DNA of 64,000 nt, taken from Leptospirillum ferrooxidans C2-3 (lineage in GTDB: Bacteria > Nitrospirota > Leptospirillia > Leptospirillales > Leptospirillaceae). The stretch spans positions 1,953,486-2,017,485 of the forward strand of contig NC_017094.1 of NCBI RefSeq assembly GCF_000284315.1, read 5' to 3'. Each line of letters opens with the position of its first letter. Within the stretch, counting starts at the first letter, position 1. Of the stretch, positions 1 through 64,000 are shown one piece after another. The position numbers and the translations under genes are program-made. The notes below the pieces were generated by a model that did not search any database, had not been told where the DNA came from, and was given only the letters and a program-made list of their open reading frames with translations.

Positions 1-651
1 TCGAGCCTGTTTCCGGGGAACCCCCTTCCCACCCTTCCCGATCCGGGGTCTCCCCTGATCACCGTCTCCTCTCCCGTCAACAACGCCTACTACAACAATA
101 CCCTGCCCCTTGTCGCCACAGCTTCCGATGCCCTGGGAATCGGACTTTTTAGCGTCACATCGACGACACTCCCCCTTCCGGTGAACCCTCCCGGATCGAC
201 CTCGATCCAGACAGGCGTCGACATTCTCGGAATCCCGGACGGCCCATTGACCACCGTTTTCTCCGCCGAAAATCTTGCGGGAACCGTCTCCACCCAGACC
301 ATCTCCCTCTCGATCGACAATACCGCCCCGACGCTTCAGAACCTCTCCCCGATCTCGGCGACCAGCTACGACATCTGCGGCAGTACAAACTATTCGGTCC
401 AGGTCACCGGACAGATGGTCGACACCGGATCGGGGCCAAGCAGAATACAAGTGCAGGAGACCGCGCCGGTCTCCCAGGCGATATCGGCCTACTCGACGGT
501 TGTGAACCGGACGACCTCCAATGTCTCCTTTTATGTGTTCGCACCGGTCAACAGCCCCTGCAAGGCGGTGACATTCACCTACAACATCACGGTCTACGAC
601 GCCCTGAACAATCAAAGGACCATTCCCTACAGCATGATCATCGCCAATTGA
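1..651 (+). CDS. Secreted Ig-like repeat protein, C-terminal part
   Basis: The reading frame is open from the first base of the window and stops at TGA 649-651, so this is the last 216 residues of a longer protein. The composition is rich in Thr, Ser, Pro, Asn and Val with short beta-strand-like stretches. A motif reading DNTAPTLQNLSP opens the last repeat, as in bacterial Ig-like surface domains. Two Cys in the last domain (in DICGS and in SPCKAV) could pair. The role is unknown; cell-surface or adhesin-like is an inference from composition. An internal GTG at 181 is in frame but is not a believable start, because the frame continues upstream. Confidence 0.6.
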   Translation, partial: SSLFPGNPLPTLPDPGSPLITVSSPVNNAYYNNTLPLVATASDALGIGLFSVTSTTLPLPVNPPGSTSIQTGVDILGIPDGPLTTVFSAENLAGTVSTQTISLSIDNTAPTLQNLSPISATSYDICGSTNYSVQVTGQMVDTGSGPSRIQVQETAPVSQAISAYSTVVNRTTSNVSFYVFAPVNSPCKAVTFTYNITVYDALNNQRTIPYSMIIAN

Positions 652-861
652 GTCAAGACTTGCTCAAAATTCGTTTTTTCCTTGAATTTCCGGGTTGCAA
701 ACGCTAGGATCATTGGGAAACTCCCAAAAGACGCTGATCACAAGCGCATCCTTTGGGCCAACGATCCGGACAGGTATCGCATCACATGATTGGGCACACG
801 GCTTAAGCGGATGGTCCCCCGCATAACAACCGTCCTCCCAGACAAAGATGAAGGGGTCTTC

Positions 862-2823
862 ATGGCGTTGTTCCAGATCTATCACAATACCCGAACCACC
901 GTCGCAAGATTCCAGGAATCGGTCCTGAGACGAGTCGTCGGCATCGGTGCCCTGTACTCAACCGGTTATGGCGATGTGGGATCCTCCATCTACTATGCCC
1001 TCGGAATCACAACCGTCTATGCCCAGGGAGCCTCCTTTCTTGCCATTCTGGTTGCAGGTCTCTTTTTTGTCGCTACGGTTTTAAGTTACGCGGAGCTTTC
1101 AAGCGCCATTCCGGAAGCGGGAGGATCCTCTCTCTTCGCGCAAAGGGCCTTTGGTGACGGATGGGCTTTTTTCGCCGGATGGGCGCTCCTTCTGGACTAC
1201 ATACTGACCCTTGCGATCAGTGCGTTTTCCGTTGGTCCCTATCTGTCCTACTTCTTTCCGATCTTCAAGGACAACCCGCAGGTCAATGTCACCTTCACCG
1301 CCCTGTTGATCGCGATGCTTGTCGCCATCAATATCTTCGGACTGAAGGAGTCCTCCTGGTTTTCCCTCATGCTGACGGGATTCGACATCCTGACCCAGTT
1401 ATCCCTGATGGGACTCGGCGTCTTCTTTCTCTTCAACTTCAACAAGATCTGGAACCAGTTCACCATGGGGCAAACCCCCACCTGGCCGCATTTTCTTTAT
1501 GGAATCTCCATCGCCATGGTCGCCTATACCGGGATCGAGGCCATCAGCCAGATGGCCGCCGAAGCCAGGGATCCGGGAAAATCTGTCCCCAGGGCAATGT
1601 TCATGACGATGTTCACCACCGTCTTTTTCTATGCCGGCATCTCCATGGTCGCCCTTTCCGCCATGTCCCCCAAGATCCTGTCCACAACCTATGTCAACGA
1701 TCCTATTGCCGGCATCGCCCACTTCATTCCTCACGTCAATAGCATCCTGGGACCCTGGGTTGCGCTTCTTGGAGCGACGATCCTGACCGTCGCAGCGAAT
1801 GCCGGTCTGATCGGGGTGTCCCGGCTCGCCTACTCCATGTCCAACAATTTCCTGATCCACCCGATCTTCCACCGCACGACCGACCGATGGAAAACCCCGG
1901 CCTTTTCCCTCGTCACATTCGGTGTCGTCGCCGCCATGATCGTGGCCTTCTTTCCGTTTCTCGACATCCTCGCGGACCTTTACAACTATGGTGCCATGCT
2001 CTCCTTTACCATGACCCATGCCGCACTGATCATGCTGAGGAAGAAAGAGCCGGAACTCGAAAGACCTTTCAGGGTGCCGTTCTCCATCCGCTTCAGGGGA
2101 TGGGAGGTCCCCCTCCCCACCCTTTTCGGTCTATTCGGCACAGGAAGCGTCTTTGTCATGGTCCTGTTGTTCCATAAATATGGCAGGGTGTTCGGAACAA
2201 TCTGGATGGCGGCGGGCATTACCTACTATCTCTGGTTCCGACGGCATGAAGCCTTTCCGGTCATGGAGAGGGTCAAGATCACAAACCTCCCCGACCGACC
2301 GGAACCACAACCTCCTCACAAGGTGTTCATGGTGGCCACAAGCCCCACAAGACCTTCCCCCATCCTGAGGGATGTCTGCAAGGTTGCCCGGGCTGACAGG
2401 GCCCAGGTCGTGGTGATTACCGTGATAGAGGTTCCGTTGACCCTTCCCATGACCGCGAACATGCAACAGGAAGAAGCGGTCGCAAAACACACGCTGGACC
2501 TCTGTCAGGCCATCGGGCTCGAAGAGGATGTCATCATGGATACCGTTCTGGCAAAGGGCCGGGCGGTTGGCCCCGTTCTGAATTTCCACATCAAGAAGCT
2601 CAAGGTGGATACGCTTGTCATCAACGACACAAACTCCGCCATGGTCCGGGCGGTGGTCAACGCCGTCGACCGGTCATCGAACACCGTTTCCCTTTGGACA
2701 TTCCGGTTGTTCGACGGATCCGGAAGGAGCCCGACACCGAAAGCCAGGCTCCGGGGCGAATCCCCCTTCATCGTATCCGAAACCAAATCCTCCCCTCCAT
2801 CGGAGGAGGCCGCTTCTCAGTAA
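862..2823 (+). CDS. APC-superfamily permease with C-terminal UspA-like domain
   Basis: A 653-residue polytopic inner-membrane transporter. The first ~450 residues hold about 12 hydrophobic segments and APC hallmarks: an N-terminal GYGDVGSSIYYALG segment and a YTGIEAISQMAAEARDPGKSVPRA-type loop near residue 220. The last ~150 residues are soluble and resemble a universal-stress-protein fold (HKVFMVATSPTRPSP, later AKGRAVGPV and DTLVINDTNS). I chose ATG 862 because AAGGGG sits 5 nt upstream; the same frame can be extended to TTG 790. The substrate cannot be read from sequence; an amino acid or similar cation-coupled solute is usual for the family. Its stop overlaps the stop of the convergent ndh gene by 7 bp. 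Confidence 0.82.
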   Translation: MALFQIYHNTRTTVARFQESVLRRVVGIGALYSTGYGDVGSSIYYALGITTVYAQGASFLAILVAGLFFVATVLSYAELSSAIPEAGGSSLFAQRAFGDGWAFFAGWALLLDYILTLAISAFSVGPYLSYFFPIFKDNPQVNVTFTALLIAMLVAINIFGLKESSWFSLMLTGFDILTQLSLMGLGVFFLFNFNKIWNQFTMGQTPTWPHFLYGISIAMVAYTGIEAISQMAAEARDPGKSVPRAMFMTMFTTVFFYAGISMVALSAMSPKILSTTYVNDPIAGIAHFIPHVNSILGPWVALLGATILTVAANAGLIGVSRLAYSMSNNFLIHPIFHRTTDRWKTPAFSLVTFGVVAAMIVAFFPFLDILADLYNYGAMLSFTMTHAALIMLRKKEPELERPFRVPFSIRFRGWEVPLPTLFGLFGTGSVFVMVLLFHKYGRVFGTIWMAAGITYYLWFRRHEAFPVMERVKITNLPDRPEPQPPHKVFMVATSPTRPSPILRDVCKVARADRAQVVVITVIEVPLTLPMTANMQQEEAVAKHTLDLCQAIGLEEDVIMDTVLAKGRAVGPVLNFHIKKLKVDTLVINDTNSAMVRAVVNAVDRSSNTVSLWTFRLFDGSGRSPTPKARLRGESPFIVSETKSSPPSEEAASQ

Positions 2824-4220
2824 TCCTCCTGAAGGGCACGCTGATATTCCGGGCTCGGGTTTTCCACCGGGTCCGGGGTCAGGTCGATCTCTGTTGTTGC
2901 ACGCTCGAAAAACACCTTCAGGAACAGGCTGAAGGTCGATAAAAGCCGGTAACGGATAATGGGGAGTTTGTGGATGTAGACAAGATTCCACAAGAACCAT
3001 CCGACCATGCCTGTCAGAGTCAGCTGCTTTGCCGAGAGCAATGCATAATTGTCTCCGATCGAAACAAACCCTCCCACATGTTCATGGGAAAACAGTTTTT
3101 CCGGACGTTTTCTCAGCCTCGCAACAATGTTGTGGGCGCACACTTTCGCTTGTCTGACAGCTGTCTGTGCCGTCGGAGGATACGGCATCCCGGAGTGGGG
3201 ATTCATGGAATGGGCATTGTCCCCCACCACCCAGACATGAGGCTTTTTGGTCGACTCAAGTGTTCCGTTGACCTTGATTCGTCCAATCCCGTCCTTCTCC
3301 AGATCCAGCGCGGCAACCAGCGGATTCGTCTTGACCCCCGCAGCCCAGACAAGCGTCGTTGAAGGAATTTCATCTCCCCCCACCAGCTGCACCTTCTGAT
3401 TTTGATACCCTTCAAGCCTTGTCTCGAGAAGGACATCGATCCCGATCGAACGGAGGCGTTCCAGCGCCTCCAGGGAGAGATTGGGAGGAAGCATTGGAAG
3501 GATTCTGGATGTAGCCTCGACAAGGATGACCCGGATCTCGCTCTTGTCGATCCTGCGGCCAAAGTCCCGAAGAAGCTCGCGGGTCGCATATTCATGGAGC
3601 TCTCCGGCAAGCTCGACTCCAGTCGGACCTCCCCCCACCACCACAAAGGTCAGGTAAGACTTCCGGATTTCCGGATCGTCCTCCCAGTAAGCTTTTTCGA
3701 ACATCCGGATCACATGGTTATTGATCACCGCGGCATCCTTCAGGGATTTGAGGGTAAAAACACCTTCCAGACGATCCTCAAGATTCATGAAATTGGTCCG
3801 GGAACCTAAAGAAATCACCAGATCGTCATACGCCATCGTCCGATGCTGGGTCGAAACAGTCTTTTTCTCAAGATCGATCGACAAGACCTCACCGATATGA
3901 GCGTGAATCCGTGTCTTTCGAAAGATTTTCCGAATGGAATGGGCAATATAACGCGGTTCAAGTCCACCTGTGGCCGCCGCATGCAACATCGGGGTAAAGA
4001 GAAAAAAATTGTGCTTGTCGATCACGGTGATCCGGACATCCGGAAGCCCCTTCAGGTAGCGATCCAGATAAACGGCTGTATACAACCCCCCGAAACCTGA
4101 ACCCAGAACAAGGATCCGGTGTGGCTGCACAGCAGGATCGGGCTCTTTTTTGACTCCGACATTTTGAAGCATCGCATCTCCAGCTCCATTCGATGTCGTT
4201 TTTTCCAAATTCTCGCTCAT
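2817..4220 (-). CDS. ndh: Type II NADH dehydrogenase (NDH-2)
   Basis: A 467-residue flavoprotein oxidising NADH and passing electrons to quinone at the cytoplasmic face of the membrane without proton pumping. The FAD Rossmann motif GSGFGG is near residue 40 and the NAD-binding motif VVVGGGPTGVELAGEL near residue 190. Late motifs VWAAGVKTNP and VVGDNAHS are typical of the family. The C-terminal amphipathic segment (MVGWFLWNLVYIHKLPIIRY) fits the NDH-2 membrane anchor and the carotenoid-dehydrogenase-like NDH-2 subgroup. Start ATG 4220 has GGAG 7 nt upstream; a TTG/ATG pair 10 codons earlier has no such site. No complex I genes are in the window. Confidence 0.85.
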   Translation of the reverse strand: MSENLEKTTSNGAGDAMLQNVGVKKEPDPAVQPHRILVLGSGFGGLYTAVYLDRYLKGLPDVRITVIDKHNFFLFTPMLHAAATGGLEPRYIAHSIRKIFRKTRIHAHIGEVLSIDLEKKTVSTQHRTMAYDDLVISLGSRTNFMNLEDRLEGVFTLKSLKDAAVINNHVIRMFEKAYWEDDPEIRKSYLTFVVVGGGPTGVELAGELHEYATRELLRDFGRRIDKSEIRVILVEATSRILPMLPPNLSLEALERLRSIGIDVLLETRLEGYQNQKVQLVGGDEIPSTTLVWAAGVKTNPLVAALDLEKDGIGRIKVNGTLESTKKPHVWVVGDNAHSMNPHSGMPYPPTAQTAVRQAKVCAHNIVARLRKRPEKLFSHEHVGGFVSIGDNYALLSAKQLTLTGMVGWFLWNLVYIHKLPIIRYRLLSTFSLFLKVFFERATTEIDLTPDPVENPSPEYQRALQEDY

Positions 4221-4272
4221 TTTCTTCTCCAAAAAAGTTAGTCGCATCAATCCGTTATACGGACCAATCGTT

Positions 4273-5640
4273 TCATCGTTTGCAGACCACCATTCCCCTC
4301 ATTCGAACAATCAGGACATAACAGAACGATGACAAAAGAATTGTGGGAAGAACAAAACCTGCAAAGGAACCCACACCTGGCCATAAATGACGGGCCCCAT
4401 AAAAGAAGGCGACCCCTGTCCCAAGAGCAAAAAAACCTCCTGGATTGACTCCACCCTTCCCCCCCCAGAGAGAAGAACCCTCATCCACACGGGAGAAGTC
4501 CTCCCGTGAGAGCTGACCTTTCCGGCAAAAAAAATAATCGGTCAGGACAATCGACCAAAGAGGAATGAATATACCTCCGATTGTCGTCAAAAAAGTCGTG
4601 AAGTAATCGATAAATGAGGAAAAAAGAAGCGGAAGAAGGGCTGTGAGACCCTGAAGGATGGAAACAGCGCGAAGCGCCCTTCCCGGATTGTCCGGATTCC
4701 GACCAGGGAAAAGAGAAGAGAGACCCATTCCCGCGCCATAAAGATTGGATGAACTCACACTGATCGATGACAGGAGAATCACCAGAAGAGCCACAAAACC
4801 GAGACCCATTCCTGAAAGCATCTTGCTCGGATCCGAATCGGCCATATCAAAATGTCCCTTTGCGATCGCAAGCGAGAGCATCGATATCGCACCGACCCCA
4901 ACAAACCATGTCTGACCTGTCCAGAGCCCCCAGAAAGCTCCCATGGTGGCGGCTTTCCGGGATGTCGCATGGCGTGCAAAGTCCCCTACCTGAAGCCAAG
5001 TCCAGATATTGATGAAACTGATATCAATCAAGGTGGAGACAGAAAGTGCTGAGGATGGAGGGGGAAAATGGGGCCAGTGGGCCAATCCCCATTTTTCTAA
5101 AACAACCCATGATTCCCAACCCGCGAAAAAAAGGAGGCCAATCGAGGAAATCCACTTGAGGAGACGAATGGCCGGAAGGCCAAAGGCCACGACCACCCCC
5201 TGAAGAAAGGAAATGAAAAGAAGGCTCGAGACTGTGGCCCAAAATCCATGCAGACCCAAAAGGGCGAGAATGGATGTTGCCCCCATATAGGTCGTCACGG
5301 TGGTCCATCCCAGCTGGACAATCGTTTCCATGGGGCCCATGAACATCCGGGAGCCTTCAACCCCCAGTACCGGACGTGCAAGCATGACCGTCGATGCCCC
5401 GGTTTTTCTTGAGATATAGGCTAGCGCCGCCCAGGGAAGAATGATGAGGGGGGTCAGGAGAAACACGTTCCCCAGAAGGAACGGTAGCCCGGAAAGAGCC
5501 AGAAGACCACCAAAGTACCAGCTCGATGCGTTGGCCGAATCCCCAAACCAGTTCCAGAAATTGTCCATAAATCCCAAACGGCCCTCCGGAGCGGACCCGT
5601 CAGACAGCCCAGAGGAGCCTTTGGATGGCGGGAGTGTCAA
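4273..5640 (-). CDS. NCS1-family nucleobase/thiamine-precursor permease
   Basis: A 455-residue membrane protein with about 12 hydrophobic segments. The N-terminus (NFWNWFGDSANASSWYFGG) and the following RKTGASTVMLARPVLGVEGS loop match the NCS1 cation symporters that carry cytosine, allantoin, hydantoin or hydroxymethylpyrimidine. Start TTG 5640 is supported by GGAGG 6 nt upstream. I see no TPP or purine riboswitch in the short divergent leader at 5641-5731, so the substrate stays open. It sits 52 bp downstream of ndh on the same strand and is divergent from a 60-residue membrane protein gene. Confidence 0.72.
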   Translation of the reverse strand: MTLPPSKGSSGLSDGSAPEGRLGFMDNFWNWFGDSANASSWYFGGLLALSGLPFLLGNVFLLTPLIILPWAALAYISRKTGASTVMLARPVLGVEGSRMFMGPMETIVQLGWTTVTTYMGATSILALLGLHGFWATVSSLLFISFLQGVVVAFGLPAIRLLKWISSIGLLFFAGWESWVVLEKWGLAHWPHFPPPSSALSVSTLIDISFINIWTWLQVGDFARHATSRKAATMGAFWGLWTGQTWFVGVGAISMLSLAIAKGHFDMADSDPSKMLSGMGLGFVALLVILLSSISVSSSNLYGAGMGLSSLFPGRNPDNPGRALRAVSILQGLTALLPLLFSSFIDYFTTFLTTIGGIFIPLWSIVLTDYFFCRKGQLSREDFSRVDEGSSLWGGKGGVNPGGFFALGTGVAFFYGARHLWPGVGSFAGFVLPTILLSSFCYVLIVRMRGMVVCKR

Positions 5641-5731
5641 GATGATCCTCCTGCCGTCAGTCTCTCTTTTGATTGCAATCTAGTAGCCACAGTGATAGTT
5701 TAAGGGAGAATCAGTGCGAAGGAAAGGACCC

Positions 5732-5914
5732 ATGTCAGGACAAGAAGAATACAATCGCCTCTCCCATATGAGTGTCTTTCTGGTCTACGGCCTTCTGGTC
5801 GTCATGGCCGGGGGAATTCTTGTTATTTTTTTCCAATGGATCTACCAGCGATTCATTCGAAAAGAGCCTCCTCCCGTATATACCGAAAAACCTCGCCTTT
5901 TCAAAAAGGATTGA
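5732..5914 (+). CDS. Small single-pass membrane protein, unknown function
   Basis: A 60-residue protein with one transmembrane segment at about residues 13-36 (MSVFLVYGLLVVMAGGILVI), a basic-aromatic flank (YQRFIRK) and a charged C-terminus. A shorter start than the longest frame is preferred: ATG 5732 has AAGGAAAGG just upstream. The gene is divergent from the NCS1 permease and precedes der by 142 bp. I do not recognise a family; a small subunit or regulator of a membrane protein is possible but unsupported. Confidence 0.55.
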   Translation: MSGQEEYNRLSHMSVFLVYGLLVVMAGGILVIFFQWIYQRFIRKEPPPVYTEKPRLFKKD

Positions 5915-6056
5915 TCCTTCCGGGAAGGATTCTTTTTCCATCTTGTGGATAAAACCCGGATCCAGAACTCCCGGCACAGCCATGATCAAAGAGGGAATTC
6001 TCGTTTTTCCTTTTGGCCGCTGTGAATATCCATGCCCACCTGTTTAGGAGGTTTCG

Positions 6057-7460
6057 TTGGCCCTGCCACCGCTCATAGCGATATTGGGACGCCCCAATGT
6101 CGGAAAGTCCACTCTGTTCAACCGACTTCTGGGAAACCGGGAAGCCATTGTCGAAGACCGTCCCGGAGTGACCCGCGACCGTCATTACGGACGAGGCACA
6201 CACGGCCGATATCACTTTCGCCTTGTTGACACTGGTGGAATCGTCTTTCGCGATGACCATCCCCTTGGTGCAGCTATCCAGAAACAGGCCCTTTTCGCGC
6301 TGGAAGAAGCCGATGCCCTGATCTACACAATGGACGGCATTGAAGGCTACAACCCCATCGATCAGGATGTCATCGATTTTGTAAGAGCCAGCGGGAAACC
6401 TGCGGTTTTTGTCGTGAACAAAATCGACGGAGTCAACGCAGAAGCCAGGCTGATGGATTTTTACCAGCATGGAGTCTCCCCGCTCATCGGGATCTCTGCA
6501 GCCCATGGACGCAACATCAATGAAGTCCTGACCCCTTTCATCCCCCTCATGACGGAAGAAGCGGAAGAAACCCTCGATGTTCCCATCCGCTTCACGGAAG
6601 AAGAGGGAGAAGATGCCAGAAAATGGATCGCCAGACGGCAGCTGGCTCCTGCCAGAGTTGCAATCGTCGGGCGACCAAATGTTGGAAAATCCACACTGGT
6701 CAACCGCATCCTGGGTTCGGAGCGACTCGTCACCAGCCCTATCCCCGGAACAACCAGAGATGCAATCGACACGCTTGTCCACTGGGGAGAAAAGGATTAT
6801 CACCTGATCGATACCGCAGGACTCAGAAAAAGGGGCAAGGTTGCAGAAGCATCGGAGCTTTATGCCCAGATCAGGACCGAACAGGCCATCATCAACTCCG
6901 AAATATCGATCGTACTCCTGTCTGCGGAAGACGGGCTCACGGATGGAGATCTCAGGATCATCAGGGAGGTCATCGACAAGCGCCGCGGGCTGATCCTCGC
7001 ATGGAACAAGTGGGATCTCCTGAAAGGTGGGCAAACGGAAGGAAAAGCCAAGGGATTTGCGGAGATTCGGGAAAAATACCCTTTTCTCGCATTTGCACCC
7101 ATGTCTTCCTGCTCCGGGCTGACAGGACTTCATATCCAAAAGCTTTTTACCCAAATTGACCTGGTCCGGAAGTGGTACTATGAGCGGATTCCCACCGCCA
7201 AACTGAATGCGATTATTGGTCCATTGATGGCGATGACACCCCCTCCAAGACTGAAAAACTACCCTGTCAGGGTTTTCTACACGACCCAGATTCAGGTGGC
7301 CCCTTCAGTCTTTGTCATGTTTGCAAACCGGCCGGAAGGGATCTCCATGCAATATCGCCAGTTCATCTCGCGAAAAATCCGGGAAACCTATCCGTTTACC
7401 GGTGTCCCATTCTCCATCCGGGTCCAATCCAAAAATGAGGGACGCGACGAAGAAAATTGA
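6057..7460 (+). CDS. der: Ribosome biogenesis GTPase Der (EngA)
   Basis: A 467-residue GTPase with tandem G domains, required for 50S subunit maturation. The first Walker A is GRPNVGKST at about residue 10 and the second GRPNVGKST at about residue 204. Switch and base-recognition motifs follow each (DTGGI/NKID and DTAGL/NKWD). A KH-like C-terminal domain completes the usual architecture and length. The start is TTG 6057 with GGAGG 5 nt upstream; no ATG fits. A strong hairpin follows the stop. Confidence 0.95.
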   Translation: MALPPLIAILGRPNVGKSTLFNRLLGNREAIVEDRPGVTRDRHYGRGTHGRYHFRLVDTGGIVFRDDHPLGAAIQKQALFALEEADALIYTMDGIEGYNPIDQDVIDFVRASGKPAVFVVNKIDGVNAEARLMDFYQHGVSPLIGISAAHGRNINEVLTPFIPLMTEEAEETLDVPIRFTEEEGEDARKWIARRQLAPARVAIVGRPNVGKSTLVNRILGSERLVTSPIPGTTRDAIDTLVHWGEKDYHLIDTAGLRKRGKVAEASELYAQIRTEQAIINSEISIVLLSAEDGLTDGDLRIIREVIDKRRGLILAWNKWDLLKGGQTEGKAKGFAEIREKYPFLAFAPMSSCSGLTGLHIQKLFTQIDLVRKWYYERIPTAKLNAIIGPLMAMTPPPRLKNYPVRVFYTTQIQVAPSVFVMFANRPEGISMQYRQFISRKIRETYPFTGVPFSIRVQSKNEGRDEEN

Positions 7461-7512
7461 CAGACAAAACTCTGAAAAACCCGTCCTGACAGTCCATAAG
7501 GTTTCCAATCAA

Positions 7513-7546
7513 AAAGGGGCCACCCCCATTCGGAGGTGGCCCCTTT
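7513..7546. terminator. Bidirectional hairpin between der and ppsA
   Basis: A perfect 12-bp inverted repeat (AAAGGGGCCACC and its complement, 10-nt loop) with an A run on one side and T residues on the other. It lies between two convergent genes, so it can terminate both. Confidence 0.85.
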
Positions 7547-7578
7547 CCCATCATGGCCCTATCACAATCAATAGTTGC

Positions 7579-9987
7579 CTATTTTTTCTCGCGCATGGAT
7601 TTTTCAACTTCAAGAATCTTGAGGGTCGTTTTGATCACAGTGTCCGGATTGAGTGACATCGACTCAATTCCCATGCGAACCAGGGCTTCCGCTACCTCAG
7701 GATAATCACTTGGTGCCTGTCCGCAGATTCCGGAGTGGACCTTGTTCCGTTTGGTTCCCTCAACAGCGAGGCGAATCAGCTCCAAAACACCAGGATCCCT
7801 CTCGTCAAAGGACTCTGCCAGGATTTCAGAATCCCGGTCCACACCCAGCGTCAACTGAGTCAGATCATTCGATCCGATGGAGAATCCGTCAAAATGCTTT
7901 GCAAAAGCATCGATCTGAATGATGTTATTGGGGATTTCGCACATGACATAAACCTCGAGACCATTTTCTCCCCGTACAAGGCCATTTTCCCGAAGAACTT
8001 CAATGACCCCCTCGGCTTCCTTGACGGTACGGCAAAACGGGATCATGATCCGGACATTGGTAAGTCCCATTTCATTTCGAACCCTTTTGATGGCCTGGCA
8101 TTCGAGTGCAAAACCTTCACGATAGCGCGGGCTCACATAGCGTGAAGCGCCACGAAAACCCAGCATCGGATTTTCTTCATGAGGCTCAAAGTAGGTTCCC
8201 CCAATCAGGCTTGCATATTCATTCGACTTGAAATCGCTCATCCGGACAGTGACCGGTTTCGGATAAAATGCTGCGCCAATGGTTCCGATTCCAAACGCCA
8301 GCTTTTCTACAAAATATTCTTTCTTGTCAGGATATCCGAGAGTCAGACTGTCAATTTGGGCGATCACCTTCTGATCCGTAACCTTTTCAGGATGGACCAG
8401 AGCCATGGGGTGAATCTTGATGAAACCGTTGACGATAAATTCCATTCTGGCGAGACCGACACCATCATTCGGAATAAAGGAATGTCCGAAAGCCTGGTCC
8501 GGATCACCAAGATTCATCATGATCTTCGTTTTCGGGCGCTCCAGATTATCGAGCTTTGTCCTGTCGACATGAAACTTCAATATCCCCTCGAGAACCATTC
8601 CCGTATCACCCTGGGCGCAAGAGACAGTGACCTCCTGGCCACTTTCCAGATGATCGGTCGCCCCCTCTGCACCGACAACAGCGGGGATGCCAAGCTCCCG
8701 GCTAACGATTGCGGCATGGCAAGTCCTGCCACCGCGGTTGGTAATGATGGCCGCAGCCGTTTTCATGACCGGCTCCCAGTCCGGAGTCGTCGTTTCTGCA
8801 ACCAAAACCTCTCCAGGCTTGAAATCCCTGATCTGGGCAAGATCGCGGATGACATGAACCTTGCCGGCAGCGATGCGCTGTCCAACGGACTTTCCTCGAA
8901 CCAGCACCTTGCTCTTCTCATCAAGGGTGAAGGCCTCGAGGTAATCTCCTTTTTTCTTCTGGGACTCAACTGTCTCAGGTCTTGCCTGGACAAGAAATAT
9001 CTCACCTGACACACCGTCCTTCGCCCATTCCATATCCATCGGACGATGTTCGCCAGCATGCTTAGAGTAGTGATCCTCAACCTTGACCGCATAGTCGGCA
9101 AGGACCAGGATCTCTTCGTTCGTCAGACAGAATTTTCGGGCATCCTCTCCCGAAACCCTCTCGTTATGAACCGTATCCTTCGTAACACCTTCGGAATAAA
9201 CCATGCGGAACTGCTTCTGGCCAAGGTTCTTCCGAATGATTGCCTTTTTCCCCTGCTTGAAGGTTTCCTTGAAAACATAAAACTCATCGGGATCCACATT
9301 TCCCTGGACAACATTCTCACCGAGTCCGTAGGCCCCTGTGATAAAGACAACATCCCGGAAACCTGTCTCGGTATCGATGGAAAACATGACGCCGGATGAA
9401 GCCTTGTCTGAACGAACCATTTTCATCACACAAATGGAAAGGCCCACATCAAAATGGGTAAAGCCCTTGTCCACGCGATAAGAAATCGCCCTGTCGGTAA
9501 AAAGGGAGGCAAAACACTTGAGACAAGCTTCCCGAAGCTGCTGAAGACCCCGGATATTCAGGTAGGTATCCTGCTGTCCGGCAAAGGAAGCGGTGGGAAG
9601 ATCCTCCGCTGTCGCCGAGCTTCGAACCGCGACATCGGGATTTTCCCCATATTCCTTGGCCAGCTTTTCATAGGCGAGAACAATCTCCGACCAAAGGTCT
9701 TCGGGAATGACGGCTCCAAGGATCAGATCGCGGGCCTTCTTTCCACGGCGGGCGAGATCATCCATATTGTCCCGGTCAAGTCCGGTCAGTGTCTCCTTGA
9801 GCTTGGCAAGGATTCCGGCAGCTTCCAGAATATGCCAGTAGGCATCTGCCGTAATGGCAAACCCGTTCGGAACCTTGACGCCTGCGGGCACCAGTTCCTG
9901 ATAGGCTTCTCCCAAAGAGGCATTTTTGCCACCAACCGATGGAAGATCTGTCAGTCTTATCTCATTAAAAAACTTAATGTATTTCAT
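7579..9987 (-). CDS. ppsA: Phosphoenolpyruvate synthase
   Basis: An 802-residue enzyme converting pyruvate and ATP to PEP, AMP and phosphate, used for gluconeogenesis and in autotrophs to draw carbon from pyruvate. The order is ATP-grasp-like N-terminal domain (VGGKNASLGE near residue 19, RSSATAEDLPTASFAGQQDT near 120), phosphohistidine domain (GGRTCHAAIVSRELG near 418) and PEP-binding barrel with GSNDLTQLTLGVDRDSE and the active-site Cys in SGICGQAPSDYPE. Full length for the family. GGGAG lies about 9 nt before the ATG. Confidence 0.95.
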   Translation of the reverse strand: MKYIKFFNEIRLTDLPSVGGKNASLGEAYQELVPAGVKVPNGFAITADAYWHILEAAGILAKLKETLTGLDRDNMDDLARRGKKARDLILGAVIPEDLWSEIVLAYEKLAKEYGENPDVAVRSSATAEDLPTASFAGQQDTYLNIRGLQQLREACLKCFASLFTDRAISYRVDKGFTHFDVGLSICVMKMVRSDKASSGVMFSIDTETGFRDVVFITGAYGLGENVVQGNVDPDEFYVFKETFKQGKKAIIRKNLGQKQFRMVYSEGVTKDTVHNERVSGEDARKFCLTNEEILVLADYAVKVEDHYSKHAGEHRPMDMEWAKDGVSGEIFLVQARPETVESQKKKGDYLEAFTLDEKSKVLVRGKSVGQRIAAGKVHVIRDLAQIRDFKPGEVLVAETTTPDWEPVMKTAAAIITNRGGRTCHAAIVSRELGIPAVVGAEGATDHLESGQEVTVSCAQGDTGMVLEGILKFHVDRTKLDNLERPKTKIMMNLGDPDQAFGHSFIPNDGVGLARMEFIVNGFIKIHPMALVHPEKVTDQKVIAQIDSLTLGYPDKKEYFVEKLAFGIGTIGAAFYPKPVTVRMSDFKSNEYASLIGGTYFEPHEENPMLGFRGASRYVSPRYREGFALECQAIKRVRNEMGLTNVRIMIPFCRTVKEAEGVIEVLRENGLVRGENGLEVYVMCEIPNNIIQIDAFAKHFDGFSIGSNDLTQLTLGVDRDSEILAESFDERDPGVLELIRLAVEGTKRNKVHSGICGQAPSDYPEVAEALVRMGIESMSLNPDTVIKTTLKILEVEKSMREKK

Positions 9988-10069
9988 GCGCCATATCTCC
10001 CTTGCCGAGCAAAAAAATCACCCCGGCCCTTCGTACGAGTTCACCAAAAATCCTGCACACACACTCTCA

Positions 10070-10098
10070 AAGATAGGGAATTTTGCCAAAATAATCAA
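10070..10098 (-). promoter_or_regulatory. Candidate ppsA promoter with embedded palindrome
   Basis: On the minus strand, TTGATT and TATCTT are separated by 17 nt. The spacer contains the perfect 13-nt palindrome ATTTTGGCAAAAT (10080-10092), which could be an operator. Both hexamers match only four of six consensus bases, so this is tentative. Confidence 0.4.
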
Positions 10099-10154
10099 GG
10101 AAGCCGCCATGTTATTCGCAGCATTTTGATGGCTCCATACCAGCCGAAACAAAG

Positions 10155-11099
10155 CTACTTCCCCGGGGAATGCTGTCGAACTTTCCGCTTGTAAGTGGTA
10201 CTTGAAAGACCAGTCAACTCGCTTCCCAACCGGACATTGCCACCGGACTTCCTGATCGCATCCTGAATGTACCCCCGCTCAAACCCTTCAAGCGCAACGC
10301 CAAAAAGCGGAAAAACATCCTCTTCCTCTGCCGAGACACCAAAATGGTGCCATTCAATAGGTCCAGCGCCACAAAAAAGGGCTGCACGCTCGGTTTTTCT
10401 GGAAAGCTCACGAATATTCCCTTTCCATTCATGGGACTCAATACGGTCAAGGAGAGTTCTGGAATAAGAAGGGGGAGACTTTTTGAACCGATCGGAATAT
10501 TGAGCCAGAAAATATTGAAACAGGGGAACAATATCCTCCCGGCGCTCTCTCAATGGAGGAAGGATCACCCTGAACGTCGAAAGCCGAAAAAACAGATCCT
10601 CCCTCAAATCCCCGGCCTCCTTCAAATCACTCAGGGAATCATTGCTCGCAACAACAACTCTGGCGGATGTCTTCTTCGTTTCAAGACCACCCACAGAAAG
10701 ATAGGTTGACGTTTCAAGAACACGAAGAAGTTTTGGCTGATGCTCGGGAAGCATTGCATTAAACTCGTCGAGGAAAAGGGTTCCGCCATTGGCGGCCGCA
10801 AACAGGCCTTCCTTGGCCATATCAGCGCCCGTAAAGGCTCCACGGACATGGCCAAAAAAAATTTCTTCAAAAAGCCCCTGGGGGATTCCTCCCATATTCA
10901 CGGGAACCAGATTCCCGCGATTCCTGGGAGAAAGCTCATGAAGGCACTGAACAAAAAGCTCCTTTCCTGTTCCCGTCTCTCCCTCAACCACGACCGGTAT
11001 GTCATGCGGAGCCAGAAGACGCATCTGCTCAATAACTCGGGAAAAAACCGGAGATCTGGTCTTTAAGAACATTCTCAGAAAACCACTTTCGACATTCAC
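10155..11099 (-). CDS. PspF-like sigma-54-dependent transcriptional activator
   Basis: A 314-residue bacterial enhancer-binding protein. The AAA+ domain begins almost at the N-terminus: Walker A GETGTGKE near residue 40, the sigma-54-contacting loop GAFTGA near residue 88, Walker B GGTLFLDEF near residue 105, and an arginine-finger region FFRLSTFRVILPPLRER. A Fis-type helix-turn-helix ends the protein (GNVRLGSELTGLSSTTYKRK). There is no receiver, GAF or PAS domain, as in PspF, so activity is probably set by a partner protein or by expression. The start is GTG 11099 behind AAGGAAAAGAA. It is divergent from a gene with a sigma-54 promoter, its likely target. Confidence 0.9.
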   Translation of the reverse strand: MNVESGFLRMFLKTRSPVFSRVIEQMRLLAPHDIPVVVEGETGTGKELFVQCLHELSPRNRGNLVPVNMGGIPQGLFEEIFFGHVRGAFTGADMAKEGLFAAANGGTLFLDEFNAMLPEHQPKLLRVLETSTYLSVGGLETKKTSARVVVASNDSLSDLKEAGDLREDLFFRLSTFRVILPPLRERREDIVPLFQYFLAQYSDRFKKSPPSYSRTLLDRIESHEWKGNIRELSRKTERAALFCGAGPIEWHHFGVSAEEEDVFPLFGVALEGFERGYIQDAIRKSGGNVRLGSELTGLSSTTYKRKVRQHSPGK

Positions 11100-11339
11100 T
11101 TCTTTTCCTTTTCCTGATTATCCAAAACAAACAAGAGTCCCAATTGGGGGAACGATTTGCCGGATCTTATTCTGTCCTCACAGAAGAAAAAAGACGGCAA
11201 AAGGTGGCTTGAGACTTTGTCTCCGTGCAATATCAGAAAATGGAACGATCCGACATCATTCTTTCCTTGGAAGGGATCTGACTCTATCGATTGAATAATT
11301 TTTCATCTATATCGATGGATCCTCGATTTGTTGACATGT

Positions 11340-11353
11340 TTACATTAATGTAA
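11340..11353. promoter_or_regulatory. Palindrome, candidate upstream activator site
   Basis: TTACATTAATGTAA is a perfect 14-nt palindrome in the AT-rich intergenic region. It lies about 80-95 bp upstream of the transcription start predicted from the sigma-54 promoter, the usual distance for an enhancer-binding protein site. A second looser repeat (ATCGA-N7-TCGAT) lies about 20 bp further upstream. The remaining intergenic sequence (11100-11489) shows nothing else I can name. Confidence 0.45.
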
Positions 11354-11407
11354 CTATCGAGTATCATTAAAAAAGGTAAGTCCTTAAAAAATATCCTATT
11401 AAAAAAA

Positions 11408-11422
11408 TGGCATGGATGTTGC
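11408..11422 (+). promoter_or_regulatory. Sigma-54 (-24/-12) promoter
   Basis: TGGCATG-N4-TTGC followed by TTT. The invariant GG (11409-11410) and GC (11421-11422) have the exact RpoN spacing, and only one position of the -24 element departs from TGGCACG. It would start transcription near 11434, 56 bp before the ATG at 11490. Confidence 0.85.
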
Positions 11423-11489
11423 TTTACATGAGATGAAACGATGACTTGGAGTCTGCTCCTTATGAACCATCAGGACAAACGAGGCTGAG

Positions 11490-12161
11490 ATGAAAAACGA
11501 CAGATCAAATATGAAGAGACAATCCAATCAAGCCAGTTTTGGCCAATATGCTTCAGATACAGGATTTTTCAGGACGATCCTTGCCGGTGCGGTCTTTCTT
11601 TCCATCCTCTGGGAAGGAAATAACGCACAGTCCGCGGAAGCGGCGGAACAGCGTGCCGCGGGCCACACGGAATATGCCCTGTCCAAAAACAGCCCTGAAA
11701 ATATTACCGGAGTGATTATTGAGATGAAAACCGGAAAATCCGGCATCACAAACATGGAGATACGATCTTCCCAGGACGGACTGGCCAATCACCCCGGATG
11801 CATTCACTCCTCGGAAGGGAAAATGGTTGATGTCGTGGTGGACCCATCGGTCGTCTATCATCCTGAACAGGGCGTTATGGTCATCATGGAAAAACAGCTC
11901 TCGCCCGATGTGACAAAGCTCTCCCCGGGGGAGTGTGTCAGCATCTCCGGTGACAAGCTTCGACAGATCGCCCCATCCGGGGATGAAGATCGGATCGAGA
12001 TCTCCTCACCTGCCAAGAAACTCAGCCGGATAGAGCGAATGGAAGCGCTGAAGATCCGTATAGAACCTATACTGACCGCAGGGAAATCGTCCCGCCCGGC
12101 TGGACAAATCCAGCCGACACGCCTGCCAAGCACTGCCTTCAATGTCAGGCAGCCCGCCTAG
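11490..12161 (+). CDS. Secreted protein of unknown function, sigma-54 controlled
   Basis: A 223-residue protein with a basic N-terminus and a hydrophobic stretch at about residues 27-41 (FFRTILAGAVFLSIL) ending near the alanine-rich NAQSAEAAEQRAAG, which reads as a long signal peptide. The mature part carries two Cys (PGCIHS, GECVSI) that could form a disulfide, a beta-rich middle, and a basic Pro/Ser-rich tail. No family recognised. Downstream of a strong -24/-12 promoter and divergent from the PspF-like activator, so it is the best candidate target of that regulator. Confidence 0.7.
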   Translation: MKNDRSNMKRQSNQASFGQYASDTGFFRTILAGAVFLSILWEGNNAQSAEAAEQRAAGHTEYALSKNSPENITGVIIEMKTGKSGITNMEIRSSQDGLANHPGCIHSSEGKMVDVVVDPSVVYHPEQGVMVIMEKQLSPDVTKLSPGECVSISGDKLRQIAPSGDEDRIEISSPAKKLSRIERMEALKIRIEPILTAGKSSRPAGQIQPTRLPSTAFNVRQPA

Positions 12162-12182
12162 AAGTCCCCCCCCACATGGAGT

Positions 12183-12212
12183 TCCGGCGGCATCAACATG
12201 AAAACCGCCGGA
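12183..12212. terminator. Hairpin between convergent genes
   Basis: Arms TCCGGCGG and CCGCCGGA (8 bp, 14-nt loop) lie in the 88-bp gap between two convergent stop codons. There is no clear T run, so termination efficiency is uncertain. Confidence 0.45.
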
Positions 12213-12249
12213 CATCCCCTCCCGAATCCCTTTCTGGCAAGAGATCCGG

Positions 12250-13080
12250 TCACAATCTGGAAACTTCCGTTTCTGAACACTCTTCCTGATAAATATCATC
12301 AATATGTTCAAAGTTCTCTGCCAGAACCATCTCATCCCATCTGAGAATCTCGAATCGTCCGTCTTCATGCTCGCAAAGAGCTGAGCAGCTCTCCATCCAG
12401 TCTCCGTCATTCATGTAAGAAATCCCGTCAATCTGACGGATGCTTGCATGATGGATGTGTCCGCAGATCACTCCATGAGCCTCGTTTTTCCTCACAGACC
12501 TTGCAACAATTTCCTCAAAGTCGCTGATAAAGGAAACGGCTGTTTTCATCGACCGTTTGACATACCCGGCCAAAGACCATCTGGAATGGATCCCCAACAA
12601 TCGAACAATGCGAAAAAGGATTCGATTCGCCCCCAAAAGAAGGGAGTACCCCCGATCTCCCAGTTTGGCAAGCCATGGCGCATATTGCATGCAGGAATCA
12701 AACTGGTCCCCGTGCAGCACCAGAAAGATCTTCCCGTCCGCGGCAACATGGACGGCTTCCCTGGAGAGGCTGATGGGACCAAAACCAGCATGTCCAGAGT
12801 TCAGTATCGAGACCATCCAGTCCGCCATGGGATCATGGTTCCCCTGAATATAAAAGACCTTTGTTCCTGAACGGGATTTTCGCAGGATCTTCTGAATAAC
12901 AGTATTGTGTGTTTCTGGCCAGAACCAGCTTCGCCTGAGACTCCAAAAATCAATAATGTCCCCAACAAGGTACAGGTACTCCGAATCCGTGCATCGAAGG
13001 AAGTCCAGCAGTTTGTTGGCCTGGCACCCCTTCGTCCCCAAGTGAATATCAGAGATCCAGATTGATCGATATCGCGCCAT
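12250..13080 (-). CDS. LpxH/PlcP-like calcineurin-type metallophosphoesterase
   Basis: A 276-residue phosphoesterase. All metal-binding motifs are visible: SDIHLG (Asp11, His13), GDIIDFW (Asp41), GNHD (residues 80-83), HGDQFD (near 122) and GHIHHA (near 208). This is the UDP-2,3-diacylglucosamine hydrolase-like family, which also includes PlcP, a phospholipase C used to strip phospholipid headgroups under phosphate starvation. It lies 18 bp downstream of a diacylglycerol glycosyltransferase-like gene on the same strand. That context favours a lipid role such as PlcP over LpxH, but sequence alone does not decide. Confidence 0.8.
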   Translation of the reverse strand: MARYRSIWISDIHLGTKGCQANKLLDFLRCTDSEYLYLVGDIIDFWSLRRSWFWPETHNTVIQKILRKSRSGTKVFYIQGNHDPMADWMVSILNSGHAGFGPISLSREAVHVAADGKIFLVLHGDQFDSCMQYAPWLAKLGDRGYSLLLGANRILFRIVRLLGIHSRWSLAGYVKRSMKTAVSFISDFEEIVARSVRKNEAHGVICGHIHHASIRQIDGISYMNDGDWMESCSALCEHEDGRFEILRWDEMVLAENFEHIDDIYQEECSETEVSRL

Positions 13081-13098
13081 CAGATCCTCCCGATACAG

Positions 13099-14316
13099 TC
13101 AGAACCATTTTGAAAATGCCATTCGTCCAAATTTGGAAATCTTTCCAGAGAGAGACCTCCCATCTTCTTTTCTCCTGGTTTTTTTATGAAGGGAGCAAAG
13201 AACTTCCTGGCAAACAATACTGGAGGCGTCCGAACGCCCGCGCTCCTTTGCCCTTTCCTGCAGGGAAAAGAAGATTTTCCGATCCATTATCAAAGACTCC
13301 AAAAGAGATGAGGCTTCATGAAGATTCGAAAGGGATCTGGCAACTCCCCATGCTTCGAGAACATCCCTATTGTCTTCCTCCTGGCCAGGAATCGGAGCAA
13401 AAAGAAGCATTGGCCTACCCATGGCAAGGCATTCAGCCGTAGTCAGTCCGCCTGGCTTGGTCGCGACAAGATCTGCCTTTTCCATAAACTGGCTCATCTT
13501 TTTCGTATACCCCCTGACAACAATAGGAAATGGGAAATCCCCTCTCTTTAAAAAGAGCCGTCGAAAAAGGGCACGGTTGCTACCGGTCACAACCGTGACA
13601 GAGACGGGATACAGGCTTTTGGACAATTCCACTAGAAGTTTTTCAATGGGAGCAACCCCCGCCCCACCGCCCACCACAAGGAGATTCAATAGATTCTCCG
13701 GATATCGATCCAAGATCCTGTCCGTAGCCTCTCCATGGAACATGGGGTGAACGGGGATCCCCGACACACAGACCTTCTCACCTTGAACGCCCAACTCGTT
13801 CAGTCTGTTGAGCGATTCCCGGGAAGCGACAAAATACCGATCAACCCCAGGTGCAACCCAAAAAGCGTGGGGAATGATATCCGTTACCGAAACAAACAGA
13901 AGGGGAGAGAGCTCATTCATCAGATCCTGAGTCAAAAGCTCCATGGGAAGAAAGTGGGTACATAGAATGATATCGGGAGATGCGTCTCTGATGAATTTTG
14001 AAAATCCGGAAGAGAATGCCCGCGAAAGCAACGATCGGAGAAAAAAGACAGGAGGAAGAAGAGAAAAGGGTTGATCCGAAATACGGTATAAAAACCCAAG
14101 GAGCGAAGGAAAATACTTGGCCAGCCAGATATAGCCCCGGGGAACCAGATTCCGGTACAGTGGATTCATCAGGGACAATACATCGATCCCAAAAACATCC
14201 TCGACTCCCCCTTCGGATCGAAGAGAGGTCACAATCGCTTCGGCCGCCTTTTTATGGCCACTTCCGATAGAGGCATATAATACCAGGATTTTTGCCAGAC
14301 AGACCTCCTTTTCCAC
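13099..14316 (-). CDS. MGDG-synthase-like glycosyltransferase (GT28)
   Basis: A 405-residue GT-B glycosyltransferase of the MurG/MGDG-synthase type that adds a sugar to diacylglycerol. The N-terminal acceptor domain has ILVLYASIGSGHKKAAEAI and the typical GYIWLAKYFPSLLGFLYRISD. The C-terminal donor domain has GGGAGVAP, the Gly-rich KPGGLTTAECLAMGRP and PGQEEDN. The frame opens at GTG 14316, but AAGGAGG lies inside it and is ideally spaced for CTG 14298, which would start the protein directly at AKILVLY. It is divergent from the MFS gene and probably co-transcribed with the phosphoesterase. Confidence 0.85.
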   Translation of the reverse strand: MEKEVCLAKILVLYASIGSGHKKAAEAIVTSLRSEGGVEDVFGIDVLSLMNPLYRNLVPRGYIWLAKYFPSLLGFLYRISDQPFSLLPPVFFLRSLLSRAFSSGFSKFIRDASPDIILCTHFLPMELLTQDLMNELSPLLFVSVTDIIPHAFWVAPGVDRYFVASRESLNRLNELGVQGEKVCVSGIPVHPMFHGEATDRILDRYPENLLNLLVVGGGAGVAPIEKLLVELSKSLYPVSVTVVTGSNRALFRRLFLKRGDFPFPIVVRGYTKKMSQFMEKADLVATKPGGLTTAECLAMGRPMLLFAPIPGQEEDNRDVLEAWGVARSLSNLHEASSLLESLIMDRKIFFSLQERAKERGRSDASSIVCQEVLCSLHKKTRRKEDGRSLSGKISKFGRMAFSKWF

Positions 14317-14456
14317 GGGAACACCAACACTGACCCATCCCTGATCATAAACCTACCCCTACAGGGTAACAGGAGGCTCAAGAAACGATTAAAAAACAAA
14401 ATCGGACATTAGAAAAAAACGTCCAGCACTTCTTACAAAAAGGGGAAGGCATTTCA

Positions 14457-14485
14457 TTGTCAATTTTTATGGCATGATCATAAAA
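14457..14485 (+). promoter_or_regulatory. Candidate promoter of the MFS gene
   Basis: TTGTCA followed after 17 nt by ATAAAA. The -35 matches five of six bases, while the -10 is poor. It is overlapped by a long inverted repeat described separately. Confidence 0.4.
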
Positions 14486-14488
14486 ATT
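14462..14488. promoter_or_regulatory. Inverted repeat, candidate operator
   Basis: Two perfect 10-bp arms (AATTTTTATG and CATAAAAATT) flank a 7-nt spacer, 26 bp before the ATG at 14514. The repeat covers the spacer and -10 of the candidate promoter. Followed by AAAGGAG it does not look like a terminator. The cognate regulator is not identifiable in the window. Confidence 0.5.
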
Positions 14489-14513
14489 AGACAATTAAAG
14501 GAGTAAAATTTTT

Positions 14514-15704
14514 ATGGAATTTTCAAAAAAAGAAATCGCTCCCAAAATATGGCCGGGAATTGTCTGGATTCCGCTTTTTGCCAACGGATTGATGGGAGAG
14601 TTTGTATGGCCATTCATCAGCATCATCCTCCAGGGAAATGGACTTCAGGACTCAAGCATTGGACTTGTCCTTGGGTTCGGGAACCTCCTTCCCCTGATTT
14701 TCAGGGTTCCCCTCGGATATGTCCTTGACCGGATTGCTTCCCCATCCCGATTTTTGCTCCTTCTTTTTCTGCTCCCCCTCCCTCTTCTTCTCATCGCCTT
14801 TACATCTGTTCATGATGCCTTTTACGGCGTTGTACTTGCCCTTCTTTTATGGGTTGGGCGACTTCCCTATCTTCCTCTTTCATTGGCATTATTTGATCGA
14901 AAGGATGCCGCACCCGCCACACGAAAGGCATTGAACTCCTTCGTTCTTGTACAGCATTTCATTCTGGGCATAGTAGGTCTTTTTGCGGGAGTGGCCCTTT
15001 ATTTTTTTTCCATCTCTTCGGCCCTTGAAGCCGTTGGAGTTTTGACCCTTCTCCTGAATATTTGGATCGTATCAACCCATACGCCAGCACCGGACAGGAT
15101 CTCCCCCAAAACCCAATCTCCCCGGATCCTTTTCCCTGGCAAAGCCGAGATATGGATGCTGCTGGCCTTTTTCTCCTTTCATTTTGTCAATGCCCCCCTT
15201 CTTCCTTTTACAGAACTGTTTCTCAGGGGAATCACAAAAAACAGCAGTTTTATCCCATTGGTCTCGGCACTTGCCGAGCTGACCATGGTCATCATGTCTT
15301 TGGTTTATGCCAGATGGCTTTCAAGACTTCCCATCACCAAAGTGATCCTGGCCGGGTTTCTGGCCCAGCCACTGAGACTTTTGGCATTGGCCAACGCCCA
15401 CTCCCCATGGGCCATTCTCGCAATTGCCATTCTCGACGGATGGGGCGCTGGACTGTTTGCCATGACAAGTCTGATCTGGGCACGGGAAAGGGTTGGAGAG
15501 AATCAGATGTTCAACCAGTTTGTCGGCTATATCGATCTTGCGGTTGTTCTGGGGGGAGTATTGGGAAGCTTTACCGCCGGAGCGATGATTTCCAAGTGGG
15601 GGTTTTCGGGATTTGCAGCAAGGGACATCTGGCCCTCGCTGCTTCCCCCTCTCTTCCTCTTTTTCTATCTGTTTTTTGCTCGAAAAGAGGCCGTTTCACA
15701 CTAA
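14514..15704 (+). CDS. MFS transporter
   Basis: A 396-residue major facilitator superfamily protein with 12 predicted hydrophobic segments. The A-like loop LGYVLDRIASPSRF is near residue 70 and a second-half equivalent ARWLSRLPITK near residue 264. AAAGGAG lies upstream of ATG 14514. The substrate is unknown. It is divergent from the glycosyltransferase/phosphoesterase pair and its stop is 11 bp from the convergent PQQ-repeat gene. Confidence 0.8.
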   Translation: MEFSKKEIAPKIWPGIVWIPLFANGLMGEFVWPFISIILQGNGLQDSSIGLVLGFGNLLPLIFRVPLGYVLDRIASPSRFLLLLFLLPLPLLLIAFTSVHDAFYGVVLALLLWVGRLPYLPLSLALFDRKDAAPATRKALNSFVLVQHFILGIVGLFAGVALYFFSISSALEAVGVLTLLLNIWIVSTHTPAPDRISPKTQSPRILFPGKAEIWMLLAFFSFHFVNAPLLPFTELFLRGITKNSSFIPLVSALAELTMVIMSLVYARWLSRLPITKVILAGFLAQPLRLLALANAHSPWAILAIAILDGWGAGLFAMTSLIWARERVGENQMFNQFVGYIDLAVVLGGVLGSFTAGAMISKWGFSGFAARDIWPSLLPPLFLFFYLFFARKEAVSH

Positions 15705-15715
15705 AACACTGTCTT

Positions 15716-17209
15716 TTATGGATTGACAAATTTTCCGACAGGCACAGCGACAATCCAGTCCCAGGTATTCGCCAGATAGGCTGTTCCCCCGACAATGGTC
15801 GGACTGACAATCCCCATGCGACCACCGATTTTCACTGAGCCCGTTTCTTTTCCCGTACGGGGATCAAGCATGTAAAGGATATCTTCCCCCGAAATAAACA
15901 GTCTGTTTTTATAAAATGTCGGAGCACCCCGGGCAGCCTTGATCCGGCTCCATCTCCAGAGAAGCTTCCCGGTCGCAAGATCCAGTGCCTCATAAGCTCC
16001 GTTCACCGGAGAGCCCACATAAACCGTGTTTTCATGGATCATCGGAACACCTCCCTTAAAAGCAGGCGGCTTGGGACCACGACCGAGGGAACGGACCCAT
16101 AGCGACTTTCCCGTTTTGGCATCAAATGCCTCAACCACAGGATCGAGTGTGGGCTTTCCATGAATCATCGCCGGATTGGTGACGGTGTCCATGATGACAA
16201 TCCCATTGCCGACGGCAGGGCTGACATCGCCCATTCCAGTATTGGCCGCTCCCTTGATCGTCCGGCTCCAGAGGAGCTTCCCGGTTTTGGCTGAAAGGCT
16301 ATAGAGCCTCGGTGGAGTCGCCATGGCCAAAAAAAGTTGCCCATGATCGATCGCCGGACTCGACATATTGTCGTTCCCTTTGAGGTGAGTTGTCCAAAGA
16401 GGTCGTCCGGTTCTCCGGTCCAGAGCATGAACAGACCCTGAGCCTGTTGCAAAATACAGAACGTTTCCATCAATGGCGGGTGTGGGCATCGCCTCACCAA
16501 CGGACCCTCGATGCCAGATCAAATGGCCATCTGTCCGATCCAAGGCATAGATCCCGTTATAGCTCACATCCATACCCCGAACAGCTCGCCCTTTTTTGGA
16601 AAACCGGACAACGTTTGCAAAATTGAAACCCACACCTCCCGAAGCGAGATAGACAAAGTGACCCTTGACCAGAGGATTGCCCATCAGGTGGTTTCCAACC
16701 GGGCTCGTTCTCCAGATCAGTTGCCCGGTCCGGGCATTGAGGGCATAAGCGAACATGTCATCGCTTTCTGCGTAAACAACCCCGTCGACTTCGCTGACTC
16801 CAAGTGCGTTCCCGTAAAACTGTGTCTGAACTGCCCCTGCTTCAACCTCACCATAGGTTTTGGCTCCAAAAGCTATTTTCCTGGAAAGGGGCCATGCACG
16901 TGCTTCGGCATAGCGCCAGAAAACTCCCCGATGAAACCATTCGGGGGATTTTTCGGAAATATCAACGGCAGCGTTGTGTTTTGGGCCCAGATTCATCTGT
17001 GTCCAACTTCTGGGACCAAAATGGGTATCCGGACCGACAGGAGCATTCTGGGGATAGTAGACTCGATCAAAAGGCCCCCCTGGAGCCACAGGCACCGACC
17101 ATTGTTCGGATTCAGCGCTTGCTTTTCCCGTCGTGGCCGGGACCAAAAGGACTGCAAGGAAAAAAGCTCCCGCTACTTGCAATGTTAGGAATTTTTTCAA
17201 TTCTTTCAT
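15716..17209 (-). CDS. Secreted PQQ-like beta-propeller protein
   Basis: A 497-residue exported protein. A classical signal peptide (KKFLTLQVAGAFFLAVLLVP, cleavage near GKASA) follows ATG 17209, which has GGAG 7 nt upstream; the longer frame to 17323 lacks support. At least seven PQQ-type repeats follow, each with a D-x-x-T-G-x-L/P-x-W core (for example ARTGQLIW, DRRTGRPLW, SAKTGKLLW, DAKTGKSLW, DLATGKLLW). Such propellers bind PQQ in quinoprotein dehydrogenases or act as scaffolds. I see no haem motif or dehydrogenase active-site signature, so a redox role is not shown. Confidence 0.8.
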   Translation of the reverse strand: MKELKKFLTLQVAGAFFLAVLLVPATTGKASAESEQWSVPVAPGGPFDRVYYPQNAPVGPDTHFGPRSWTQMNLGPKHNAAVDISEKSPEWFHRGVFWRYAEARAWPLSRKIAFGAKTYGEVEAGAVQTQFYGNALGVSEVDGVVYAESDDMFAYALNARTGQLIWRTSPVGNHLMGNPLVKGHFVYLASGGVGFNFANVVRFSKKGRAVRGMDVSYNGIYALDRTDGHLIWHRGSVGEAMPTPAIDGNVLYFATGSGSVHALDRRTGRPLWTTHLKGNDNMSSPAIDHGQLFLAMATPPRLYSLSAKTGKLLWSRTIKGAANTGMGDVSPAVGNGIVIMDTVTNPAMIHGKPTLDPVVEAFDAKTGKSLWVRSLGRGPKPPAFKGGVPMIHENTVYVGSPVNGAYEALDLATGKLLWRWSRIKAARGAPTFYKNRLFISGEDILYMLDPRTGKETGSVKIGGRMGIVSPTIVGGTAYLANTWDWIVAVPVGKFVNP

Positions 17210-17662
17210 CAAACACTCCGATTTAAAAAGATGGACATTCCATAACAACCGTTCTTGACCTTTGATCCGAACGACAGAAATAGAGGATATCCTGCAATCA
17301 TTGAAAAACAATGGAGTCATCAATCATCTTGGAACGTGAAAAAGGTTCACAAAATTCCACCTCTCTCTTTTTCATCGTTTTGGATTCCAAAACCCTGGCA
17401 TAACGCTATCAAGCTCATCGGATCTTTCATCAAACCTGATAATGCTGGCTAGCTTCACCGAGACATTTTGAAACAGGCCAACCGATAACACCAATCAGAA
17501 CTCTTCTTTTCAACCCTTGATACGCTCATAATTTGCAGTGCCTGTCTAAACATGAGATACTATAAAAAATAACTTATATGTTAATAAAAGCATAATCTTA
17601 TTTTTCTTATGAAACGAGCTTCATCTCACATTCTAATCAATCCTGAATAAATGGAGTTCAAA
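17210..17662. other. Gene-free AT-rich interval
   Basis: 453 bp between the PQQ-repeat gene and the small lipoprotein. It must hold the promoters of both genes, but I see only weak -35/-10 pairs. No ORF, tRNA or strong hairpin is visible. Confidence 0.5.
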
Positions 17663-17896
17663 ATGGAAAATCTCAACAAAAATAAATTATTGAAGACTTC
17701 TATCTCGGCAGGAATCCTGTTCATCAGCATGTCTCTCGGCGCCTGTGCCTCCCTTAGCGGAGACCGTGCAAGTCGTGCCGAACACTTTCGCGATCAGGCA
17801 CAAAAGCTTGAAGCAACAGCCGGCACAAACAGCTCAGACCTGAACCATCTTGATGCCCACATCCAGCAGTTCTCTCGTGAAGTTTTTGGAGATTAG
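17663..17896 (+). CDS. Small lipoprotein, unknown function
   Basis: A 77-residue protein with a lipoprotein signal: basic N-terminus, hydrophobic core (ISAGILFISMSLG) and lipobox LGAC giving a mature Cys near residue 27. The mature part is short, polar and probably helical (RAEHFRDQAQKLEA). ATG 17663 is chosen over 17651 because GGAG lies 6 nt upstream of it. It ends about 70 bp before the IS element and may be the last native gene before the insertion. Confidence 0.6.
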   Translation: MENLNKNKLLKTSISAGILFISMSLGACASLSGDRASRAEHFRDQAQKLEATAGTNSSDLNHLDAHIQQFSREVFGD

Positions 17897-17968
17897 TAAG
17901 TGATTTTCCTTTAACGATATTTTCTTACGAGAAATTTTACTTGATTTTTCATATCTGAGTGCGATTTA

Positions 17969-18000
17969 ATGCCTCTCGACAGAGTGTAATCGGGAGGCAT
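17969..18000 (+). other. Stem-loop sequestering the transposase ribosome site
   Basis: Arms ATGCCTCTCGA and TCGGGAGGCAT pair over 11 positions (one G-U). The 3' arm contains GGGAGG, the ribosome-binding site for GTG 18003. Transcripts that read in from outside the element would fold and mask the site, a known way insertion sequences limit expression by impinging transcription. Confidence 0.6.
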
Positions 18001-18002
18001 GG

Positions 18003-19670
18003 GTGGAAGAAAATAGACTCTTATCGCAGGTTCGCCGGATCGACCATCTGGGGATCGTCTCGGGTGTGGCTCGGAAGATCCGTCTGGTGGAGATCATCGA
18101 CCGGATGATTCCGCCGGCTCCCCAGCGGGGTGTGACAGCAGGAGAGGCGGTCCTGGCCCTGGTGTTGAACGGCCTAGGCTTCGTCAGTCGTCCTCTCTAT
18201 CTGACTCCGGCCTACTTCGAGACGAAGCCGGTGGGAACGCTGATTCGTTCGGGACTGACGGAAGAAGACCTCAACGAGTTCACCCTGGGCCGGGCTTTGG
18301 ATGATCTGCACGAAGCGGGGCTCTCCGCGCTCTTCCTGCACCTGGCCAGTTCCGCCGTGGGGTTGTCGGAGAGAGGAACCACCTTCTTCCACCTCGATTC
18401 GACCTCTTTCACGCTCTCCGGACGGTATCCGCAGAGCGAAGCCCGGGAGGACGAAGAGGCGGAGGATGAGGGGGAACCGGCCGTGATTCGGATCACCCAT
18501 GGGTTCTCGAAGGATCACCGTCCGGATCTGAAGCAGTTCGTGCTCAATATGATCACCCTGCACAAGAGCCGGATCCCGATCTGGGTGGAAGCCCTGGATG
18601 GGAACACCGTCGACAAGACCAGCTTCTCCCGGACGATCCAGTCCTTCCTGCAGCAGGTCCAGGGAGCGGAGACTCCCATGCTCTTCGTAGCCGACAGCGC
18701 CCTCTACACCAAGAAGACGATCGGAGAGCTGTCAGGCAAGATCCAGTGGGTCACGCGGGTACCCGAGACGGTTGGTCTAGTCCGCCACCTGCTGTCGGAG
18801 GTTCCTCTCGAGGCCTTCCGTCCGGGAGGAGAGGATCTTCCGGGGATCCGATTCTGCGAGGTGGGAACCACCTTCGGAGGCATTCCTCAGCGATGGATCC
18901 TGGTCTACTCCCAGACGTCCCGGGAGCGGGAGGAGAAGACGCTGTCTCGAGCGGTGTCCCGGGAAAAGAAAGCGCTAGAGGCCTCCCTGCGCGCTCTGTC
19001 CCAGACGGTCTTCTCCTGTTCGGAGGATGCCAGGACCGCCTGGGAGGAGATCTTTGGAAAAGCCCGGTACCACCGGGCCTCCGAATGCGTCGTGTCCGAG
19101 GAAACGGGCCATGTCCGTTCCGGACGTCCCAAAAAGGACGCGAAACCGGAGATTCAGGGGTACCGGATCTCGGGATCCTTTGAGCCGGATCCCGAAGGGA
19201 TCGATCGGGAGCTCCATCGCAAAGGGTTCTTTGTCATTGCCTCAAACCATCTGGATGACAAGGCCCTGCCCGCCCCGGAGATGATCGCGCTCTACAAGTC
19301 CCAGGGAACCTCGATTGAACCGGGGTTCCGCTTCTACAAAGATCCGCTCTTCTTTGCGGACGCGTTCTTCCTTAAGAGCGAGAAGCGCATCATGGCCCTG
19401 ACGGTGGTCATGGGGATCGCCCTCTTGATCTACTCCCTGGCCGAAGAGGAGCTGCGCCGAACCCTCAAGACCCTGAAGGGGTCTGTTCCGGATCAGAAGA
19501 AGAAGCCGACCAGTCGCCCCACGATGCGCTGGATCTTCCAGTTGGTGGAGGGCATAAACTGGATGCCCTCCAGAGGGGATCCCGCCGGGGCGATCTGGAT
19601 GAAGGAGGTGCAGAAAAAGATCATCTCCTTCTTCTCCCCGGAGGTGAAAGCGATCTACGGCGTTCCCTGA
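18003..19670 (+). CDS. IS1634-family transposase
   Basis: A 555-residue DDE transposase of the IS4 clan. The N-terminal region (RRIDHLGIVSGVARKIRLVEIID, then LVLNGLGFVSRPLY) is the helical domain preceding the catalytic core. Likely catalytic Asp residues are in FHLDSTSF (near 130) and FVADSALYT (near 221), with a glutamate in the C-terminal third; the YSLAEEELRR motif near 485 is typical. The start is GTG 18003. The ORF is uninterrupted, so the element may still be active. Confidence 0.9.
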   Translation: MEENRLLSQVRRIDHLGIVSGVARKIRLVEIIDRMIPPAPQRGVTAGEAVLALVLNGLGFVSRPLYLTPAYFETKPVGTLIRSGLTEEDLNEFTLGRALDDLHEAGLSALFLHLASSAVGLSERGTTFFHLDSTSFTLSGRYPQSEAREDEEAEDEGEPAVIRITHGFSKDHRPDLKQFVLNMITLHKSRIPIWVEALDGNTVDKTSFSRTIQSFLQQVQGAETPMLFVADSALYTKKTIGELSGKIQWVTRVPETVGLVRHLLSEVPLEAFRPGGEDLPGIRFCEVGTTFGGIPQRWILVYSQTSREREEKTLSRAVSREKKALEASLRALSQTVFSCSEDARTAWEEIFGKARYHRASECVVSEETGHVRSGRPKKDAKPEIQGYRISGSFEPDPEGIDRELHRKGFFVIASNHLDDKALPAPEMIALYKSQGTSIEPGFRFYKDPLFFADAFFLKSEKRIMALTVVMGIALLIYSLAEEELRRTLKTLKGSVPDQKKKPTSRPTMRWIFQLVEGINWMPSRGDPAGAIWMKEVQKKIISFFSPEVKAIYGVP

Positions 19671-19699
19671 CCCGATGTCTTTTAAAAAGACATCGGGTC
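19669..19699 (+). terminator. Palindrome at the transposase stop
   Basis: Two 15-bp arms (GACCCGATGTCTTTT and its complement) are separated by a single A and begin inside the stop codon. It could be an intrinsic terminator or part of the element's right end. Confidence 0.6.
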
Positions 19700-19836
19700 T
19701 TAAAATAGATCACGTCTTCAACAAGAAGTGCTGAAAGTGGGTTATATGGTATGGAGTACACAACAAGAATAGCAATGTACCTGAAAAATCTATTGTCCCG
19801 TCAGGCATTACCGGCGGGTCGAAAAATGTGGCATTA

Positions 19837-19995
19837 TCAGACATCACATTTTCTCCAAGCCCCCCGTCCCGAGGGCTTTTCTTTTTTCAAGAGACCCCTG
19901 CCAGAAATAACCTCGGTCATTCCGGCTTCGATGAGTCGTTCGACCTCAGACGCTGGAAGCCTGATCGCCTTATTCCCGATCCGAGAAAAACGAAT
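19837..19995 (-). pseudogene. Fragment resembling the end of an excisionase-type HTH protein
   Basis: A 52-codon minus-strand frame ends at TGA 19839-19837. It reads RIGNKAIRLPASEVERLIEAG, which resembles the end of helix-turn-helix excisionase/AlpA-like proteins (a RIG-x-K-A-I-R-x-P-x-x-E-V-E-R wing). The helix-turn-helix itself is missing because the frame runs into the recombinase remnant. This is a pattern match from memory over a short stretch, so it is tentative. It fits the neighbouring decayed integrase. Confidence 0.4.
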
Positions 19996-20579
19996 CCTCC
20001 GCAGGTTCCTGACCGAAGGAGAAGAGATGCGTCTTAAGGGAGTGATTCTCCCCGCTCATTTTCGACTTGTCCGGTTCGCCATCCTCAGGTCTCCGACGCG
20101 AGGAACAATTCTCCCTCGAATGGTCAAATATCGATCTGAAGAACAAGGTCTTGACCATCCCGCGCTCCAAACATGGGGACACGCGCCATGTCCCTCTTTC
20201 CTATGAAGCCATTGAGATATTGAAGGCGATCCATGTGGAGATGGCCCTCATGAGCCCGTGGTGCTTCCCTCCACATAACCAGACCACCCAATCGATGCAC
20301 AGAATTTTTACAAGAGGATCTATTTTCCCGCTCTCGAATCGGCTGAAATCAAAGGGGTCGTCTGACATACCCTCCGTCATACCTGTGCATCCCCTCTCGT
20401 CATAGCCTAGGTTGATATCCGGACGGTACAGATGATTATGGGTCATAAAACCCTCACCATGACGATGCGGTATTCCCACCTCTCGGGGGGGGCATCTGAA
20501 TGAAGCGATCAATCGAATTTCAAAAGGGGTAATTAAAGGGGACAAGTCAAAAACCGATGTTCGGGAGGGAGTCGTCTAA
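19990..20579 (+). pseudogene. Decayed tyrosine recombinase (phage-type integrase)
   Basis: The C-terminal half of a tyrosine recombinase can be followed across three reading frames. Frame 2 gives RRFLTEGEEMRLKG...LVRFAIL; a shift near 20090 leads to GLRREEQFSLEWSNIDL and IPRSKHGDTRHVPLS. A shift near 20295 leads to KRIYFPALESAEIKGVV; a TGA replaces the Trp before HTLRHT; a TAG interrupts VIA-VDI. GHKTLTMTMRYSHL follows, and a shift at a G8 run (20485-20492) restores LNEAINRISKG to a TAA at 20577-20579. The catalytic Arg, HxxR, GH and Tyr are all still legible. The N-terminal arm-binding and core domains are absent. It ends 14 bp from the 3' end of tRNA-Ala, a typical integration target. Confidence 0.85.
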
Positions 20580-20593
20580 GCCATTGATATCAT

Positions 20594-20669
20594 TGGTGGA
20601 GGGTACGAGAGTCGAACTCGTGGCCTTCAGGGTGCGATCCTGACGCTCTCCCAACTGAGCTAACCCCCC
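20594..20669 (-). tRNA. tRNA-Ala (anticodon CGC)
   Basis: A 76-nt cloverleaf with encoded CCA. The acceptor stem GGGGGGT/ACCCTCC contains the G3-U70 wobble that identifies alanine tRNA. The D arm is GCTCAGTTGGGAGAGC, the anticodon stem-loop TCAGG-ATCGCAC-CCTGA gives CGC, and the T arm is ACGAG-TTCGACT-CTCGT. The CGC anticodon reads the GCG codon. Confidence 0.95.
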
Positions 20670-20683
20670 GGAATCATTCATGC

Positions 20684-20712
20684 AGGATAGCAGATGCCCA
20701 AACCCGGGGCAA
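20684..20712 (-). promoter_or_regulatory. tRNA-Ala promoter
   Basis: On the minus strand, TTGCCC and TATCCT are 17 nt apart. The -10 is 14 bp upstream of the tRNA 5' end, so the tRNA appears to be transcribed independently of purMN. Confidence 0.6.
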
Positions 20713-20756
20713 GCGCATTTTGGAAATGGAAACAAAAAAGATCAATAATCTTGCAT

Positions 20757-21440
20757 TCATCCCCCCGATTGAGATTCCCCCAGAATTACCTTCCGTCCAA
20801 CAATACGCATTGTCCCTTTCGATAAATGGGAAATCGCTTCAATATAGGCCTGATGCTCCAGGGGTCTCATCCTCTCCGAAAGGATTTCCTCGGTATCTCC
20901 TTCCAGGATCGGTGCCACCTTTTGAAGAATAATGGGACCAGTGTCCATTCCCTCATCCACAATGTGTACGGTAACCCCCGTAAAACGGACACCGTAGTCG
21001 ATGGCCTGCCGATGTGCCGCCATTCCCGGAAAGCTTGGAAGAAGGGATGGATGGATATTGAGGATCTTTCCGGGAAAAGCTTCAATAAGAGCTTTCCCGA
21101 TAATGCGCATATAGCCTGCAAGAGCAATCGCCTCGACATCCAGCCTGGAGAGCTCTGTCAGAATGGCCTTTTCATGGCTCTCTCGAGAAGAAAAATCCTT
21201 CGATGGAAAGAGGAGTGCCGGAACACCAAGCTCCCTCGCCCGGTCAAGAACACGAGCACCAGGCTTGTCGCAGACAATAACGACAGGATCGACCAGCGGA
21301 AGTGGTCCAAGTTCTCCTTTTTGGCAGGCCTTGATGATCGCTTCAGCATTCGTTCCCGAACCGGAGGCAAAAAGAGCCAGACGAAGTTTTCTGGACGCTC
21401 CCAAACTGTCTTTTCCCCTCTGATCAGAAGGATCGGTCAT
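20757..21440 (-). CDS. purN: Phosphoribosylglycinamide formyltransferase
   Basis: A 227-residue enzyme of the third step of purine synthesis, formylating GAR with 10-formyl-tetrahydrofolate. The phosphate-binding ASGSGTNAEAII opens the domain, HPSLLPSFPG contains the catalytic His, and TVHIVDEGMDTGPII contains the catalytic Asp. ATG 21440 is chosen; it overlaps the purM stop by 17 bp and has GGGGGAG upstream. An N-terminal extension of about 17 residues precedes the core. The 10-formyl donor could come from Fhs, encoded at 41.3-43.0 kb. Confidence 0.9.
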   Translation of the reverse strand: MTDPSDQRGKDSLGASRKLRLALFASGSGTNAEAIIKACQKGELGPLPLVDPVVIVCDKPGARVLDRARELGVPALLFPSKDFSSRESHEKAILTELSRLDVEAIALAGYMRIIGKALIEAFPGKILNIHPSLLPSFPGMAAHRQAIDYGVRFTGVTVHIVDEGMDTGPIILQKVAPILEGDTEEILSERMRPLEHQAYIEAISHLSKGTMRIVGRKVILGESQSGG

Positions 21441-22479
21441 AAACCACTTCTCCCCCGCCAGGAATGATTTCACCAAGCAAATACCAGGACTCCCCCTTCT
21501 CCGAGAGGTATTTCTCAAACAATTCTTTTTCCGAGGGAGGGATCATGATGACAAGACCGATTCCCATGTTGAAAACCCGAAACATCTCCCGTGAAGTGAC
21601 CGCCCCCCGCTCCTGCAGATCGGAGAAAAGTGCCGGACGAGGCCAGGCTCGGGGATTGATTCTTGCAGACATCGTCGCTGGAAGAATTCGGGGAACATTT
21701 TCCGTAATTCCGCCGCCCGTCACATGGACGAGACCTGTAACAGAAAAACGGCGAAGGAGCTCGAGAACCAGAGAAACATAAATACGGGTCGGGGCCAAAA
21801 GAAGATCTGCCCAGGTCTTCTCCGGATCAAACGGAACCCGGTCCTGGGGCCTGATGCCCCCATCCTCGATCAGAATCTTGCGGACAAGAGAAAACCCGTT
21901 GGAGTGCACACCGGTCGATGCGATGCCATAAACAGCGTGTCCAGGCTCAAGCTTTTTTCCATCGACGATTTTCTTTCGGTCTGCAATTCCCACGGCAAAA
22001 CCAGCAAGGTCATATCCACCCGGCGGATAAACACCTGGCATCTCGGCGGTTTCCCCACCCAGAAGAGCAGCACCTGCCTGCCGGCATCCTTCCGCAATTC
22101 CTTCAAGGATAGCCTTTCCCGAAGAGAGATCGAGCCTTCCTGAAGCATAATAGTCCAGAAAATAGAGCGGCTCGGCTCCCATGACGACGATATCATTAAC
22201 ACACATGGCGACCAGATCTATCCCGATCGAATCATGGCGATTTGCCCACTCGGCAACCTTGAGTTTCGTACCGACACCATCGGTTCCCGAGAGCAGGATG
22301 GGATCCTCATACTGCTTCCAGTCAGGTCTGAAAAGCCCCGCAAAACCGCCAACACCCGACACAACCCCCTTTCGGTTTGTCGAGGCAGCCAATGGTTTTA
22401 TCGCATCAACCCACTTATTTCCCCGATCGATCGATACGCCGGCCTTCTCATAATGCTCTTCCCCGCTTTTTTCGCCCAA
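21424..22479 (-). CDS. purM: Phosphoribosylformylglycinamidine cyclo-ligase (AIR synthetase)
   Basis: A 351-residue ATP-dependent enzyme forming aminoimidazole ribonucleotide in purine synthesis. Visible motifs are KPLAASTNRKGVVSGVGGFAG near residue 28, GTDGVGTKLKVAEW near 65, VNDIVVMGAEPLYFLDYYA and HVTGGGITENVPRILP near 264. Start TTG 22479 has GAGGAGGGG directly upstream. It forms an overlapping pair with purN. Confidence 0.93.
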   Translation of the reverse strand: MGEKSGEEHYEKAGVSIDRGNKWVDAIKPLAASTNRKGVVSGVGGFAGLFRPDWKQYEDPILLSGTDGVGTKLKVAEWANRHDSIGIDLVAMCVNDIVVMGAEPLYFLDYYASGRLDLSSGKAILEGIAEGCRQAGAALLGGETAEMPGVYPPGGYDLAGFAVGIADRKKIVDGKKLEPGHAVYGIASTGVHSNGFSLVRKILIEDGGIRPQDRVPFDPEKTWADLLLAPTRIYVSLVLELLRRFSVTGLVHVTGGGITENVPRILPATMSARINPRAWPRPALFSDLQERGAVTSREMFRVFNMGIGLVIMIPPSEKELFEKYLSEKGESWYLLGEIIPGGGEVVYDRSF

Positions 22480-22526
22480 AACCCCTCCTCATAATGCTCA
22501 AGACAACCGATATGTTTTTAGAAGAA

Positions 22527-22554
22527 AAAATATCCGTCAAAATCCCTTTGACAA
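22527..22554 (-). promoter_or_regulatory. Candidate purM promoter
   Basis: On the minus strand, TTGTCA and TATTTT are 16 nt apart, about 50 bp upstream of the purM TTG. The -35 is good and the -10 moderate. I see no purine riboswitch or obvious PurR-type operator. Confidence 0.35.
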
Positions 22555-22613
22555 CAATCCGGAAAGAGAGGTGAAAAACACTTAAGAAAACCTTTCAACA
22601 ATAACCAAAGTCT

Positions 22614-22697
22614 TCTGGAAGTTCAAATAGCCTGGCCCTGCAAAAGAGATGGTCCATGGAAAACGCCACCGGCAACACCGCAGGTCAGTCCTCCAGA
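22614..22697. other. Segment with nested inverted repeats, unexplained
   Basis: TCTGGA/TCCAGA encloses CCTGC/GCAGG, which encloses GGT/ACC and a CCATGG. The helices are co-nested and GC-rich in an otherwise AT-rich gap between divergent purM and the lipoprotein gene. It matches no riboswitch consensus I know on either strand. Confidence 0.3.
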
Positions 22698-22739
22698 GAA
22701 CCACAAACCATAAAAATATATTATTATAAATACTATACA

Positions 22740-22768
22740 ATGACAACGCTTTGACCTGATGGTATGAT
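22740..22768 (+). promoter_or_regulatory. Sigma-70-type promoter of the lipoprotein/porin pair
   Basis: ATGACA and TATGAT are 17 nt apart, each matching five of six consensus bases. Transcription would start near 22775, and a TGCCGA/TCGGCA hairpin (22772-22801) would lie at the 5' end of the leader. Confidence 0.65.
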
Positions 22769-22873
22769 GACTGCCGAGCGAAATCGTATGAAAAGTCGGC
22801 AATCATAACGAATTCTTACTATTTTCTGACATTGTTTATTGGTACAACGAGCGTCAACCAAGGAGAGACCGTA

Positions 22874-24037
22874 ATGGAACCCCGCCCAACCCCCCAGAAA
22901 TGTCTGCACCAAAAATCATCTATCCCGGCCATGCTTCTGGCTGCTGCGATTTTTCTGTCTTCATCTGCCTGCGGTAACGGCAACATGTTCAATGGCGTTT
23001 CCGGAAATGGAACAGGAACACTCGCCGGAGCGGAATCGATTGCCTCAACAGACATCAAGAACAGCAATTACTCCGCCGCCATTTCTGCGCTTCAGCCTTA
23101 TTGCCCGCAGAACACCTGTCCCGACACGACATCCACAATCATTCTTTCAGACGCCTACCTTGCAACAGGAACATCATCCAACGTCACGACCGTAGCGGCG
23201 GTCCAGACATCGTCGACCACCCAGACCGGGCTGAACCAGATCGCTTCAGCCAGCCTTTCGGGAGAAGACTCGAATCAGATTCTGGCAACACTGATCGCCG
23301 ATGCCACAGGCAACCCCACCGCCAACCAGACACTCACATCCATCTCCCAGGCGATATCCTGCGCCACAAACAACACTTGTACCATGGATGGGGTAAAAAA
23401 CCTCCAGGCCGCGATCGAACTTCTCGTCAACGCGGGTCTCACCGAGGCGAACTGCCAGTCGGGAGCTTCCTCAACCTGTGATGCCGGACTGGCTTCCATG
23501 TACATGATCGATGTCTCTGCCTATATCATGACCGCCATCTCGTACCAGAGCGGACTGACCTACAACACAGCACTGCCCACTCCGGTCTTCGAGCTGTGCA
23601 CCGCCAACGCCACACTCCAGTCCGGAACAGCCGGAACAGCAAGCTGTACACAAAATCTTTCGGCATCCACATTAAACACCGATCTCGTAAATAATCCCGC
23701 GATCGTCGATGATATCTGCAATCTTCTTTATAATGGAGCAACATCCTCCATCACAGATCCATGCGGAACACTCTCCGGATCGATTTCAGCCTCCTACACC
23801 ACGATCGCCCCTCCGGGTCTTGTCGAAGTTCTTCCAACGATTCTAAGCTCCCTAGGTGCAACATCCGCAGGGCAAACAGTCACCAATTCCGCCTATGAGT
23901 TTTTAAACACGCTTCTCAGTTGTTCCTGGACAGTCGGAGGTAGCTGCCCATCCAGCACCCAGGAAACAGCCCCCACAACGGCTCCATCTTCTTCCAATAT
24001 TTTAGCAATCGTTTCAAACTACATGGCCCAGATTTAA
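22874..24037 (+). CDS. Cys/Thr/Ser-rich lipoprotein, unknown function
   Basis: A 387-residue lipoprotein. ATG 22874 behind AAGGAGA is followed by a signal peptide with the hydrophobic core AMLLAAAIFLS and lipobox SSAC. The mature protein is rich in Thr, Ser, Ala and Asn and carries over ten Cys, many in short CxxxxC-type spacings (YCPQNTC, SCATNNTC, NCQSGASSTC), suggesting several disulfides. The helical NYSAAISALQPY start resembles a TPR-like helix pair. No family recognised. It precedes an outer-membrane barrel gene by 97 bp and the two probably work together at the outer membrane. Confidence 0.65.
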   Translation: MEPRPTPQKCLHQKSSIPAMLLAAAIFLSSSACGNGNMFNGVSGNGTGTLAGAESIASTDIKNSNYSAAISALQPYCPQNTCPDTTSTIILSDAYLATGTSSNVTTVAAVQTSSTTQTGLNQIASASLSGEDSNQILATLIADATGNPTANQTLTSISQAISCATNNTCTMDGVKNLQAAIELLVNAGLTEANCQSGASSTCDAGLASMYMIDVSAYIMTAISYQSGLTYNTALPTPVFELCTANATLQSGTAGTASCTQNLSASTLNTDLVNNPAIVDDICNLLYNGATSSITDPCGTLSGSISASYTTIAPPGLVEVLPTILSSLGATSAGQTVTNSAYEFLNTLLSCSWTVGGSCPSSTQETAPTTAPSSSNILAIVSNYMAQI

Positions 24038-24134
24038 AGGAAATCTCACCCATATGAGACATTCGACCGACAAAAGAACTATCAACAGTTTTCTCGGGGA
24101 CAATCGAAAAGACCCAACAAGACAGGATGGAACA

Positions 24135-25295
24135 ATGAAAAACACTCTTATCAGCCCAAAAAAATGGCTCCTCTCGCTTCCCGGAATCATCGGAGCGTTC
24201 ATGCTGGGAGCCTTCGGGGTCACTTCCGCTTGGGCGGCACCCAGCGGTCTTGCGGGAACCGCACTGTTCGAGCAAAACCCCTTCCTCTACCAGGGAACGA
24301 TCCCGCTCGGAATGGGCGGAGCATTCACGGCCGTCGCCGATGATGAAAATGCCGTTTTCTATAACCCGGCCGGCCTCGACAATATCCAGACATCCTCTTT
24401 CAAGCTGATCAACATAACCGCTGACATGACCTATCCCGATTTTCTGAATATGTACAATTCCTTTAAAAGTGATACGAACCTCTCCGGAACAGCACAGACC
24501 GCGGCATTCATCAACACGTTCAACACCTATGCCGGCCAATCTCTCTATGCCCGTGTGGGAGACTACTCAAACTATACAACCCATGATTTTTCCATCGGCC
24601 TTCTCACGAACAACCAGGTCATGGCAAGTGCCAACCCTGTCGTCACGACAAACAACCTGGCCTCGATCGCAACCCTTTCCGACACAGGAGTGGTCGTCTC
24701 CGGAGCCTATGGATTCATGGACCATCATCTCCAGATTGGTGGAACGCTCATGGGACTTGAGCAGTACTTCCTGGACATTCCCGAGCTTTCAGCCGCCCAG
24801 GCCTCTTCCAGCGGCAGCAGCATCCTGACCAAAAACATGACCAACGGATTTGGACTTGATGCCAATCTCGGAGCGATCTATCACTTCGACCTTCCCCTGA
24901 ATCCGACCATCGGCGCAACCATCCAGAACATCGGATCGGCGGATTTCGGAGCCGGAGGAAACATCCCCGAAATCATCAATGCCGGAGTCGGCCTCGATCC
25001 TGATATCGGATTCGGAAGGCTTCTCTTCGACATCGACTATGATGATGTGGGAAACTATCTTTACTACACAGGAGACTCCCTCTGGCTTCATACCCATATG
25101 GGAATCCAGTACCAGTTTCCCGAGATTCTCACTCTTTCCGCCGGAATGTACCAGGGATATCCCACCGTGGGAGTCGGAGTCGACCTCTGGGCCGTAGAGG
25201 TCAATGCCACCTACTACACCGAAGAGGCCGGAGTCGTTCCGGGACAGAGCCCAGATCATATAATTTCGCTTCAGGTGGCCTTTGGCTGGATGTAA
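24135..25295 (+). CDS. Outer-membrane protein, OmpP1/TraF-like
   Basis: A 386-residue outer-membrane beta-barrel protein. Signal peptide at the N-terminus (LLSLPGIIGAFMLGAFGV, cleavage near AWAAP). The motif IPLGMGGAFTAVADDENAVF and YNPAGLDN just after the signal is the hallmark of the UPF0164/OmpP1/conjugal-TraF-like barrel group. Later beta-hairpins include GVVVSGAYGFMDHHLQIGGT and the C-terminal ISLQVAFGWM, ending in an aromatic-containing strand. ATG 24135 is chosen because the longer frame from 24054 delays the signal peptide. No conjugation genes are near, so a TraF role is unlikely. Confidence 0.7.
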   Translation: MKNTLISPKKWLLSLPGIIGAFMLGAFGVTSAWAAPSGLAGTALFEQNPFLYQGTIPLGMGGAFTAVADDENAVFYNPAGLDNIQTSSFKLINITADMTYPDFLNMYNSFKSDTNLSGTAQTAAFINTFNTYAGQSLYARVGDYSNYTTHDFSIGLLTNNQVMASANPVVTTNNLASIATLSDTGVVVSGAYGFMDHHLQIGGTLMGLEQYFLDIPELSAAQASSSGSSILTKNMTNGFGLDANLGAIYHFDLPLNPTIGATIQNIGSADFGAGGNIPEIINAGVGLDPDIGFGRLLFDIDYDDVGNYLYYTGDSLWLHTHMGIQYQFPEILTLSAGMYQGYPTVGVGVDLWAVEVNATYYTEEAGVVPGQSPDHIISLQVAFGWM

Positions 25296-25327
25296 CAGAT
25301 CAAAACGTTTTTGAACAACCATTCGAA

Positions 25328-25368
25328 CCTTGGGTGAGTCAGAGAGTTCCTGTCCGGTTCACCCAAGG
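25328..25368 (+). terminator. Terminator of the outer-membrane protein gene
   Basis: Arms CCTTGGGTGA and TCACCCAAGG (10 bp, 21-nt loop) followed by ATTTTA, 33 bp after the stop. Confidence 0.55.
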
Positions 25369-25442
25369 ATTTTACACCCCTCCCACCCTCACCTGATGGA
25401 ATCGGAATCCAATCCACATTTGGCCCATCGGAAAGATCAAAA

Positions 25443-25922
25443 ATGAAACAGTCACTTTCGTTCGAACAAGCCGCAAAAAGCGACATTCCTGACCTCTTGG
25501 AGCTTCTCAAGATCCTCTTTGAAATTGAAAATGAGTTCCGATACGATCCCGAAAGACAAGCGGCAGGACTGCACCTCCTGATCGATTCGGACCATTCGGT
25601 GGTTTTTCTTTGCCGGGAAGAGAAGATCAACCGGATTCTCGCAATGGCAACGGTTCAACTTCTGATATCGACCTCTGAAGGCGGGCTGTCGGCCCAGATC
25701 GAAGATGTCGTGGTTCTTCCTGATTCCAGAAGAATGGGGATTGGAACTGAGCTACTTGCACAATGCCAAGCCTGGGCCATCGAACACGGAGCCCTCAGGA
25801 TGCAACTTTCTGCAGATGACCGGAACCTCGGAGCAAAAAAGTTCTACATTCGAAACGGGTGGTTCCGCTCCGCAATGCGGATTTTCCGAAAGGGGGTTTT
25901 CCAGAACAGCGAGGGAAGATAA
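25443..25922 (+). CDS. GNAT-family N-acetyltransferase
   Basis: A 159-residue acetyl-CoA-dependent acetyltransferase. Strand 4 and the acetyl-CoA-binding loop read IEDVVVLPDSRRMGIGTELL (residues ~86-105), matching the R-x-x-G-I-G consensus, and the C-terminal NLGAKKFYIRNGWFRSAM matches motif B. The acceptor is unknown. It is convergent with rnc and probably not part of the large minus-strand block. Confidence 0.75.
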   Translation: MKQSLSFEQAAKSDIPDLLELLKILFEIENEFRYDPERQAAGLHLLIDSDHSVVFLCREEKINRILAMATVQLLISTSEGGLSAQIEDVVVLPDSRRMGIGTELLAQCQAWAIEHGALRMQLSADDRNLGAKKFYIRNGWFRSAMRIFRKGVFQNSEGR

Positions 25923-25963
25923 GTAAGAAGGTCGAAGGATGAACCGGAAAACTCTGAGAAGGA

Positions 25964-26689
25964 CTAAAGGTCCCGGGTAGTTCGAGCAAGACGGGCCAAG
26001 GCCGCCTGAGCCGCTTTTTGCTCAGCCTCCTTTTTGGACCTGCCGCTTCCCTCCCCATAAGACCTGCCCCGAATCAGGACCTGCACATCAAACTCCTTCT
26101 GATGGTCGGGACCACGCTGGGCGACGATCTCGTATTGGGGAAGGATTTCAAGCTCCCTTTGGCAATACTCCTGAAGGTCCGTCTTGTAATCCAGAATGGA
26201 GGCAACTGATACCGTCGTCTCGATCGCCTTCTTGAAGTGGGTCAGGATAAATGCCCTTGCCGCAGCCAGTCCCCCGTCGAGATAGATTGCGGCAATAACG
26301 GCTTCCAGTGCATCGGCAAGAATCGAGCTTTTTTCTCGCCCCTGAGTCAGTTCCTCCCCTTTTCCGACACGCAGGTAGGATCCGATATCCAGAGTACGGG
26401 AAATCTCCGCCAGTGACGGTTCCGAGACGATGCGGCCCTTGAACTTTGAAAGGGTTCCCTCAGGATAGTCCGGGTGGGTGGACATGAGATGTTCCGCTAT
26501 GACCAACCCGAGGACAGTATCCCCTAAAAACTCGAGACGTTCGTTATTGGATTGACGACCCTGGCGTGGATCCGCCATATACGACTTGTGGGTAAGAGCA
26601 TCCTGCAGAAGATCAATCTTCCCGAAACGATAGTTGAGTGCGGACTCAAGCTCATTGAGACTTCTCTGGGTTGAGTATCGGGGAGTCAA
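25964..26689 (-). CDS. rnc: Ribonuclease III
   Basis: A 241-residue double-strand-specific endonuclease that processes rRNA precursors and structured mRNAs. The signature NERLEFLGDTVLGL is near residue 45, and acidic metal ligands recur at EKSSILADALEAVIAAIYLDGG. A C-terminal dsRNA-binding domain (TDLQEYCQRELEILPQYEIV and SKKEAEQKAAQAAL) completes it. The start is TTG 26689 with GGAAGGG upstream. Last gene of the fatty-acid part of the block, a common position next to acpP-fabF. Confidence 0.93.
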   Translation of the reverse strand: MTPRYSTQRSLNELESALNYRFGKIDLLQDALTHKSYMADPRQGRQSNNERLEFLGDTVLGLVIAEHLMSTHPDYPEGTLSKFKGRIVSEPSLAEISRTLDIGSYLRVGKGEELTQGREKSSILADALEAVIAAIYLDGGLAAARAFILTHFKKAIETTVSVASILDYKTDLQEYCQRELEILPQYEIVAQRGPDHQKEFDVQVLIRGRSYGEGSGRSKKEAEQKAAQAALARLARTTRDL

Positions 26690-26718
26690 AGGCTTTACCC
26701 TTCCGGAGAGGTGACCTC

Positions 26719-27969
26719 CTATGAATCGACACTGCCAAAAACCAGCGCCGCATTTGTCCCGCCAAACCCAAAAGAGTTTTTCAATGCATAACGGACTGGC
26801 ATCTGTCTGGCTTCATTGGCGACATAATCCAGATCGCAATCCGGATCCTGGTTCACAATGTTCATAGTGGGGGGAACAACTTTTTCATTGATCGCCATCA
26901 GACAAAAAATGCTCTCGATCCCGCCGGCACCCCCCAAAAGATGGCCAGTCATCGACTTTGTGGCGCTGACTGTCAGCTTCCTGCTATGGTCCCCAAAAAC
27001 TTTCTTGATGGCAAAAGTTTCCAGTTTGTCGGCGAAGGTGGATGTTGCATGGGCATTGATGTGGGTCACCTGATCTTTGGGTATCCCTGCCATATTGAGG
27101 GCCATCTCCATACAACGGACAGCTCCATTGGCATCTTCCGGCGGTGAGGTGATATGGTAGGCATCTCCGGTCAGACCGTAGCCCAGAATTTCACCGTAAA
27201 TACGGGCACCCCTCTTGCGGGCATGCTCGTACTCCTCAAGGACCACCACACCGGCCCCTTCAGAGAGAACAAATCCGTCCCTGTCCCTGTCAAAAGGCCT
27301 GGAAGCGGTCGCAGGATCATCATTTCGGGTGGAAAGGGCTTTTGATGAGGCAAATCCTGCAATCGTCAAATCACATATCGCTGATTCGGTCCCGCCTGCC
27401 AGCATGACATCGGCATCTCCCCTGCGGATAATATGCATCGCGTCGCCAATGCAATGCGTTCCGGTTGCACAGGCGCTGACCGCACAGGAATTCGGACCAG
27501 CAAGATTCAAATGGATACCGATCTGGCCCGAGGCCAGATTGATAATGACCATGGGAATAAAAAATGGAGAGACTTTCCTTGGACCACCTTCCAGAAGAGC
27601 CGAGTGATAATGCTCGATACCCGAAAGACCTCCGATGCCGGAACCAACATAGACACCCATCCGATCCCGATTTTGATCTGTAACCACAAGACCGGAATCG
27701 TTAAAGGCCATCTTTGCGGCAGCAAGGGCATAGAGAATAAAGAGATCCATTTTCTTGACTTCTTTTCGATCGGTCCAGTCCGATGGTTCAAAGCCCCGAA
27801 CCTCCCCGGCAAAGGTCACCGGAAAACCGGTGCTGTCAAACCGGGTGATCGGACCGATCCCCGAGCGCCCGGCCAGAAGGTTTTTCCATGTCTCGGAAAC
27901 AGAATTGCCCAGAGGAGACAGCATTCCCATCCCGGTGACAACGACCCGCCGGTGCCCGGAGCCTGACAT
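26719..27969 (-). CDS. fabF: 3-oxoacyl-ACP synthase II (KAS II)
   Basis: A 416-residue condensing enzyme elongating acyl-ACP with malonyl-ACP. Catalytic Cys in AVSACATGTHCIGDA near residue 168, active-site His in THINAHATST near 307 and in TKSMTGHLLGGAGG near 343. Full length. Its ATG shares one base with the acpP stop (TGATG), so translation of the two is coupled. Confidence 0.95.
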   Translation of the reverse strand: MSGSGHRRVVVTGMGMLSPLGNSVSETWKNLLAGRSGIGPITRFDSTGFPVTFAGEVRGFEPSDWTDRKEVKKMDLFILYALAAAKMAFNDSGLVVTDQNRDRMGVYVGSGIGGLSGIEHYHSALLEGGPRKVSPFFIPMVIINLASGQIGIHLNLAGPNSCAVSACATGTHCIGDAMHIIRRGDADVMLAGGTESAICDLTIAGFASSKALSTRNDDPATASRPFDRDRDGFVLSEGAGVVVLEEYEHARKRGARIYGEILGYGLTGDAYHITSPPEDANGAVRCMEMALNMAGIPKDQVTHINAHATSTFADKLETFAIKKVFGDHSRKLTVSATKSMTGHLLGGAGGIESIFCLMAINEKVVPPTMNIVNQDPDCDLDYVANEARQMPVRYALKNSFGFGGTNAALVFGSVDS

Positions 27970-28199
27970 CAAACCCGCTCGCTGATATAGTCGACTGCAC
28001 TCTGGACAGTTGCAATCTTTTCCGCATCCTCATCAGGAATTTCAATTCCGAACTCTTCCTCAAGAGCCATGACCAACTCAACAGTATCGAGGGAATCGGC
28101 ACCCAGATCCTCGACAAAATGGGATTCCGGCTGAACTTCACTCATCTCGACACCAAGTTGCTCCGAGATAATTTTTTTTACGCGCTCATCAATAGCCAT
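27969..28199 (-). CDS. acpP: Acyl carrier protein
   Basis: A 76-residue acidic helical carrier. [19 protein letters not shown] carries the DSL serine that receives the phosphopantetheine arm. AAAGGAG lies before the ATG. A strong hairpin sits in its leader just after fabG. Standard position between fabG and fabF. Confidence 0.96.
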
Positions 28200-28252
28200 A
28201 CCTAAACACTCCTTTAGGGCGATCCTTTCGCCAACAATTCAAACTGTTTCCT

Positions 28253-28288
28253 CGGCCCTGCGACCCCAAAGGGGTGCCGGTAGGGCCG
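28253..28288 (-). other. Two-helix hairpin in the fabG-acpP spacer
   Basis: CGGCCCT/AGGGCCG enclose ACCCC-AAA-GGGGT with a 3-nt and a 6-nt internal bulge. No T run follows on the minus strand, so it is more likely an mRNA processing or stabilising element than a terminator. Confidence 0.6.
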
Positions 28289-28299
28289 CATCCCGGCGA

Positions 28300-29049
28300 T
28301 CAGACGAGAGCGATTCCGCCATTGACATGAATCGTCTGTCCTGTCACATAACCGGCTTCCGCGCTGGCGAGATACACAACGGCAGCAGCCACTTCCGATG
28401 ACAATCCAAATCTCCCTGCGGGAATCCGCGAGAGAGCACCCTCACGAACCTTGTCCGGGAGTTCCCTGGTCATGTCCGTCTCGGTAAACCCCGGTGCCAC
28501 CACATTCACCGTAATTCCACGAGATGCAACCTCCAGAGCGACACTTTTCGACATGGCCACAAGCCCGCCCTTAGACGCGGCATAATTGGCCTGTCCCGGA
28601 TTGCCTGTCGTTCCAACAACGGAAGAAATGGAGATGATCCGTCCGAATCTCTCCTTCATCATGGGGCGAAGAACCTGCCTCATCAACCGGAAAGGGCCGA
28701 CGAGGTTGGTCTCGATCACGGAAAGGAAATCCTCGTCTTTCATCCGGACCATCAGACCATCCCTGACGATCCCGGCATTGTTCACAAGAATATCAATGCG
28801 CCCGGAACGATTCAAGAGAGTCTCAACTCCATGGCTGATCGAATCGGGATCCGATACATCCATAAGCAGTTGCTCTCCCCTTCCGGAAAGACCTTTTATC
28901 ATTTCCGCAAGCTCAACGTTTTCGGAGCGAACACCGAAATAGACATGAGCCCCGGCGGCATGAAGGGCCAATGCCGTTGAGAGACCGATTCCCCGGGCAG
29001 CTCCGGTCACCAGTGAAACCTTACCGCTCAGATCAAAGGGACTCCTCAT
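28300..29049 (-). CDS. fabG: 3-oxoacyl-ACP reductase
   Basis: A 249-residue NADPH-dependent short-chain dehydrogenase of fatty acid elongation. Cofactor motif TGAARGIGLSTA near residue 19, NNAG near residue 89, catalytic Ser in ISISSVVG and YAASKGG near residue 155. ATG 29049 forms an ATGA overlap with the fabD stop, which decides this start over the frame opening at 29079. Confidence 0.94.
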   Translation of the reverse strand: MRSPFDLSGKVSLVTGAARGIGLSTALALHAAGAHVYFGVRSENVELAEMIKGLSGRGEQLLMDVSDPDSISHGVETLLNRSGRIDILVNNAGIVRDGLMVRMKDEDFLSVIETNLVGPFRLMRQVLRPMMKERFGRIISISSVVGTTGNPGQANYAASKGGLVAMSKSVALEVASRGITVNVVAPGFTETDMTRELPDKVREGALSRIPAGRFGLSSEVAAAVVYLASAEAGYVTGQTIHVNGGIALV

Positions 29050-29957
29050 AAGGACCCCGGTCGATCTGACGAAAGCCACTCGGCCTCTTTCGCGATCTTT
29101 TTTCCAAGTCCTGTTAAAACGGATCCAGGGCCAACCTCAAGGAAGGATGTCGCACCAAGTCTTATGGCCTCCCTGACGCAGTCCTCCCAAAGTACCGGTT
29201 TTCGAATCTGTTCGACCAGGCGGATCTTCAGCTCGGACGGATCAGAAGAGGCCGTTGCCGTCTGGTTTGAAATCACGGGACATCGGGGAGCCTTCCATGT
29301 CATCCGGTCCAAAACCTCTTCCATTTTTTTGGCTGCACCATCCATAAGCGGAGTATGGGAAGGGACCGAAACCGACAAGGGAACGATTTTTCTGGCGCCT
29401 GCCTTTCTTAATGTCTCAAAGGAGTCTTCGACCAGAGACCGGGTTCCGGCAATCACAATCTGGCCAGGACTGTTGAAGTTGGCCGCTCCGATAAAGCCGG
29501 CCGAAGGAGAAGAGGCCTTTCGGATCTCCTCCAGAATATCCACGAGTGCGGATCGTTCCATTCCAAGAACCGCCGCCATCAGACCTTCACCTTGTGGAAC
29601 GGCCTCCTGCATAAAAGAACCACGCTTGTGAACGGCAATGAGTGTCTCCTCAAAGGACAACGCCCCGGCCAGAACCAAAGCAGAATATTCCCCCAAAGAA
29701 TGTCCAAGGACAAGATCCGGAAAGACCTTCAGTGTCTCGCTCACCCGGCCGGAATACAGTGTTGAGAGGAGCAGAAGTGCCGGTTGGGTCCATTGGGTCT
29801 GATCAAGAAGGTTGTCCTTTCCGGAGAGAATCGCCTCCATGTCAACATTCAGCAACTCCCCTGACCGACGGATCAGATCCCGTTCGGCAGGCCGGTCAAA
29901 AGAGGCCGCCATGTTGACGTACTGGGAACCCTGTCCCGGGAATATCCATGCTTTCAC
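29046..29957 (-). CDS. fabD: Malonyl-CoA-ACP transacylase
   Basis: A 303-residue enzyme loading malonyl onto ACP. FPGQGSQYVNM near the N-terminus, nucleophile elbow GHSLGEYSAL near residue 89, and the catalytic His in SVPSHTPLM near 200. The start is GTG 29957, overlapping the fabH stop as GTGA with GGAGG 7 nt upstream; the longer frame to 30014 is not needed. Confidence 0.93.
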   Translation of the reverse strand: MKAWIFPGQGSQYVNMAASFDRPAERDLIRRSGELLNVDMEAILSGKDNLLDQTQWTQPALLLLSTLYSGRVSETLKVFPDLVLGHSLGEYSALVLAGALSFEETLIAVHKRGSFMQEAVPQGEGLMAAVLGMERSALVDILEEIRKASSPSAGFIGAANFNSPGQIVIAGTRSLVEDSFETLRKAGARKIVPLSVSVPSHTPLMDGAAKKMEEVLDRMTWKAPRCPVISNQTATASSDPSELKIRLVEQIRKPVLWEDCVREAIRLGATSFLEVGPGSVLTGLGKKIAKEAEWLSSDRPGSL

Positions 29958-30979
29958 TTGCTGTCCTCCGGAGAAAAACGATCCATCTCCCATGTCAACA
30001 ACCCGGATCCCCATGTCACACCCGCACCGAATGCCGTTACCACAACCCGATCTCCTTTTGCAATCCGTCCGCTTCTGACGGCTTCATCAAGGGCAACCGG
30101 AATAGAGGCGGCTGAAGTATTTCCATAACGTTCGATATTCAGGCAGAAACGGTCTTCCGAAATTCCAAGACGTTGACCCACTGCACCCAGAATCCTTCCG
30201 TTTGCCTGATGGGGGATCACCCAGTCAATATCCGAAGGAGTGAGTCCTTCCAGTGCCAGCACCTCCCTGATGGAAGATTCGATCGTCCGAACCGCCATCT
30301 TGAAGGTTTCAGCCCCTTTCATCCGTATCTTGGTCAGATTCTGGGCGACCACCTCGCTGGAAGCTGGCAATCGGGATCCACCACCTGGAACATAGATCAT
30401 CTCCCATCCTGCCCCGTCGGCGTGAAGAGCCATTTTGCCCACTCCACGGGATCGGGGATCTGATGATGCGGACAACACCAATGCTCCGGCCCCATCACCA
30501 AAAAGCACACACGTTGTCCGGTCCTCCCAGTCCAGATATCGGGACATCACCTCTGCACCAATCACAAGGATTTTTTGGGCAGAACCGCTTTTGATCATTG
30601 AGTCGGCAACTTTAAGGGCATAGACAAAACCGGAACACACGGCATTCAGGTCGAAAGCAAAGGCCTTCCCCGCGCCGAGATCCCTCTGGACAAGACATGC
30701 GGTGGAAGGAAAGGGCATGTCCGGAGTCGTCGTCGCAACAATGATTCCGTCAAGATCCGCCCCGGAAATTCCCGCCATTTCCAAAGCCTTTTTTCCGGCA
30801 AGAACCGCCAGATCAGATGTAGCCTGGCCAGGTGCCGCAATTCGCCTTTCACCGATGCCGGTTCGCTCCCTGATCCAGGAATCGGATGTCTCGACAATCG
30901 ACTCAAGATCAAAATTCGTCATGATCCGGTCAGGAGCATAGGATCCTGTTCCTGAAACAATCGATACCAGAGGATCCAT
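29954..30979 (-). CDS. fabH: 3-oxoacyl-ACP synthase III (KAS III)
   Basis: A 341-residue enzyme that starts fatty acid synthesis from acyl-CoA and malonyl-ACP. Catalytic Cys in DLNAVCSGFVYAL near residue 114, His in DWVIPHQANGRI near 247 and Asn in RYGNTSAASIPVAL near 279. N-terminal GTGSYAPDRIMTN and ERTGIGERRIA are typical. Its ATG shares one base with the plsX stop (TGATG). Confidence 0.95.
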   Translation of the reverse strand: MDPLVSIVSGTGSYAPDRIMTNFDLESIVETSDSWIRERTGIGERRIAAPGQATSDLAVLAGKKALEMAGISGADLDGIIVATTTPDMPFPSTACLVQRDLGAGKAFAFDLNAVCSGFVYALKVADSMIKSGSAQKILVIGAEVMSRYLDWEDRTTCVLFGDGAGALVLSASSDPRSRGVGKMALHADGAGWEMIYVPGGGSRLPASSEVVAQNLTKIRMKGAETFKMAVRTIESSIREVLALEGLTPSDIDWVIPHQANGRILGAVGQRLGISEDRFCLNIERYGNTSAASIPVALDEAVRSGRIAKGDRVVVTAFGAGVTWGSGLLTWEMDRFSPEDSK

Positions 30980-31965
30980 CACAGACTTTCCTGAATTTTC
31001 GAAAGGCGGGAGACAAGATCCCCCGAAGCCACCGATTTCGCAACCCGAAATGCGTTAAAGATCGCCAGATCCGAAGACTTTCCGTGACAGATGAAAAAGG
31101 GACCGTTCACACCGAGTAGAGGAGCACCGCCGTATTCTGCATAGTCAATTCTCTTCTTCATACGGGAAAGGGCCGGGCGAATCAGAAGTCCTCCGACACG
31201 TGCCAGGGGAGAGGAGAGGACCGCCTCACGAACCATGGTCATCAGACTATCCGCCAGTCCTTCCGCGGTCTTGAGGACAACATTCCCGACAAATCCGTCG
31301 GTCACAACCACATCCGCCCCACCTTCAAAGAGTTCCCGCCCCTCGATATTTCCCGCAAACGGAAAGCCTGTTGTCCGCATCAGCTCGGCGGTTTCCCGCA
31401 CAAGCTCATTTCCCTTGCCATCCTCTTCTCCGTTTGACAAAAGGGCAACCCTCGGCTTGTCAATGTTGAGGGCCATCCGGGCGTACTCATGGCCCATTCT
31501 TGCGAACTGAAGAAGGTGATGGGGCTTGCAGTCAACATTGGCACCCGCATCAAGGAGAACAAATGCTCCCTTGCGGTGAGGAAGGATCGTTGCAATGGCA
31601 GGACGGTCTATGCCCTTGATTCTTCCCAGAACAAAAAGCGCCGTCGCCATCGATGCTCCGGAATGGCCTGCAGAAATGACCGCCTCCACAGCTCCGTCCT
31701 TCAAAAGCGAAGTCGCAACCCAGATGGAAGATTCCTTTCGCCTTCGAACATCTGTGGCACCATCAGACATCAGGATCGTATCGGAGGCGTCAGCAATGGT
31801 AAAGGGAATATCTTTCAATCCCAGAGTAGCGATAGTCTTCTCAAGGTCCGGACGATTGCCGACCAAAACAGGCAAAACCCCTAAACTCCGGTATGCCATT
31901 GCGGCTCCCGAAACCAGGGGCGGAGGGCCAAGATCCCCTCCCATCGCATCAATGGCAATCTTCAT
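30979..31965 (-). CDS. plsX: Phosphate acyltransferase PlsX
   Basis: A 328-residue enzyme making acyl-phosphate from acyl-ACP for phospholipid synthesis. IAIDAMGGDLGPPPLVSGA at the N-terminus, HSGASMATALFVLGRIKGIDRPA near residue 100, DGFVGNVVLKTAEGLA near 218 and DYAEYGGAPLLGVNGPFFICHG near 276 are family signatures. Follows rpmF in the conserved rpmF-plsX-fabH order. Confidence 0.95.
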   Translation of the reverse strand: MKIAIDAMGGDLGPPPLVSGAAMAYRSLGVLPVLVGNRPDLEKTIATLGLKDIPFTIADASDTILMSDGATDVRRRKESSIWVATSLLKDGAVEAVISAGHSGASMATALFVLGRIKGIDRPAIATILPHRKGAFVLLDAGANVDCKPHHLLQFARMGHEYARMALNIDKPRVALLSNGEEDGKGNELVRETAELMRTTGFPFAGNIEGRELFEGGADVVVTDGFVGNVVLKTAEGLADSLMTMVREAVLSSPLARVGGLLIRPALSRMKKRIDYAEYGGAPLLGVNGPFFICHGKSSDLAIFNAFRVAKSVASGDLVSRLSKIQESL

Positions 31966-31977
31966 CAAGGGGATGAT

Positions 31978-32160
31978 TTAGCCGTTCTTGACCCGGATAA
32001 CAGCCCTGTTCTTGTAAGTCCCGCAGGCGAGACAAACATAGTGGGGGCGTTTTGTCATACCACAGGACGGACAGAGCACATGGGCTCCGATGGTCAGTTT
32101 TTTATGTGTTCTTCTCTTGTCCCTGCGGGTTCTCGAGATTTTGGTTTTTGGATGTGCCAT
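31978..32160 (-). CDS. rpmF: 50S ribosomal protein L32
   Basis: A 60-residue ribosomal protein. MAHPKTKISRTRRDKRRTHKKL is the standard basic N-terminus, written here in parts: MAHPKTKIS then RTRRDKRR. CPSCG and CLACG make a four-Cys zinc site, so this is the zinc-retaining form. ATG 32160 follows AAGGAG; two extra codons upstream are not needed. Confidence 0.95.
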   Translation of the reverse strand: MAHPKTKISRTRRDKRRTHKKLTIGAHVLCPSCGMTKRPHYVCLACGTYKNRAVIRVKNG

Positions 32161-32341
32161 GGTCAAAAACTCCTTGTCATCTGTCTATCATTAATCGAAC
32201 AAAAAGAAAAAAGCGAATTCTTCTTTCAATTTGGCGGGAACATCCATTCCCTCGGAATCAACCAGAATAGGGAAACTGGCAGATTTCGTCATTTGCGGCC
32301 AATCAATGCGCCGATGAAAATTCCTGAAGGGTAGCCTCTCC

Positions 32342-32830
32342 CTATGAGGGACAGATACAACCTCCGTCGTTCAGACTTTTTCGGCAGACCTCACACAATC
32401 CGAGGCAATCTTCTCTGCATAGCGGGTATTCCGGCAGACTGACCAGGATCAACTCACGAATCCATGGAAAAAGATCGATCCACCCATCATTCTCATACTG
32501 CTCGTTTTCCGGATAGGTTGGACCACCTTTTTTTCTATGGATAAAAAGGCTCCGCTCGGTCAATTCTCCCGACACGGGAAAGATCGCAAGGCAACGGACA
32601 CACTCAATGTTGACCTTGTAGCGAATCTCCGACCTGACTAGAACATCCGTTCCTTGTCTAAAAAGGCCTGCGGAGAAAAACACTTCGGATCCGGAAAACT
32701 CTTCGCCCCAGAGCTTCGACGCAAGGATTTCACCCGATAGGGTTAGCTCTCCACCTTTACGCTCATCAGGAATTTGGTCAAGATGTGCCCGGTAAAGAGG
32801 AACATCGGATTCTATCGGCCGATCAGACAT
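32342..32830 (-). CDS. yceD: YceD/DUF177 family protein
   Basis: A 162-residue protein of the family encoded just before rpmF in most bacteria and linked to 23S rRNA maturation. The central NIECVRCLAIFPVSGE holds one CxxC, and the tail has CREDCLGLCEVCRKSLNDGGCICP, a Cys cluster seen in the zinc-binding subset. The 181-bp gap to rpmF has no gene; I see only weak repeats in it. Confidence 0.8.
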   Translation of the reverse strand: MSDRPIESDVPLYRAHLDQIPDERKGGELTLSGEILASKLWGEEFSGSEVFFSAGLFRQGTDVLVRSEIRYKVNIECVRCLAIFPVSGELTERSLFIHRKKGGPTYPENEQYENDGWIDLFPWIRELILVSLPEYPLCREDCLGLCEVCRKSLNDGGCICPS

Positions 32831-32898
32831 GTGTCAAGCCTTCTTTTCTGAATGGTCAAAGGTTGGACATTTGCAATGTGTTTCAAAAGATCCCGTCT

Positions 32899-34161
32899 TC
32901 AGCCGGCAAGGGTTTTCAAAATCTCTGAAATCCGGGTAGGGACATCCGCAAAGCCAAGGATTTCACGCTCTCCTGTTTTGCGCACCTTGATCTCCACTTT
33001 CCCGGCAGCCAGATTCTTCTCTCCGCAAATCACCTGCACCGGAAATCCCTTTAGGTCCGCATCACCAAATTTCACCCCTGCACGAAGATCCCTGTCATCA
33101 ATATAGACCTCGTCCGGAAATCGGCTTTCGAGATCTTCGATCATCGAGATCACCGACGGATTCTCGCTCGCCACCGGGCCCAGAGGAAGGACTGATATCT
33201 GAAAAGGGGCCATGGAAACGGGCCAGATGATTCCTTTTTCATCATGGGATTGCTCGATAGCACACGCCAGAAGACGTGACATTCCGATTCCATAACATCC
33301 CATGACGAAGGGCTTTTCCTGCCCATCCTGGTCCGAAAAAAGGCCGTTCATGGGCAAACTGTATTTGTGACCAAGGTAGAAGACGTGGCCAACTTCAATA
33401 GCCGTTACCCGGGAAACATCAGCCTGACAAACAGGGCAGGTGGTGATTCCTTCCGCTTTTTCAATGTTGGCGGCCCAGTCACAGCTGGAACAGGAAATAA
33501 CGGTATCTTCACCTGACGGAGCCATGATCATGAACTCATGGGAGAGATTGCCTCCTATCAGACCGGAGTCGGCTTCGACCATTCGGGCACGAAGACCAAG
33601 TTTGCGGAAAATTTCCTTGTAGGCCTCCTGCATTTTTTGGTAAATGGCCTTCGCATCTTCTTCGCTTGTTGAAAAGGAATAGGCATCCTTCATGATAAAT
33701 TCCCGACCACGCAAAAGGCCAAAGCGAGGGCGGATCTCATCCCTGAATTTTGTCTGGATCTGATAGACAAGAACAGGAAGTTGACGATAGGAGCCAACTA
33801 GCCCTCCAATCAGGCTGGTAACAACCTCCTCATGTGTCGGACCCAGGGCAAAAGAGCGTTCATGGCGATCCGAAAGGCGAAAAAGCTCTTTTCCATACTT
33901 TTCCCAACGACCTGTTGACTCCCAGAGATCGGCAGGCTGCAGAGATGGCATCAGGATCTCAAGCCCCCCTGCCCGGTTCATCTCCTTCCTGACAATGGAC
34001 TCGATCTTTCGAAGGACTCGCACAGCCGAAGGCAGGTATGTATAGATTCCCCCCGCCAGCTTGTGAATGAAGCCCGCACGAAGCATCAGCTTGTGACTTG
34101 CGACCTCTGCATCCGACGGGTCTTCATGCAACGTCAAAAAAGGATCCGAGAGGGATCTCAA
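32899..34161 (-). CDS. proS: Prolyl-tRNA synthetase, short form without editing insert
   Basis: A 420-residue class II synthetase charging tRNA-Pro. Motif 1 (YLPSAVRVLRKIESIVRKEM), motif 2 (FRDEIRPRFGLLRGREFIMKDAYSF, given in parts) and motif 3 (VMGCYGIGMSRLLACAIEQ) are intact, and the C-terminal anticodon-binding domain is present. The ~180-residue INS editing domain that normally separates motifs 2 and 3 is missing. In its place CSSC and CPVC, 14 residues apart, form a compact zinc-ribbon-like element. The start is TTG 34161 overlapping the ispG stop as TTGA, with GGGAGGGG upstream. Confidence 0.9.
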   Translation of the reverse strand: MRSLSDPFLTLHEDPSDAEVASHKLMLRAGFIHKLAGGIYTYLPSAVRVLRKIESIVRKEMNRAGGLEILMPSLQPADLWESTGRWEKYGKELFRLSDRHERSFALGPTHEEVVTSLIGGLVGSYRQLPVLVYQIQTKFRDEIRPRFGLLRGREFIMKDAYSFSTSEEDAKAIYQKMQEAYKEIFRKLGLRARMVEADSGLIGGNLSHEFMIMAPSGEDTVISCSSCDWAANIEKAEGITTCPVCQADVSRVTAIEVGHVFYLGHKYSLPMNGLFSDQDGQEKPFVMGCYGIGMSRLLACAIEQSHDEKGIIWPVSMAPFQISVLPLGPVASENPSVISMIEDLESRFPDEVYIDDRDLRAGVKFGDADLKGFPVQVICGEKNLAAGKVEIKVRKTGEREILGFADVPTRISEILKTLAG

Positions 34162-35303
34162 CGGGCCCCTCCCATGGCAGGATGCATTGGCAAACCGTTT
34201 TTCAGCGGATTCGCATTGGGATCGATACCCTCTTTCCGCATCTTCTCGACCCTTTCTTCGACCTTGGCAATAATAAACTCCTCGATCTCGACGTCCTTGA
34301 TTTTCTTGACGACCTCTCCATTTTCAAAATAGATGCCCACTCCCTGCCCACCGGCGATTCCGAGATCCGCTTCCTTCCCTTCGCCGATACCGTTGACCAC
34401 ACAGCCAAGGATGGAGACATCCATCGTTTCCGAAATATGAGCCAATCTCTCCTCAACACGCTGGGCAATCCCGACTACATCGATTTCAAGGCGGCCGCAG
34501 GTTGGACAGGCAATGATATTGACTCCTCTGGAACGGAGACCAAGTGATTTGAGAATCCCCCAGGCGACTTTGACCTCTTCAGCAGGATCGGCCGCAAGAG
34601 AGACCCTGATGGTATCGCCAATGCCGTTCGCAAGAAGGTATCCCAGTCCGACAGATGACTTGACCGTCCCCGAAAGCAGGGGGCCCGCCTCTGACACACC
34701 GATATGAAGAGGATAATCACAGCGCTCTGACATCAGGGTATACGCATCAATGGTATCGGGAACATTCGACGCTTTCAGGGAAATCTTGATATCGTGAAAG
34801 TTTTCCTTTTCCAGCAAATGGACATGTCCAAGAGCCGACTCAACCATGGCCTCTGGTGTTGGATGACCGTATCGTTCAAGGAGATCATTCTCGAGACTTC
34901 CGGCGTTGACTCCGATTCGGATGGGGATTCCCCGGTCACGGCATCTGTCAACAATGGCACGGACCTTGTTCTGATTGCCGATGTTTCCAGGGTTGATCCG
35001 GACGGCATCAATCGCTCCGTCGAGAACCTTGAGCGCAAGGTGATAGTCAAAATGAATATCGGCAACGATCGGAATCGGGGACCTGAGACGAATCTTGCCG
35101 ACCGCCTCGGCAGCCTCCATGTCGACGACGGCAAGGCGGATAATTTCACATCCGACCGTGGCCAGGGATTCGATTTGGGAAACGGTGGCCTCGATGTCTC
35201 TCGTATCGGTCGTTGTCATGGACTGGATTGCGACCGGTGCACCATCCCCGATCGGAACGGAACCAACATTGATCCTGCGTGTTTTTTTACGATTGATTTT
35301 CAT
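34158..35303 (-). CDS. ispG: 4-hydroxy-3-methylbut-2-enyl diphosphate synthase
   Basis: A 381-residue iron-sulfur enzyme of the MEP pathway converting MEcPP to HMBPP. SVPIGDGAPVAIQSMTTTDT near the N-terminus, the barrel motif ADIHFDYHLAL, and the [4Fe-4S] cysteines in IIACPTCGR (near 270) and SILGCVVNGIGEG (near 306). ATG 35303 follows AAGGA; the longer frame to 35345 is unsupported. Lies between rseP and proS. Confidence 0.95.
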   Translation of the reverse strand: MKINRKKTRRINVGSVPIGDGAPVAIQSMTTTDTRDIEATVSQIESLATVGCEIIRLAVVDMEAAEAVGKIRLRSPIPIVADIHFDYHLALKVLDGAIDAVRINPGNIGNQNKVRAIVDRCRDRGIPIRIGVNAGSLENDLLERYGHPTPEAMVESALGHVHLLEKENFHDIKISLKASNVPDTIDAYTLMSERCDYPLHIGVSEAGPLLSGTVKSSVGLGYLLANGIGDTIRVSLAADPAEEVKVAWGILKSLGLRSRGVNIIACPTCGRLEIDVVGIAQRVEERLAHISETMDVSILGCVVNGIGEGKEADLGIAGGQGVGIYFENGEVVKKIKDVEIEEFIIAKVEERVEKMRKEGIDPNANPLKNGLPMHPAMGGAR

Positions 35304-35363
35304 ATTTTCGTCCTTTTTCTTCCAATTAAGTTTCAGAACATTCAAACCGGAAAGCGGCTCATA

Positions 35364-36428
35364 TCAATGGGAACCAAAAACCCTCATCAAGTCATTGTAA
35401 AAAGCAAAAACCATGATCGAAAGCAAAAGAACAAAACCCACCTGCATCGATATCTCCCTAACCCTGACTGACAGGGGCCTCCGGAGAAGTCCCTCCGCAG
35501 CCAGAAAAAGGATATGCCCGCCATCAAGAACGGGAACAGGAACCAGGTTCATCACACCAAGAGTTACACTGATGAACCCCATAAAAACCAGAAGGTTCAC
35601 AATGCCGGACTGGGCCGCTCTGGCAGACATCTGGGCGATCAGGATCGGCCCCCCCAGATTTTTTGAAGAAATCTCCCCTGTTACAATCTTCCCGAGTGAA
35701 ATAACGGTGATCTTGGTGACATGGACGGTCTTGAGAAAACCTCGCCCCAACCCGGCGAACAAACCATATCGCAAAGTTGTTGTCTCACCCCCCGGAGCCA
35801 CACCGATCTTTCCCTGAGGAACGCGTTGCCCGTATATGTTCTGACCCATCATGCTTTCAGGAGACAGAGAAATGGAAAGGTCCTTCCCATTTCTCCCGAC
35901 AACGAGAGTGATGGGCTTTCCGATACGGTTTTCCACAAGTCCTCGAAGGTCGTCCCATGTGGAGAGCGAATGGCCATCTACTGACAGGATCCGGTCTCCG
36001 GGAAGGAGTCCGACCTTTGCTGCCGGTGAACCGGCCATGACCTTCCCCACAACCGGCAAAAGGGCAGGAATTCCCGCCCAGAACACCACGGTGAACAGAA
36101 AAAAAGCGAGAATGAAGTTGGCAACCGGGCCGGCCGCGGCGATCGAGATCCGTTTCCAGACCGGAAGAGCTCCAAACGATCGGGCCTGGTCTTCCGGGCT
36201 TACGGACTCGGGATCCGTTTCCCCGAGCATCTTTACGTATCCGCCGAGTGGAATCCATGCAAGCCTGTATTCAGTTTCTCCAACGGTTTTGGAAAAAATC
36301 TTTGGGCCAAAACCGATGGAGAACTTTTCAATCTTGACTCCAAAACGCTTGGCCACCAGAAAGTGCCCCGACTCGTGGATGACGATCAGGACACCCACGA
36401 CCAGGATAAAAGACAGGAGAGCTTCCAT
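35364..36428 (-). CDS. rseP: Site-2 intramembrane metalloprotease RseP
   Basis: A 354-residue inner-membrane zinc protease that cleaves anti-sigma factors and signal-peptide remnants. The zinc motif HESGH is near residue 19 in the first membrane helix, VPVLDGGHILFL near 300 carries the third ligand, and one PDZ domain (AKVGLLPGDRILSVDG) lies between. The family often has two PDZ domains; I see one. The ATG directly follows the dxr stop. Confidence 0.92.
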   Translation of the reverse strand: MEALLSFILVVGVLIVIHESGHFLVAKRFGVKIEKFSIGFGPKIFSKTVGETEYRLAWIPLGGYVKMLGETDPESVSPEDQARSFGALPVWKRISIAAAGPVANFILAFFLFTVVFWAGIPALLPVVGKVMAGSPAAKVGLLPGDRILSVDGHSLSTWDDLRGLVENRIGKPITLVVGRNGKDLSISLSPESMMGQNIYGQRVPQGKIGVAPGGETTTLRYGLFAGLGRGFLKTVHVTKITVISLGKIVTGEISSKNLGGPILIAQMSARAAQSGIVNLLVFMGFISVTLGVMNLVPVPVLDGGHILFLAAEGLLRRPLSVRVREISMQVGFVLLLSIMVFAFYNDLMRVFGSH

Positions 36429-37667
36429 TTAATTCCTCCTGGCGCCACCTGGAACAGGTGCCGCCATCTGGCCATTATGATTGGGATTGCCCGGAATCTC
36501 TTCCGTTCCGGCATATTTCTCAGCAAGTTCCTGTGCTTTGTTACGGGCAGCTTTCCCTGATTTTCGTATCTCATCAAGGGTTCGAGCCTCAAAAACCGGG
36601 GCCTGCTCAAGAACTTCTCCCTGAATCCGGGCGATCAGACTGAAGGGAATCTTTCCTTCCAGAAAATGAGCCACAGCCACTTCATTGGCCGCATTCAGCC
36701 AGAGACAGGATTGTCCTCCACGCTCAAGGGCCCTGTATGCGTGCCGAATCGAGGGAAAAGCCTCATGGTCAGGGTGATGGAAAGTCATCTGCCCCAACAA
36801 GACCAGGTCAAGACTCTTGACATCAAGAACCAGCCGCTCATCCCCGGATATCGCATAGCTTATCGGTCCCCTCATGTCGGGAACACCCATCTGGGCAAGG
36901 ACCGAACCATCCACCAGCTCGACAAGCGAATGGATGATGCTTTGCCTGTGGACAACAACCTCTATCTTCTCGGAGGGAAGATCGAAAAGCCAGCGCGCTT
37001 CAATCACCTCTAGCCCCTTGTTCATCAGGGTCGCCGAATCGATGGTGATTTTGGGTCCCATCCTCCATGTCGGATGGTTCAGCGCCTCCTCGACAGTCAC
37101 ATGGGCCATTTCTTCTTTTGTTTTCCCGAACATTGGTCCACCGGAAGCGGTGAGAATAACCCGTCTGACACTTTTCCAGTCATGCCCCTTCATTGCCTGG
37201 TAGATCGCACTGTGTTCCGAATCGACAGGAACCAGTCTGGCTCCTTTCTCCCGAATACGCCCCATAACGGCACTTCCGCCGGCAACAAGGGTTTCCTTGT
37301 TGGCCAGGGCAATGGTCCTTCCGGGGAGAATCCCCTCCCATGTGGGGGGGAGACCCGCGTCACCAACGATTGCCGACAGGAGAACTTCGGCACCAGGATA
37401 GGCTGCAACAGCAACGGCTCCCTCCTCACCGGACAAAACCTTGATTCCTGAACCAAAAAGAGACTCCTTGCAGGAGGAATACACCTCTTCGGCCACAGAG
37501 AGAATCTCGGGTTCAAAGAGACGGGCCTGCTCAAGAGTCACTTCAAGATTCTTTCCGGCAGCCATTCCAAGGACCTTAAAACGATCCGGATGCTTCAATA
37601 CGATATCAAGAGCCGAACGGCCGATCGAGCCGGTTGAGCCCAGAACGGACAGGCTGGTTCTACTCAT
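36429..37667 (-). CDS. dxr: 1-deoxy-D-xylulose 5-phosphate reductoisomerase
   Basis: A 412-residue NADPH enzyme, the second step of the MEP pathway. GSTGSIGRSALDI near residue 9, ANKETLVAGGSAV near 126, and the metal/substrate site PVDSEHSAIYQ and TASGGPMF are visible. A short Gly/Pro/Asn-rich tail of about 20 residues extends the end. ATG 37667 is preferred to a TTG two codons earlier. Lies in the conserved uppS-cdsA-dxr-rseP order. Confidence 0.95.
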   Translation of the reverse strand: MSRTSLSVLGSTGSIGRSALDIVLKHPDRFKVLGMAAGKNLEVTLEQARLFEPEILSVAEEVYSSCKESLFGSGIKVLSGEEGAVAVAAYPGAEVLLSAIVGDAGLPPTWEGILPGRTIALANKETLVAGGSAVMGRIREKGARLVPVDSEHSAIYQAMKGHDWKSVRRVILTASGGPMFGKTKEEMAHVTVEEALNHPTWRMGPKITIDSATLMNKGLEVIEARWLFDLPSEKIEVVVHRQSIIHSLVELVDGSVLAQMGVPDMRGPISYAISGDERLVLDVKSLDLVLLGQMTFHHPDHEAFPSIRHAYRALERGGQSCLWLNAANEVAVAHFLEGKIPFSLIARIQGEVLEQAPVFEARTLDEIRKSGKAARNKAQELAEKYAGTEEIPGNPNHNGQMAAPVPGGARRN

Positions 37668-37719
37668 TATCAAGACCTCATAAAAAAACGATATGGGGAG
37701 CCCCGAAGAAAACGGGGAA

Positions 37720-38577
37720 TCACGTCCAGATTTTTAACGAAAACCCCTCCCAATACACCAAAAACAAATAAAAAACCGGCGCATTGAAGAGAAGACTGTC
37801 AATCTTGTCCAGAAAACCGCCATGTCCGGGAATCAGCCCCCCGGAATCCTTCACTCCGGCGTATCGTTTGAATGCCGACTCGCAAAGATCCCCCAGCTGA
37901 CCGACACCACCCATGAGAAGCGAGATCGCCAACAGATCTCCCAAAGCAACCCCCGGAATGAGCATCCGATGAAAAAGAAGGGTCCAGATGACACCTCCGG
38001 CAAGACCACCCACCGCCCCTTCCTTCGTTTTAGAAGGAGACAAGGCAGGCGACAATTTGACCTTTCCCATGGTTTTTCCGACAGCATAGGCAAAGATGTC
38101 CACCGCCCAAGTGAATCCCAGAACGAACAGGACAAGCTTCCCTCCCTCCGGAAGGGCCCTGAGAAGGAGGACATACCCCAGAAGATACGGGATGTAGACC
38201 AGTCCGGCAAGAATGGGGAGCATTGCCGGAACATCAGGAAGAAGGTCACCTTCCCGTCGGGAACGCCCGGAAATCGACACCATCAGAATCGCCAGAAACA
38301 AAAGCGCCAGAAGATCCCCAGGGGAAATCTCCGAAGCCGCTCCCTGGGAGGAGAGGTAAAAATCGAGGATCAGAAAAATTCCGCAGATGCGGGCCACCCA
38401 AGGGAGGACAGGGGAGACTCCACGCGGCAACATCATCGACAAATACTCGGAAAAAGCCAGGAACATGACGAGGAGGATCAGGACAAGCAGCGCCCAGCTG
38501 GAGCCCTTCAGCAATAGAAGGACAAGGAGCGGAACAAGAACCAATCCAACAGCAACCCGCTGAAAAAGGTTCTTCAA
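37720..38577 (-). CDS. cdsA: Phosphatidate cytidylyltransferase
   Basis: A 285-residue membrane enzyme making CDP-diacylglycerol. About eight hydrophobic segments, then the family signature: SPSKTKEGAVGGLAGG near residue 181 and KDSGGLIPGHGGFLDKIDS near 245. The start is TTG 38577, which overlaps the uppS stop as TTGA. Confidence 0.92.
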   Translation of the reverse strand: MKNLFQRVAVGLVLVPLLVLLLLKGSSWALLVLILLVMFLAFSEYLSMMLPRGVSPVLPWVARICGIFLILDFYLSSQGAASEISPGDLLALLFLAILMVSISGRSRREGDLLPDVPAMLPILAGLVYIPYLLGYVLLLRALPEGGKLVLFVLGFTWAVDIFAYAVGKTMGKVKLSPALSPSKTKEGAVGGLAGGVIWTLLFHRMLIPGVALGDLLAISLLMGGVGQLGDLCESAFKRYAGVKDSGGLIPGHGGFLDKIDSLLFNAPVFYLFLVYWEGFSLKIWT

Positions 38578-39359
38578 ATGGCGCCTTCATCAGGCGTTGC
38601 CCCGGTCCTGCCAAAACGGCGAACCCTTTCCTGATAATCCATCAATGCCCGACGGTAATCTTCTTCCGAGAAATCCGGCCACAAGGTCCTGGTAAAATGC
38701 AGTTCCGTATAAGCGATCTGCCACAAAAGGAAGTTGCTGACCCGGACCTCACCGCTCGTCCGAATCAGAAGATCCGGCGGGGGGAGATCCCTGGAATCCA
38801 GATAATCTGAAAAACGTTCCGCTGACAGATCTTCTGGAGAGAGAATCCCCTTCTGGACATCCCTCGCAAATGCAGTCGCCGCTTTTACGATCTCTTCTCT
38901 CCCGGAATAAGACAACGCAAGCGTTAACACCATACGATCACAGGCCGAAGTACGATCTTCCGCCATCCGTATTTTTTTAAAAACCGACTCAGGGAGCCGC
39001 TCGCGTGCTCCAACAACCGAAAAACGGATGGAATTGTTCAGCATTGTCTGTATCTCCTGATCAATAAACTCCTCCAGGAGAGCCATCAATGCGTTGACTT
39101 CAAGACGTGGTCTGGTCCAATTTTCCCACGAAAATGCATAGAGGGTCAAATACGGGATATTCCATTGCCTTGAGGCTGTCACAACCCGCCTGACGCTCTC
39201 GGCACCTGCGCGATGGCCCATCACCCTTGGCAGATGCCTTTTCGTCGCCCACCTGCCATTTCCGTCCATAATGACCGCGACATGACGGGGAGGATTCGAG
39301 AGCCAGGAAAGGTCGACTTTTTCGCTGTCCGGAGACTCGGCGTTGATGGTGTGCTTCAT
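38574..39359 (-). CDS. uppS: Isoprenyl (undecaprenyl) diphosphate synthase
   Basis: A 261-residue cis-prenyltransferase supplying the lipid carrier for peptidoglycan and other glycans. VAVIMDGNGRWATKR near residue 29 holds the catalytic Asp; YAFSWENWTRP and the C-terminal RTSGEVRVSNFLLWQIAYTE are typical. An N-terminal tail of about 25 residues precedes the core. ATG 39359 overlaps the upstream gene's stop (ATGA). frr, pyrH, tsf and rpsB, which usually precede uppS, are not here. Confidence 0.94.
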   Translation of the reverse strand: MKHTINAESPDSEKVDLSWLSNPPRHVAVIMDGNGRWATKRHLPRVMGHRAGAESVRRVVTASRQWNIPYLTLYAFSWENWTRPRLEVNALMALLEEFIDQEIQTMLNNSIRFSVVGARERLPESVFKKIRMAEDRTSACDRMVLTLALSYSGREEIVKAATAFARDVQKGILSPEDLSAERFSDYLDSRDLPPPDLLIRTSGEVRVSNFLLWQIAYTELHFTRTLWPDFSEEDYRRALMDYQERVRRFGRTGATPDEGAI

Positions 39360-41335
39360 GGATGGGATCCCGAGGATGGACGGTTGATGAGAGATGGTGG
39401 AGATCCACCCTGACCGAGAGCCTTCAGAACCTTTCCCGGCAATGGGAATATCTGGATTTTCCCTTCATTTTCATAGAGGTTCTGGATATTCATGAAATTG
39501 AAAACCGGCTCCGTAGCCACAAGAAGCCTCGGTTTCAAAGTGGCAGGATCCGTTCCGATCGCGATATCGGTAATAAAATCCCTGACCCGGGTCAAGCGAC
39601 CCAATAAAGTCCAGTTGACTCCAGTCCAACGGTAAAAATACACCTGTCCATACTGGTAGCCCTGAAATCTCGCCACGGGAGAAGAGACCGGAACATTTTT
39701 ATAGACAATCACGATAGGACGATTCTGTCCTTTGGTCGAAGAAATGGTCAGGATACGTCCTTTCAAATGGACCATTCTTGTCCTGACGGGGAGAAGCGCA
39801 TGGGGACGGCCAAAAACGTAATGATCATCATACCCGCCGAGAAAGAAAGGACTTTTGAAGCGAAGATCCCCATTCGCACCAAGATAGGTCAGATGGTTGT
39901 CCTTCGAGAGCTGAAGGAAGCGGGTCTTACCGGAAATCGTGATCGGCAGCGATCCGAACAGTCTGACTCTTGCGGGCCAATCAAGCGTCCGTCCCTTTTC
40001 GAAGTGATCACGCACCCAGTCCATCTGGTAGATCTTTCCCAGAAATGGCCTGTTCACACCCATTTTTTGAGCCAGAAGCCGATCATGTCCTCCCGGAAGA
40101 TGGACAATCCTCAGATAGAGACGAACATGCTTCCAGATGCGCCGGAGCTTTCCTCCTGAAACATCAAGAACATAGGAGTCGGGTGTTCCTTCGACAATAC
40201 TGCTGACAGCGATCTGGTAATGGCTTTTCCAGCCGGATGGATCCTTGTCGGATGCAGGGTGGTCATCCATAAGATGTCCTGCAGAAACGAATATGTGGAG
40301 ATTTCTGATCACTCCGGGATTGGATTCAGAATACCTCACCCTGAACCCGTCGGGGGAAAACTCTCCCAGGAGAACCTTCTTCCCGTCGGAAAAAGCAAAC
40401 AGAGGACGACCGCTGATACTTTTCCCGATGGGCACTATGAATTTGGGAATAAAGGAGACCGAAAGCACGGACGACGGCTTTGAAAGCGGCGGCAAGCTCG
40501 TGGTGATGAATCCCCCAACGCGGTGCTCTCCTTTTCCGACCTCGGCCATGAGGGGAGAAATGCCCTTCATCATTGCGGAAATATGAGCCATCGGCTGTCC
40601 GGTCGCGCCTGACACTATGGAAATCGTCATCAGGGCCCTCTGGCCGACAATCGTTGTATCCACCAAAAAGAGGTAGTCCACACCGAGAAGAATGGAAAGC
40701 CTTTTCAGAACCGCAGGGTCCTCCCTGGAAACCCTGCCAAGGCTTCCAAGAGTTGCTTCCACCTTGAATGGGTCGAGAACCCGGAATCGCTCCGAGTGGT
40801 CAAGGCGCTGCTCAAGATGAGCCATGACCCTGATGTCTGCATAGTTCGATTGGGGAATCACCGCCAACGGTATGGGTGCCCCGGAAAGTCGTACACGATC
40901 TCCAACGGCAGGGCTTTCTCCGGATGTATCCCTCGAAAAGAAACCCGAGCTGGTCTGGTCTGCGACCGACTCCACTGAAAGGCGCCCAAGCTTTTCCTCC
41001 CGGAAACCGATCACTTCATCCGTATAGGGATCCCTGAAAGGTTGCCCCCTCCTCACAACGGTCAAAACCATCCCCTCGGTGATTCCGGAAGAGGCGCCCT
41101 TGTCCAGGGAAACGGTCGAACCGTCAACGGAAGTGATATTTCCATAAACCTCAGGAAAATAGGAGGACAGGACCCTGACAACATCCCTGGTCCTGACCAG
41201 TGGAGCGTCCAGGGGAGTGCTCGACGGAGAGGCGGCAACAGCGTTGGGGAGCAGAGGTCCGCAGAAGGAAACGTCCGCAAGAAGGAAAAAGGAGATTAAC
41301 GAAAAACAACAAAATCCCCTCAAGAATGCCATCAT
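39356..41335 (-). CDS. Secreted protein with FlgT/CsgG-like and propeller-like regions
   Basis: A 659-residue exported protein. N-terminal signal (FCCFSLISFFLLADVSF). Residues ~60-140 (GNITSVDGSTVSLDKGASSG, TEGMVLTVVRRG) resemble the FlgT C-terminal/SH3-like domain. Residues ~165-270 (YADIRVMAHLEQRLDHSERF) resemble the TolB-N/CsgG-type nucleotide-free fold. The last ~370 residues are repeated beta structure with FG-GAP-like features (FAFSDGKKVLLGEF, DNHLTYLGANGDL). No enzyme motif. It sits between fhs and uppS with ATGA overlaps on both sides, so it is co-expressed with envelope lipid synthesis. Function unknown. Confidence 0.6.
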   Translation of the reverse strand: MMAFLRGFCCFSLISFFLLADVSFCGPLLPNAVAASPSSTPLDAPLVRTRDVVRVLSSYFPEVYGNITSVDGSTVSLDKGASSGITEGMVLTVVRRGQPFRDPYTDEVIGFREEKLGRLSVESVADQTSSGFFSRDTSGESPAVGDRVRLSGAPIPLAVIPQSNYADIRVMAHLEQRLDHSERFRVLDPFKVEATLGSLGRVSREDPAVLKRLSILLGVDYLFLVDTTIVGQRALMTISIVSGATGQPMAHISAMMKGISPLMAEVGKGEHRVGGFITTSLPPLSKPSSVLSVSFIPKFIVPIGKSISGRPLFAFSDGKKVLLGEFSPDGFRVRYSESNPGVIRNLHIFVSAGHLMDDHPASDKDPSGWKSHYQIAVSSIVEGTPDSYVLDVSGGKLRRIWKHVRLYLRIVHLPGGHDRLLAQKMGVNRPFLGKIYQMDWVRDHFEKGRTLDWPARVRLFGSLPITISGKTRFLQLSKDNHLTYLGANGDLRFKSPFFLGGYDDHYVFGRPHALLPVRTRMVHLKGRILTISSTKGQNRPIVIVYKNVPVSSPVARFQGYQYGQVYFYRWTGVNWTLLGRLTRVRDFITDIAIGTDPATLKPRLLVATEPVFNFMNIQNLYENEGKIQIFPLPGKVLKALGQGGSPPSLINRPSSGSHP

Positions 41336-43023
41336 GTCATGCCTCTGGTTATTCCATCCGGAGAGAGATCAATCTTCCGGAAAGCAGGTCTTGAAGGCAA
41401 GCCGGGCATCGTCTGGACATCCCCTGCATAAACAGTGACAAAACCGGCCCCTGTAAACGCCCTGACATCCGTCACTGGAAAAACATAGCCACGGGGATCC
41501 CCTTTCAAAGCCGGATCATGTGAAAGCGAAGCCCATGTCTTGGCAATGCAGACCGGCATCGTCTCTGCCCCGAGAGATTTGGCGACAACCAGACTTTTTC
41601 TGGCCCTGTCCGACCACGAAGCCATTTTTGCACCATACATGGTTGTCACAATGCGAGTCACTTTATCTTCCAGGGAATCTTCCCGGCGATAAAGGGGAGT
41701 CACCTGACCATTATGGTGTTTAGCCGTTTCCATGACGACCCGCGCAAGGGCAAGCGCTCCTTCGCTACCGTCCCTGAAATGTGAACAGACCACCGCATCG
41801 GAAGCACCTGCATCGATTGCGTGCCGGCGAATAATGTCCCACTCTTCTTGTGAATCCTGGGGATGGGAGTTGATCGCCACAACGACCGGAACTCCGAAAG
41901 AGCGGATATTTTCGATTTGGCGACGAAGATTCGCGCATCCCCTGTCAACCGACTCTGGATGGGGCGAATCCAGAATTTCCGGAATAGGTTTGCCCGCCGT
42001 GGTCTCCGCAAGCCCCCCGTGCATCCGGAGGCTCTTTGCCGTAGCGACCAGAACGGCCACATTCGGCCCCCTTCCGAGAATGGGGGATTTTATGTCAAAA
42101 AATTTCTCCCCGCCAAGATCAGCCCCGAAACCGGCCTCCGTCACAACACATTGGGCCCCTGAAAGGGCAACCCAGTCTCCGATGACGGAAGAGTTTCCAT
42201 GGGCAATATTCGCAAAAGGCGATCCGTGAACAATCGCAGGCGTGCCCTCGCAAGTCGCCATAAGATTCGGCCAGAAGGCCTCACGAAGAAGTGCCGCCAT
42301 CGCCCCGTCGACACCCAGATCCCTTGCCGTAACAGGGGTGCCATCGACATTCGCTCCAACCGTAATTTTAGATAGTCTCCCCGAAAGGTCGGAATAGTCT
42401 TTTGCCAAAGCCAGAATCGCCATCACTTCCGAACTCACCGCAATCGAAAATTCCGTTTCCCGGGGAATCCCGTTCGCACGTCCCCCCAGGCCGATCACCA
42501 CCTTCCGGAGAGGACGATCATTCAGATCCACTACCCGGGGGTAGTTGATGGAGAGAGGGTCAATCCGAAGGGGATTGCTGTGGGAGAATTCATTGTCGAT
42601 GGCCGATGCCAGAAGATTGTGTGCCGATGAAACGGCATGAATATCCCCTGTCAGGTGGAGGTTCAGGACATCCATCGGTTCAATGGTCGACCTTCCTCCT
42701 CCTGCACCACCCCCCTTGATTCCAAAAACAGGCCCCATTGAAGGCTGTCGAATCGTGACAACTGTCCTTAAGCCAAGACGGTTCAAGGCCATCGAGAGGC
42801 CGATGGAAGTGGTGGTTTTTCCTTCTCCAAGCGGAGTGGGAGTCATTCCCGTCACAAGGACATAAAGTGCGGAAGAAACTTTTGAGTCATCAGGAGAAAG
42901 CCCCAGAGATGGAGAGGGCAAGTAACGGGGGTCAATTTTTCCCCTGCCTGGCCCGAAGCGGTGAAATCGGTCAGATGGAACACCGAGGGAACGGGCAAGT
43001 GATTCTAAATCGATCAAAGTCAT
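41332..43023 (-). CDS. fhs: Formate-tetrahydrofolate ligase
   Basis: A 563-residue ATP-dependent enzyme making 10-formyl-THF from formate. The nucleotide-binding loop TPTPLGEGKTTTSIGLSMAL is near residue 61; QPSMGPVFGIKGGGAGGG near 95 and NLHLTGDIHAV near 123 are family signatures. Full length. Its stop overlaps the next gene (ATGA). The product feeds purine synthesis and formyl-Met-tRNA. The 194-bp gap to tatC holds no gene, and I do not see a THF riboswitch. Confidence 0.95.
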   Translation of the reverse strand: MTLIDLESLARSLGVPSDRFHRFGPGRGKIDPRYLPSPSLGLSPDDSKVSSALYVLVTGMTPTPLGEGKTTTSIGLSMALNRLGLRTVVTIRQPSMGPVFGIKGGGAGGGRSTIEPMDVLNLHLTGDIHAVSSAHNLLASAIDNEFSHSNPLRIDPLSINYPRVVDLNDRPLRKVVIGLGGRANGIPRETEFSIAVSSEVMAILALAKDYSDLSGRLSKITVGANVDGTPVTARDLGVDGAMAALLREAFWPNLMATCEGTPAIVHGSPFANIAHGNSSVIGDWVALSGAQCVVTEAGFGADLGGEKFFDIKSPILGRGPNVAVLVATAKSLRMHGGLAETTAGKPIPEILDSPHPESVDRGCANLRRQIENIRSFGVPVVVAINSHPQDSQEEWDIIRRHAIDAGASDAVVCSHFRDGSEGALALARVVMETAKHHNGQVTPLYRREDSLEDKVTRIVTTMYGAKMASWSDRARKSLVVAKSLGAETMPVCIAKTWASLSHDPALKGDPRGYVFPVTDVRAFTGAGFVTVYAGDVQTMPGLPSRPAFRKIDLSPDGITRGMT

Positions 43024-43217
43024 TCTTTCCGGAGGGTTGAGCAGAAGTCGTTTTTTGCCTGTCGAAGGTCAGGGAAAGGAGCCAGGAGGATCCATTCACC
43101 AATGACCCCGGTCAAACGCCATTTCCTGAAGTATGGAATGAAACAGCCTGAAAGACAAGAGCCGAAGCTCAGAAAAGTCTCCGGGAGGTCTGTGATTTCA
43201 CCACATCAAAAGACCCA

Positions 43218-43958
43218 TCAGCCACTTTCTGCCATCTGTCTTTGAAGATCTCCCCGTTTTTTCTGTCGCATCGTTATGGCCGATAACAAAATGCCGAGTT
43301 CATATAAAAACACCATCGGGAGATACATGATCATCATATTGAAAAAGTCCTGTGTGGGAGAAAGGACCGAAGCCACAACGGCATTTCCGACCAACGCCCA
43401 CCGTCGTCCCTTCCGGAAAGATTCCGGCGTCACCCAGCCAATGGATGTGAGGAGAGCCATGAGAAGAGGAAGCTCAAAGATCAGTCCGAAAACAAAAAGG
43501 AACCGAAGTTCAAAAGAGATGGTTCGGTCAACCGAGAGGAAGGGAGACAGTCCCTCGGACTGTCCAAAGCCCACCAAAAAATGAAGCGCCTGGGGAAGGG
43601 CAAGAAGATCCGAAAACACAACCCCAAGGAAAAAAAAGACAGTCAGCCCAAATAACCATTTAAAAACCCGTTTTTTTTCCTCCCGGTAAAGCCCTGGCGC
43701 AACAAATCTCCAAATCTCCCACAACACCAGCGGGTAGGAGATCAAAAGCCCCATCGTCAGGGCAACCTTCAGTGTGATCCAGAACGCTTCAGTGGGGGTT
43801 GTAAAGACAAGCTTGGTCCCTGACTTGGAGCCAAGCCAAGCCAGAACCCTGTTCGAGAACGGGAAACAGACAATCATGGATCCCGAGATCCACAAAACCC
43901 CTCTCAACACCCGGGACCTGAGCTCTGAAAGATGGGAAAGAAACGGCAAGCGGTCCAT
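43218..43958 (-). CDS. tatC: Tat translocase subunit TatC
   Basis: A 246-residue six-helix inner-membrane protein that recognises twin-arginine signals. FLSHLSELRSRVLRGV at the N-terminus, and the first periplasmic loop with PTEAFWITLKVALTMGLLISYP, PLVLWEIWRFVAPGLYREEKK are family signatures. Directly downstream of tatB. Confidence 0.93.
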   Translation of the reverse strand: MDRLPFLSHLSELRSRVLRGVLWISGSMIVCFPFSNRVLAWLGSKSGTKLVFTTPTEAFWITLKVALTMGLLISYPLVLWEIWRFVAPGLYREEKKRVFKWLFGLTVFFFLGVVFSDLLALPQALHFLVGFGQSEGLSPFLSVDRTISFELRFLFVFGLIFELPLLMALLTSIGWVTPESFRKGRRWALVGNAVVASVLSPTQDFFNMMIMYLPMVFLYELGILLSAITMRQKKRGDLQRQMAESG

Positions 43959-43968
43959 CAGACAGACG

Positions 43969-44250
43969 TTACTCCTTTTCTAGCCTGATGTTTTGAATCA
44001 TGGGAAACTCTCCACCTTTCTGATAGGGCTGGGGAAGAGGCGTCCAGTCATCGGGTTCCGCCGGTCTGCCCTCTTCCATGATAGACCGGGAAATATCCTT
44101 GACCTCAAGAAGGATTGGAGCAAGCCTCGTTCGTGCAAGCCGGATGAAACGCCCGGTCTTGGTCGCAAGGGACGGCCATTCGGACGGCTTGACCACCAGC
44201 ATGATCAAAAGAAAGATGAAGATAAGGTCAGGCCACCCGATCCCAAACAC
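43969..44250 (-). CDS. tatB: TatA/TatB-like Tat component
   Basis: A 93-residue protein with an N-terminal transmembrane helix (WPDLIFIFLLIMLVVKP), a short hinge and an amphipathic helix (RFIRLARTRLAPILLEVKD). Placement 10 bp before tatC favours TatB. The usual Gly-Pro-x-x-Leu-Pro hinge is replaced by KPSEWPSLA. No second tatA gene is in the window. The start is GTG 44250. Confidence 0.75.
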   Translation of the reverse strand: MFGIGWPDLIFIFLLIMLVVKPSEWPSLATKTGRFIRLARTRLAPILLEVKDISRSIMEEGRPAEPDDWTPLPQPYQKGGEFPMIQNIRLEKE

Positions 44251-44294
44251 CCAGACACCCCCGCAACAGAATCTCCCAGATACAATCCGAACCG

Positions 44295-44915
44295 CTAAAG
44301 ACCGGCCAACCCAACCGTCAAAAGCTCCATAAGCCTTTCTCCCATGTTCGGCCGATCGTTCATTTCCCCGGTAGTATACACCATCACAATCGCATCATCC
44401 GACTGTTCATCCACTGACCACTCGGGGCCATAGTATCCCTTCCTGATCCCTGACTGCCGGAATCCCAGACGGAAGTACAGCTGTTTTGCGGGACTTCTTG
44501 AACGAACCTCAAGGTAAACAGACGAGATCCCCGACAGATGACACCCTGACAAGAATCGCCGGAACATAGACGAGCCGATGCCCTTGTTTCTCCAGTCAGG
44601 GTGAAGGAAAAACGTGTGGATTTCCACCTCGTCAAGAACGCAATATCCTCCAATCAGTCCCAGAAGCCCCCCAGCTTGTGGGGAAACGATTCCGGCGTGA
44701 AAAGAGTGTGTCGGTTCCGTGACCTCCCTGACAAGAGATGGTCCAAGAGCATTGATCCGGGATTCAATGGACGGAAGGCCCGAAATGAACCGTGAAAGGA
44801 GTTCAGGCCAAAGCCCCGTCGACAGATCGACAAAACGGGGATCCTTTAGTTCAGCTGGCCCGACTCTCCGATTGTGAACCTCTTCACCGGAACCGGATTG
44901 TTCAGAAAAATCCAT
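44295..44915 (-). CDS. rimI: Ribosomal-protein alanine N-acetyltransferase-like protein
   Basis: A 206-residue GNAT enzyme. The core reads EVEIHTFFLHPDWRNKGIGS near residue 100, then VYLEVRSRSPAKQLYFRLGF and a RKGYYGPEW segment, the order seen in RimI. The N-terminal ~50 residues and C-terminal ~25 residues are extra. Position directly after tsaB is the usual tsaB-rimI pairing. Confidence 0.82.
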   Translation of the reverse strand: MDFSEQSGSGEEVHNRRVGPAELKDPRFVDLSTGLWPELLSRFISGLPSIESRINALGPSLVREVTEPTHSFHAGIVSPQAGGLLGLIGGYCVLDEVEIHTFFLHPDWRNKGIGSSMFRRFLSGCHLSGISSVYLEVRSRSPAKQLYFRLGFRQSGIRKGYYGPEWSVDEQSDDAIVMVYTTGEMNDRPNMGERLMELLTVGLAGL

Positions 44916-44939
44916 CAGAATCCTCGCTCCTCCGAATGG

Positions 44940-45593
44940 TCAAACCGCATTTCGACCATAGACAATGGAACGGTCACCACCAAACAAAACAGCAGCTCGT
45001 CCCTGATAAATCGGATCAGGAGGGAGATCCGTTCCTCTGGGGAAGGAAAGACTGGGCCATAAAAGTTCTGGTTCAGCTGGTAAATAAATCACTCCAGGGC
45101 CAATAACGGTCACATTCCGAACCTGCTGAAGGAGCTCGCCAATCTCCACAGGTGTTTCCATGGGAGACCAATCCGGATCACAGATCCAGTCTCCCGTGAT
45201 GGGGTCTCTGACCCTTCGTTCCCCCAAAACCTCCGACTGTCTGGCATCAATGACCAAAAGAAGAGCATCGGAATCGACCAGACGCCACTGGAGAGCCAGC
45301 GTATCAAAGGGAGAGACACTCACCAGCGGAACTCCCAGAGAGATCGCAAGCCCGCTTCCGAAAGAATGAGCAACACGAAGGGAGCTATAGTTCCCAGGCC
45401 CTTTCGAAACAGAAATCATTCGGATATCCGTTGATTTTTTCTTTGAAGACTCCAGGAGGAGAGCGACCGACTGGGGAAGAATTTCGCTCGCCGCCCCGGA
45501 GGCCGACAAAGACACCTTTCCCAAACATTTCTGATCATCCAGAAGGGCCAGCCCCAAAACTCCAGTGGAACACTCAACAGACAGATGGATCAT
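44940..45593 (-). CDS. tsaB: tRNA t6A modification protein TsaB
   Basis: A 217-residue ASKHA-fold partner of TsaD, needed for N6-threonylcarbamoyladenosine on ANN-decoding tRNAs. SVECSTGVLGLALLDD at the N-terminus and SKGPGNYSSLRVAHSFGSGLA near residue 65 are the family signatures. ATG overlaps the radA stop (ATGA). Confidence 0.88.
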   Translation of the reverse strand: MIHLSVECSTGVLGLALLDDQKCLGKVSLSASGAASEILPQSVALLLESSKKKSTDIRMISVSKGPGNYSSLRVAHSFGSGLAISLGVPLVSVSPFDTLALQWRLVDSDALLLVIDARQSEVLGERRVRDPITGDWICDPDWSPMETPVEIGELLQQVRNVTVIGPGVIYLPAEPELLWPSLSFPRGTDLPPDPIYQGRAAVLFGGDRSIVYGRNAV

Positions 45594-47005
45594 CCTTTTC
45601 TCCCGACATCTTTCAGCAAATCAATCGCCTCCCGGAGCTCCGTCACCGGATGAAAACTGAGCCCACCCATCTTTCCGGCACGAAGGGGGTCCTTTTTGGT
45701 TTTGGAAGAATCCGCAGACCCGCCGGGCAGGATGGCATGCCGGAATCCATGTCTTTCCGCTTCTTTCAAGCGTTCGGCAAGATGCGGGATACGCCGGACC
45801 TCTCCGCCAAGACCGATCTCCCCCATGACAACCCAGTCGGAAGGAAGAGCCAGGTTCCTGAAGGAGCCCGCAAGGGATAACGCAACGGGAAGATCGATCG
45901 CCGGCTCGTCCACGTCGACACCTCCCACAATATTGACAAAGAGATCCATCCCGCCAAGTTCAAGCCCCGTTCGCCTCGACAATACCGCAGTCATGAGCGA
46001 AAGTCTCTGGAGGCTGACCCCTTGGGCGACACGCCTGGGGTTCGGGAAGACTGTCGGATTCACAAGAGTCTGCAACTCGACCAGAATCGGTCTGGATCCC
46101 TCCATTCCAGGAACAATGATGGATCCGGACAAATTGGGGCGCCTGCCCTCCAGGAAAAAGGAGGAGGGGTTTTCGACCTCCCGAAGCCCTTCCGGAACCA
46201 TCTCGAAAATCCCCAGTTCTCCCGTTGGTCCGAAACGGTTTTTAACCGACCGGAGCATCCGCAGGGGGTGATGCCTTTCCCCTTCAAGATACAGGACCGT
46301 GTCCACCAGATGTTCAAGAACTCTGGGTCCCGCAATCTGCCCATCTTTTGTCACATGGCCAATGACAAGAACCGTTACACCGGATTTTTTGGCAACCTCC
46401 AGAAGAAGTGTGGCCGATTCCCTTAAAAGCGCCACGGAGCCTGAAACAAGTCCCATCTGGGGCATCGTAATCGTCTGGATCGAATCCACGACAAGGATTT
46501 CAGGAGAAAGACGAACAACTTCAGCCAAAACAGCCTCAAGGTCTGTCTCCGCCATCAGGTGAAGCGCTCCTGATGGCTCCCCCAGACGGTCATAACGCAT
46601 CCGTATCTGCTCCGGAGATTCTTCCCCGGCAGCGATCAACACTTTTCTGGAACGAGCAATTCGGGACAATGCCTGCAGGATGAGTGTGGACTTCCCCACT
46701 CCCGGGTCCCCTCCCAAGAGAACGAACGAGCCGGGAACAAGACCTCCCCCCAACACCCGGTCAACCTCGGAAAACCCTGTCGCAATCCGTTCAATCGTCC
46801 GGCTACCCACTTCAGAGATCGGAACAGAACGGGGCGCCTGATCATTCTTTTCATTCTGGATAATTGCCTCAAGACGAGTTGCAGGAGCGACCCATTCGAC
46901 CAGACCATCCGGGGCTTCGTGACAATTTGGGCAAAATCCCATCCACCGGGGAGATCGATATCCGCACGCTGGACAAACGAAAGACGCTTGATCTTTTCGG
47001 CTCAT
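45590..47005 (-). CDS. radA: DNA repair protein RadA
   Basis: A 471-residue RecA-like branch-migration helicase. Zinc finger CPACGYRSPRWMGFCPNC near residue 10, Walker A GGDPGVGKST near 98, the RadA-specific KNRFGPTGELGIFEM near 265, and a Lon-like C-terminal domain (GGVDVDEPAIDLPVALSLAGS). GGAAAGGG precedes the ATG. First gene of the 22-gene minus block, divergent from an outer-membrane gene. Confidence 0.94.
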   Translation of the reverse strand: MSRKDQASFVCPACGYRSPRWMGFCPNCHEAPDGLVEWVAPATRLEAIIQNEKNDQAPRSVPISEVGSRTIERIATGFSEVDRVLGGGLVPGSFVLLGGDPGVGKSTLILQALSRIARSRKVLIAAGEESPEQIRMRYDRLGEPSGALHLMAETDLEAVLAEVVRLSPEILVVDSIQTITMPQMGLVSGSVALLRESATLLLEVAKKSGVTVLVIGHVTKDGQIAGPRVLEHLVDTVLYLEGERHHPLRMLRSVKNRFGPTGELGIFEMVPEGLREVENPSSFFLEGRRPNLSGSIIVPGMEGSRPILVELQTLVNPTVFPNPRRVAQGVSLQRLSLMTAVLSRRTGLELGGMDLFVNIVGGVDVDEPAIDLPVALSLAGSFRNLALPSDWVVMGEIGLGGEVRRIPHLAERLKEAERHGFRHAILPGGSADSSKTKKDPLRAGKMGGLSFHPVTELREAIDLLKDVGRKG

Positions 47006-47122
47006 TTTCCCTTTCCGCCATTCATACGGCCGAATTGGCCCCCTATGAAGGAATCCATTGTTGTGTTATGTTTTTCAGAAATCGAACCCAATCGGGGACT
47101 CGGCATCCCTGTGATCCACCTT

Positions 47123-47941
47123 ATGGAGAATCTCTTGATCGGGAAAAAGAACAGGACCAAGCCCCGCAAAACCGAATCAGTCCACCATGAAAAGCCAGCG
47201 ATCGCATCGCTTTTCATGGCTCCCTTCCTCTTCGCCACTCTTTTCCTGGGACTATTCATTCTGGCCGCTGGAATACGACCGGCTACCCTTCTTGCCGCAG
47301 ACGGAGAAGATACCCCGAATTTTTCCGACCCGGGTTCAGGATCTGACAACTCTCCGGAATTTACCAATACTCCTGACATTGGAGTGGGAACAACCGTCAA
47401 TCCCCTGGCCCAGCCCAATCAGATCCTTTTCGATGCCGCACTCGGATTTGTCCCAAGTGTCGGTCCAACCGTTTCCGGCGCAACAGGAAACGCCCAGACA
47501 GGAGTCGGATTCCTTGTGGATCTCGAGGCCGGGTATACGATTCTCCCGAACCTTGTGGCCACTCTGGGAATCTCCATCCACGCATTTTCAAATGATACCA
47601 ATATACCGGTCCTTCTGGGGGTACAGTATTACTTTGACAATGGTGGAGGGTTCCCCATGATCATGGGGAACCAGAAACTGACGCTTGTGCCCTATATTGA
47701 GGCCGCAATGGGTCCCGTCTTCAATGTTTCAACCGATTCCGCAGGTACAGGCGTTGGCGCCATGGCGTTCGGATTCCGGGTTGGACCTGGGGTCCTGATT
47801 CCCTTTGGAGTCAACCGCCATCAGGGTATCTATTTTGAGATCGATTACGAAACACAGGGAGGCCCTTTTTCCGGGGGAGGACTCTCAAGCTCTGCTTTTA
47901 CCCTGATCCCTGTCAAGGTTGGATATACGACCATCTTTTAG
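47123..47941 (+). CDS. Outer-membrane beta-barrel protein, unknown
   Basis: A roughly 272-residue exported protein. A hydrophobic export segment (APFLFATLFLGLFILAAG) starts about 32 residues in, followed by a Gly/Ser/Asp-rich linker and alternating beta-strands (FLVDLEAGYTILPNLVATLG, VPYIEAAMGPVFNV, FGFRVGPGVLIPFGV) to a C-terminal IPVKVGYTTIF with terminal Phe, the outer-membrane insertion signal. The start is uncertain: ATG 47123, TTG 47135 (GGAG 6 nt upstream) or ATG 47045. The last 57 bp overlap the antisense LOG gene. OmpW-like size, but no family claimed. Confidence 0.65.
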   Translation: MENLLIGKKNRTKPRKTESVHHEKPAIASLFMAPFLFATLFLGLFILAAGIRPATLLAADGEDTPNFSDPGSGSDNSPEFTNTPDIGVGTTVNPLAQPNQILFDAALGFVPSVGPTVSGATGNAQTGVGFLVDLEAGYTILPNLVATLGISIHAFSNDTNIPVLLGVQYYFDNGGGFPMIMGNQKLTLVPYIEAAMGPVFNVSTDSAGTGVGAMAFGFRVGPGVLIPFGVNRHQGIYFEIDYETQGGPFSGGGLSSSAFTLIPVKVGYTTIF

Positions 47942-48550
47942 CCGATCGATCCCCAGACAGGCAATCGTCTCCCTTACGGAAAAAGAAATGACCGGACAAG
48001 GAGGAGTGTCAGCCGCAACCTTCCTTGTGAACAGCTTTTCCAGAAGTGGTTGCCACAAAGGAGTCCAGAAAGGATGGGAGCGGTCGTCGAGGAGAACCGC
48101 CGGAACCTGATATGAACCATCGATCCTTGAAAAGGCCAGCCAGCCGAAAAGCTCGTCAAGTGTTCCAAACCCACCAGGCAAGACAACAAAGCCTTCCGAC
48201 TGTGTCAAAAAAAACTGCTTTCTGAGAAAAAACTGCCCAAAACAAAAATCCCCATCCAGTGTACGGCCGGGTGGAGATCCAGGGCGACAATAAAGAGACA
48301 CGCCGCTCCCGGAGCTCACCGAATTCGAACCGGCCAGGACCGCTCCCATCAGACCTTCACGGCCCCCGGTCAGAGCCATAAACCCCGCACCGGCAATCTC
48401 TCTTCCAAGCTCTTTTGCCATCTCCCAGGCCGAATCCGAACGGTCAAGAGAAGATGAGGCAAAAACCGTTATTTTCGGTCTGTCGGGAAGTGTCTTGAAA
48501 AACTCCATCGCCGCAGAGATCTCGGCAATGACCTCAGATTCCTGAAACAC
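47885..48550 (-). CDS. LOG-family (TIGR00730-type) phosphoribohydrolase-like protein
   Basis: A Rossmann-fold protein of the lysine-decarboxylase-like/LOG family that releases bases from nucleoside monophosphates. The signature PGGFGTLDE lies at the middle (EGFVVLPGGFGTLDELFGW), with ITVFASSSLDRSD near the N-terminus and TGGREGLMGA. The start is unclear: GTG 48550 overlaps the TldE stop by 17 bp; ATG 48604 and ATG 48508 are alternatives. Convergent overlap of 57 bp with the outer-membrane gene. The physiological substrate is unknown. Confidence 0.75.
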   Translation of the reverse strand: MFQESEVIAEISAAMEFFKTLPDRPKITVFASSSLDRSDSAWEMAKELGREIAGAGFMALTGGREGLMGAVLAGSNSVSSGSGVSLYCRPGSPPGRTLDGDFCFGQFFLRKQFFLTQSEGFVVLPGGFGTLDELFGWLAFSRIDGSYQVPAVLLDDRSHPFWTPLWQPLLEKLFTRKVAADTPPCPVISFSVRETIACLGIDRLKDGRISNLDRDQGKSRA

Positions 48551-49910
48551 GAAGTCCGTCCACAAGAATCGACGGGCACACAATGGAACTTCTACTGGAA
48601 ACATCCGATCCGATTCCCATGATCCCCGAAAACAGAGCGTCCAGCGTTCCGGCTATCGTAAACTCCGAGAGAGGTCCCAGAATCTCTCCACCCCGGACTT
48701 CGTAACCGAACGCCCCTCTCGAATAATCTCCGGTAACCGTATTGACTCCGAAACCGATCAGCTCCGTTACCATGATTCCGTCGCCCATCTGTTTTAAAAG
48801 CCCGGAGCGATCTTCCGTTCCGGGAGTCACGATGACATTCGAGGTTCCGACGACGGGAGCGTCCCCCAGGGAACGAACGGCATTTCCTGTTGTTTTATGG
48901 CCGGTTTTCCGGGCGGAATAACTATCGAAAAGGAACCCGTTCAAAATACCACCGGAAAGGATTTCCTTTTTTGCGACACGAACGCCCTCTCCGTCAAACG
49001 GACGGCTCCCGAAGCCTCCCGGAAGGAAGGGGTCCTCCGTGAGGGTCAAAAGGGAAGAAGCGACCTTCGATCCTTCACGACCTTTCAGGTAAGTGGCGTC
49101 CCTGTAAAGAGCGTGCCCCGATATTGCCGACAGTAAATGGCCAATGAGCGAACGGGCATTTTCCGGATCAAAGAGGATCCGGGCATTTCCGGTCTTTGGC
49201 CTTTTGGGGTTCAGTCTCGAAATGGCACGTCTTGAAGACTCGGCCCCAATCGCTCCGGGAGAATCAAGGTCCCTGAAAAAGGGGCGCTGGTCATACCAAT
49301 AGTCCCGTTCCATCGAGTCGCCTTCTTTTGCGATGGAGGTCACTGACAGAGCATAGTTCGTCCGGCTTGTTCCACCGAGAAATCCCCTCGTGTTTCCCAT
49401 CTGTCGGGTCATTCGGCTGGACTGGAATTCCGCACCTTCCGAAGACGAGATTCGGCTGTCGTAGGAAAGGGCCGCCTTCTCGCAGGAAAGGGCCAGATCC
49501 AGCCGAAGCTTCGCTGAGGGGGCATCCCGACCATCATCTTCAAGCAGAAGATCCGGAAAAGGCCTGCGAAATTCAAGATCCTCAGGATCGGGAAGACCGG
49601 AATGGGCATCTGGAGCGGTTTCCCCCGCGAGACGCACCGCTTCCCTCACCAGATCCGAAAGGGAGTCCCTGTTCAGATCGGAAGTGGAGACAATCGCCTG
49701 GGATTGCCCACGAAAGACTCGAATTCCCATCCCCCTGCTCATGCTTCGGTGGACCTTCTCCACATCACCCTTCCGGACGGAAATGGAGTAATCGTCGCTT
49801 GTCACATAGAGCGCATCCGCATCGGTTGCGCCAAGTTTTTTGGCTTCCGACAGCACAAATGAAAGGATATCTTCTCCCTGTGCGACTTTTTCGACGGCAT
49901 CGTCGCTCAT
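48534..49910 (-). CDS. pmbA: TldE/PmbA-type metalloprotease subunit
   Basis: A 458-residue protein of the TldD/PmbA family, the non-catalytic partner in the TldD-TldE heterodimer that degrades unfolded peptides and matures some modified peptides. VRKGDVEKVHRSMSRGMGIRVF near residue 50, SFLGGTSRTNYALS-like strand pairs mid-protein and YSRGAFGYEVRGGEI near the C-terminus are typical. No HExxxH is present, as expected. ATG 49910 overlaps the tldD stop (ATGA). Confidence 0.88.
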   Translation of the reverse strand: MSDDAVEKVAQGEDILSFVLSEAKKLGATDADALYVTSDDYSISVRKGDVEKVHRSMSRGMGIRVFRGQSQAIVSTSDLNRDSLSDLVREAVRLAGETAPDAHSGLPDPEDLEFRRPFPDLLLEDDGRDAPSAKLRLDLALSCEKAALSYDSRISSSEGAEFQSSRMTRQMGNTRGFLGGTSRTNYALSVTSIAKEGDSMERDYWYDQRPFFRDLDSPGAIGAESSRRAISRLNPKRPKTGNARILFDPENARSLIGHLLSAISGHALYRDATYLKGREGSKVASSLLTLTEDPFLPGGFGSRPFDGEGVRVAKKEILSGGILNGFLFDSYSARKTGHKTTGNAVRSLGDAPVVGTSNVIVTPGTEDRSGLLKQMGDGIMVTELIGFGVNTVTGDYSRGAFGYEVRGGEILGPLSEFTIAGTLDALFSGIMGIGSDVSSRSSIVCPSILVDGLRVSGI

Positions 49911-51382
49911 GCTGTGCCTCCTACTGTCAATTCTTCCACCATAATGGTCGGCAGACCCACTCCGACCGGAACGGACTGTCCGTCTTTACCGCATGTCCCC
50001 ACCCCGGAATCGAGAGACATATCCGATCCCACCATCGAAACCTTCGTCAACACTTCAGGACCGCTGCCGATCAGTGTTGCCCCCCGGACAGGATAAAGGA
50101 TCCGACCCTTCTCGACGTAATAAGCTTCTGATGTCGAAAAGACGAACTTTCCGGAGGTGATGTCAACCTGTCCTCCACCGAAATTGACTGCATAGATCCC
50201 GCGATCGAGACTCTCGAGGATTTCTTTCGGATCGGAATCCCCCCCGAGCATGCTGGTATTCGTCATTCTTGGCATCGGAACGTGGGCGTAGGATTCCCTG
50301 CGGCCATTCCCCGTGACCTTCATCCCCATCAGACGGGCATTATGACGGTCCTGCAGATACCCCCGAAGGATCCCCTTTTCGATCAAAACGGTTCTTGAGG
50401 TCGGGGTTCCCTCGTCATCGACATTCAGGGATCCCCTTCTCCCCGGAATCGTCCCATCGTCGATCACCGTGCAGAGAGAGGATGCGACCTTTTCACCTAT
50501 CCTTCCGGAAAAGGCCGATGTTCCCTTCCGATTGAAATCTCCTTCAAGTCCATGCCCAACCGCTTCATGAAGAAGGATCCCCGGCCATCCCGGTCCAAGG
50601 ACAACCGGCATCGTCCCGGACGGACAATCACGGGCATCCAGATTCACGATCGCCTGACGGGCCGCTTCCCGTGCCCCCAGCCTGATGCGTTCAATGTCCG
50701 GGATATCGGAAAAAGGAACCCTGCCGCCAAAACCGTAGGAACCGGTCTGGCGATTTTTTTCACTTTGAGCGATCACCGTAATGTTGAAGCGGTAAAGAGG
50801 CCTCAGATCCGTTGAAAGCTGGCCATCTTCACGGACGGTGAGGACAGACTTCACTTCGGTCGCCAAAGACACCATGACCTGTTTCACACGATGGTCATAG
50901 GCCCTGGCGGTACGATCCGCTTCAGAGAGGAGCTCTCTCCTCACATCCGTTGGCAGAACAAGCCCTTCTTTGGTGACCGGGTAAAGCTCATGTGTCCGAA
51001 CCATTTTCCCGACAGGAGACCTTGCAGCACCCTCCCCTCCATGAAGGGCAATCTCCCGGGCTGTCGCCATCGTCAGATGAAGCATCTTGGGATCGATTTC
51101 CTCCGTCAGGGCAAATCCTGTTTTCTCTCCTGAGATGATCCTCGCACCCGCTCCCTGGGAAATATGGCTCCCCGCCTTTTTAACAATTCCTTCCTCAAGG
51201 CTCATCGTTTCCGAAACAGTATGTTCGAAGTACAGATCGGCAAAATCGATATGGCTTCCCGCTGCCAGATTCATCACCGAGTCCAAAACGTCCGGCGACG
51301 CCCCAAAGCGGTGTTCAAAAAATCCTGCCAGGTCTCGTCCTGATTCCTGACTTCCCATGTTGGAACCTTTCGATATGGACAT
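49907..51382 (-). CDS. tldD: TldD metalloprotease subunit
   Basis: A 491-residue catalytic partner of TldE. The zinc motif HEAVGHGLEGDF (HExxxH) is near residue 280, and NLDARDCPSGTMPVVLGPGW precedes it. FVFSTSEAYYVEKGRILYPVRGA near the C-terminus is a family signature. ATG 51382 with a run of G upstream is preferred to the long frame to 51493; ATG 51358 is also possible. No RiPP precursor gene is visible nearby. Confidence 0.9.
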   Translation of the reverse strand: MSISKGSNMGSQESGRDLAGFFEHRFGASPDVLDSVMNLAAGSHIDFADLYFEHTVSETMSLEEGIVKKAGSHISQGAGARIISGEKTGFALTEEIDPKMLHLTMATAREIALHGGEGAARSPVGKMVRTHELYPVTKEGLVLPTDVRRELLSEADRTARAYDHRVKQVMVSLATEVKSVLTVREDGQLSTDLRPLYRFNITVIAQSEKNRQTGSYGFGGRVPFSDIPDIERIRLGAREAARQAIVNLDARDCPSGTMPVVLGPGWPGILLHEAVGHGLEGDFNRKGTSAFSGRIGEKVASSLCTVIDDGTIPGRRGSLNVDDEGTPTSRTVLIEKGILRGYLQDRHNARLMGMKVTGNGRRESYAHVPMPRMTNTSMLGGDSDPKEILESLDRGIYAVNFGGGQVDITSGKFVFSTSEAYYVEKGRILYPVRGATLIGSGPEVLTKVSMVGSDMSLDSGVGTCGKDGQSVPVGVGLPTIMVEELTVGGTA

Positions 51383-51503
51383 CTTTGCCCCCCAAATGCA
51401 CAATGGTAGCGACTTCAAGAACATAAATTCCCCAAAAAACAGACCGGACAGGGTCTTGGATCGGTCCAATTCCGCCGGCCCCCGAAAACACATGTCTCTC
51501 CAC

Positions 51504-51531
51504 TATATAGGGACGCCGTTCCCTGGATCAA
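51504..51531 (-). promoter_or_regulatory. Candidate tldD promoter
   Basis: On the minus strand TTGATC and TATATA are 16 nt apart, with GGGA-N6-TCCC between them. It overlaps the ribosome site of the divergent hydrolase gene. Confidence 0.3.
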
Positions 51532-51544
51532 GGAGGAGCCCGGA

Positions 51545-52639
51545 ATGACAGACATTTCCGACCATGATCAACCATCTTCGGAGAGGATCAGGGTCCTCCT
51601 CGAAGGGGCCCGACAGAACGGAGCCTTTCCGGGAGCGGTCCTCCTCTGGGGAGTGGCATCCGGTCAATACTCCTTCCTCTGCTCGGGTGTCCTGAGAAAA
51701 GATATTCCCGGAGCTCCCGTTACCGAAAAAACGCTCTTTGACCTGGCTTCACTGACCAAACCATTGGTCACAGCCACACTATCCCTTCTGGCGACACAAG
51801 AGGGGCTCATATCCCCTTCCACTCCACTGGAAGAACTGATGTCCCTGCCAGGCAGACATTTTCTCGCAAGACAGCCTTTCTCCCGGCTTCTCTCCCACTC
51901 ATCGGGCCTTCTCTCCTGGGCCCCTCTTTATAGGGAGATCCCTCCAGACAATCCCGCTCTCTTCAGGGAGATTCTCGAACAGAAGATCCTGGATCTCCCC
52001 CCCGACTACACTCCGGGGACAACGGCCAGATATTCGGACTTCGGATATATCCTGGCGGGAAGAATCATCGAAAGGATTTACGGAAACAGGAGTCTTGCCA
52101 GTTTATTCAAGGAAAAAGTCACCGAACCTCTTCAGATCCTCAACACCGGGTTCATCGAAACTGGAGAGGCAAGCCCTTTGAGGATGCAGTCGATCGCATC
52201 CACCGAAATGATCGAAGGGGCCGGGATTCCGTTTACGGGAATTGTCCATGATGAGCATGCCCGATACATGGGAGGGGTTTCCGGACACGCCGGACTGTTT
52301 GGAAGCGCCTTGTCGGTCTGGAATCTTGTCTTGCCATGGATGGGAAAGGGGACTTTTTTTGATCCGGCCATCCTTGCCGATTTCAGAAGAAAACAGCCAG
52401 AGATTTCATGGACCTGCGGCTGGGACACCCCGACAGGCGACTCCCAGTCCGGACATCTGTTCTCTGAAAAGGCCATAGGACATCTGGGCTATACAGGAAC
52501 TTCGATCTGGATGGAGCCCGGAAACGGACGGATCATCATCCTTCTGACCAACCGGGTCCATCCTTCCAGAACACAAAATCTGTTAAAGATCTGGCGACCA
52601 AGAATCCACGACGCCGTCATGGAATGCGGCTTCGACTAG
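51545..52639 (+). CDS. Class C beta-lactamase-fold serine hydrolase
   Basis: A 364-residue hydrolase of the penicillin-binding-protein/esterase fold. SxxK is in LASLTKPLVTATL near residue 76, the second motif is YSDFGYIL (Y-S-D) near 164, and the third is GHLGYTGTS near 316 in place of KTG. No signal peptide, so cytoplasmic; the family includes esterases, D-aminopeptidases and cell-wall enzymes. AAGGAGG lies upstream of the ATG. Its stop and the hpnC stop overlap as CTAG. Confidence 0.82.
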   Translation: MTDISDHDQPSSERIRVLLEGARQNGAFPGAVLLWGVASGQYSFLCSGVLRKDIPGAPVTEKTLFDLASLTKPLVTATLSLLATQEGLISPSTPLEELMSLPGRHFLARQPFSRLLSHSSGLLSWAPLYREIPPDNPALFREILEQKILDLPPDYTPGTTARYSDFGYILAGRIIERIYGNRSLASLFKEKVTEPLQILNTGFIETGEASPLRMQSIASTEMIEGAGIPFTGIVHDEHARYMGGVSGHAGLFGSALSVWNLVLPWMGKGTFFDPAILADFRRKQPEISWTCGWDTPTGDSQSGHLFSEKAIGHLGYTGTSIWMEPGNGRIIILLTNRVHPSRTQNLLKIWRPRIHDAVMECGFD

Positions 52640-53574
52640 ATCTTTCCGATCGCTTCGAGGAGGGGAATATGATCCGGATCGTAACCCGCTCCGTTCTGAA
52701 AAAGAGGATCCATCCTGTCGAATCGCCCAAATGGATCCACCCCCAAAAGGCTTCCCCCAAAGATCCCGATCCAGTCCGATTTCCGGAGAACGGGCCTCTC
52801 CCGGATCTTCCGGTCGGGATTGCAGCCCATCTTGAGAATGCCGAGACCCCCCAAGAGAACCAGACGCAGTTCGAGGGAGAGACGGAATCCGACTTTGGAG
52901 GGCAAATCCCTTCCCCGATAAAAAAGACCTCCCGTAAATCCGTCAAGCCTTTTCAGAAGCATGAGGTGACGTTCATCGGAGAGTTCAAAGAGCTCTCTCT
53001 CGGACAGATGACAGGCAGCAAGCTCATCCTTGGGAACATAGATACGGTCCTTTTTTCGGTCAACATCGATATCCTGCCAGAAGTTGGCCAACTGGAGAGC
53101 CGTACAAATCGCATCGGAAGATTTGAAGAGAGCTTCATCGCGATACCCATGAACCCATAAAAGGAGCCTTCCCACCGGATTGGCGGACAGTCTCGAATAC
53201 CCCAGAAGGTCTTCGAAGGATTGATGTCTCGTTACCACACGATCCCGTTCGAAGGCCCGAATCAGATGATCCAGCCATTCGACAGGAAGGGAAAACTCCC
53301 GGATCACATCGGAAAGGGCCCGAAAAACGGGATGATCCACAGGGCCTGAAGCCGCCTGAAAAAGAAGCTCCCTCCAATTGGACAGTTTCTCCATGGCTTC
53401 GCGAGTATCGGGAATCTCATCTGCAAAATCATCTGCCGTCCTGGCAAAGGCATAGATGACAGCGATCGGTAGTCTCGTCGACTTGGGAAGGAGAGACGAG
53501 GCAACAGGAAAATTTTCGTAATGGCTCTCGGCCATCTGTTTGCAATAGGAAAACGAATCCGTCAGGGAAATCAT
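52636..53574 (-). CDS. hpnC: Hydroxysqualene synthase HpnC
   Basis: A 312-residue trans-isoprenyl diphosphate synthase-fold enzyme. The first Asp-rich motif is FARTADDFADE near residue 49, the second LANFWQDIDVDRKKDRIYVP near 175, as in squalene/phytoene synthases. In HpnCDE systems HpnC converts presqualene diphosphate to hydroxysqualene. ATG 53574 overlaps the hpnE stop (ATGA) and replaces the longer frame to 53694. Confidence 0.9.
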   Translation of the reverse strand: MISLTDSFSYCKQMAESHYENFPVASSLLPKSTRLPIAVIYAFARTADDFADEIPDTREAMEKLSNWRELLFQAASGPVDHPVFRALSDVIREFSLPVEWLDHLIRAFERDRVVTRHQSFEDLLGYSRLSANPVGRLLLWVHGYRDEALFKSSDAICTALQLANFWQDIDVDRKKDRIYVPKDELAACHLSERELFELSDERHLMLLKRLDGFTGGLFYRGRDLPSKVGFRLSLELRLVLLGGLGILKMGCNPDRKIRERPVLRKSDWIGIFGGSLLGVDPFGRFDRMDPLFQNGAGYDPDHIPLLEAIGKI

Positions 53575-55022
53575 GACCGGACTTCTCCACGGGAAAGCTT
53601 CGGGAACAGGAGGTCCCCGAGAAGATGGGCAGATCGGACAGCGCCTTCCATCGTTGCAGGAAGCCCTGTGTCCGTTGCATCGCCACAGAGCCACATATTG
53701 GACACCCCTGTCTGGTTGGACGGTCGATAAAGAGATTGGCCGGGACCGAGGATCGGAGTGGACATTCGCTCCCGAATGACACGGTGGTGCAGCAGGTCAG
53801 GCAGGACAGGCTGCCCGGAGAAGCGACGGACGGCCTCGAGTGCGGATTGAAGCCACTCCTCTTCGGATCTCTCGTCTTTGGCGTCCACCCCTGAAATGGT
53901 CAGGGACAAAAAGGTTCCCTCCAGCCGATTTCTGCCATCTTCATAGGAAATATCCAGATAACTTGCTCCGTCCGGAGAGATCTCCGTCGATCTTTCCGGA
54001 CGGGCCATGAGGTCCTTGTTGAAAACCCAATGAACAGGTCCGTTCATAAAGCCTCCAATGGCCGGAAGGGCAAGAGGACGTGAAAACCAGAGGTGAATGG
54101 AAACAATTCCCGAAGAAAAGGAAAGGCGCATGATGTTTTGGCAAAGCTCCCCTTGCATCATCTCGATGGGGAAAACCTTCTCGAGAGACCATGGAGGCAT
54201 GGCCAACACCAGATGATCATTCGGGGACAATTCCAGTTTGTTCTCCCCCGCAACAATCGACGTGACCTGATTGCCCTCGAGACAGATCCTGCCAACAGCA
54301 CTTTTCAACCTCACGTCAACTCCCCTCCTTTCAAAGAGGGCAAGTGCCGGATCGATCACAAGATCCCTGTGGCTCACAATACTCCAGCCGATCAGGGACG
54401 GACCGCCAGATCCCAGTAGCGTTTCCCTAAGAATCCGCAAAAGAAGCGCCGCACTGACATCAGAAGAAGGAAGGTTCGTTGCGGAGACCACCAGAAGTTC
54501 CCAAAAGCGGTCGATCGACTCTTTCGTTGCACCGCACTGGAGAAGGAAGGTTCTTGCGTCGAGATGGTCGACGGACTCCTCTTTGAGCCCCCCGGAAGAC
54601 ATTCTGGCCCCTGCCTTCAGCATGGATATCCGTGACCCAAGAGAAAGGCCGGAAAAGGAGAGAACACCCAAAAGACCGCCAATCTTTCCAAGTTTGGGAT
54701 CAAGGCTAAAGCGATGGGATTGGTTTTTCTCATCCAGAAGTTCAATCGAAAATGGGGTTGGAAAGACAACACGATTTCTGGTGCCAAGCCTGTCCAGAAA
54801 GGAAAGCATGGAAGAATAGACATCCATGAACAGGTGCTGGCCATTATCGGCCCACTGCCCCGTATGGCTCTCCCGGTAGGAAGAGACTCTTCCTCCGGGA
54901 GACGGTCTTCCCTCCAGAAGTACGATCCGGACGGGCTTCCCCCGTTCCGGGCGGGAAAGGGATTCAGCCAGGGCCATCCCGGAAAGACCGGCGCCGACGA
55001 TATAGACCGTGGGAACAGTCAA
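53571..55022 (-). CDS. hpnE: Hydroxysqualene dehydroxylase HpnE
   Basis: A 483-residue FAD-dependent amine-oxidase-type enzyme that reduces hydroxysqualene to squalene. The dinucleotide motif VYIVGAGLSGMALAE opens the protein, followed by LLEGRPSPGGRVSSY, and the C-terminal FAD-binding MWLCGDATDTGLPATMEGAVRSA (given as family signature). The start is TTG 55022, overlapping the hpnD stop as TTGA. Middle gene of hpnD-hpnE-hpnC. Confidence 0.92.
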   Translation of the reverse strand: MTVPTVYIVGAGLSGMALAESLSRPERGKPVRIVLLEGRPSPGGRVSSYRESHTGQWADNGQHLFMDVYSSMLSFLDRLGTRNRVVFPTPFSIELLDEKNQSHRFSLDPKLGKIGGLLGVLSFSGLSLGSRISMLKAGARMSSGGLKEESVDHLDARTFLLQCGATKESIDRFWELLVVSATNLPSSDVSAALLLRILRETLLGSGGPSLIGWSIVSHRDLVIDPALALFERRGVDVRLKSAVGRICLEGNQVTSIVAGENKLELSPNDHLVLAMPPWSLEKVFPIEMMQGELCQNIMRLSFSSGIVSIHLWFSRPLALPAIGGFMNGPVHWVFNKDLMARPERSTEISPDGASYLDISYEDGRNRLEGTFLSLTISGVDAKDERSEEEWLQSALEAVRRFSGQPVLPDLLHHRVIRERMSTPILGPGQSLYRPSNQTGVSNMWLCGDATDTGLPATMEGAVRSAHLLGDLLFPKLSRGEVRS

Positions 55023-55927
55023 TCCGCACTCCCGCCGGTGTCACCCGGAATTCGAGCGGTTTTGGGTTGTTTCGCCCATTGACCGACCGTCAGAAAAAAA
55101 AGCAGAAGGGAGGCTTTCTTGAACTTCGAAAGGGAGACCGGTCTTGAAAACACATCGAAGTTTCTCCGTCGGATCTCCCGGTGGATTTCATGATAATAGG
55201 CTTCCATTGCCCGCGCCGGCCGCATGATCCTCCGGTCTTCCGAAGTCACAAGAAGCCCCTGCGCCTTCTGATAGTCCTGCTCGGAAAGTTCCCACAACTC
55301 TTCCAGAAGTTTTTGAAACCCTTCCGACCAAACTCCTGAAAGGACATCCGTCTCCGAAACATTGAAGTGGCGCATACGGTCTGCAGGAAGATAGATCCTG
55401 TCCCGGGCAGCATCCTCTTTGATATCCCGAAGGATATTCGTGAGCTGGAAGGCCTCTCCCAATGCATCGGCATAAGGAGCAAGTCGGACAAGATCACCAC
55501 CGAAGACGGGAATGCAGGCCCGACCGACGGCGCCGGCTGCAAGATAGCAGTACTCCCTGAGCTCAGCCATCCCCGCAATCCGGACCCGGTCAAGATCCAT
55601 CGACATTCCCCTGACAACATCGAGAAGAACCCCGGAAGGAACCCCGCGACGATCCATCAGGTCATGAAGCCTCGCAGAGAGAGGATGGTCGAATCTTGCT
55701 CCCCCGGAAAGGTCCTCTGTCCAGGCGGCAAGTTCTCCTGTGGGATCCTCTCCCGGAAAAGGCTCGTCAACAAAATCATCCACAACACGGAAAAAGACGT
55801 AGAGGGTTTCAAGATCTTTTCGGGATTGATCCTTCAGAAACCGGTATCCGATCCTGAAGTTGCTCCTGGAAAGAGCAGATTGTGCTTTTTCGTATCGTCT
55901 GATGGAAAAGGATTTGGTCTGTCCCAA
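55019..55927 (-). CDS. hpnD: Presqualene diphosphate synthase HpnD
   Basis: A 302-residue enzyme joining two farnesyl diphosphates into presqualene diphosphate. First Asp-rich motif YVFFRVVDDFVDEP near residue 43, second QLTNILRDIKEDAARDRIYLP near 160. C-terminal hydrophobic segment anchors it at the membrane. The start is TTG 55927, with GGAG 11 nt upstream, which is a weak site; no better start is visible. First gene of the squalene operon. Confidence 0.92.
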   Translation of the reverse strand: MGQTKSFSIRRYEKAQSALSRSNFRIGYRFLKDQSRKDLETLYVFFRVVDDFVDEPFPGEDPTGELAAWTEDLSGGARFDHPLSARLHDLMDRRGVPSGVLLDVVRGMSMDLDRVRIAGMAELREYCYLAAGAVGRACIPVFGGDLVRLAPYADALGEAFQLTNILRDIKEDAARDRIYLPADRMRHFNVSETDVLSGVWSEGFQKLLEELWELSEQDYQKAQGLLVTSEDRRIMRPARAMEAYYHEIHREIRRRNFDVFSRPVSLSKFKKASLLLFFLTVGQWAKQPKTARIPGDTGGSAD

Positions 55928-56134
55928 GGGGGTAAAAGCTCCGGCAAAATCGGTGAAAAAAGGATTGTCACACGGTATAGAATCCCCAAGATGCTACCAT
56001 GGGAGGGTCAAAAATCAAATCCGGGCGGACTCTTTCAGGCAAAAAGAGCCATAGGGCTACCATTCTACCGACCGGAAAATCTGAAAAGAAGCTCGTTTCA
56101 GGATCCCGCACTCTTAAAAAGTGTCCAACCCTCG
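55928..56134. other. Intergenic region between divergent hpn and hydrolase operons
   Basis: It must contain the hpnD promoter, but I find no well-spaced hexamer pair on the minus strand. No ORF or RNA gene is visible. Confidence 0.4.
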
Positions 56135-56164
56135 TTGAAGTCGCTGATATCAAGCGACTAGAAT
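56135..56164 (+). promoter_or_regulatory. Promoter with embedded palindrome, creatininase/S66 operon
   Basis: TTGAAG and TAGAAT are 18 nt apart. A palindrome with 7-bp arms (AGTCGCT at 56139-56145 and AGCGACT at 56153-56159) fills the spacer, which is the position of a repressor operator. Transcription would start near 56171. Confidence 0.6.
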
Positions 56165-56267
56165 GGAGGCAAGGATTCAAGTATCAGAAAAATCGGCCTC
56201 CGGGCCAACTTCCAAACATTTTCCCGGAGAAACAGCCGGTGAATATCAAAACAGGGGATCCATTCCG

Positions 56268-57008
56268 ATGAACAATGAACTGGCCACTCTTTCCTGGCCT
56301 GCTGTCGAAAAAAGAATCTCTCAAAAAACCATCATCATTCCCGTTGGCAGCACAGAGCAACATGGTCCCAATGGACTCATCGGCACGGACCACCTGATCG
56401 CCGGGGCACTCGCAAAAGCCCTTGGAGATGAAACAGGGATTCTTGTCGCTCCCACAATGGCCTATGGCATGAGCCATCATCATCTGGCTTTTCCCGGAAC
56501 AGCTTCCCTGCGCCCCGAAACACTCATCATGATGACCACCGACATCATCTCATCATTTGCCCGAAACGGATTTTCCCGTTTTTTCTTCGTCAATGGCCAC
56601 GGCGGAAATGTCAGCTCCATGAGTGCTGCGTTCTCCCAGATTCTGACCGACAGCCCAAATCTCAGGATCCAGCTGGCTTCCTGGTGGCTTTTGCCTGAAG
56701 TCACCGCCAGGGAAAAAGAGGTTTTTGGCTCGGAAAACGGATTTCATGCCACCTGCGGCGAGGTGGCCGTCACATGGTACCTATTCCCACAGGCTCAAAC
56801 ACCCATCGCCCCTGGGGTCGCCCCCGATCCCAAAACAGAGTGGCCAGTGGGTCCCGAACGCTTCAGGATGCTTTATCCCGATGGCCGGATGGGATCCAAC
56901 CCAGCCCTTTCAACCGGGGAGATCGGGGCGGAACTTTTTGCCATCGCAAAGGCTGCTCTCGTTACCAAGCTGTCTGATTTTCTGAAGATGGACCAATCCG
57001 GGGTATGA
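56268..57008 (+). CDS. Creatininase-family amidohydrolase-like protein
   Basis: A 246-residue metal-dependent hydrolase of the creatininase/MftE-like family. Metal and active-site motifs are GSTEQHGPNGLIGTDHLIA near residue 22 (Glu, His, Asp) and FVNGHGGNVSSM near 107, with FHATCGEVAVTWYLFP near 154. ATG 56268 follows AGGGGA; the longer frame to 56163 includes the predicted leader. The substrate could be creatinine, a riboflavin-pathway formamide or a modified peptide; not decided. Overlaps the next gene (ATGA). Confidence 0.82.
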   Translation: MNNELATLSWPAVEKRISQKTIIIPVGSTEQHGPNGLIGTDHLIAGALAKALGDETGILVAPTMAYGMSHHHLAFPGTASLRPETLIMMTTDIISSFARNGFSRFFFVNGHGGNVSSMSAAFSQILTDSPNLRIQLASWWLLPEVTAREKEVFGSENGFHATCGEVAVTWYLFPQAQTPIAPGVAPDPKTEWPVGPERFRMLYPDGRMGSNPALSTGEIGAELFAIAKAALVTKLSDFLKMDQSGV

Positions 57009-57943
57009 TCGAACGGAGTATGCCCCGTCCCCTTTCCCCTGGAATGTCTGTTGCCATCGTTTCTCCCTGTCTCCAGGCAGACCCCAACAGCCATCCCAAG
57101 GCAATCGAGAATCTGAGGTCGGTCGGGCTGTCGATCCATTTTCAAGATATCCGGGAGGAGGGATTCTCTCCCTTTGTCGCATCCGACAAAACCAGGGCGC
57201 TTTCTTTTCAGAATGCGCTTGAATCAGAAGATGTGGATGCGATTTTTTTTGCACGGGGCGGCTACGGGGCGGCAAGGATTCTTCCCTGGCTTAAAAAAAC
57301 CAGGACGACAAGACACCTTCCCCTTGTACTGGGGCTATCCGATATCACGAACATTCACTCCTGGCTTTATGAGACCCATCGGGCGGTCTCCTTTCACGGC
57401 CCCCATCTGAGGGGATTGTCCGACCCCAAAACATTTGAGCTTTTCTGGGAAATGGTCTCCGGCAAGATCGGGATGGGAATGGATCTCCCCGCGGGAGATA
57501 CGGCCATCGTCAGGGAAGGACAATCAGAGGGAATTCTCATGGGCGGCAATCTGGAAACACTGGCGCATCTGTGCGGTTCTCCATGGCTGCCCACGTGTTC
57601 CGACGATGGATGGATCCTCTTTCTGGAAGACATCGATGAACCGATGTATGCCATCGACAGGGCGATCCGGTCACTGATTCATGCCGGGTATCTGAAAGGA
57701 GTCAGGGGAGTGGTCCTCGGACCCTTCTTGGGAAGATCCCCGAGGCCGGATGATCCAAGGGAATCCGTGGAAGAACTTGTCCGGGAAGCAATACCGGACG
57801 TGCCGATCATGACATGTTCCCTTTCGGGACATGGAACACCACTGGCCACATGGCCCCTGGGCGTCAGGGTATCCCTTTCGGCCCTCAGGAAGGCCGCCCC
57901 CCGGATCACGCTTCTTGAAGAGCCATTCCGGACGGTCGAGTGA
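57005..57943 (+). CDS. LD-carboxypeptidase (S66 family)
   Basis: A 312-residue serine peptidase of the LdcA/MccF family, which removes the terminal D-Ala from murein tetrapeptides during recycling or detoxifies peptidyl nucleotides. Substrate loop ARGGYGAARILPWL near residue 83, nucleophile Ser in LGLSDITNIHSW near 113, catalytic Glu in FLEDIDEPMYAIDRA near 205 and His in CSLSGHGTPLATWPLG near 277. No signal peptide, so cytoplasmic. Coupled to the creatininase-like gene. Confidence 0.88.
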   Translation: MIERSMPRPLSPGMSVAIVSPCLQADPNSHPKAIENLRSVGLSIHFQDIREEGFSPFVASDKTRALSFQNALESEDVDAIFFARGGYGAARILPWLKKTRTTRHLPLVLGLSDITNIHSWLYETHRAVSFHGPHLRGLSDPKTFELFWEMVSGKIGMGMDLPAGDTAIVREGQSEGILMGGNLETLAHLCGSPWLPTCSDDGWILFLEDIDEPMYAIDRAIRSLIHAGYLKGVRGVVLGPFLGRSPRPDDPRESVEELVREAIPDVPIMTCSLSGHGTPLATWPLGVRVSLSALRKAAPRITLLEEPFRTVE

Positions 57944-57958
57944 TCAATACACCAAAAG

Positions 57959-59566
57959 CTACTGTCCCGAGTGAACCTCCGGAACAAGCTCCCCCTTTGA
58001 CCGATTCCCGGACCGGGCCCCCATCAGTGAAATGATCCTGCCCCTCGGGAGAACAACGGCACTGCCCTGCCCCATGGGATGGACAAGTCTGTTGACTCCA
58101 CCGATATTGACCACATCGATGCTTCCATTCAGGTCTGCAATCGCAAGAAGTCCATTATGGAAAGCCACATTGACCGGAACAATTCCGACGTGGGTGGGAA
58201 TGTCCGGATGAATTCCCGGAACAGGCGTCTTGGAACCGTTCCCCACAAGAACCATCACTTGACCATGGGGGAGTCTGGTCAAACCATGAGGAGCCCCTCC
58301 CTGTGGAACAGAAGCATCGGCAGAGCCAACATTCAGGGCCTCCACTTTACCAGAGTCAGATGCCTCATCCATTTCCGCAAGGTAGAGGATCCCCGAAGCG
58401 CTCTCCACAAGACTTTTTGGATGAATATCCACAAGGCTTGCCTCCATGGGCTTCGTATCGGCCATCTGGTTCCCCGAACCGGTCACAGACACAATCTCTC
58501 CCGGCTCAAGCGGATGGATGTTCGCAGCAGAATCTGACTTGAGAATCTGCTGATGGTCCCCGGCCACATTGACCTCCAGAACACCGTCTCCCGAATCCCC
58601 AAGAAGAATGTGGTGGTGGTGGACCGCTATGGAAGTCGGGGCGATCTCAGACTCAACCGCTGAAAGCGGGACAAGGTCGACATCCGTATTTTTGGTTCCG
58701 CCCCCGGCCACCAGAACGATCATCCCCGTCGGAACATGGACCCATCTGGTCTGCCCGTTTTCCTTCACCGGAATATCCACCACATGGCGGGCTTCATTCA
58801 AAAAGTAGACCCTCCCTGTCTGCCCGACCACGTAGATCCGGTGACCATCATTGGCAATCGCGACAGGAGAAATCCGGCAGGAAAAGGCATCGATCGGTTT
58901 TAATCCGGGCCTTTTGTCTCCACCGCCGGCGATGACAGAGATCCTTCCGGACAAAAGGGTCAGGGGTGCCGCTTCGCCCAGGATCCGATTATTCAAGCCT
59001 GTCCGCTGGATCATGCGGGTCACATGCCCCCTGATCGCGCCCGTATTGCCAATGGGCGGAATCACATAAATATGTCGGGGATCCATCGAAATGTTCAAAG
59101 CGTCAATCGTTCCGTTGCCATCGGCGATGAAGACAATATCCTTGTCGACCGCCATTCCCAGCGGAAGGATTCCAAAGTGAAAGGCTTTTCCGGGCCGTAT
59201 CTCCGGAAGCGGCGCGGAATGCCCGTTGCCGGCGACCACGACAGCTTGTCCGGGCAGAACCACCTGATTCACCAGATCTTTCCCGCCGGAAACGGGAACC
59301 GTCATGTTTTCTCCGGATATATTGAGGAAAACCACTTCGTGGCGTGTATCGGACAAGAGCAGGTTATTCCCCCAGAAAGACATCGCAACGGATTCGATAT
59401 CCAGCTGGGAAGCATATTGAGGAGATGAGGACGGGTAGAAAAGATGCTCCCGGGATCCCCCCCAGGACACTTGGGAAAAACACAGGAAAGGGACCGCACC
59501 CATCAGAATGGCCAACACAGCACGTCCCGGGAACTTCCTGACGATCTTCACAAAACCTGTTTTCAC
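57959..59566 (-). CDS. Secreted beta-propeller (NHL-like) protein, unknown
   Basis: A 535-residue exported protein. GTG 59566 behind GGGAGGG opens a signal peptide (VLAILMGAVPFLCFSQVSWGG). The mature part is a series of similar units of about 80-90 residues, each with a strand such as VDKDIVFIADGNGTIDALNI, DGHRIYVVGQTGRVYFLN, VHHHHILLGDSGDGVLEVNV, FHNGLLAIADLNGSIDVVNI and a following PxGxxxVLVGNG-type turn. This fits NHL/SBBP-like propeller blades. No enzyme motif. Function unknown; ligand binding or surface scaffold is an inference. Confidence 0.65.
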   Translation of the reverse strand: MKTGFVKIVRKFPGRAVLAILMGAVPFLCFSQVSWGGSREHLFYPSSSPQYASQLDIESVAMSFWGNNLLLSDTRHEVVFLNISGENMTVPVSGGKDLVNQVVLPGQAVVVAGNGHSAPLPEIRPGKAFHFGILPLGMAVDKDIVFIADGNGTIDALNISMDPRHIYVIPPIGNTGAIRGHVTRMIQRTGLNNRILGEAAPLTLLSGRISVIAGGGDKRPGLKPIDAFSCRISPVAIANDGHRIYVVGQTGRVYFLNEARHVVDIPVKENGQTRWVHVPTGMIVLVAGGGTKNTDVDLVPLSAVESEIAPTSIAVHHHHILLGDSGDGVLEVNVAGDHQQILKSDSAANIHPLEPGEIVSVTGSGNQMADTKPMEASLVDIHPKSLVESASGILYLAEMDEASDSGKVEALNVGSADASVPQGGAPHGLTRLPHGQVMVLVGNGSKTPVPGIHPDIPTHVGIVPVNVAFHNGLLAIADLNGSIDVVNIGGVNRLVHPMGQGSAVVLPRGRIISLMGARSGNRSKGELVPEVHSGQ

Positions 59567-59803
59567 TTTTTTACCCTCCCGACAGCCGGACACATGACTC
59601 AAGAATTCCGTCAAAAGAAATTTCAGACATCCTCCCTCCCCGATGAAAAACAGGAGTCTCCCTGAACATAAACTCTCTCTATCTCAAGCCTTTTTATGGT
59701 GAAATGTCAATCTCCCCTCAAAATCATTCAGGAAAATTGGCAAACGATCCCTTCAGGGCTTAGAATGACAGGAATGCCTTCACACACCGGAAAGGACACC
59801 CTC

Positions 59804-60259
59804 ATGTCGCCACCGCTCAGCAAAAAGCTAAAGATTTTATTTCTCTCCGTCGGTCTCATTTTTTTGGGAACAGTTCTGGCACTTGAGTTTCAGGCATCCT
59901 CTCCAAAAGGAAAACTTGAAGGGGGGACCCTTCAAAAGGCCGAGAAAAGCCTGGACACCAGAATGGGCGAGAAAATCCATGCACTCAACATGACACTGAA
60001 GGACCAGGACCACCTCCCGAGGGATCTCTTCGTCTCTCACGAGGTCCGCTATGAAGGACAAGTCTTCCAGGCAACAGTTGACAGTGAATGGGCGACTCTT
60101 CCCAAAAGGATCAAGGGACAGATCCTGAAAACAATCCTGGAAAACTACAGGAACTCACGACAGCAGCGGATGAAGGAAACCGGTGAACCCACGATCATTT
60201 TCCTTGAAGGAGAAAAGAAAGTGGCGGTCCACACGGTTCTCGAGGATATCATTCACTGA
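59804..60259 (+). CDS. Membrane-anchored periplasmic protein, unknown
   Basis: A 151-residue protein with one N-terminal hydrophobic segment (ILFLSVGLIFLGTVLAL) and a polar, helical C-terminal part with HEVRYEGQVFQATVDSEWAT. ATG 59804 has AAAGGA 7 nt upstream; the frame extends to 59696 but earlier ATGs lack a ribosome site. No family recognised. Convergent with the 145-residue gene that follows. Confidence 0.55.
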   Translation: MSPPLSKKLKILFLSVGLIFLGTVLALEFQASSPKGKLEGGTLQKAEKSLDTRMGEKIHALNMTLKDQDHLPRDLFVSHEVRYEGQVFQATVDSEWATLPKRIKGQILKTILENYRNSRQQRMKETGEPTIIFLEGEKKVAVHTVLEDIIH

Positions 60260-60280
60260 TTCCGGCGATGGGATGGCTGA

Positions 60281-60718
60281 CTAGACGAGAAAATCCAGAT
60301 GGACAAAAGGGGTGTCGATAAAGCCCCTTGCCCATCTCCGGAAATCCTCCATGATCTGCTCAGGATCAGAAAGTCCCGGGGGATAACCGGTCCGGAACGC
60401 CCCCCTGACAACAGTCACTCCGGCTTCGTCTTCAAAAATAACCGCCCGCACAAGCCTTCCCCTTGGAGAACGCTCCATCTTGAAGCGAACAGACACAATC
60501 TTTGAAAATTCTATATGAAGATGCCAGTCGGAACGCTCAATCGTGAGATAGGAGTCTCCCAGCTCAAAAGTTTTGGCTTCCCCCGGAAAAAGTTCCGCGA
60601 CCGCTCCCGGTGAGCGCACCGACAAAAGTGCCTGTTTCTCCAAAAACAACTCCGAGAGCAGATTTTTGATAAAGGCTCCGGAGAGCCCGACTGAACGATC
60701 AACGATCTTTTCATTCAT
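60281..60718 (-). CDS. Conserved-looking protein, weak ChuX/HemS-like pattern
   Basis: A 145-residue soluble protein. The stretch WHLHIEFSKIVSVRFKM, followed by RLVRAVIFEDEAGVTVVRGAF, has the W-x-x-H-I-x-x-x-x-I-x-x-V-x-F and FxDxxG-VRxxF rhythm of haem-utilisation ChuX/HutX-type domains, but at about half the certainty I would need. No haem-uptake genes are near. Otherwise uncharacterised. Confidence 0.45.
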   Translation of the reverse strand: MNEKIVDRSVGLSGAFIKNLLSELFLEKQALLSVRSPGAVAELFPGEAKTFELGDSYLTIERSDWHLHIEFSKIVSVRFKMERSPRGRLVRAVIFEDEAGVTVVRGAFRTGYPPGLSDPEQIMEDFRRWARGFIDTPFVHLDFLV

Positions 60719-60789
60719 GAGATATCCTTTGTTTTTGAGTCATTCGGATTCAGGTTATCGTGATCGGAAATCTCCCCATCACAGGGGGA

Positions 60790-60818
60790 TTGCCTCATTG
60801 GGTATTTCACTCTATAAT
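60790..60818 (+). promoter_or_regulatory. tRNA-Glu promoter
   Basis: TTGCCT and a perfect TATAAT are 17 nt apart, 20 bp before the tRNA 5' end. Confidence 0.8.
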
Positions 60819-60837
60819 GGCCATTCTGTTAACCGAT

Positions 60838-60913
60838 GGTCCCATCGTCTAGTGGCCCAGGACGCTGGCCTCTCACGCCGGAGACACGGGTTCGAACCCC
60901 GTTGGGACCACCA
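60838..60913 (+). tRNA. tRNA-Glu (anticodon CUC)
   Basis: A 76-nt cloverleaf with encoded CCA. Acceptor GGTCCCA/TGGGACC with A73, anticodon arm CTGGC-CTCTCAC-GCCGG giving CUC, T arm ACGGG-TTCGAAC-CCCGT. It has its own promoter. Confidence 0.95.
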
Positions 60914-60999
60914 AGCAGAAAATCACTCAGCCCGAGGACGCTCCGGATTCGATCCTATCCAGTTTTAGCCGATGTCCCCCACCTTTCTCATAGTATGGA

Positions 61000-61674
61000 T
61001 TGAAGTTGCCGCCACTCCAAACATTAGACGCTGTCCTTTTTGATCTTGACGGAACGCTTGTCGATTCGTTTGCCCCTATTCTCCTGTCCTTCAACCAGAC
61101 CCTTTCGGAGCTGAAAACGGACATTGTCCTGACCCACCAAGCGATGCTTGGACTCGTGGGATGCTCTCTGGAAGATTCCTTCCGTATTCTTCTCCCTGAA
61201 TCGGATGTCAAAAAAGCTTCAAGGAGATTCAGGGAAATCTACACGCCCCTTGCGGAAAGTCAGACCAGTCTGATGTCGGGAGCCCGGGACATTCTGGACT
61301 TTCTCTCCGAATCTAAAATACCGGCGGCGGTTGTGACAAACAAAATGGGAGAAGAAGCCAGGATCATCACCCGCTCTCTCGGAATATGCCCTCCGGCGCT
61401 GTTCACATTGGGAGAGGGAGACGGATTTCCCGAAAAACCCGCCCCCGACATGATTCTGGAGGCTCTTTCCAGGATAGGGGCATCTCGCGAAAATACCCTG
61501 TTTGTCGGGGACTCCCCATGGGATCTCCATGCCGCAAGGGCCGCTTGCGTCCCGGTCTGTCTGATTCCGACAGGGACCCATCCCAAAAAGGAGCTTCTCT
61601 CCCTTTCACCCGATTTTCTCTTCGACGATCTCAAAACACTTAAGAAGCATCTCGAAAGCAAAAATACCTCCTAG
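61000..61674 (+). CDS. HAD-superfamily phosphatase (phosphoglycolate-phosphatase-like)
   Basis: A 224-residue haloacid-dehalogenase phosphatase. Motif I DAVLFDLDGTLVDSF near residue 10, motif II in AAVVTNKMGEEA near 110, motif III Lys in FPEKPAPDMIL near 149 and motif IV TLFVGDSPWDLHAAR near 166, with a helical cap. The substrate could be phosphoglycolate or another small phosphate ester. A stop precedes the frame at 60991-60993, so the start must be TTG 61000 or TTG 61006. Stops of this gene and the next overlap as CTAG. Confidence 0.82.
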   Translation: MKLPPLQTLDAVLFDLDGTLVDSFAPILLSFNQTLSELKTDIVLTHQAMLGLVGCSLEDSFRILLPESDVKKASRRFREIYTPLAESQTSLMSGARDILDFLSESKIPAAVVTNKMGEEARIITRSLGICPPALFTLGEGDGFPEKPAPDMILEALSRIGASRENTLFVGDSPWDLHAARAACVPVCLIPTGTHPKKELLSLSPDFLFDDLKTLKKHLESKNTS

Positions 61675-62228
61675 TGTCCTCCCATGCCAGGTGAAGGCAT
61701 CAGTCCCGGATTGGAATTGAGTCCGGGCATACCGCCCGTCTGCTGCTCTCTCGTCGGCCAGGTATGCAAATGGTTCGGGTCACCAACATCGATCACAACA
61801 AGCCTCAGGAGATGATCTCCATCCGGAACCGGCCGACGCATGGCCATGACCTTCCCGATGGCGGTCACCCGTTGGCCGGAGGTCAGGGCAAAACGGTTGA
61901 TTGGCCCATCGAACCGCAATAAGACAAGACCGGACGGAGACATGGATTTTTCGGGTCTCATGTCATTGTTCAGGGGATACAGATTGACCTCCATGAATCC
62001 CCTCTCCCTGGTGTTCCGGATCTCGCCAATGGTTCCTCCGATCAAGACTGTCTCTCCGGCAATCTCCTTGTAGTCCCGGATAATCGAAGAAGGATCGAGG
62101 TCCGTAACAACTCCGGAAAGCTGCTTTTCAGTAAAGACAGGAGGGTTCAAAAAAGCACATGCTCCCAAGAAAAAATAGAGACCAACCGTGTATAACAGTT
62201 TCTCTTTTCGATCAAAACGCCTACACAT
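61671..62228 (-). CDS. Slp-like outer-membrane lipoprotein
   Basis: A 185-residue lipoprotein. Signal peptide with lipobox FLGAC (mature Cys near residue 24), then a beta-rich domain with VLIGGTIGEIRNTRERGFMEV, LYPLNNDMRPE and SGQRVTAIGKVMAM, matching the Slp/YeaY group of outer-membrane lipoproteins induced by starvation or acid in enterobacteria. The tail is Gly/Met/Pro-rich. ATG 62228 has AGGAG 6 nt upstream; the frame runs to 62291. Divergent from the DUF4912-pspA operon. Confidence 0.7.
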   Translation of the reverse strand: MCRRFDRKEKLLYTVGLYFFLGACAFLNPPVFTEKQLSGVVTDLDPSSIIRDYKEIAGETVLIGGTIGEIRNTRERGFMEVNLYPLNNDMRPEKSMSPSGLVLLRFDGPINRFALTSGQRVTAIGKVMAMRRPVPDGDHLLRLVVIDVGDPNHLHTWPTREQQTGGMPGLNSNPGLMPSPGMGGH

Positions 62229-62241
62229 CAACATTCTCCTT

Positions 62242-62270
62242 TTGAACCGGTCCGACAATTCGGGTATAAT
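62242..62270 (+). promoter_or_regulatory. Sigma-70 promoter of the DUF4912-pspA operon
   Basis: TTGAAC and a perfect TATAAT are 17 nt apart. Transcription would start near 62277, 68 bp before the first gene. I find no -24/-12 element here. Confidence 0.8.
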
Positions 62271-62344
62271 GGCCTTAAGGTATTCTTTCAAAAGGGACTT
62301 CCGAAACCCAATCCAACCGAACGACTCTCAGGAAGGATTCTCCC

Positions 62345-63046
62345 ATGTTTTCGGCAAACTGGCTAAGAAGCTCTTCCTCAAGTGACCATCTCTTGAGGGC
62401 TCCCCTTGACTCTTCCCATAAGATCCCTGAAGGAACAGCCTGGAAAAAGCCTCTTGGCTTCATAAGGGAGGAATCCCGACTGACCCTTTGGCCGGTCGAC
62501 CCATACCGGATCTTTGCCTCCGTGAGGATCGCAAACTCCGACCAAAGGTTCAACCACAGGGTGATCACGTCACTCATCATAAGGGTTCTGGATATCACCC
62601 ACTCTCCCTATGCCTCCGGAGACGAGTTCGAGGACCAGACCAACCATCAGCACTGGGAAAGTCTTTTCAATACCGCAAGCTACACTTTCGACATTGCCCT
62701 CGCCGGAGCAACATCCTGGTATATTCCTCTTTGGGATTCCGAGCGGATATTCACCGCTTTTCTGGGAGGCTATCCGACGGACGCGCCGGGAACATTTCGA
62801 TCCATTTTAAAGTCCAATGTGATCAGGACACCTTCGGGAAAGGTCCATCCTGGTGTCGGCATTTTGCACCACCACTATGGACAGGAACGAAAAGAATCGA
62901 TTTTCATAGCCTCCGGAGACTCCTTCCTGAAAGGAGCTTCAGAAGTGGACACTTTTCATCACTTTCCCGGCAGCTCCGAGAGACATCTCGCTTCCGGCCC
63001 CCAAAAAAATCTTCCATCCTCTTCAGAATACAGGAGTCGTGCATGA
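62345..63046 (+). CDS. DUF4912-type protein
   Basis: A 233-residue protein. LTLWPVDPYRIFASVRI near residue 48, SLIIRVLDIT near 76, TFDIALAGATSWYIPLWDSERIFTAFLGG near 116 (in parts) and the following FRSILKSNVIRTPSG match the strand order of DUF4912 proteins, where a V-x-D-P-x-x-x-F/Y-A and W-Y-I-P motif pair is typical. Function is unknown; the family often neighbours glycan-active enzymes. AAGGA lies before ATG 62345. Overlaps pspA (ATGA), so the two are coupled. Confidence 0.7.
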   Translation: MFSANWLRSSSSSDHLLRAPLDSSHKIPEGTAWKKPLGFIREESRLTLWPVDPYRIFASVRIANSDQRFNHRVITSLIIRVLDITHSPYASGDEFEDQTNHQHWESLFNTASYTFDIALAGATSWYIPLWDSERIFTAFLGGYPTDAPGTFRSILKSNVIRTPSGKVHPGVGILHHHYGQERKESIFIASGDSFLKGASEVDTFHHFPGSSERHLASGPQKNLPSSSEYRSRA

Positions 63047-63720
63047 GCCTTTATGAGCGCTTTCGAACCATTTTTCTGGCCAATGCCAATACCGTGGCAG
63101 ATCACCTCGAAGATCCTGCTGCCATGATGGCCCAACAGATGAGAGCACTGGATGACAAGCTTCAAAAGGCCCAGGGAGAGCTGGTGAAGGCGGTGGCCGA
63201 AATCAAGCTTCTCGAACAGAAAATCCGAGACGATGAATCCCAGGTCGCCCTCTATCAGGAGCGGGCGGAAAAAGCCGTCAAAGCGGGGAATGACGATCTG
63301 GCAAAAAGAGCTCTTGTGGAAAAAAGCCGGCTTTCGGCCGATCTTTCCGAAATGACCAGGCAGCGGGATGAACAGCAAAAAGTGGTCTCCGAAATTGAGG
63401 GGGATCTTTCAAAGCTGAGGGACATGCATGACGAGTTCGCACGAAAACAGTCCATGCTTTCTCTGCGGGAAGAGAGGGCACAGGCCTCCCAGGAGGTCAA
63501 CAGCATTCGTGCAGAGATCGACCCCGGCCATCTTGGCTCTGAAATGAAACGGATGACAGACAAGATCGACATGATGGAAGCACAGGCACAGGCAACAAGA
63601 GAGATTGCGGATCGACAATCCGGAGCCGACCTGGACACCGCCTTCCGGGAACTGGACAAAAAGTCCCCGGATATCGACTCAGAGCTTTCCAATCTCAAGA
63701 AAACCCTTGGTGCCCCCTGA
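63043..63720 (+). CDS. pspA: PspA/IM30 phage-shock-type membrane-protecting protein
   Basis: A 225-residue, almost entirely helical coiled-coil protein of the ESCRT-III-like PspA/Vipp1 family that binds stressed membranes. SLYERFRTIFLANANTVAD opens helix 0/1, followed by DPAAMMAQQMRALDDKLQKA and long charged heptads (RDDESQVALYQERAEKAVKAG). The length matches. In enterobacteria PspA also inhibits PspF; a PspF-like activator is in this window at 10.2-11.1 kb but 52 kb away. ATG 63043 overlaps the previous stop. Confidence 0.9.
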   Translation: MSLYERFRTIFLANANTVADHLEDPAAMMAQQMRALDDKLQKAQGELVKAVAEIKLLEQKIRDDESQVALYQERAEKAVKAGNDDLAKRALVEKSRLSADLSEMTRQRDEQQKVVSEIEGDLSKLRDMHDEFARKQSMLSLREERAQASQEVNSIRAEIDPGHLGSEMKRMTDKIDMMEAQAQATREIADRQSGADLDTAFRELDKKSPDIDSELSNLKKTLGAP

Positions 63721-63721
63721 T

Positions 63722-64000
63722 ATGGGAAAAAGAAACCATCGCCTGAAGCCTGCCCGCATCAATCCTTTGACTGCTTTTCTTTTCTTTGTCTTTCTATTCC
63801 TGATGCCGCCGAATGCCATGGCGGCACAGACCTTTGAGGACGGCCTTACCCTTTACCATCAAGGGAACCTCGAGGCGGCATTCAATGTCTTCAGGGACCT
63901 TCATCAAAGCCACCCGACTGGGACAGGAAAGCTTCTCTATTTCATGGCCCTTTCCTCGAACAGGCTTCACAGGCACCATGAAGCGCTCAGATACCTTGAC
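63722..64000 (+). CDS. Secreted TPR-repeat protein, N-terminal part
   Basis: Cut off by the window end. It starts at ATG 63722, 1 bp after the pspA stop, with a signal peptide (LTAFLFFVFLFLMPPNAMA, cleavage near AAQ). The mature start TFEDGLTLYHQGNLEAAFNV is a TPR helix pair, and a second begins at LLYFMALSSNRLHRHHEALR. It is probably a periplasmic or outer-membrane scaffold in the pspA operon. Confidence 0.75.
   Translation, partial: MGKRNHRLKPARINPLTAFLFFVFLFLMPPNAMAAQTFEDGLTLYHQGNLEAAFNVFRDLHQSHPTGTGKLLYFMALSSNRLHRHHEALRYLD

Follow-up and report, generated by a model that had tools for sequence, protein, structure and literature searches.

A putative phospholipid-to-glycolipid remodelling operon of Leptospirillum ferrooxidans that pairs a PlcP-type phospholipase C with a GT28 glycosyltransferase

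PlcP-based lipid remodelling has been documented mainly in Proteobacteria and Bacteroidota. In most of the PlcP-Agt systems (S. meliloti, SAR11, P. aeruginosa and Methylosinus), plcP is adjacent to the gene of a diacylglycerol (DAG) glycosyltransferase, the GT4 enzyme Agt, in the order plcP then agt, and DAG is the proposed intermediate. Phosphate control of PlcP has been described in other organisms (PMC4796936, PMC8528852). A different partner is already known from some type Ia methanotrophs, which carry a DAG glycosyltransferase of the B. subtilis (UgtP-like) type near plcP (PMC9239053).

The locus described here lies in a 64,000-nucleotide stretch of DNA (the window) from the complete, 2.56-Mb genome of Leptospirillum ferrooxidans C2-3. 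Both of its open reading frames are located where the initial annotation had placed them, on the same strand and with the GT28 gene upstream of plcP:

12250-13080, minus strand: plcP-type metallophosphoesterase, 276 aa, a putative phospholipase C yielding DAG from phospholipids (identities, tree, invariant ligands)
13081-13098, minus strand: 18-bp spacer with the ribosome-binding site GGAGG (13090-13086) ahead of the plcP ATG (sequence reading)
13099-14316, minus strand: GT28 glycosyltransferase, a putative diacylglycerol (mono/di)glycosyltransferase, 405 aa from GTG (MGDG_synth, structure matches, motifs)
14304-14310, minus strand: AAGGAGG, which probably serves as the ribosome-binding site for translation from CTG 14298 (alignment of three genus members, inference)
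14317-14513, no strand assigned: promoter region separating the GT-plcP operon from a divergent MFS gene, without an above-chance Pho-box-like site

The 18-bp gap reported earlier is indeed present, and the GGAGG that it holds is positioned 5 bp 5' of the plcP ATG. The GT28 protein probably starts at CTG 14298 (399 aa) instead of GTG 14316, as the AAGGAGG 5 nt ahead of the CTG is kept in the three genus members. Compared with the PlcP-Agt systems, the PlcP proteins are homologous (46-57% identity), whereas the partner in Leptospirillum belongs to GT28 instead of GT4 and the gene order is GT then plcP.

The phosphoesterase carries calcineurin-like Metallophos domains. In the alignment, all seven metal ligands (D11, H13, D41, N81, H123, H208 and H210) are invariant and the dinuclear site is complete, in accordance with the full metal site described originally. 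The protein is 46% identical to the product of the S. meliloti plcP locus. The gene of this reference protein adjoins those of an acyl-homoserine-lactone synthase and a LuxR regulator, which we take to be sinI and sinR, and the protein would then be SMc00171, the founding PlcP; its replicon is labelled pSymB, yet at 3.7 Mb it looks chromosomal. The identity to P. aeruginosa PlcP, which is encoded beside agt1, is 49%, and a GT4 gene is next in order there, matching the PA3219-PA3218 (plcP-agt1) arrangement (PMC8528852). As the P. aeruginosa and S. meliloti proteins are 46% identical to one another (PMC8528852), the window PlcP is as near to each of them as they are mutually. The identity to E. 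coli LpxH is 23%.

The initial annotation had called for a phylogeny against LpxH and PlcP and for a search for a separate lpxH or lpxI, and it had stated that its reading would fall if the protein grouped with LpxH and no other lipid A hydrolase was encoded by the organism. In a tree of 112 proteins, the split between PlcP and LpxH has a support of 100/99, and every Leptospirillaceae protein falls in a single clade within PlcP. The genome contains no second LpxH-like protein, but lpxI is present elsewhere in it (LpxI_C, 155 bits), and hence lipid A does not need the window phosphoesterase, and this ground for refutation falls away. By sequence, the product of 12250-13080 is a putative PlcP-type phospholipase C and not LpxH. 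Proteobacterial PlcPs have GNHDE at a place where the family proteins align with GNHDP and an insert of about six residues, and the choice of phospholipid may differ between the two groups.

The product of the upstream gene contains the MGDG_synth (82 bits) and Glyco_tran_28_C domains, which confirms its description as an MGDG-synthase-like GT28 enzyme. Among solved structures, it best matches a processive DAG beta-glucosyltransferase of the UgtP type (E 2e-31) and Arabidopsis MGD1 (E 3e-27). The motifs GxGH, TD..H..W, KPGGxT..E and PGQE..N align with those of Bacillus and Staphylococcus UgtP (YpfP), and GxGH, KPGG and PGQE are also common to plant MGD1. The identity to other compared GT28s outside the genus is 32-36%, whereas that to UgtP proteins is only 23-26%, a level at which the sequence does not fix the substrate; no PlcP is found beside the Bacillus gene read. 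A quick GT28 tree groups the Leptospirillaceae enzymes in a single clade (98), to which neither the methanotroph enzymes nor those of other Nitrospirota belong. We consider the protein to be a putative DAG glycosyltransferase of the MGDG-synthase/UgtP kind, which, judging by its sequence, is non-orthologous to Agt. No Agt (GT4) gene adjoins plcP at this locus, where the partner is MGDG_synth/GT28, and to call the pairing a variant was fair, since this partner resembles DAG glucosyltransferases and not Agt.

Both enzymes could be read differently. The phosphoesterase might be a lipid A enzyme that substitutes for LpxH, with the glycosyltransferase as an unrelated neighbor. It has the calcineurin-like superfamily fold and the metal site in common with LpxH, which is the top structure match of its AlphaFold model (mean pLDDT of 80, lid helices poor); it gives a weak match of 46 bits to the LpxH model, and automatic annotation names such proteins UDP-2,3-diacylglucosamine diphosphatase. 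However, the fold match is expected from the shared superfamily, and the score is far under the cut-off of 190 (190.35) bits and similar to those of the known PlcPs of S. meliloti (39 bits) and P. aeruginosa (45 bits), whereas E. coli LpxH scores 389 bits. Furthermore, two stretches found in E. coli LpxH, GNRD and HGDTLCTDD, are absent from the window protein. The score, the tree, the low identity and the presence of lpxI rule out its identity as LpxH and make the substitution reading extremely improbable. It is also conceivable, although quite unlikely, that the GT28 enzyme acts on a molecule other than DAG (a polyprenol, a hopanoid or a glycolipid already present) while PlcP just recycles phospholipid. 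The low identities given above are compatible with this, and MurG also belongs to GT28. On the other hand, the N-terminal domain is MGDG_synth, the best matches are DAG glycosyltransferases, and the gene is constantly linked to that of a predicted DAG-producing enzyme.

This linkage was traced in 21 Leptospirillaceae genomes from genera labelled g1 to g5, the window belonging to g1. Both genes are present in 17 of the genomes, the other four being drafts of 70-81% completeness, and each of these 17 has the GT gene as the immediate upstream neighbor of plcP, in the same orientation. An overlap of 1-4 bp between the stop of GT and the start of plcP occurs in ten genomes. An arrangement held in 17 of 17 genomes is not due to chance. 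The flanks vary between genera: conservation of the adjoining MFS, hypothetical and activator genes is confined to the genus, and no further partner gene besides GT28 and plcP is conserved across genera. At a threshold of 1e-10, a search of 40 genomes from the rest of the phylum gave no PlcP.

For comparison, 84,980 species were scanned and the best 80 PlcP loci were kept. Agt (GT4) adjoins plcP in about 53 of these 80 (50 found by script and three by inspection), which makes a DAG glycosyltransferase the expected class of partner. A GT28 gene lies beside plcP in only one of the 80, a metagenome genome (L069) that is itself a Leptospirillaceae member and shares an identical PlcP with family member G012. 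In a Parabacteroides locus (L061:4983-6904), a PlcP-like gene overlaps a PF13528 glycosyltransferase gene, a third kind of partner. In public records, such as the plasmid records behind L054-L062, PlcPs are routinely named UDP-2,3-diacylglucosamine diphosphatase and are thus hidden among LpxH annotations.

The closest parallel outside the family is found in methanotrophs. In one gammaproteobacterial methanotroph family, GT28 is present in 18 of 121 genomes, and plcP is located 1.3-2.3 kb upstream of it in 12 of the 17 regions read. The gene between them is lplT in one locus (L173; 552 bits, cut-off 297) and, by eye, likewise in another (L185). In these Methylomonadaceae-type loci (L173:3699-6990 and L185:3300-6887), plcP is followed by the gene of the lysophospholipid transporter LplT and then by GT28, with Pho-like sites upstream, and the three genes are predicted to form a remodelling operon. 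Pho-like sites also precede some methanotroph plcP genes. Hence, the clustering of plcP with a gene from this broad GT28 family is not unique to Leptospirillaceae. The methanotrophs, however, belong to another phylum, their glycosyltransferases form a separate clade, their gene order differs, and a transporter gene separates the two genes that are directly adjacent in Leptospirillaceae. Joint acquisition of GT28 and plcP from methanotrophs was rejected, as the two sets of GT28 enzymes are separate clades in the quick tree. What appears to be new is a GT28 enzyme as the predicted partner in the PlcP pathway that is fixed across a Nitrospirota family.

We think it probable that the two genes constitute a phospholipid-to-glycolipid remodelling operon of PlcP and a non-orthologous GT28, and the PlcP-Agt-type switch proposed in the initial annotation is supported at this level by the PlcP grouping, the DAG-type GT28 and the presence of lpxI. 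The PlcP-type enzyme would convert membrane phospholipids (PE and PC in S. meliloti) to DAG and a phospho-headgroup, the GT28 enzyme would glycosylate this DAG with one or several sugar units donated by a UDP-sugar, and the phosphate-free glycolipid would replace the phospholipid. Substrates, sugar and product are those that we infer by analogy with PlcP-Agt, the step of Agt (GT4) being performed by a GT28 of the UgtP/MGDG-synthase kind. As the genome lacks a gene of the OlsB type for ornithine-lipid synthesis, ornithine lipid made by the OlsB route is unlikely as an alternative, and a glycolipid is a plausible non-phosphorus lipid. A literature search for Leptospirillum glycolipids, or for its lipids under phosphate limitation, found nothing relevant. 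If this reading is correct, a family-wide Nitrospirota operon with a non-orthologous glycosyltransferase would mean that evolution has put this chemistry together on more than one occasion, and specific glycolipids are predicted in iron-oxidising biomining acidophiles. Iron can make phosphate scarce in biomining settings.

The evidence for phosphate control differs between genera. The genome of the window has perfect tandem Pho boxes ahead of pstS, a gene for a PhoB-like regulator immediately upstream, and 70 matches to the Pho-box pattern compared to 24 for the reversed control. In the 14317-14513 region, however, the best site is no better than those in shuffled sequences (p = 0.34-0.40), which agrees with the earlier remark that no Pho box was obvious. 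A matrix built from 12 distinct sites that precede pstS in the family was then run on the GT upstream regions. In g3, a sister genus, it places the best site 147-160 nt 5' of the GxGH codon in all eight anchorable loci. The shuffle p-value is below 1/300 in four g3 loci, lies between 0.003 and 0.027 in another four and is 0.08-0.09 in the last two, these loci sharing ancestry and not being independent tests. The best-kept block of the g3 alignment is TGTCAT.G.TT.G..AT....CTTGA. Such a site at a conserved position ahead of the operon, found with a pstS-trained model, is also new. The scan gives no above-chance site in the GT upstream regions of g1, g2, g4 and g5. Phosphate control of the operon is likely in g3 and unproven in the organism of the window; the phosphate-starvation part of the original proposal finds support in the sister genus, and none in the genus of the window. 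The difference in Pho boxes between sister genera allows a direct test of whether phosphate control was lost or gained.

These data also fit, with appreciable though lesser probability, a constitutive or stress-driven supply of glycolipid by the same enzymes, for example in acid or metal tolerance, the Pho link being confined to the sister genus. The promoter regions of the three genus members lack a Pho box despite the perfect pstS boxes in the same genome. Conversely, the same operon is preceded by Pho-box-like sites at a fixed position in g3, PlcP is phosphate-controlled elsewhere (PMC4796936, PMC8528852), and a degenerate or distant Pho site is possible in the window's genus. A more elaborate scenario, which we regard as speculative and rather doubtful, is that Leptospirillaceae built an independent switch from GT28 and a PlcP whose nearest kin outside the family are proteobacterial, and that PhoB control operates in one genus and was released in the extremely acidophilic one, resulting in glycolipid-rich membranes whatever the phosphate supply.

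At 4318-4335 and 32174-32191 of the window, two sites that differ from the pstS-type pattern by one mismatch resemble Pho boxes and possibly mark further members of the Pho regulon. No canonical sigma-70 promoter above chance was found ahead of the operon. Directly ahead of the divergent MFS gene, at 14452-14499, is a near-palindrome, ATTGTCAATTTTTATG-GCATGAT-CATAAAAATTAGACAAT, a candidate operator or promoter of which the core alone is kept in two congeners. A sigma-54 activator without a receiver domain is encoded at 10155-11099 (minus strand); its control of the operon was rejected, since no -24/-12 site precedes the operon and the window-wide counts of such sites are at chance level. A -24/-12-like site with one mismatch (11408-11422) adjoins the activator gene and precedes an orphan gene (11490-12161) for a protein of 223 aa without a Pfam match. 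The activator and orphan genes (10155-12161) are both conserved in the genus.
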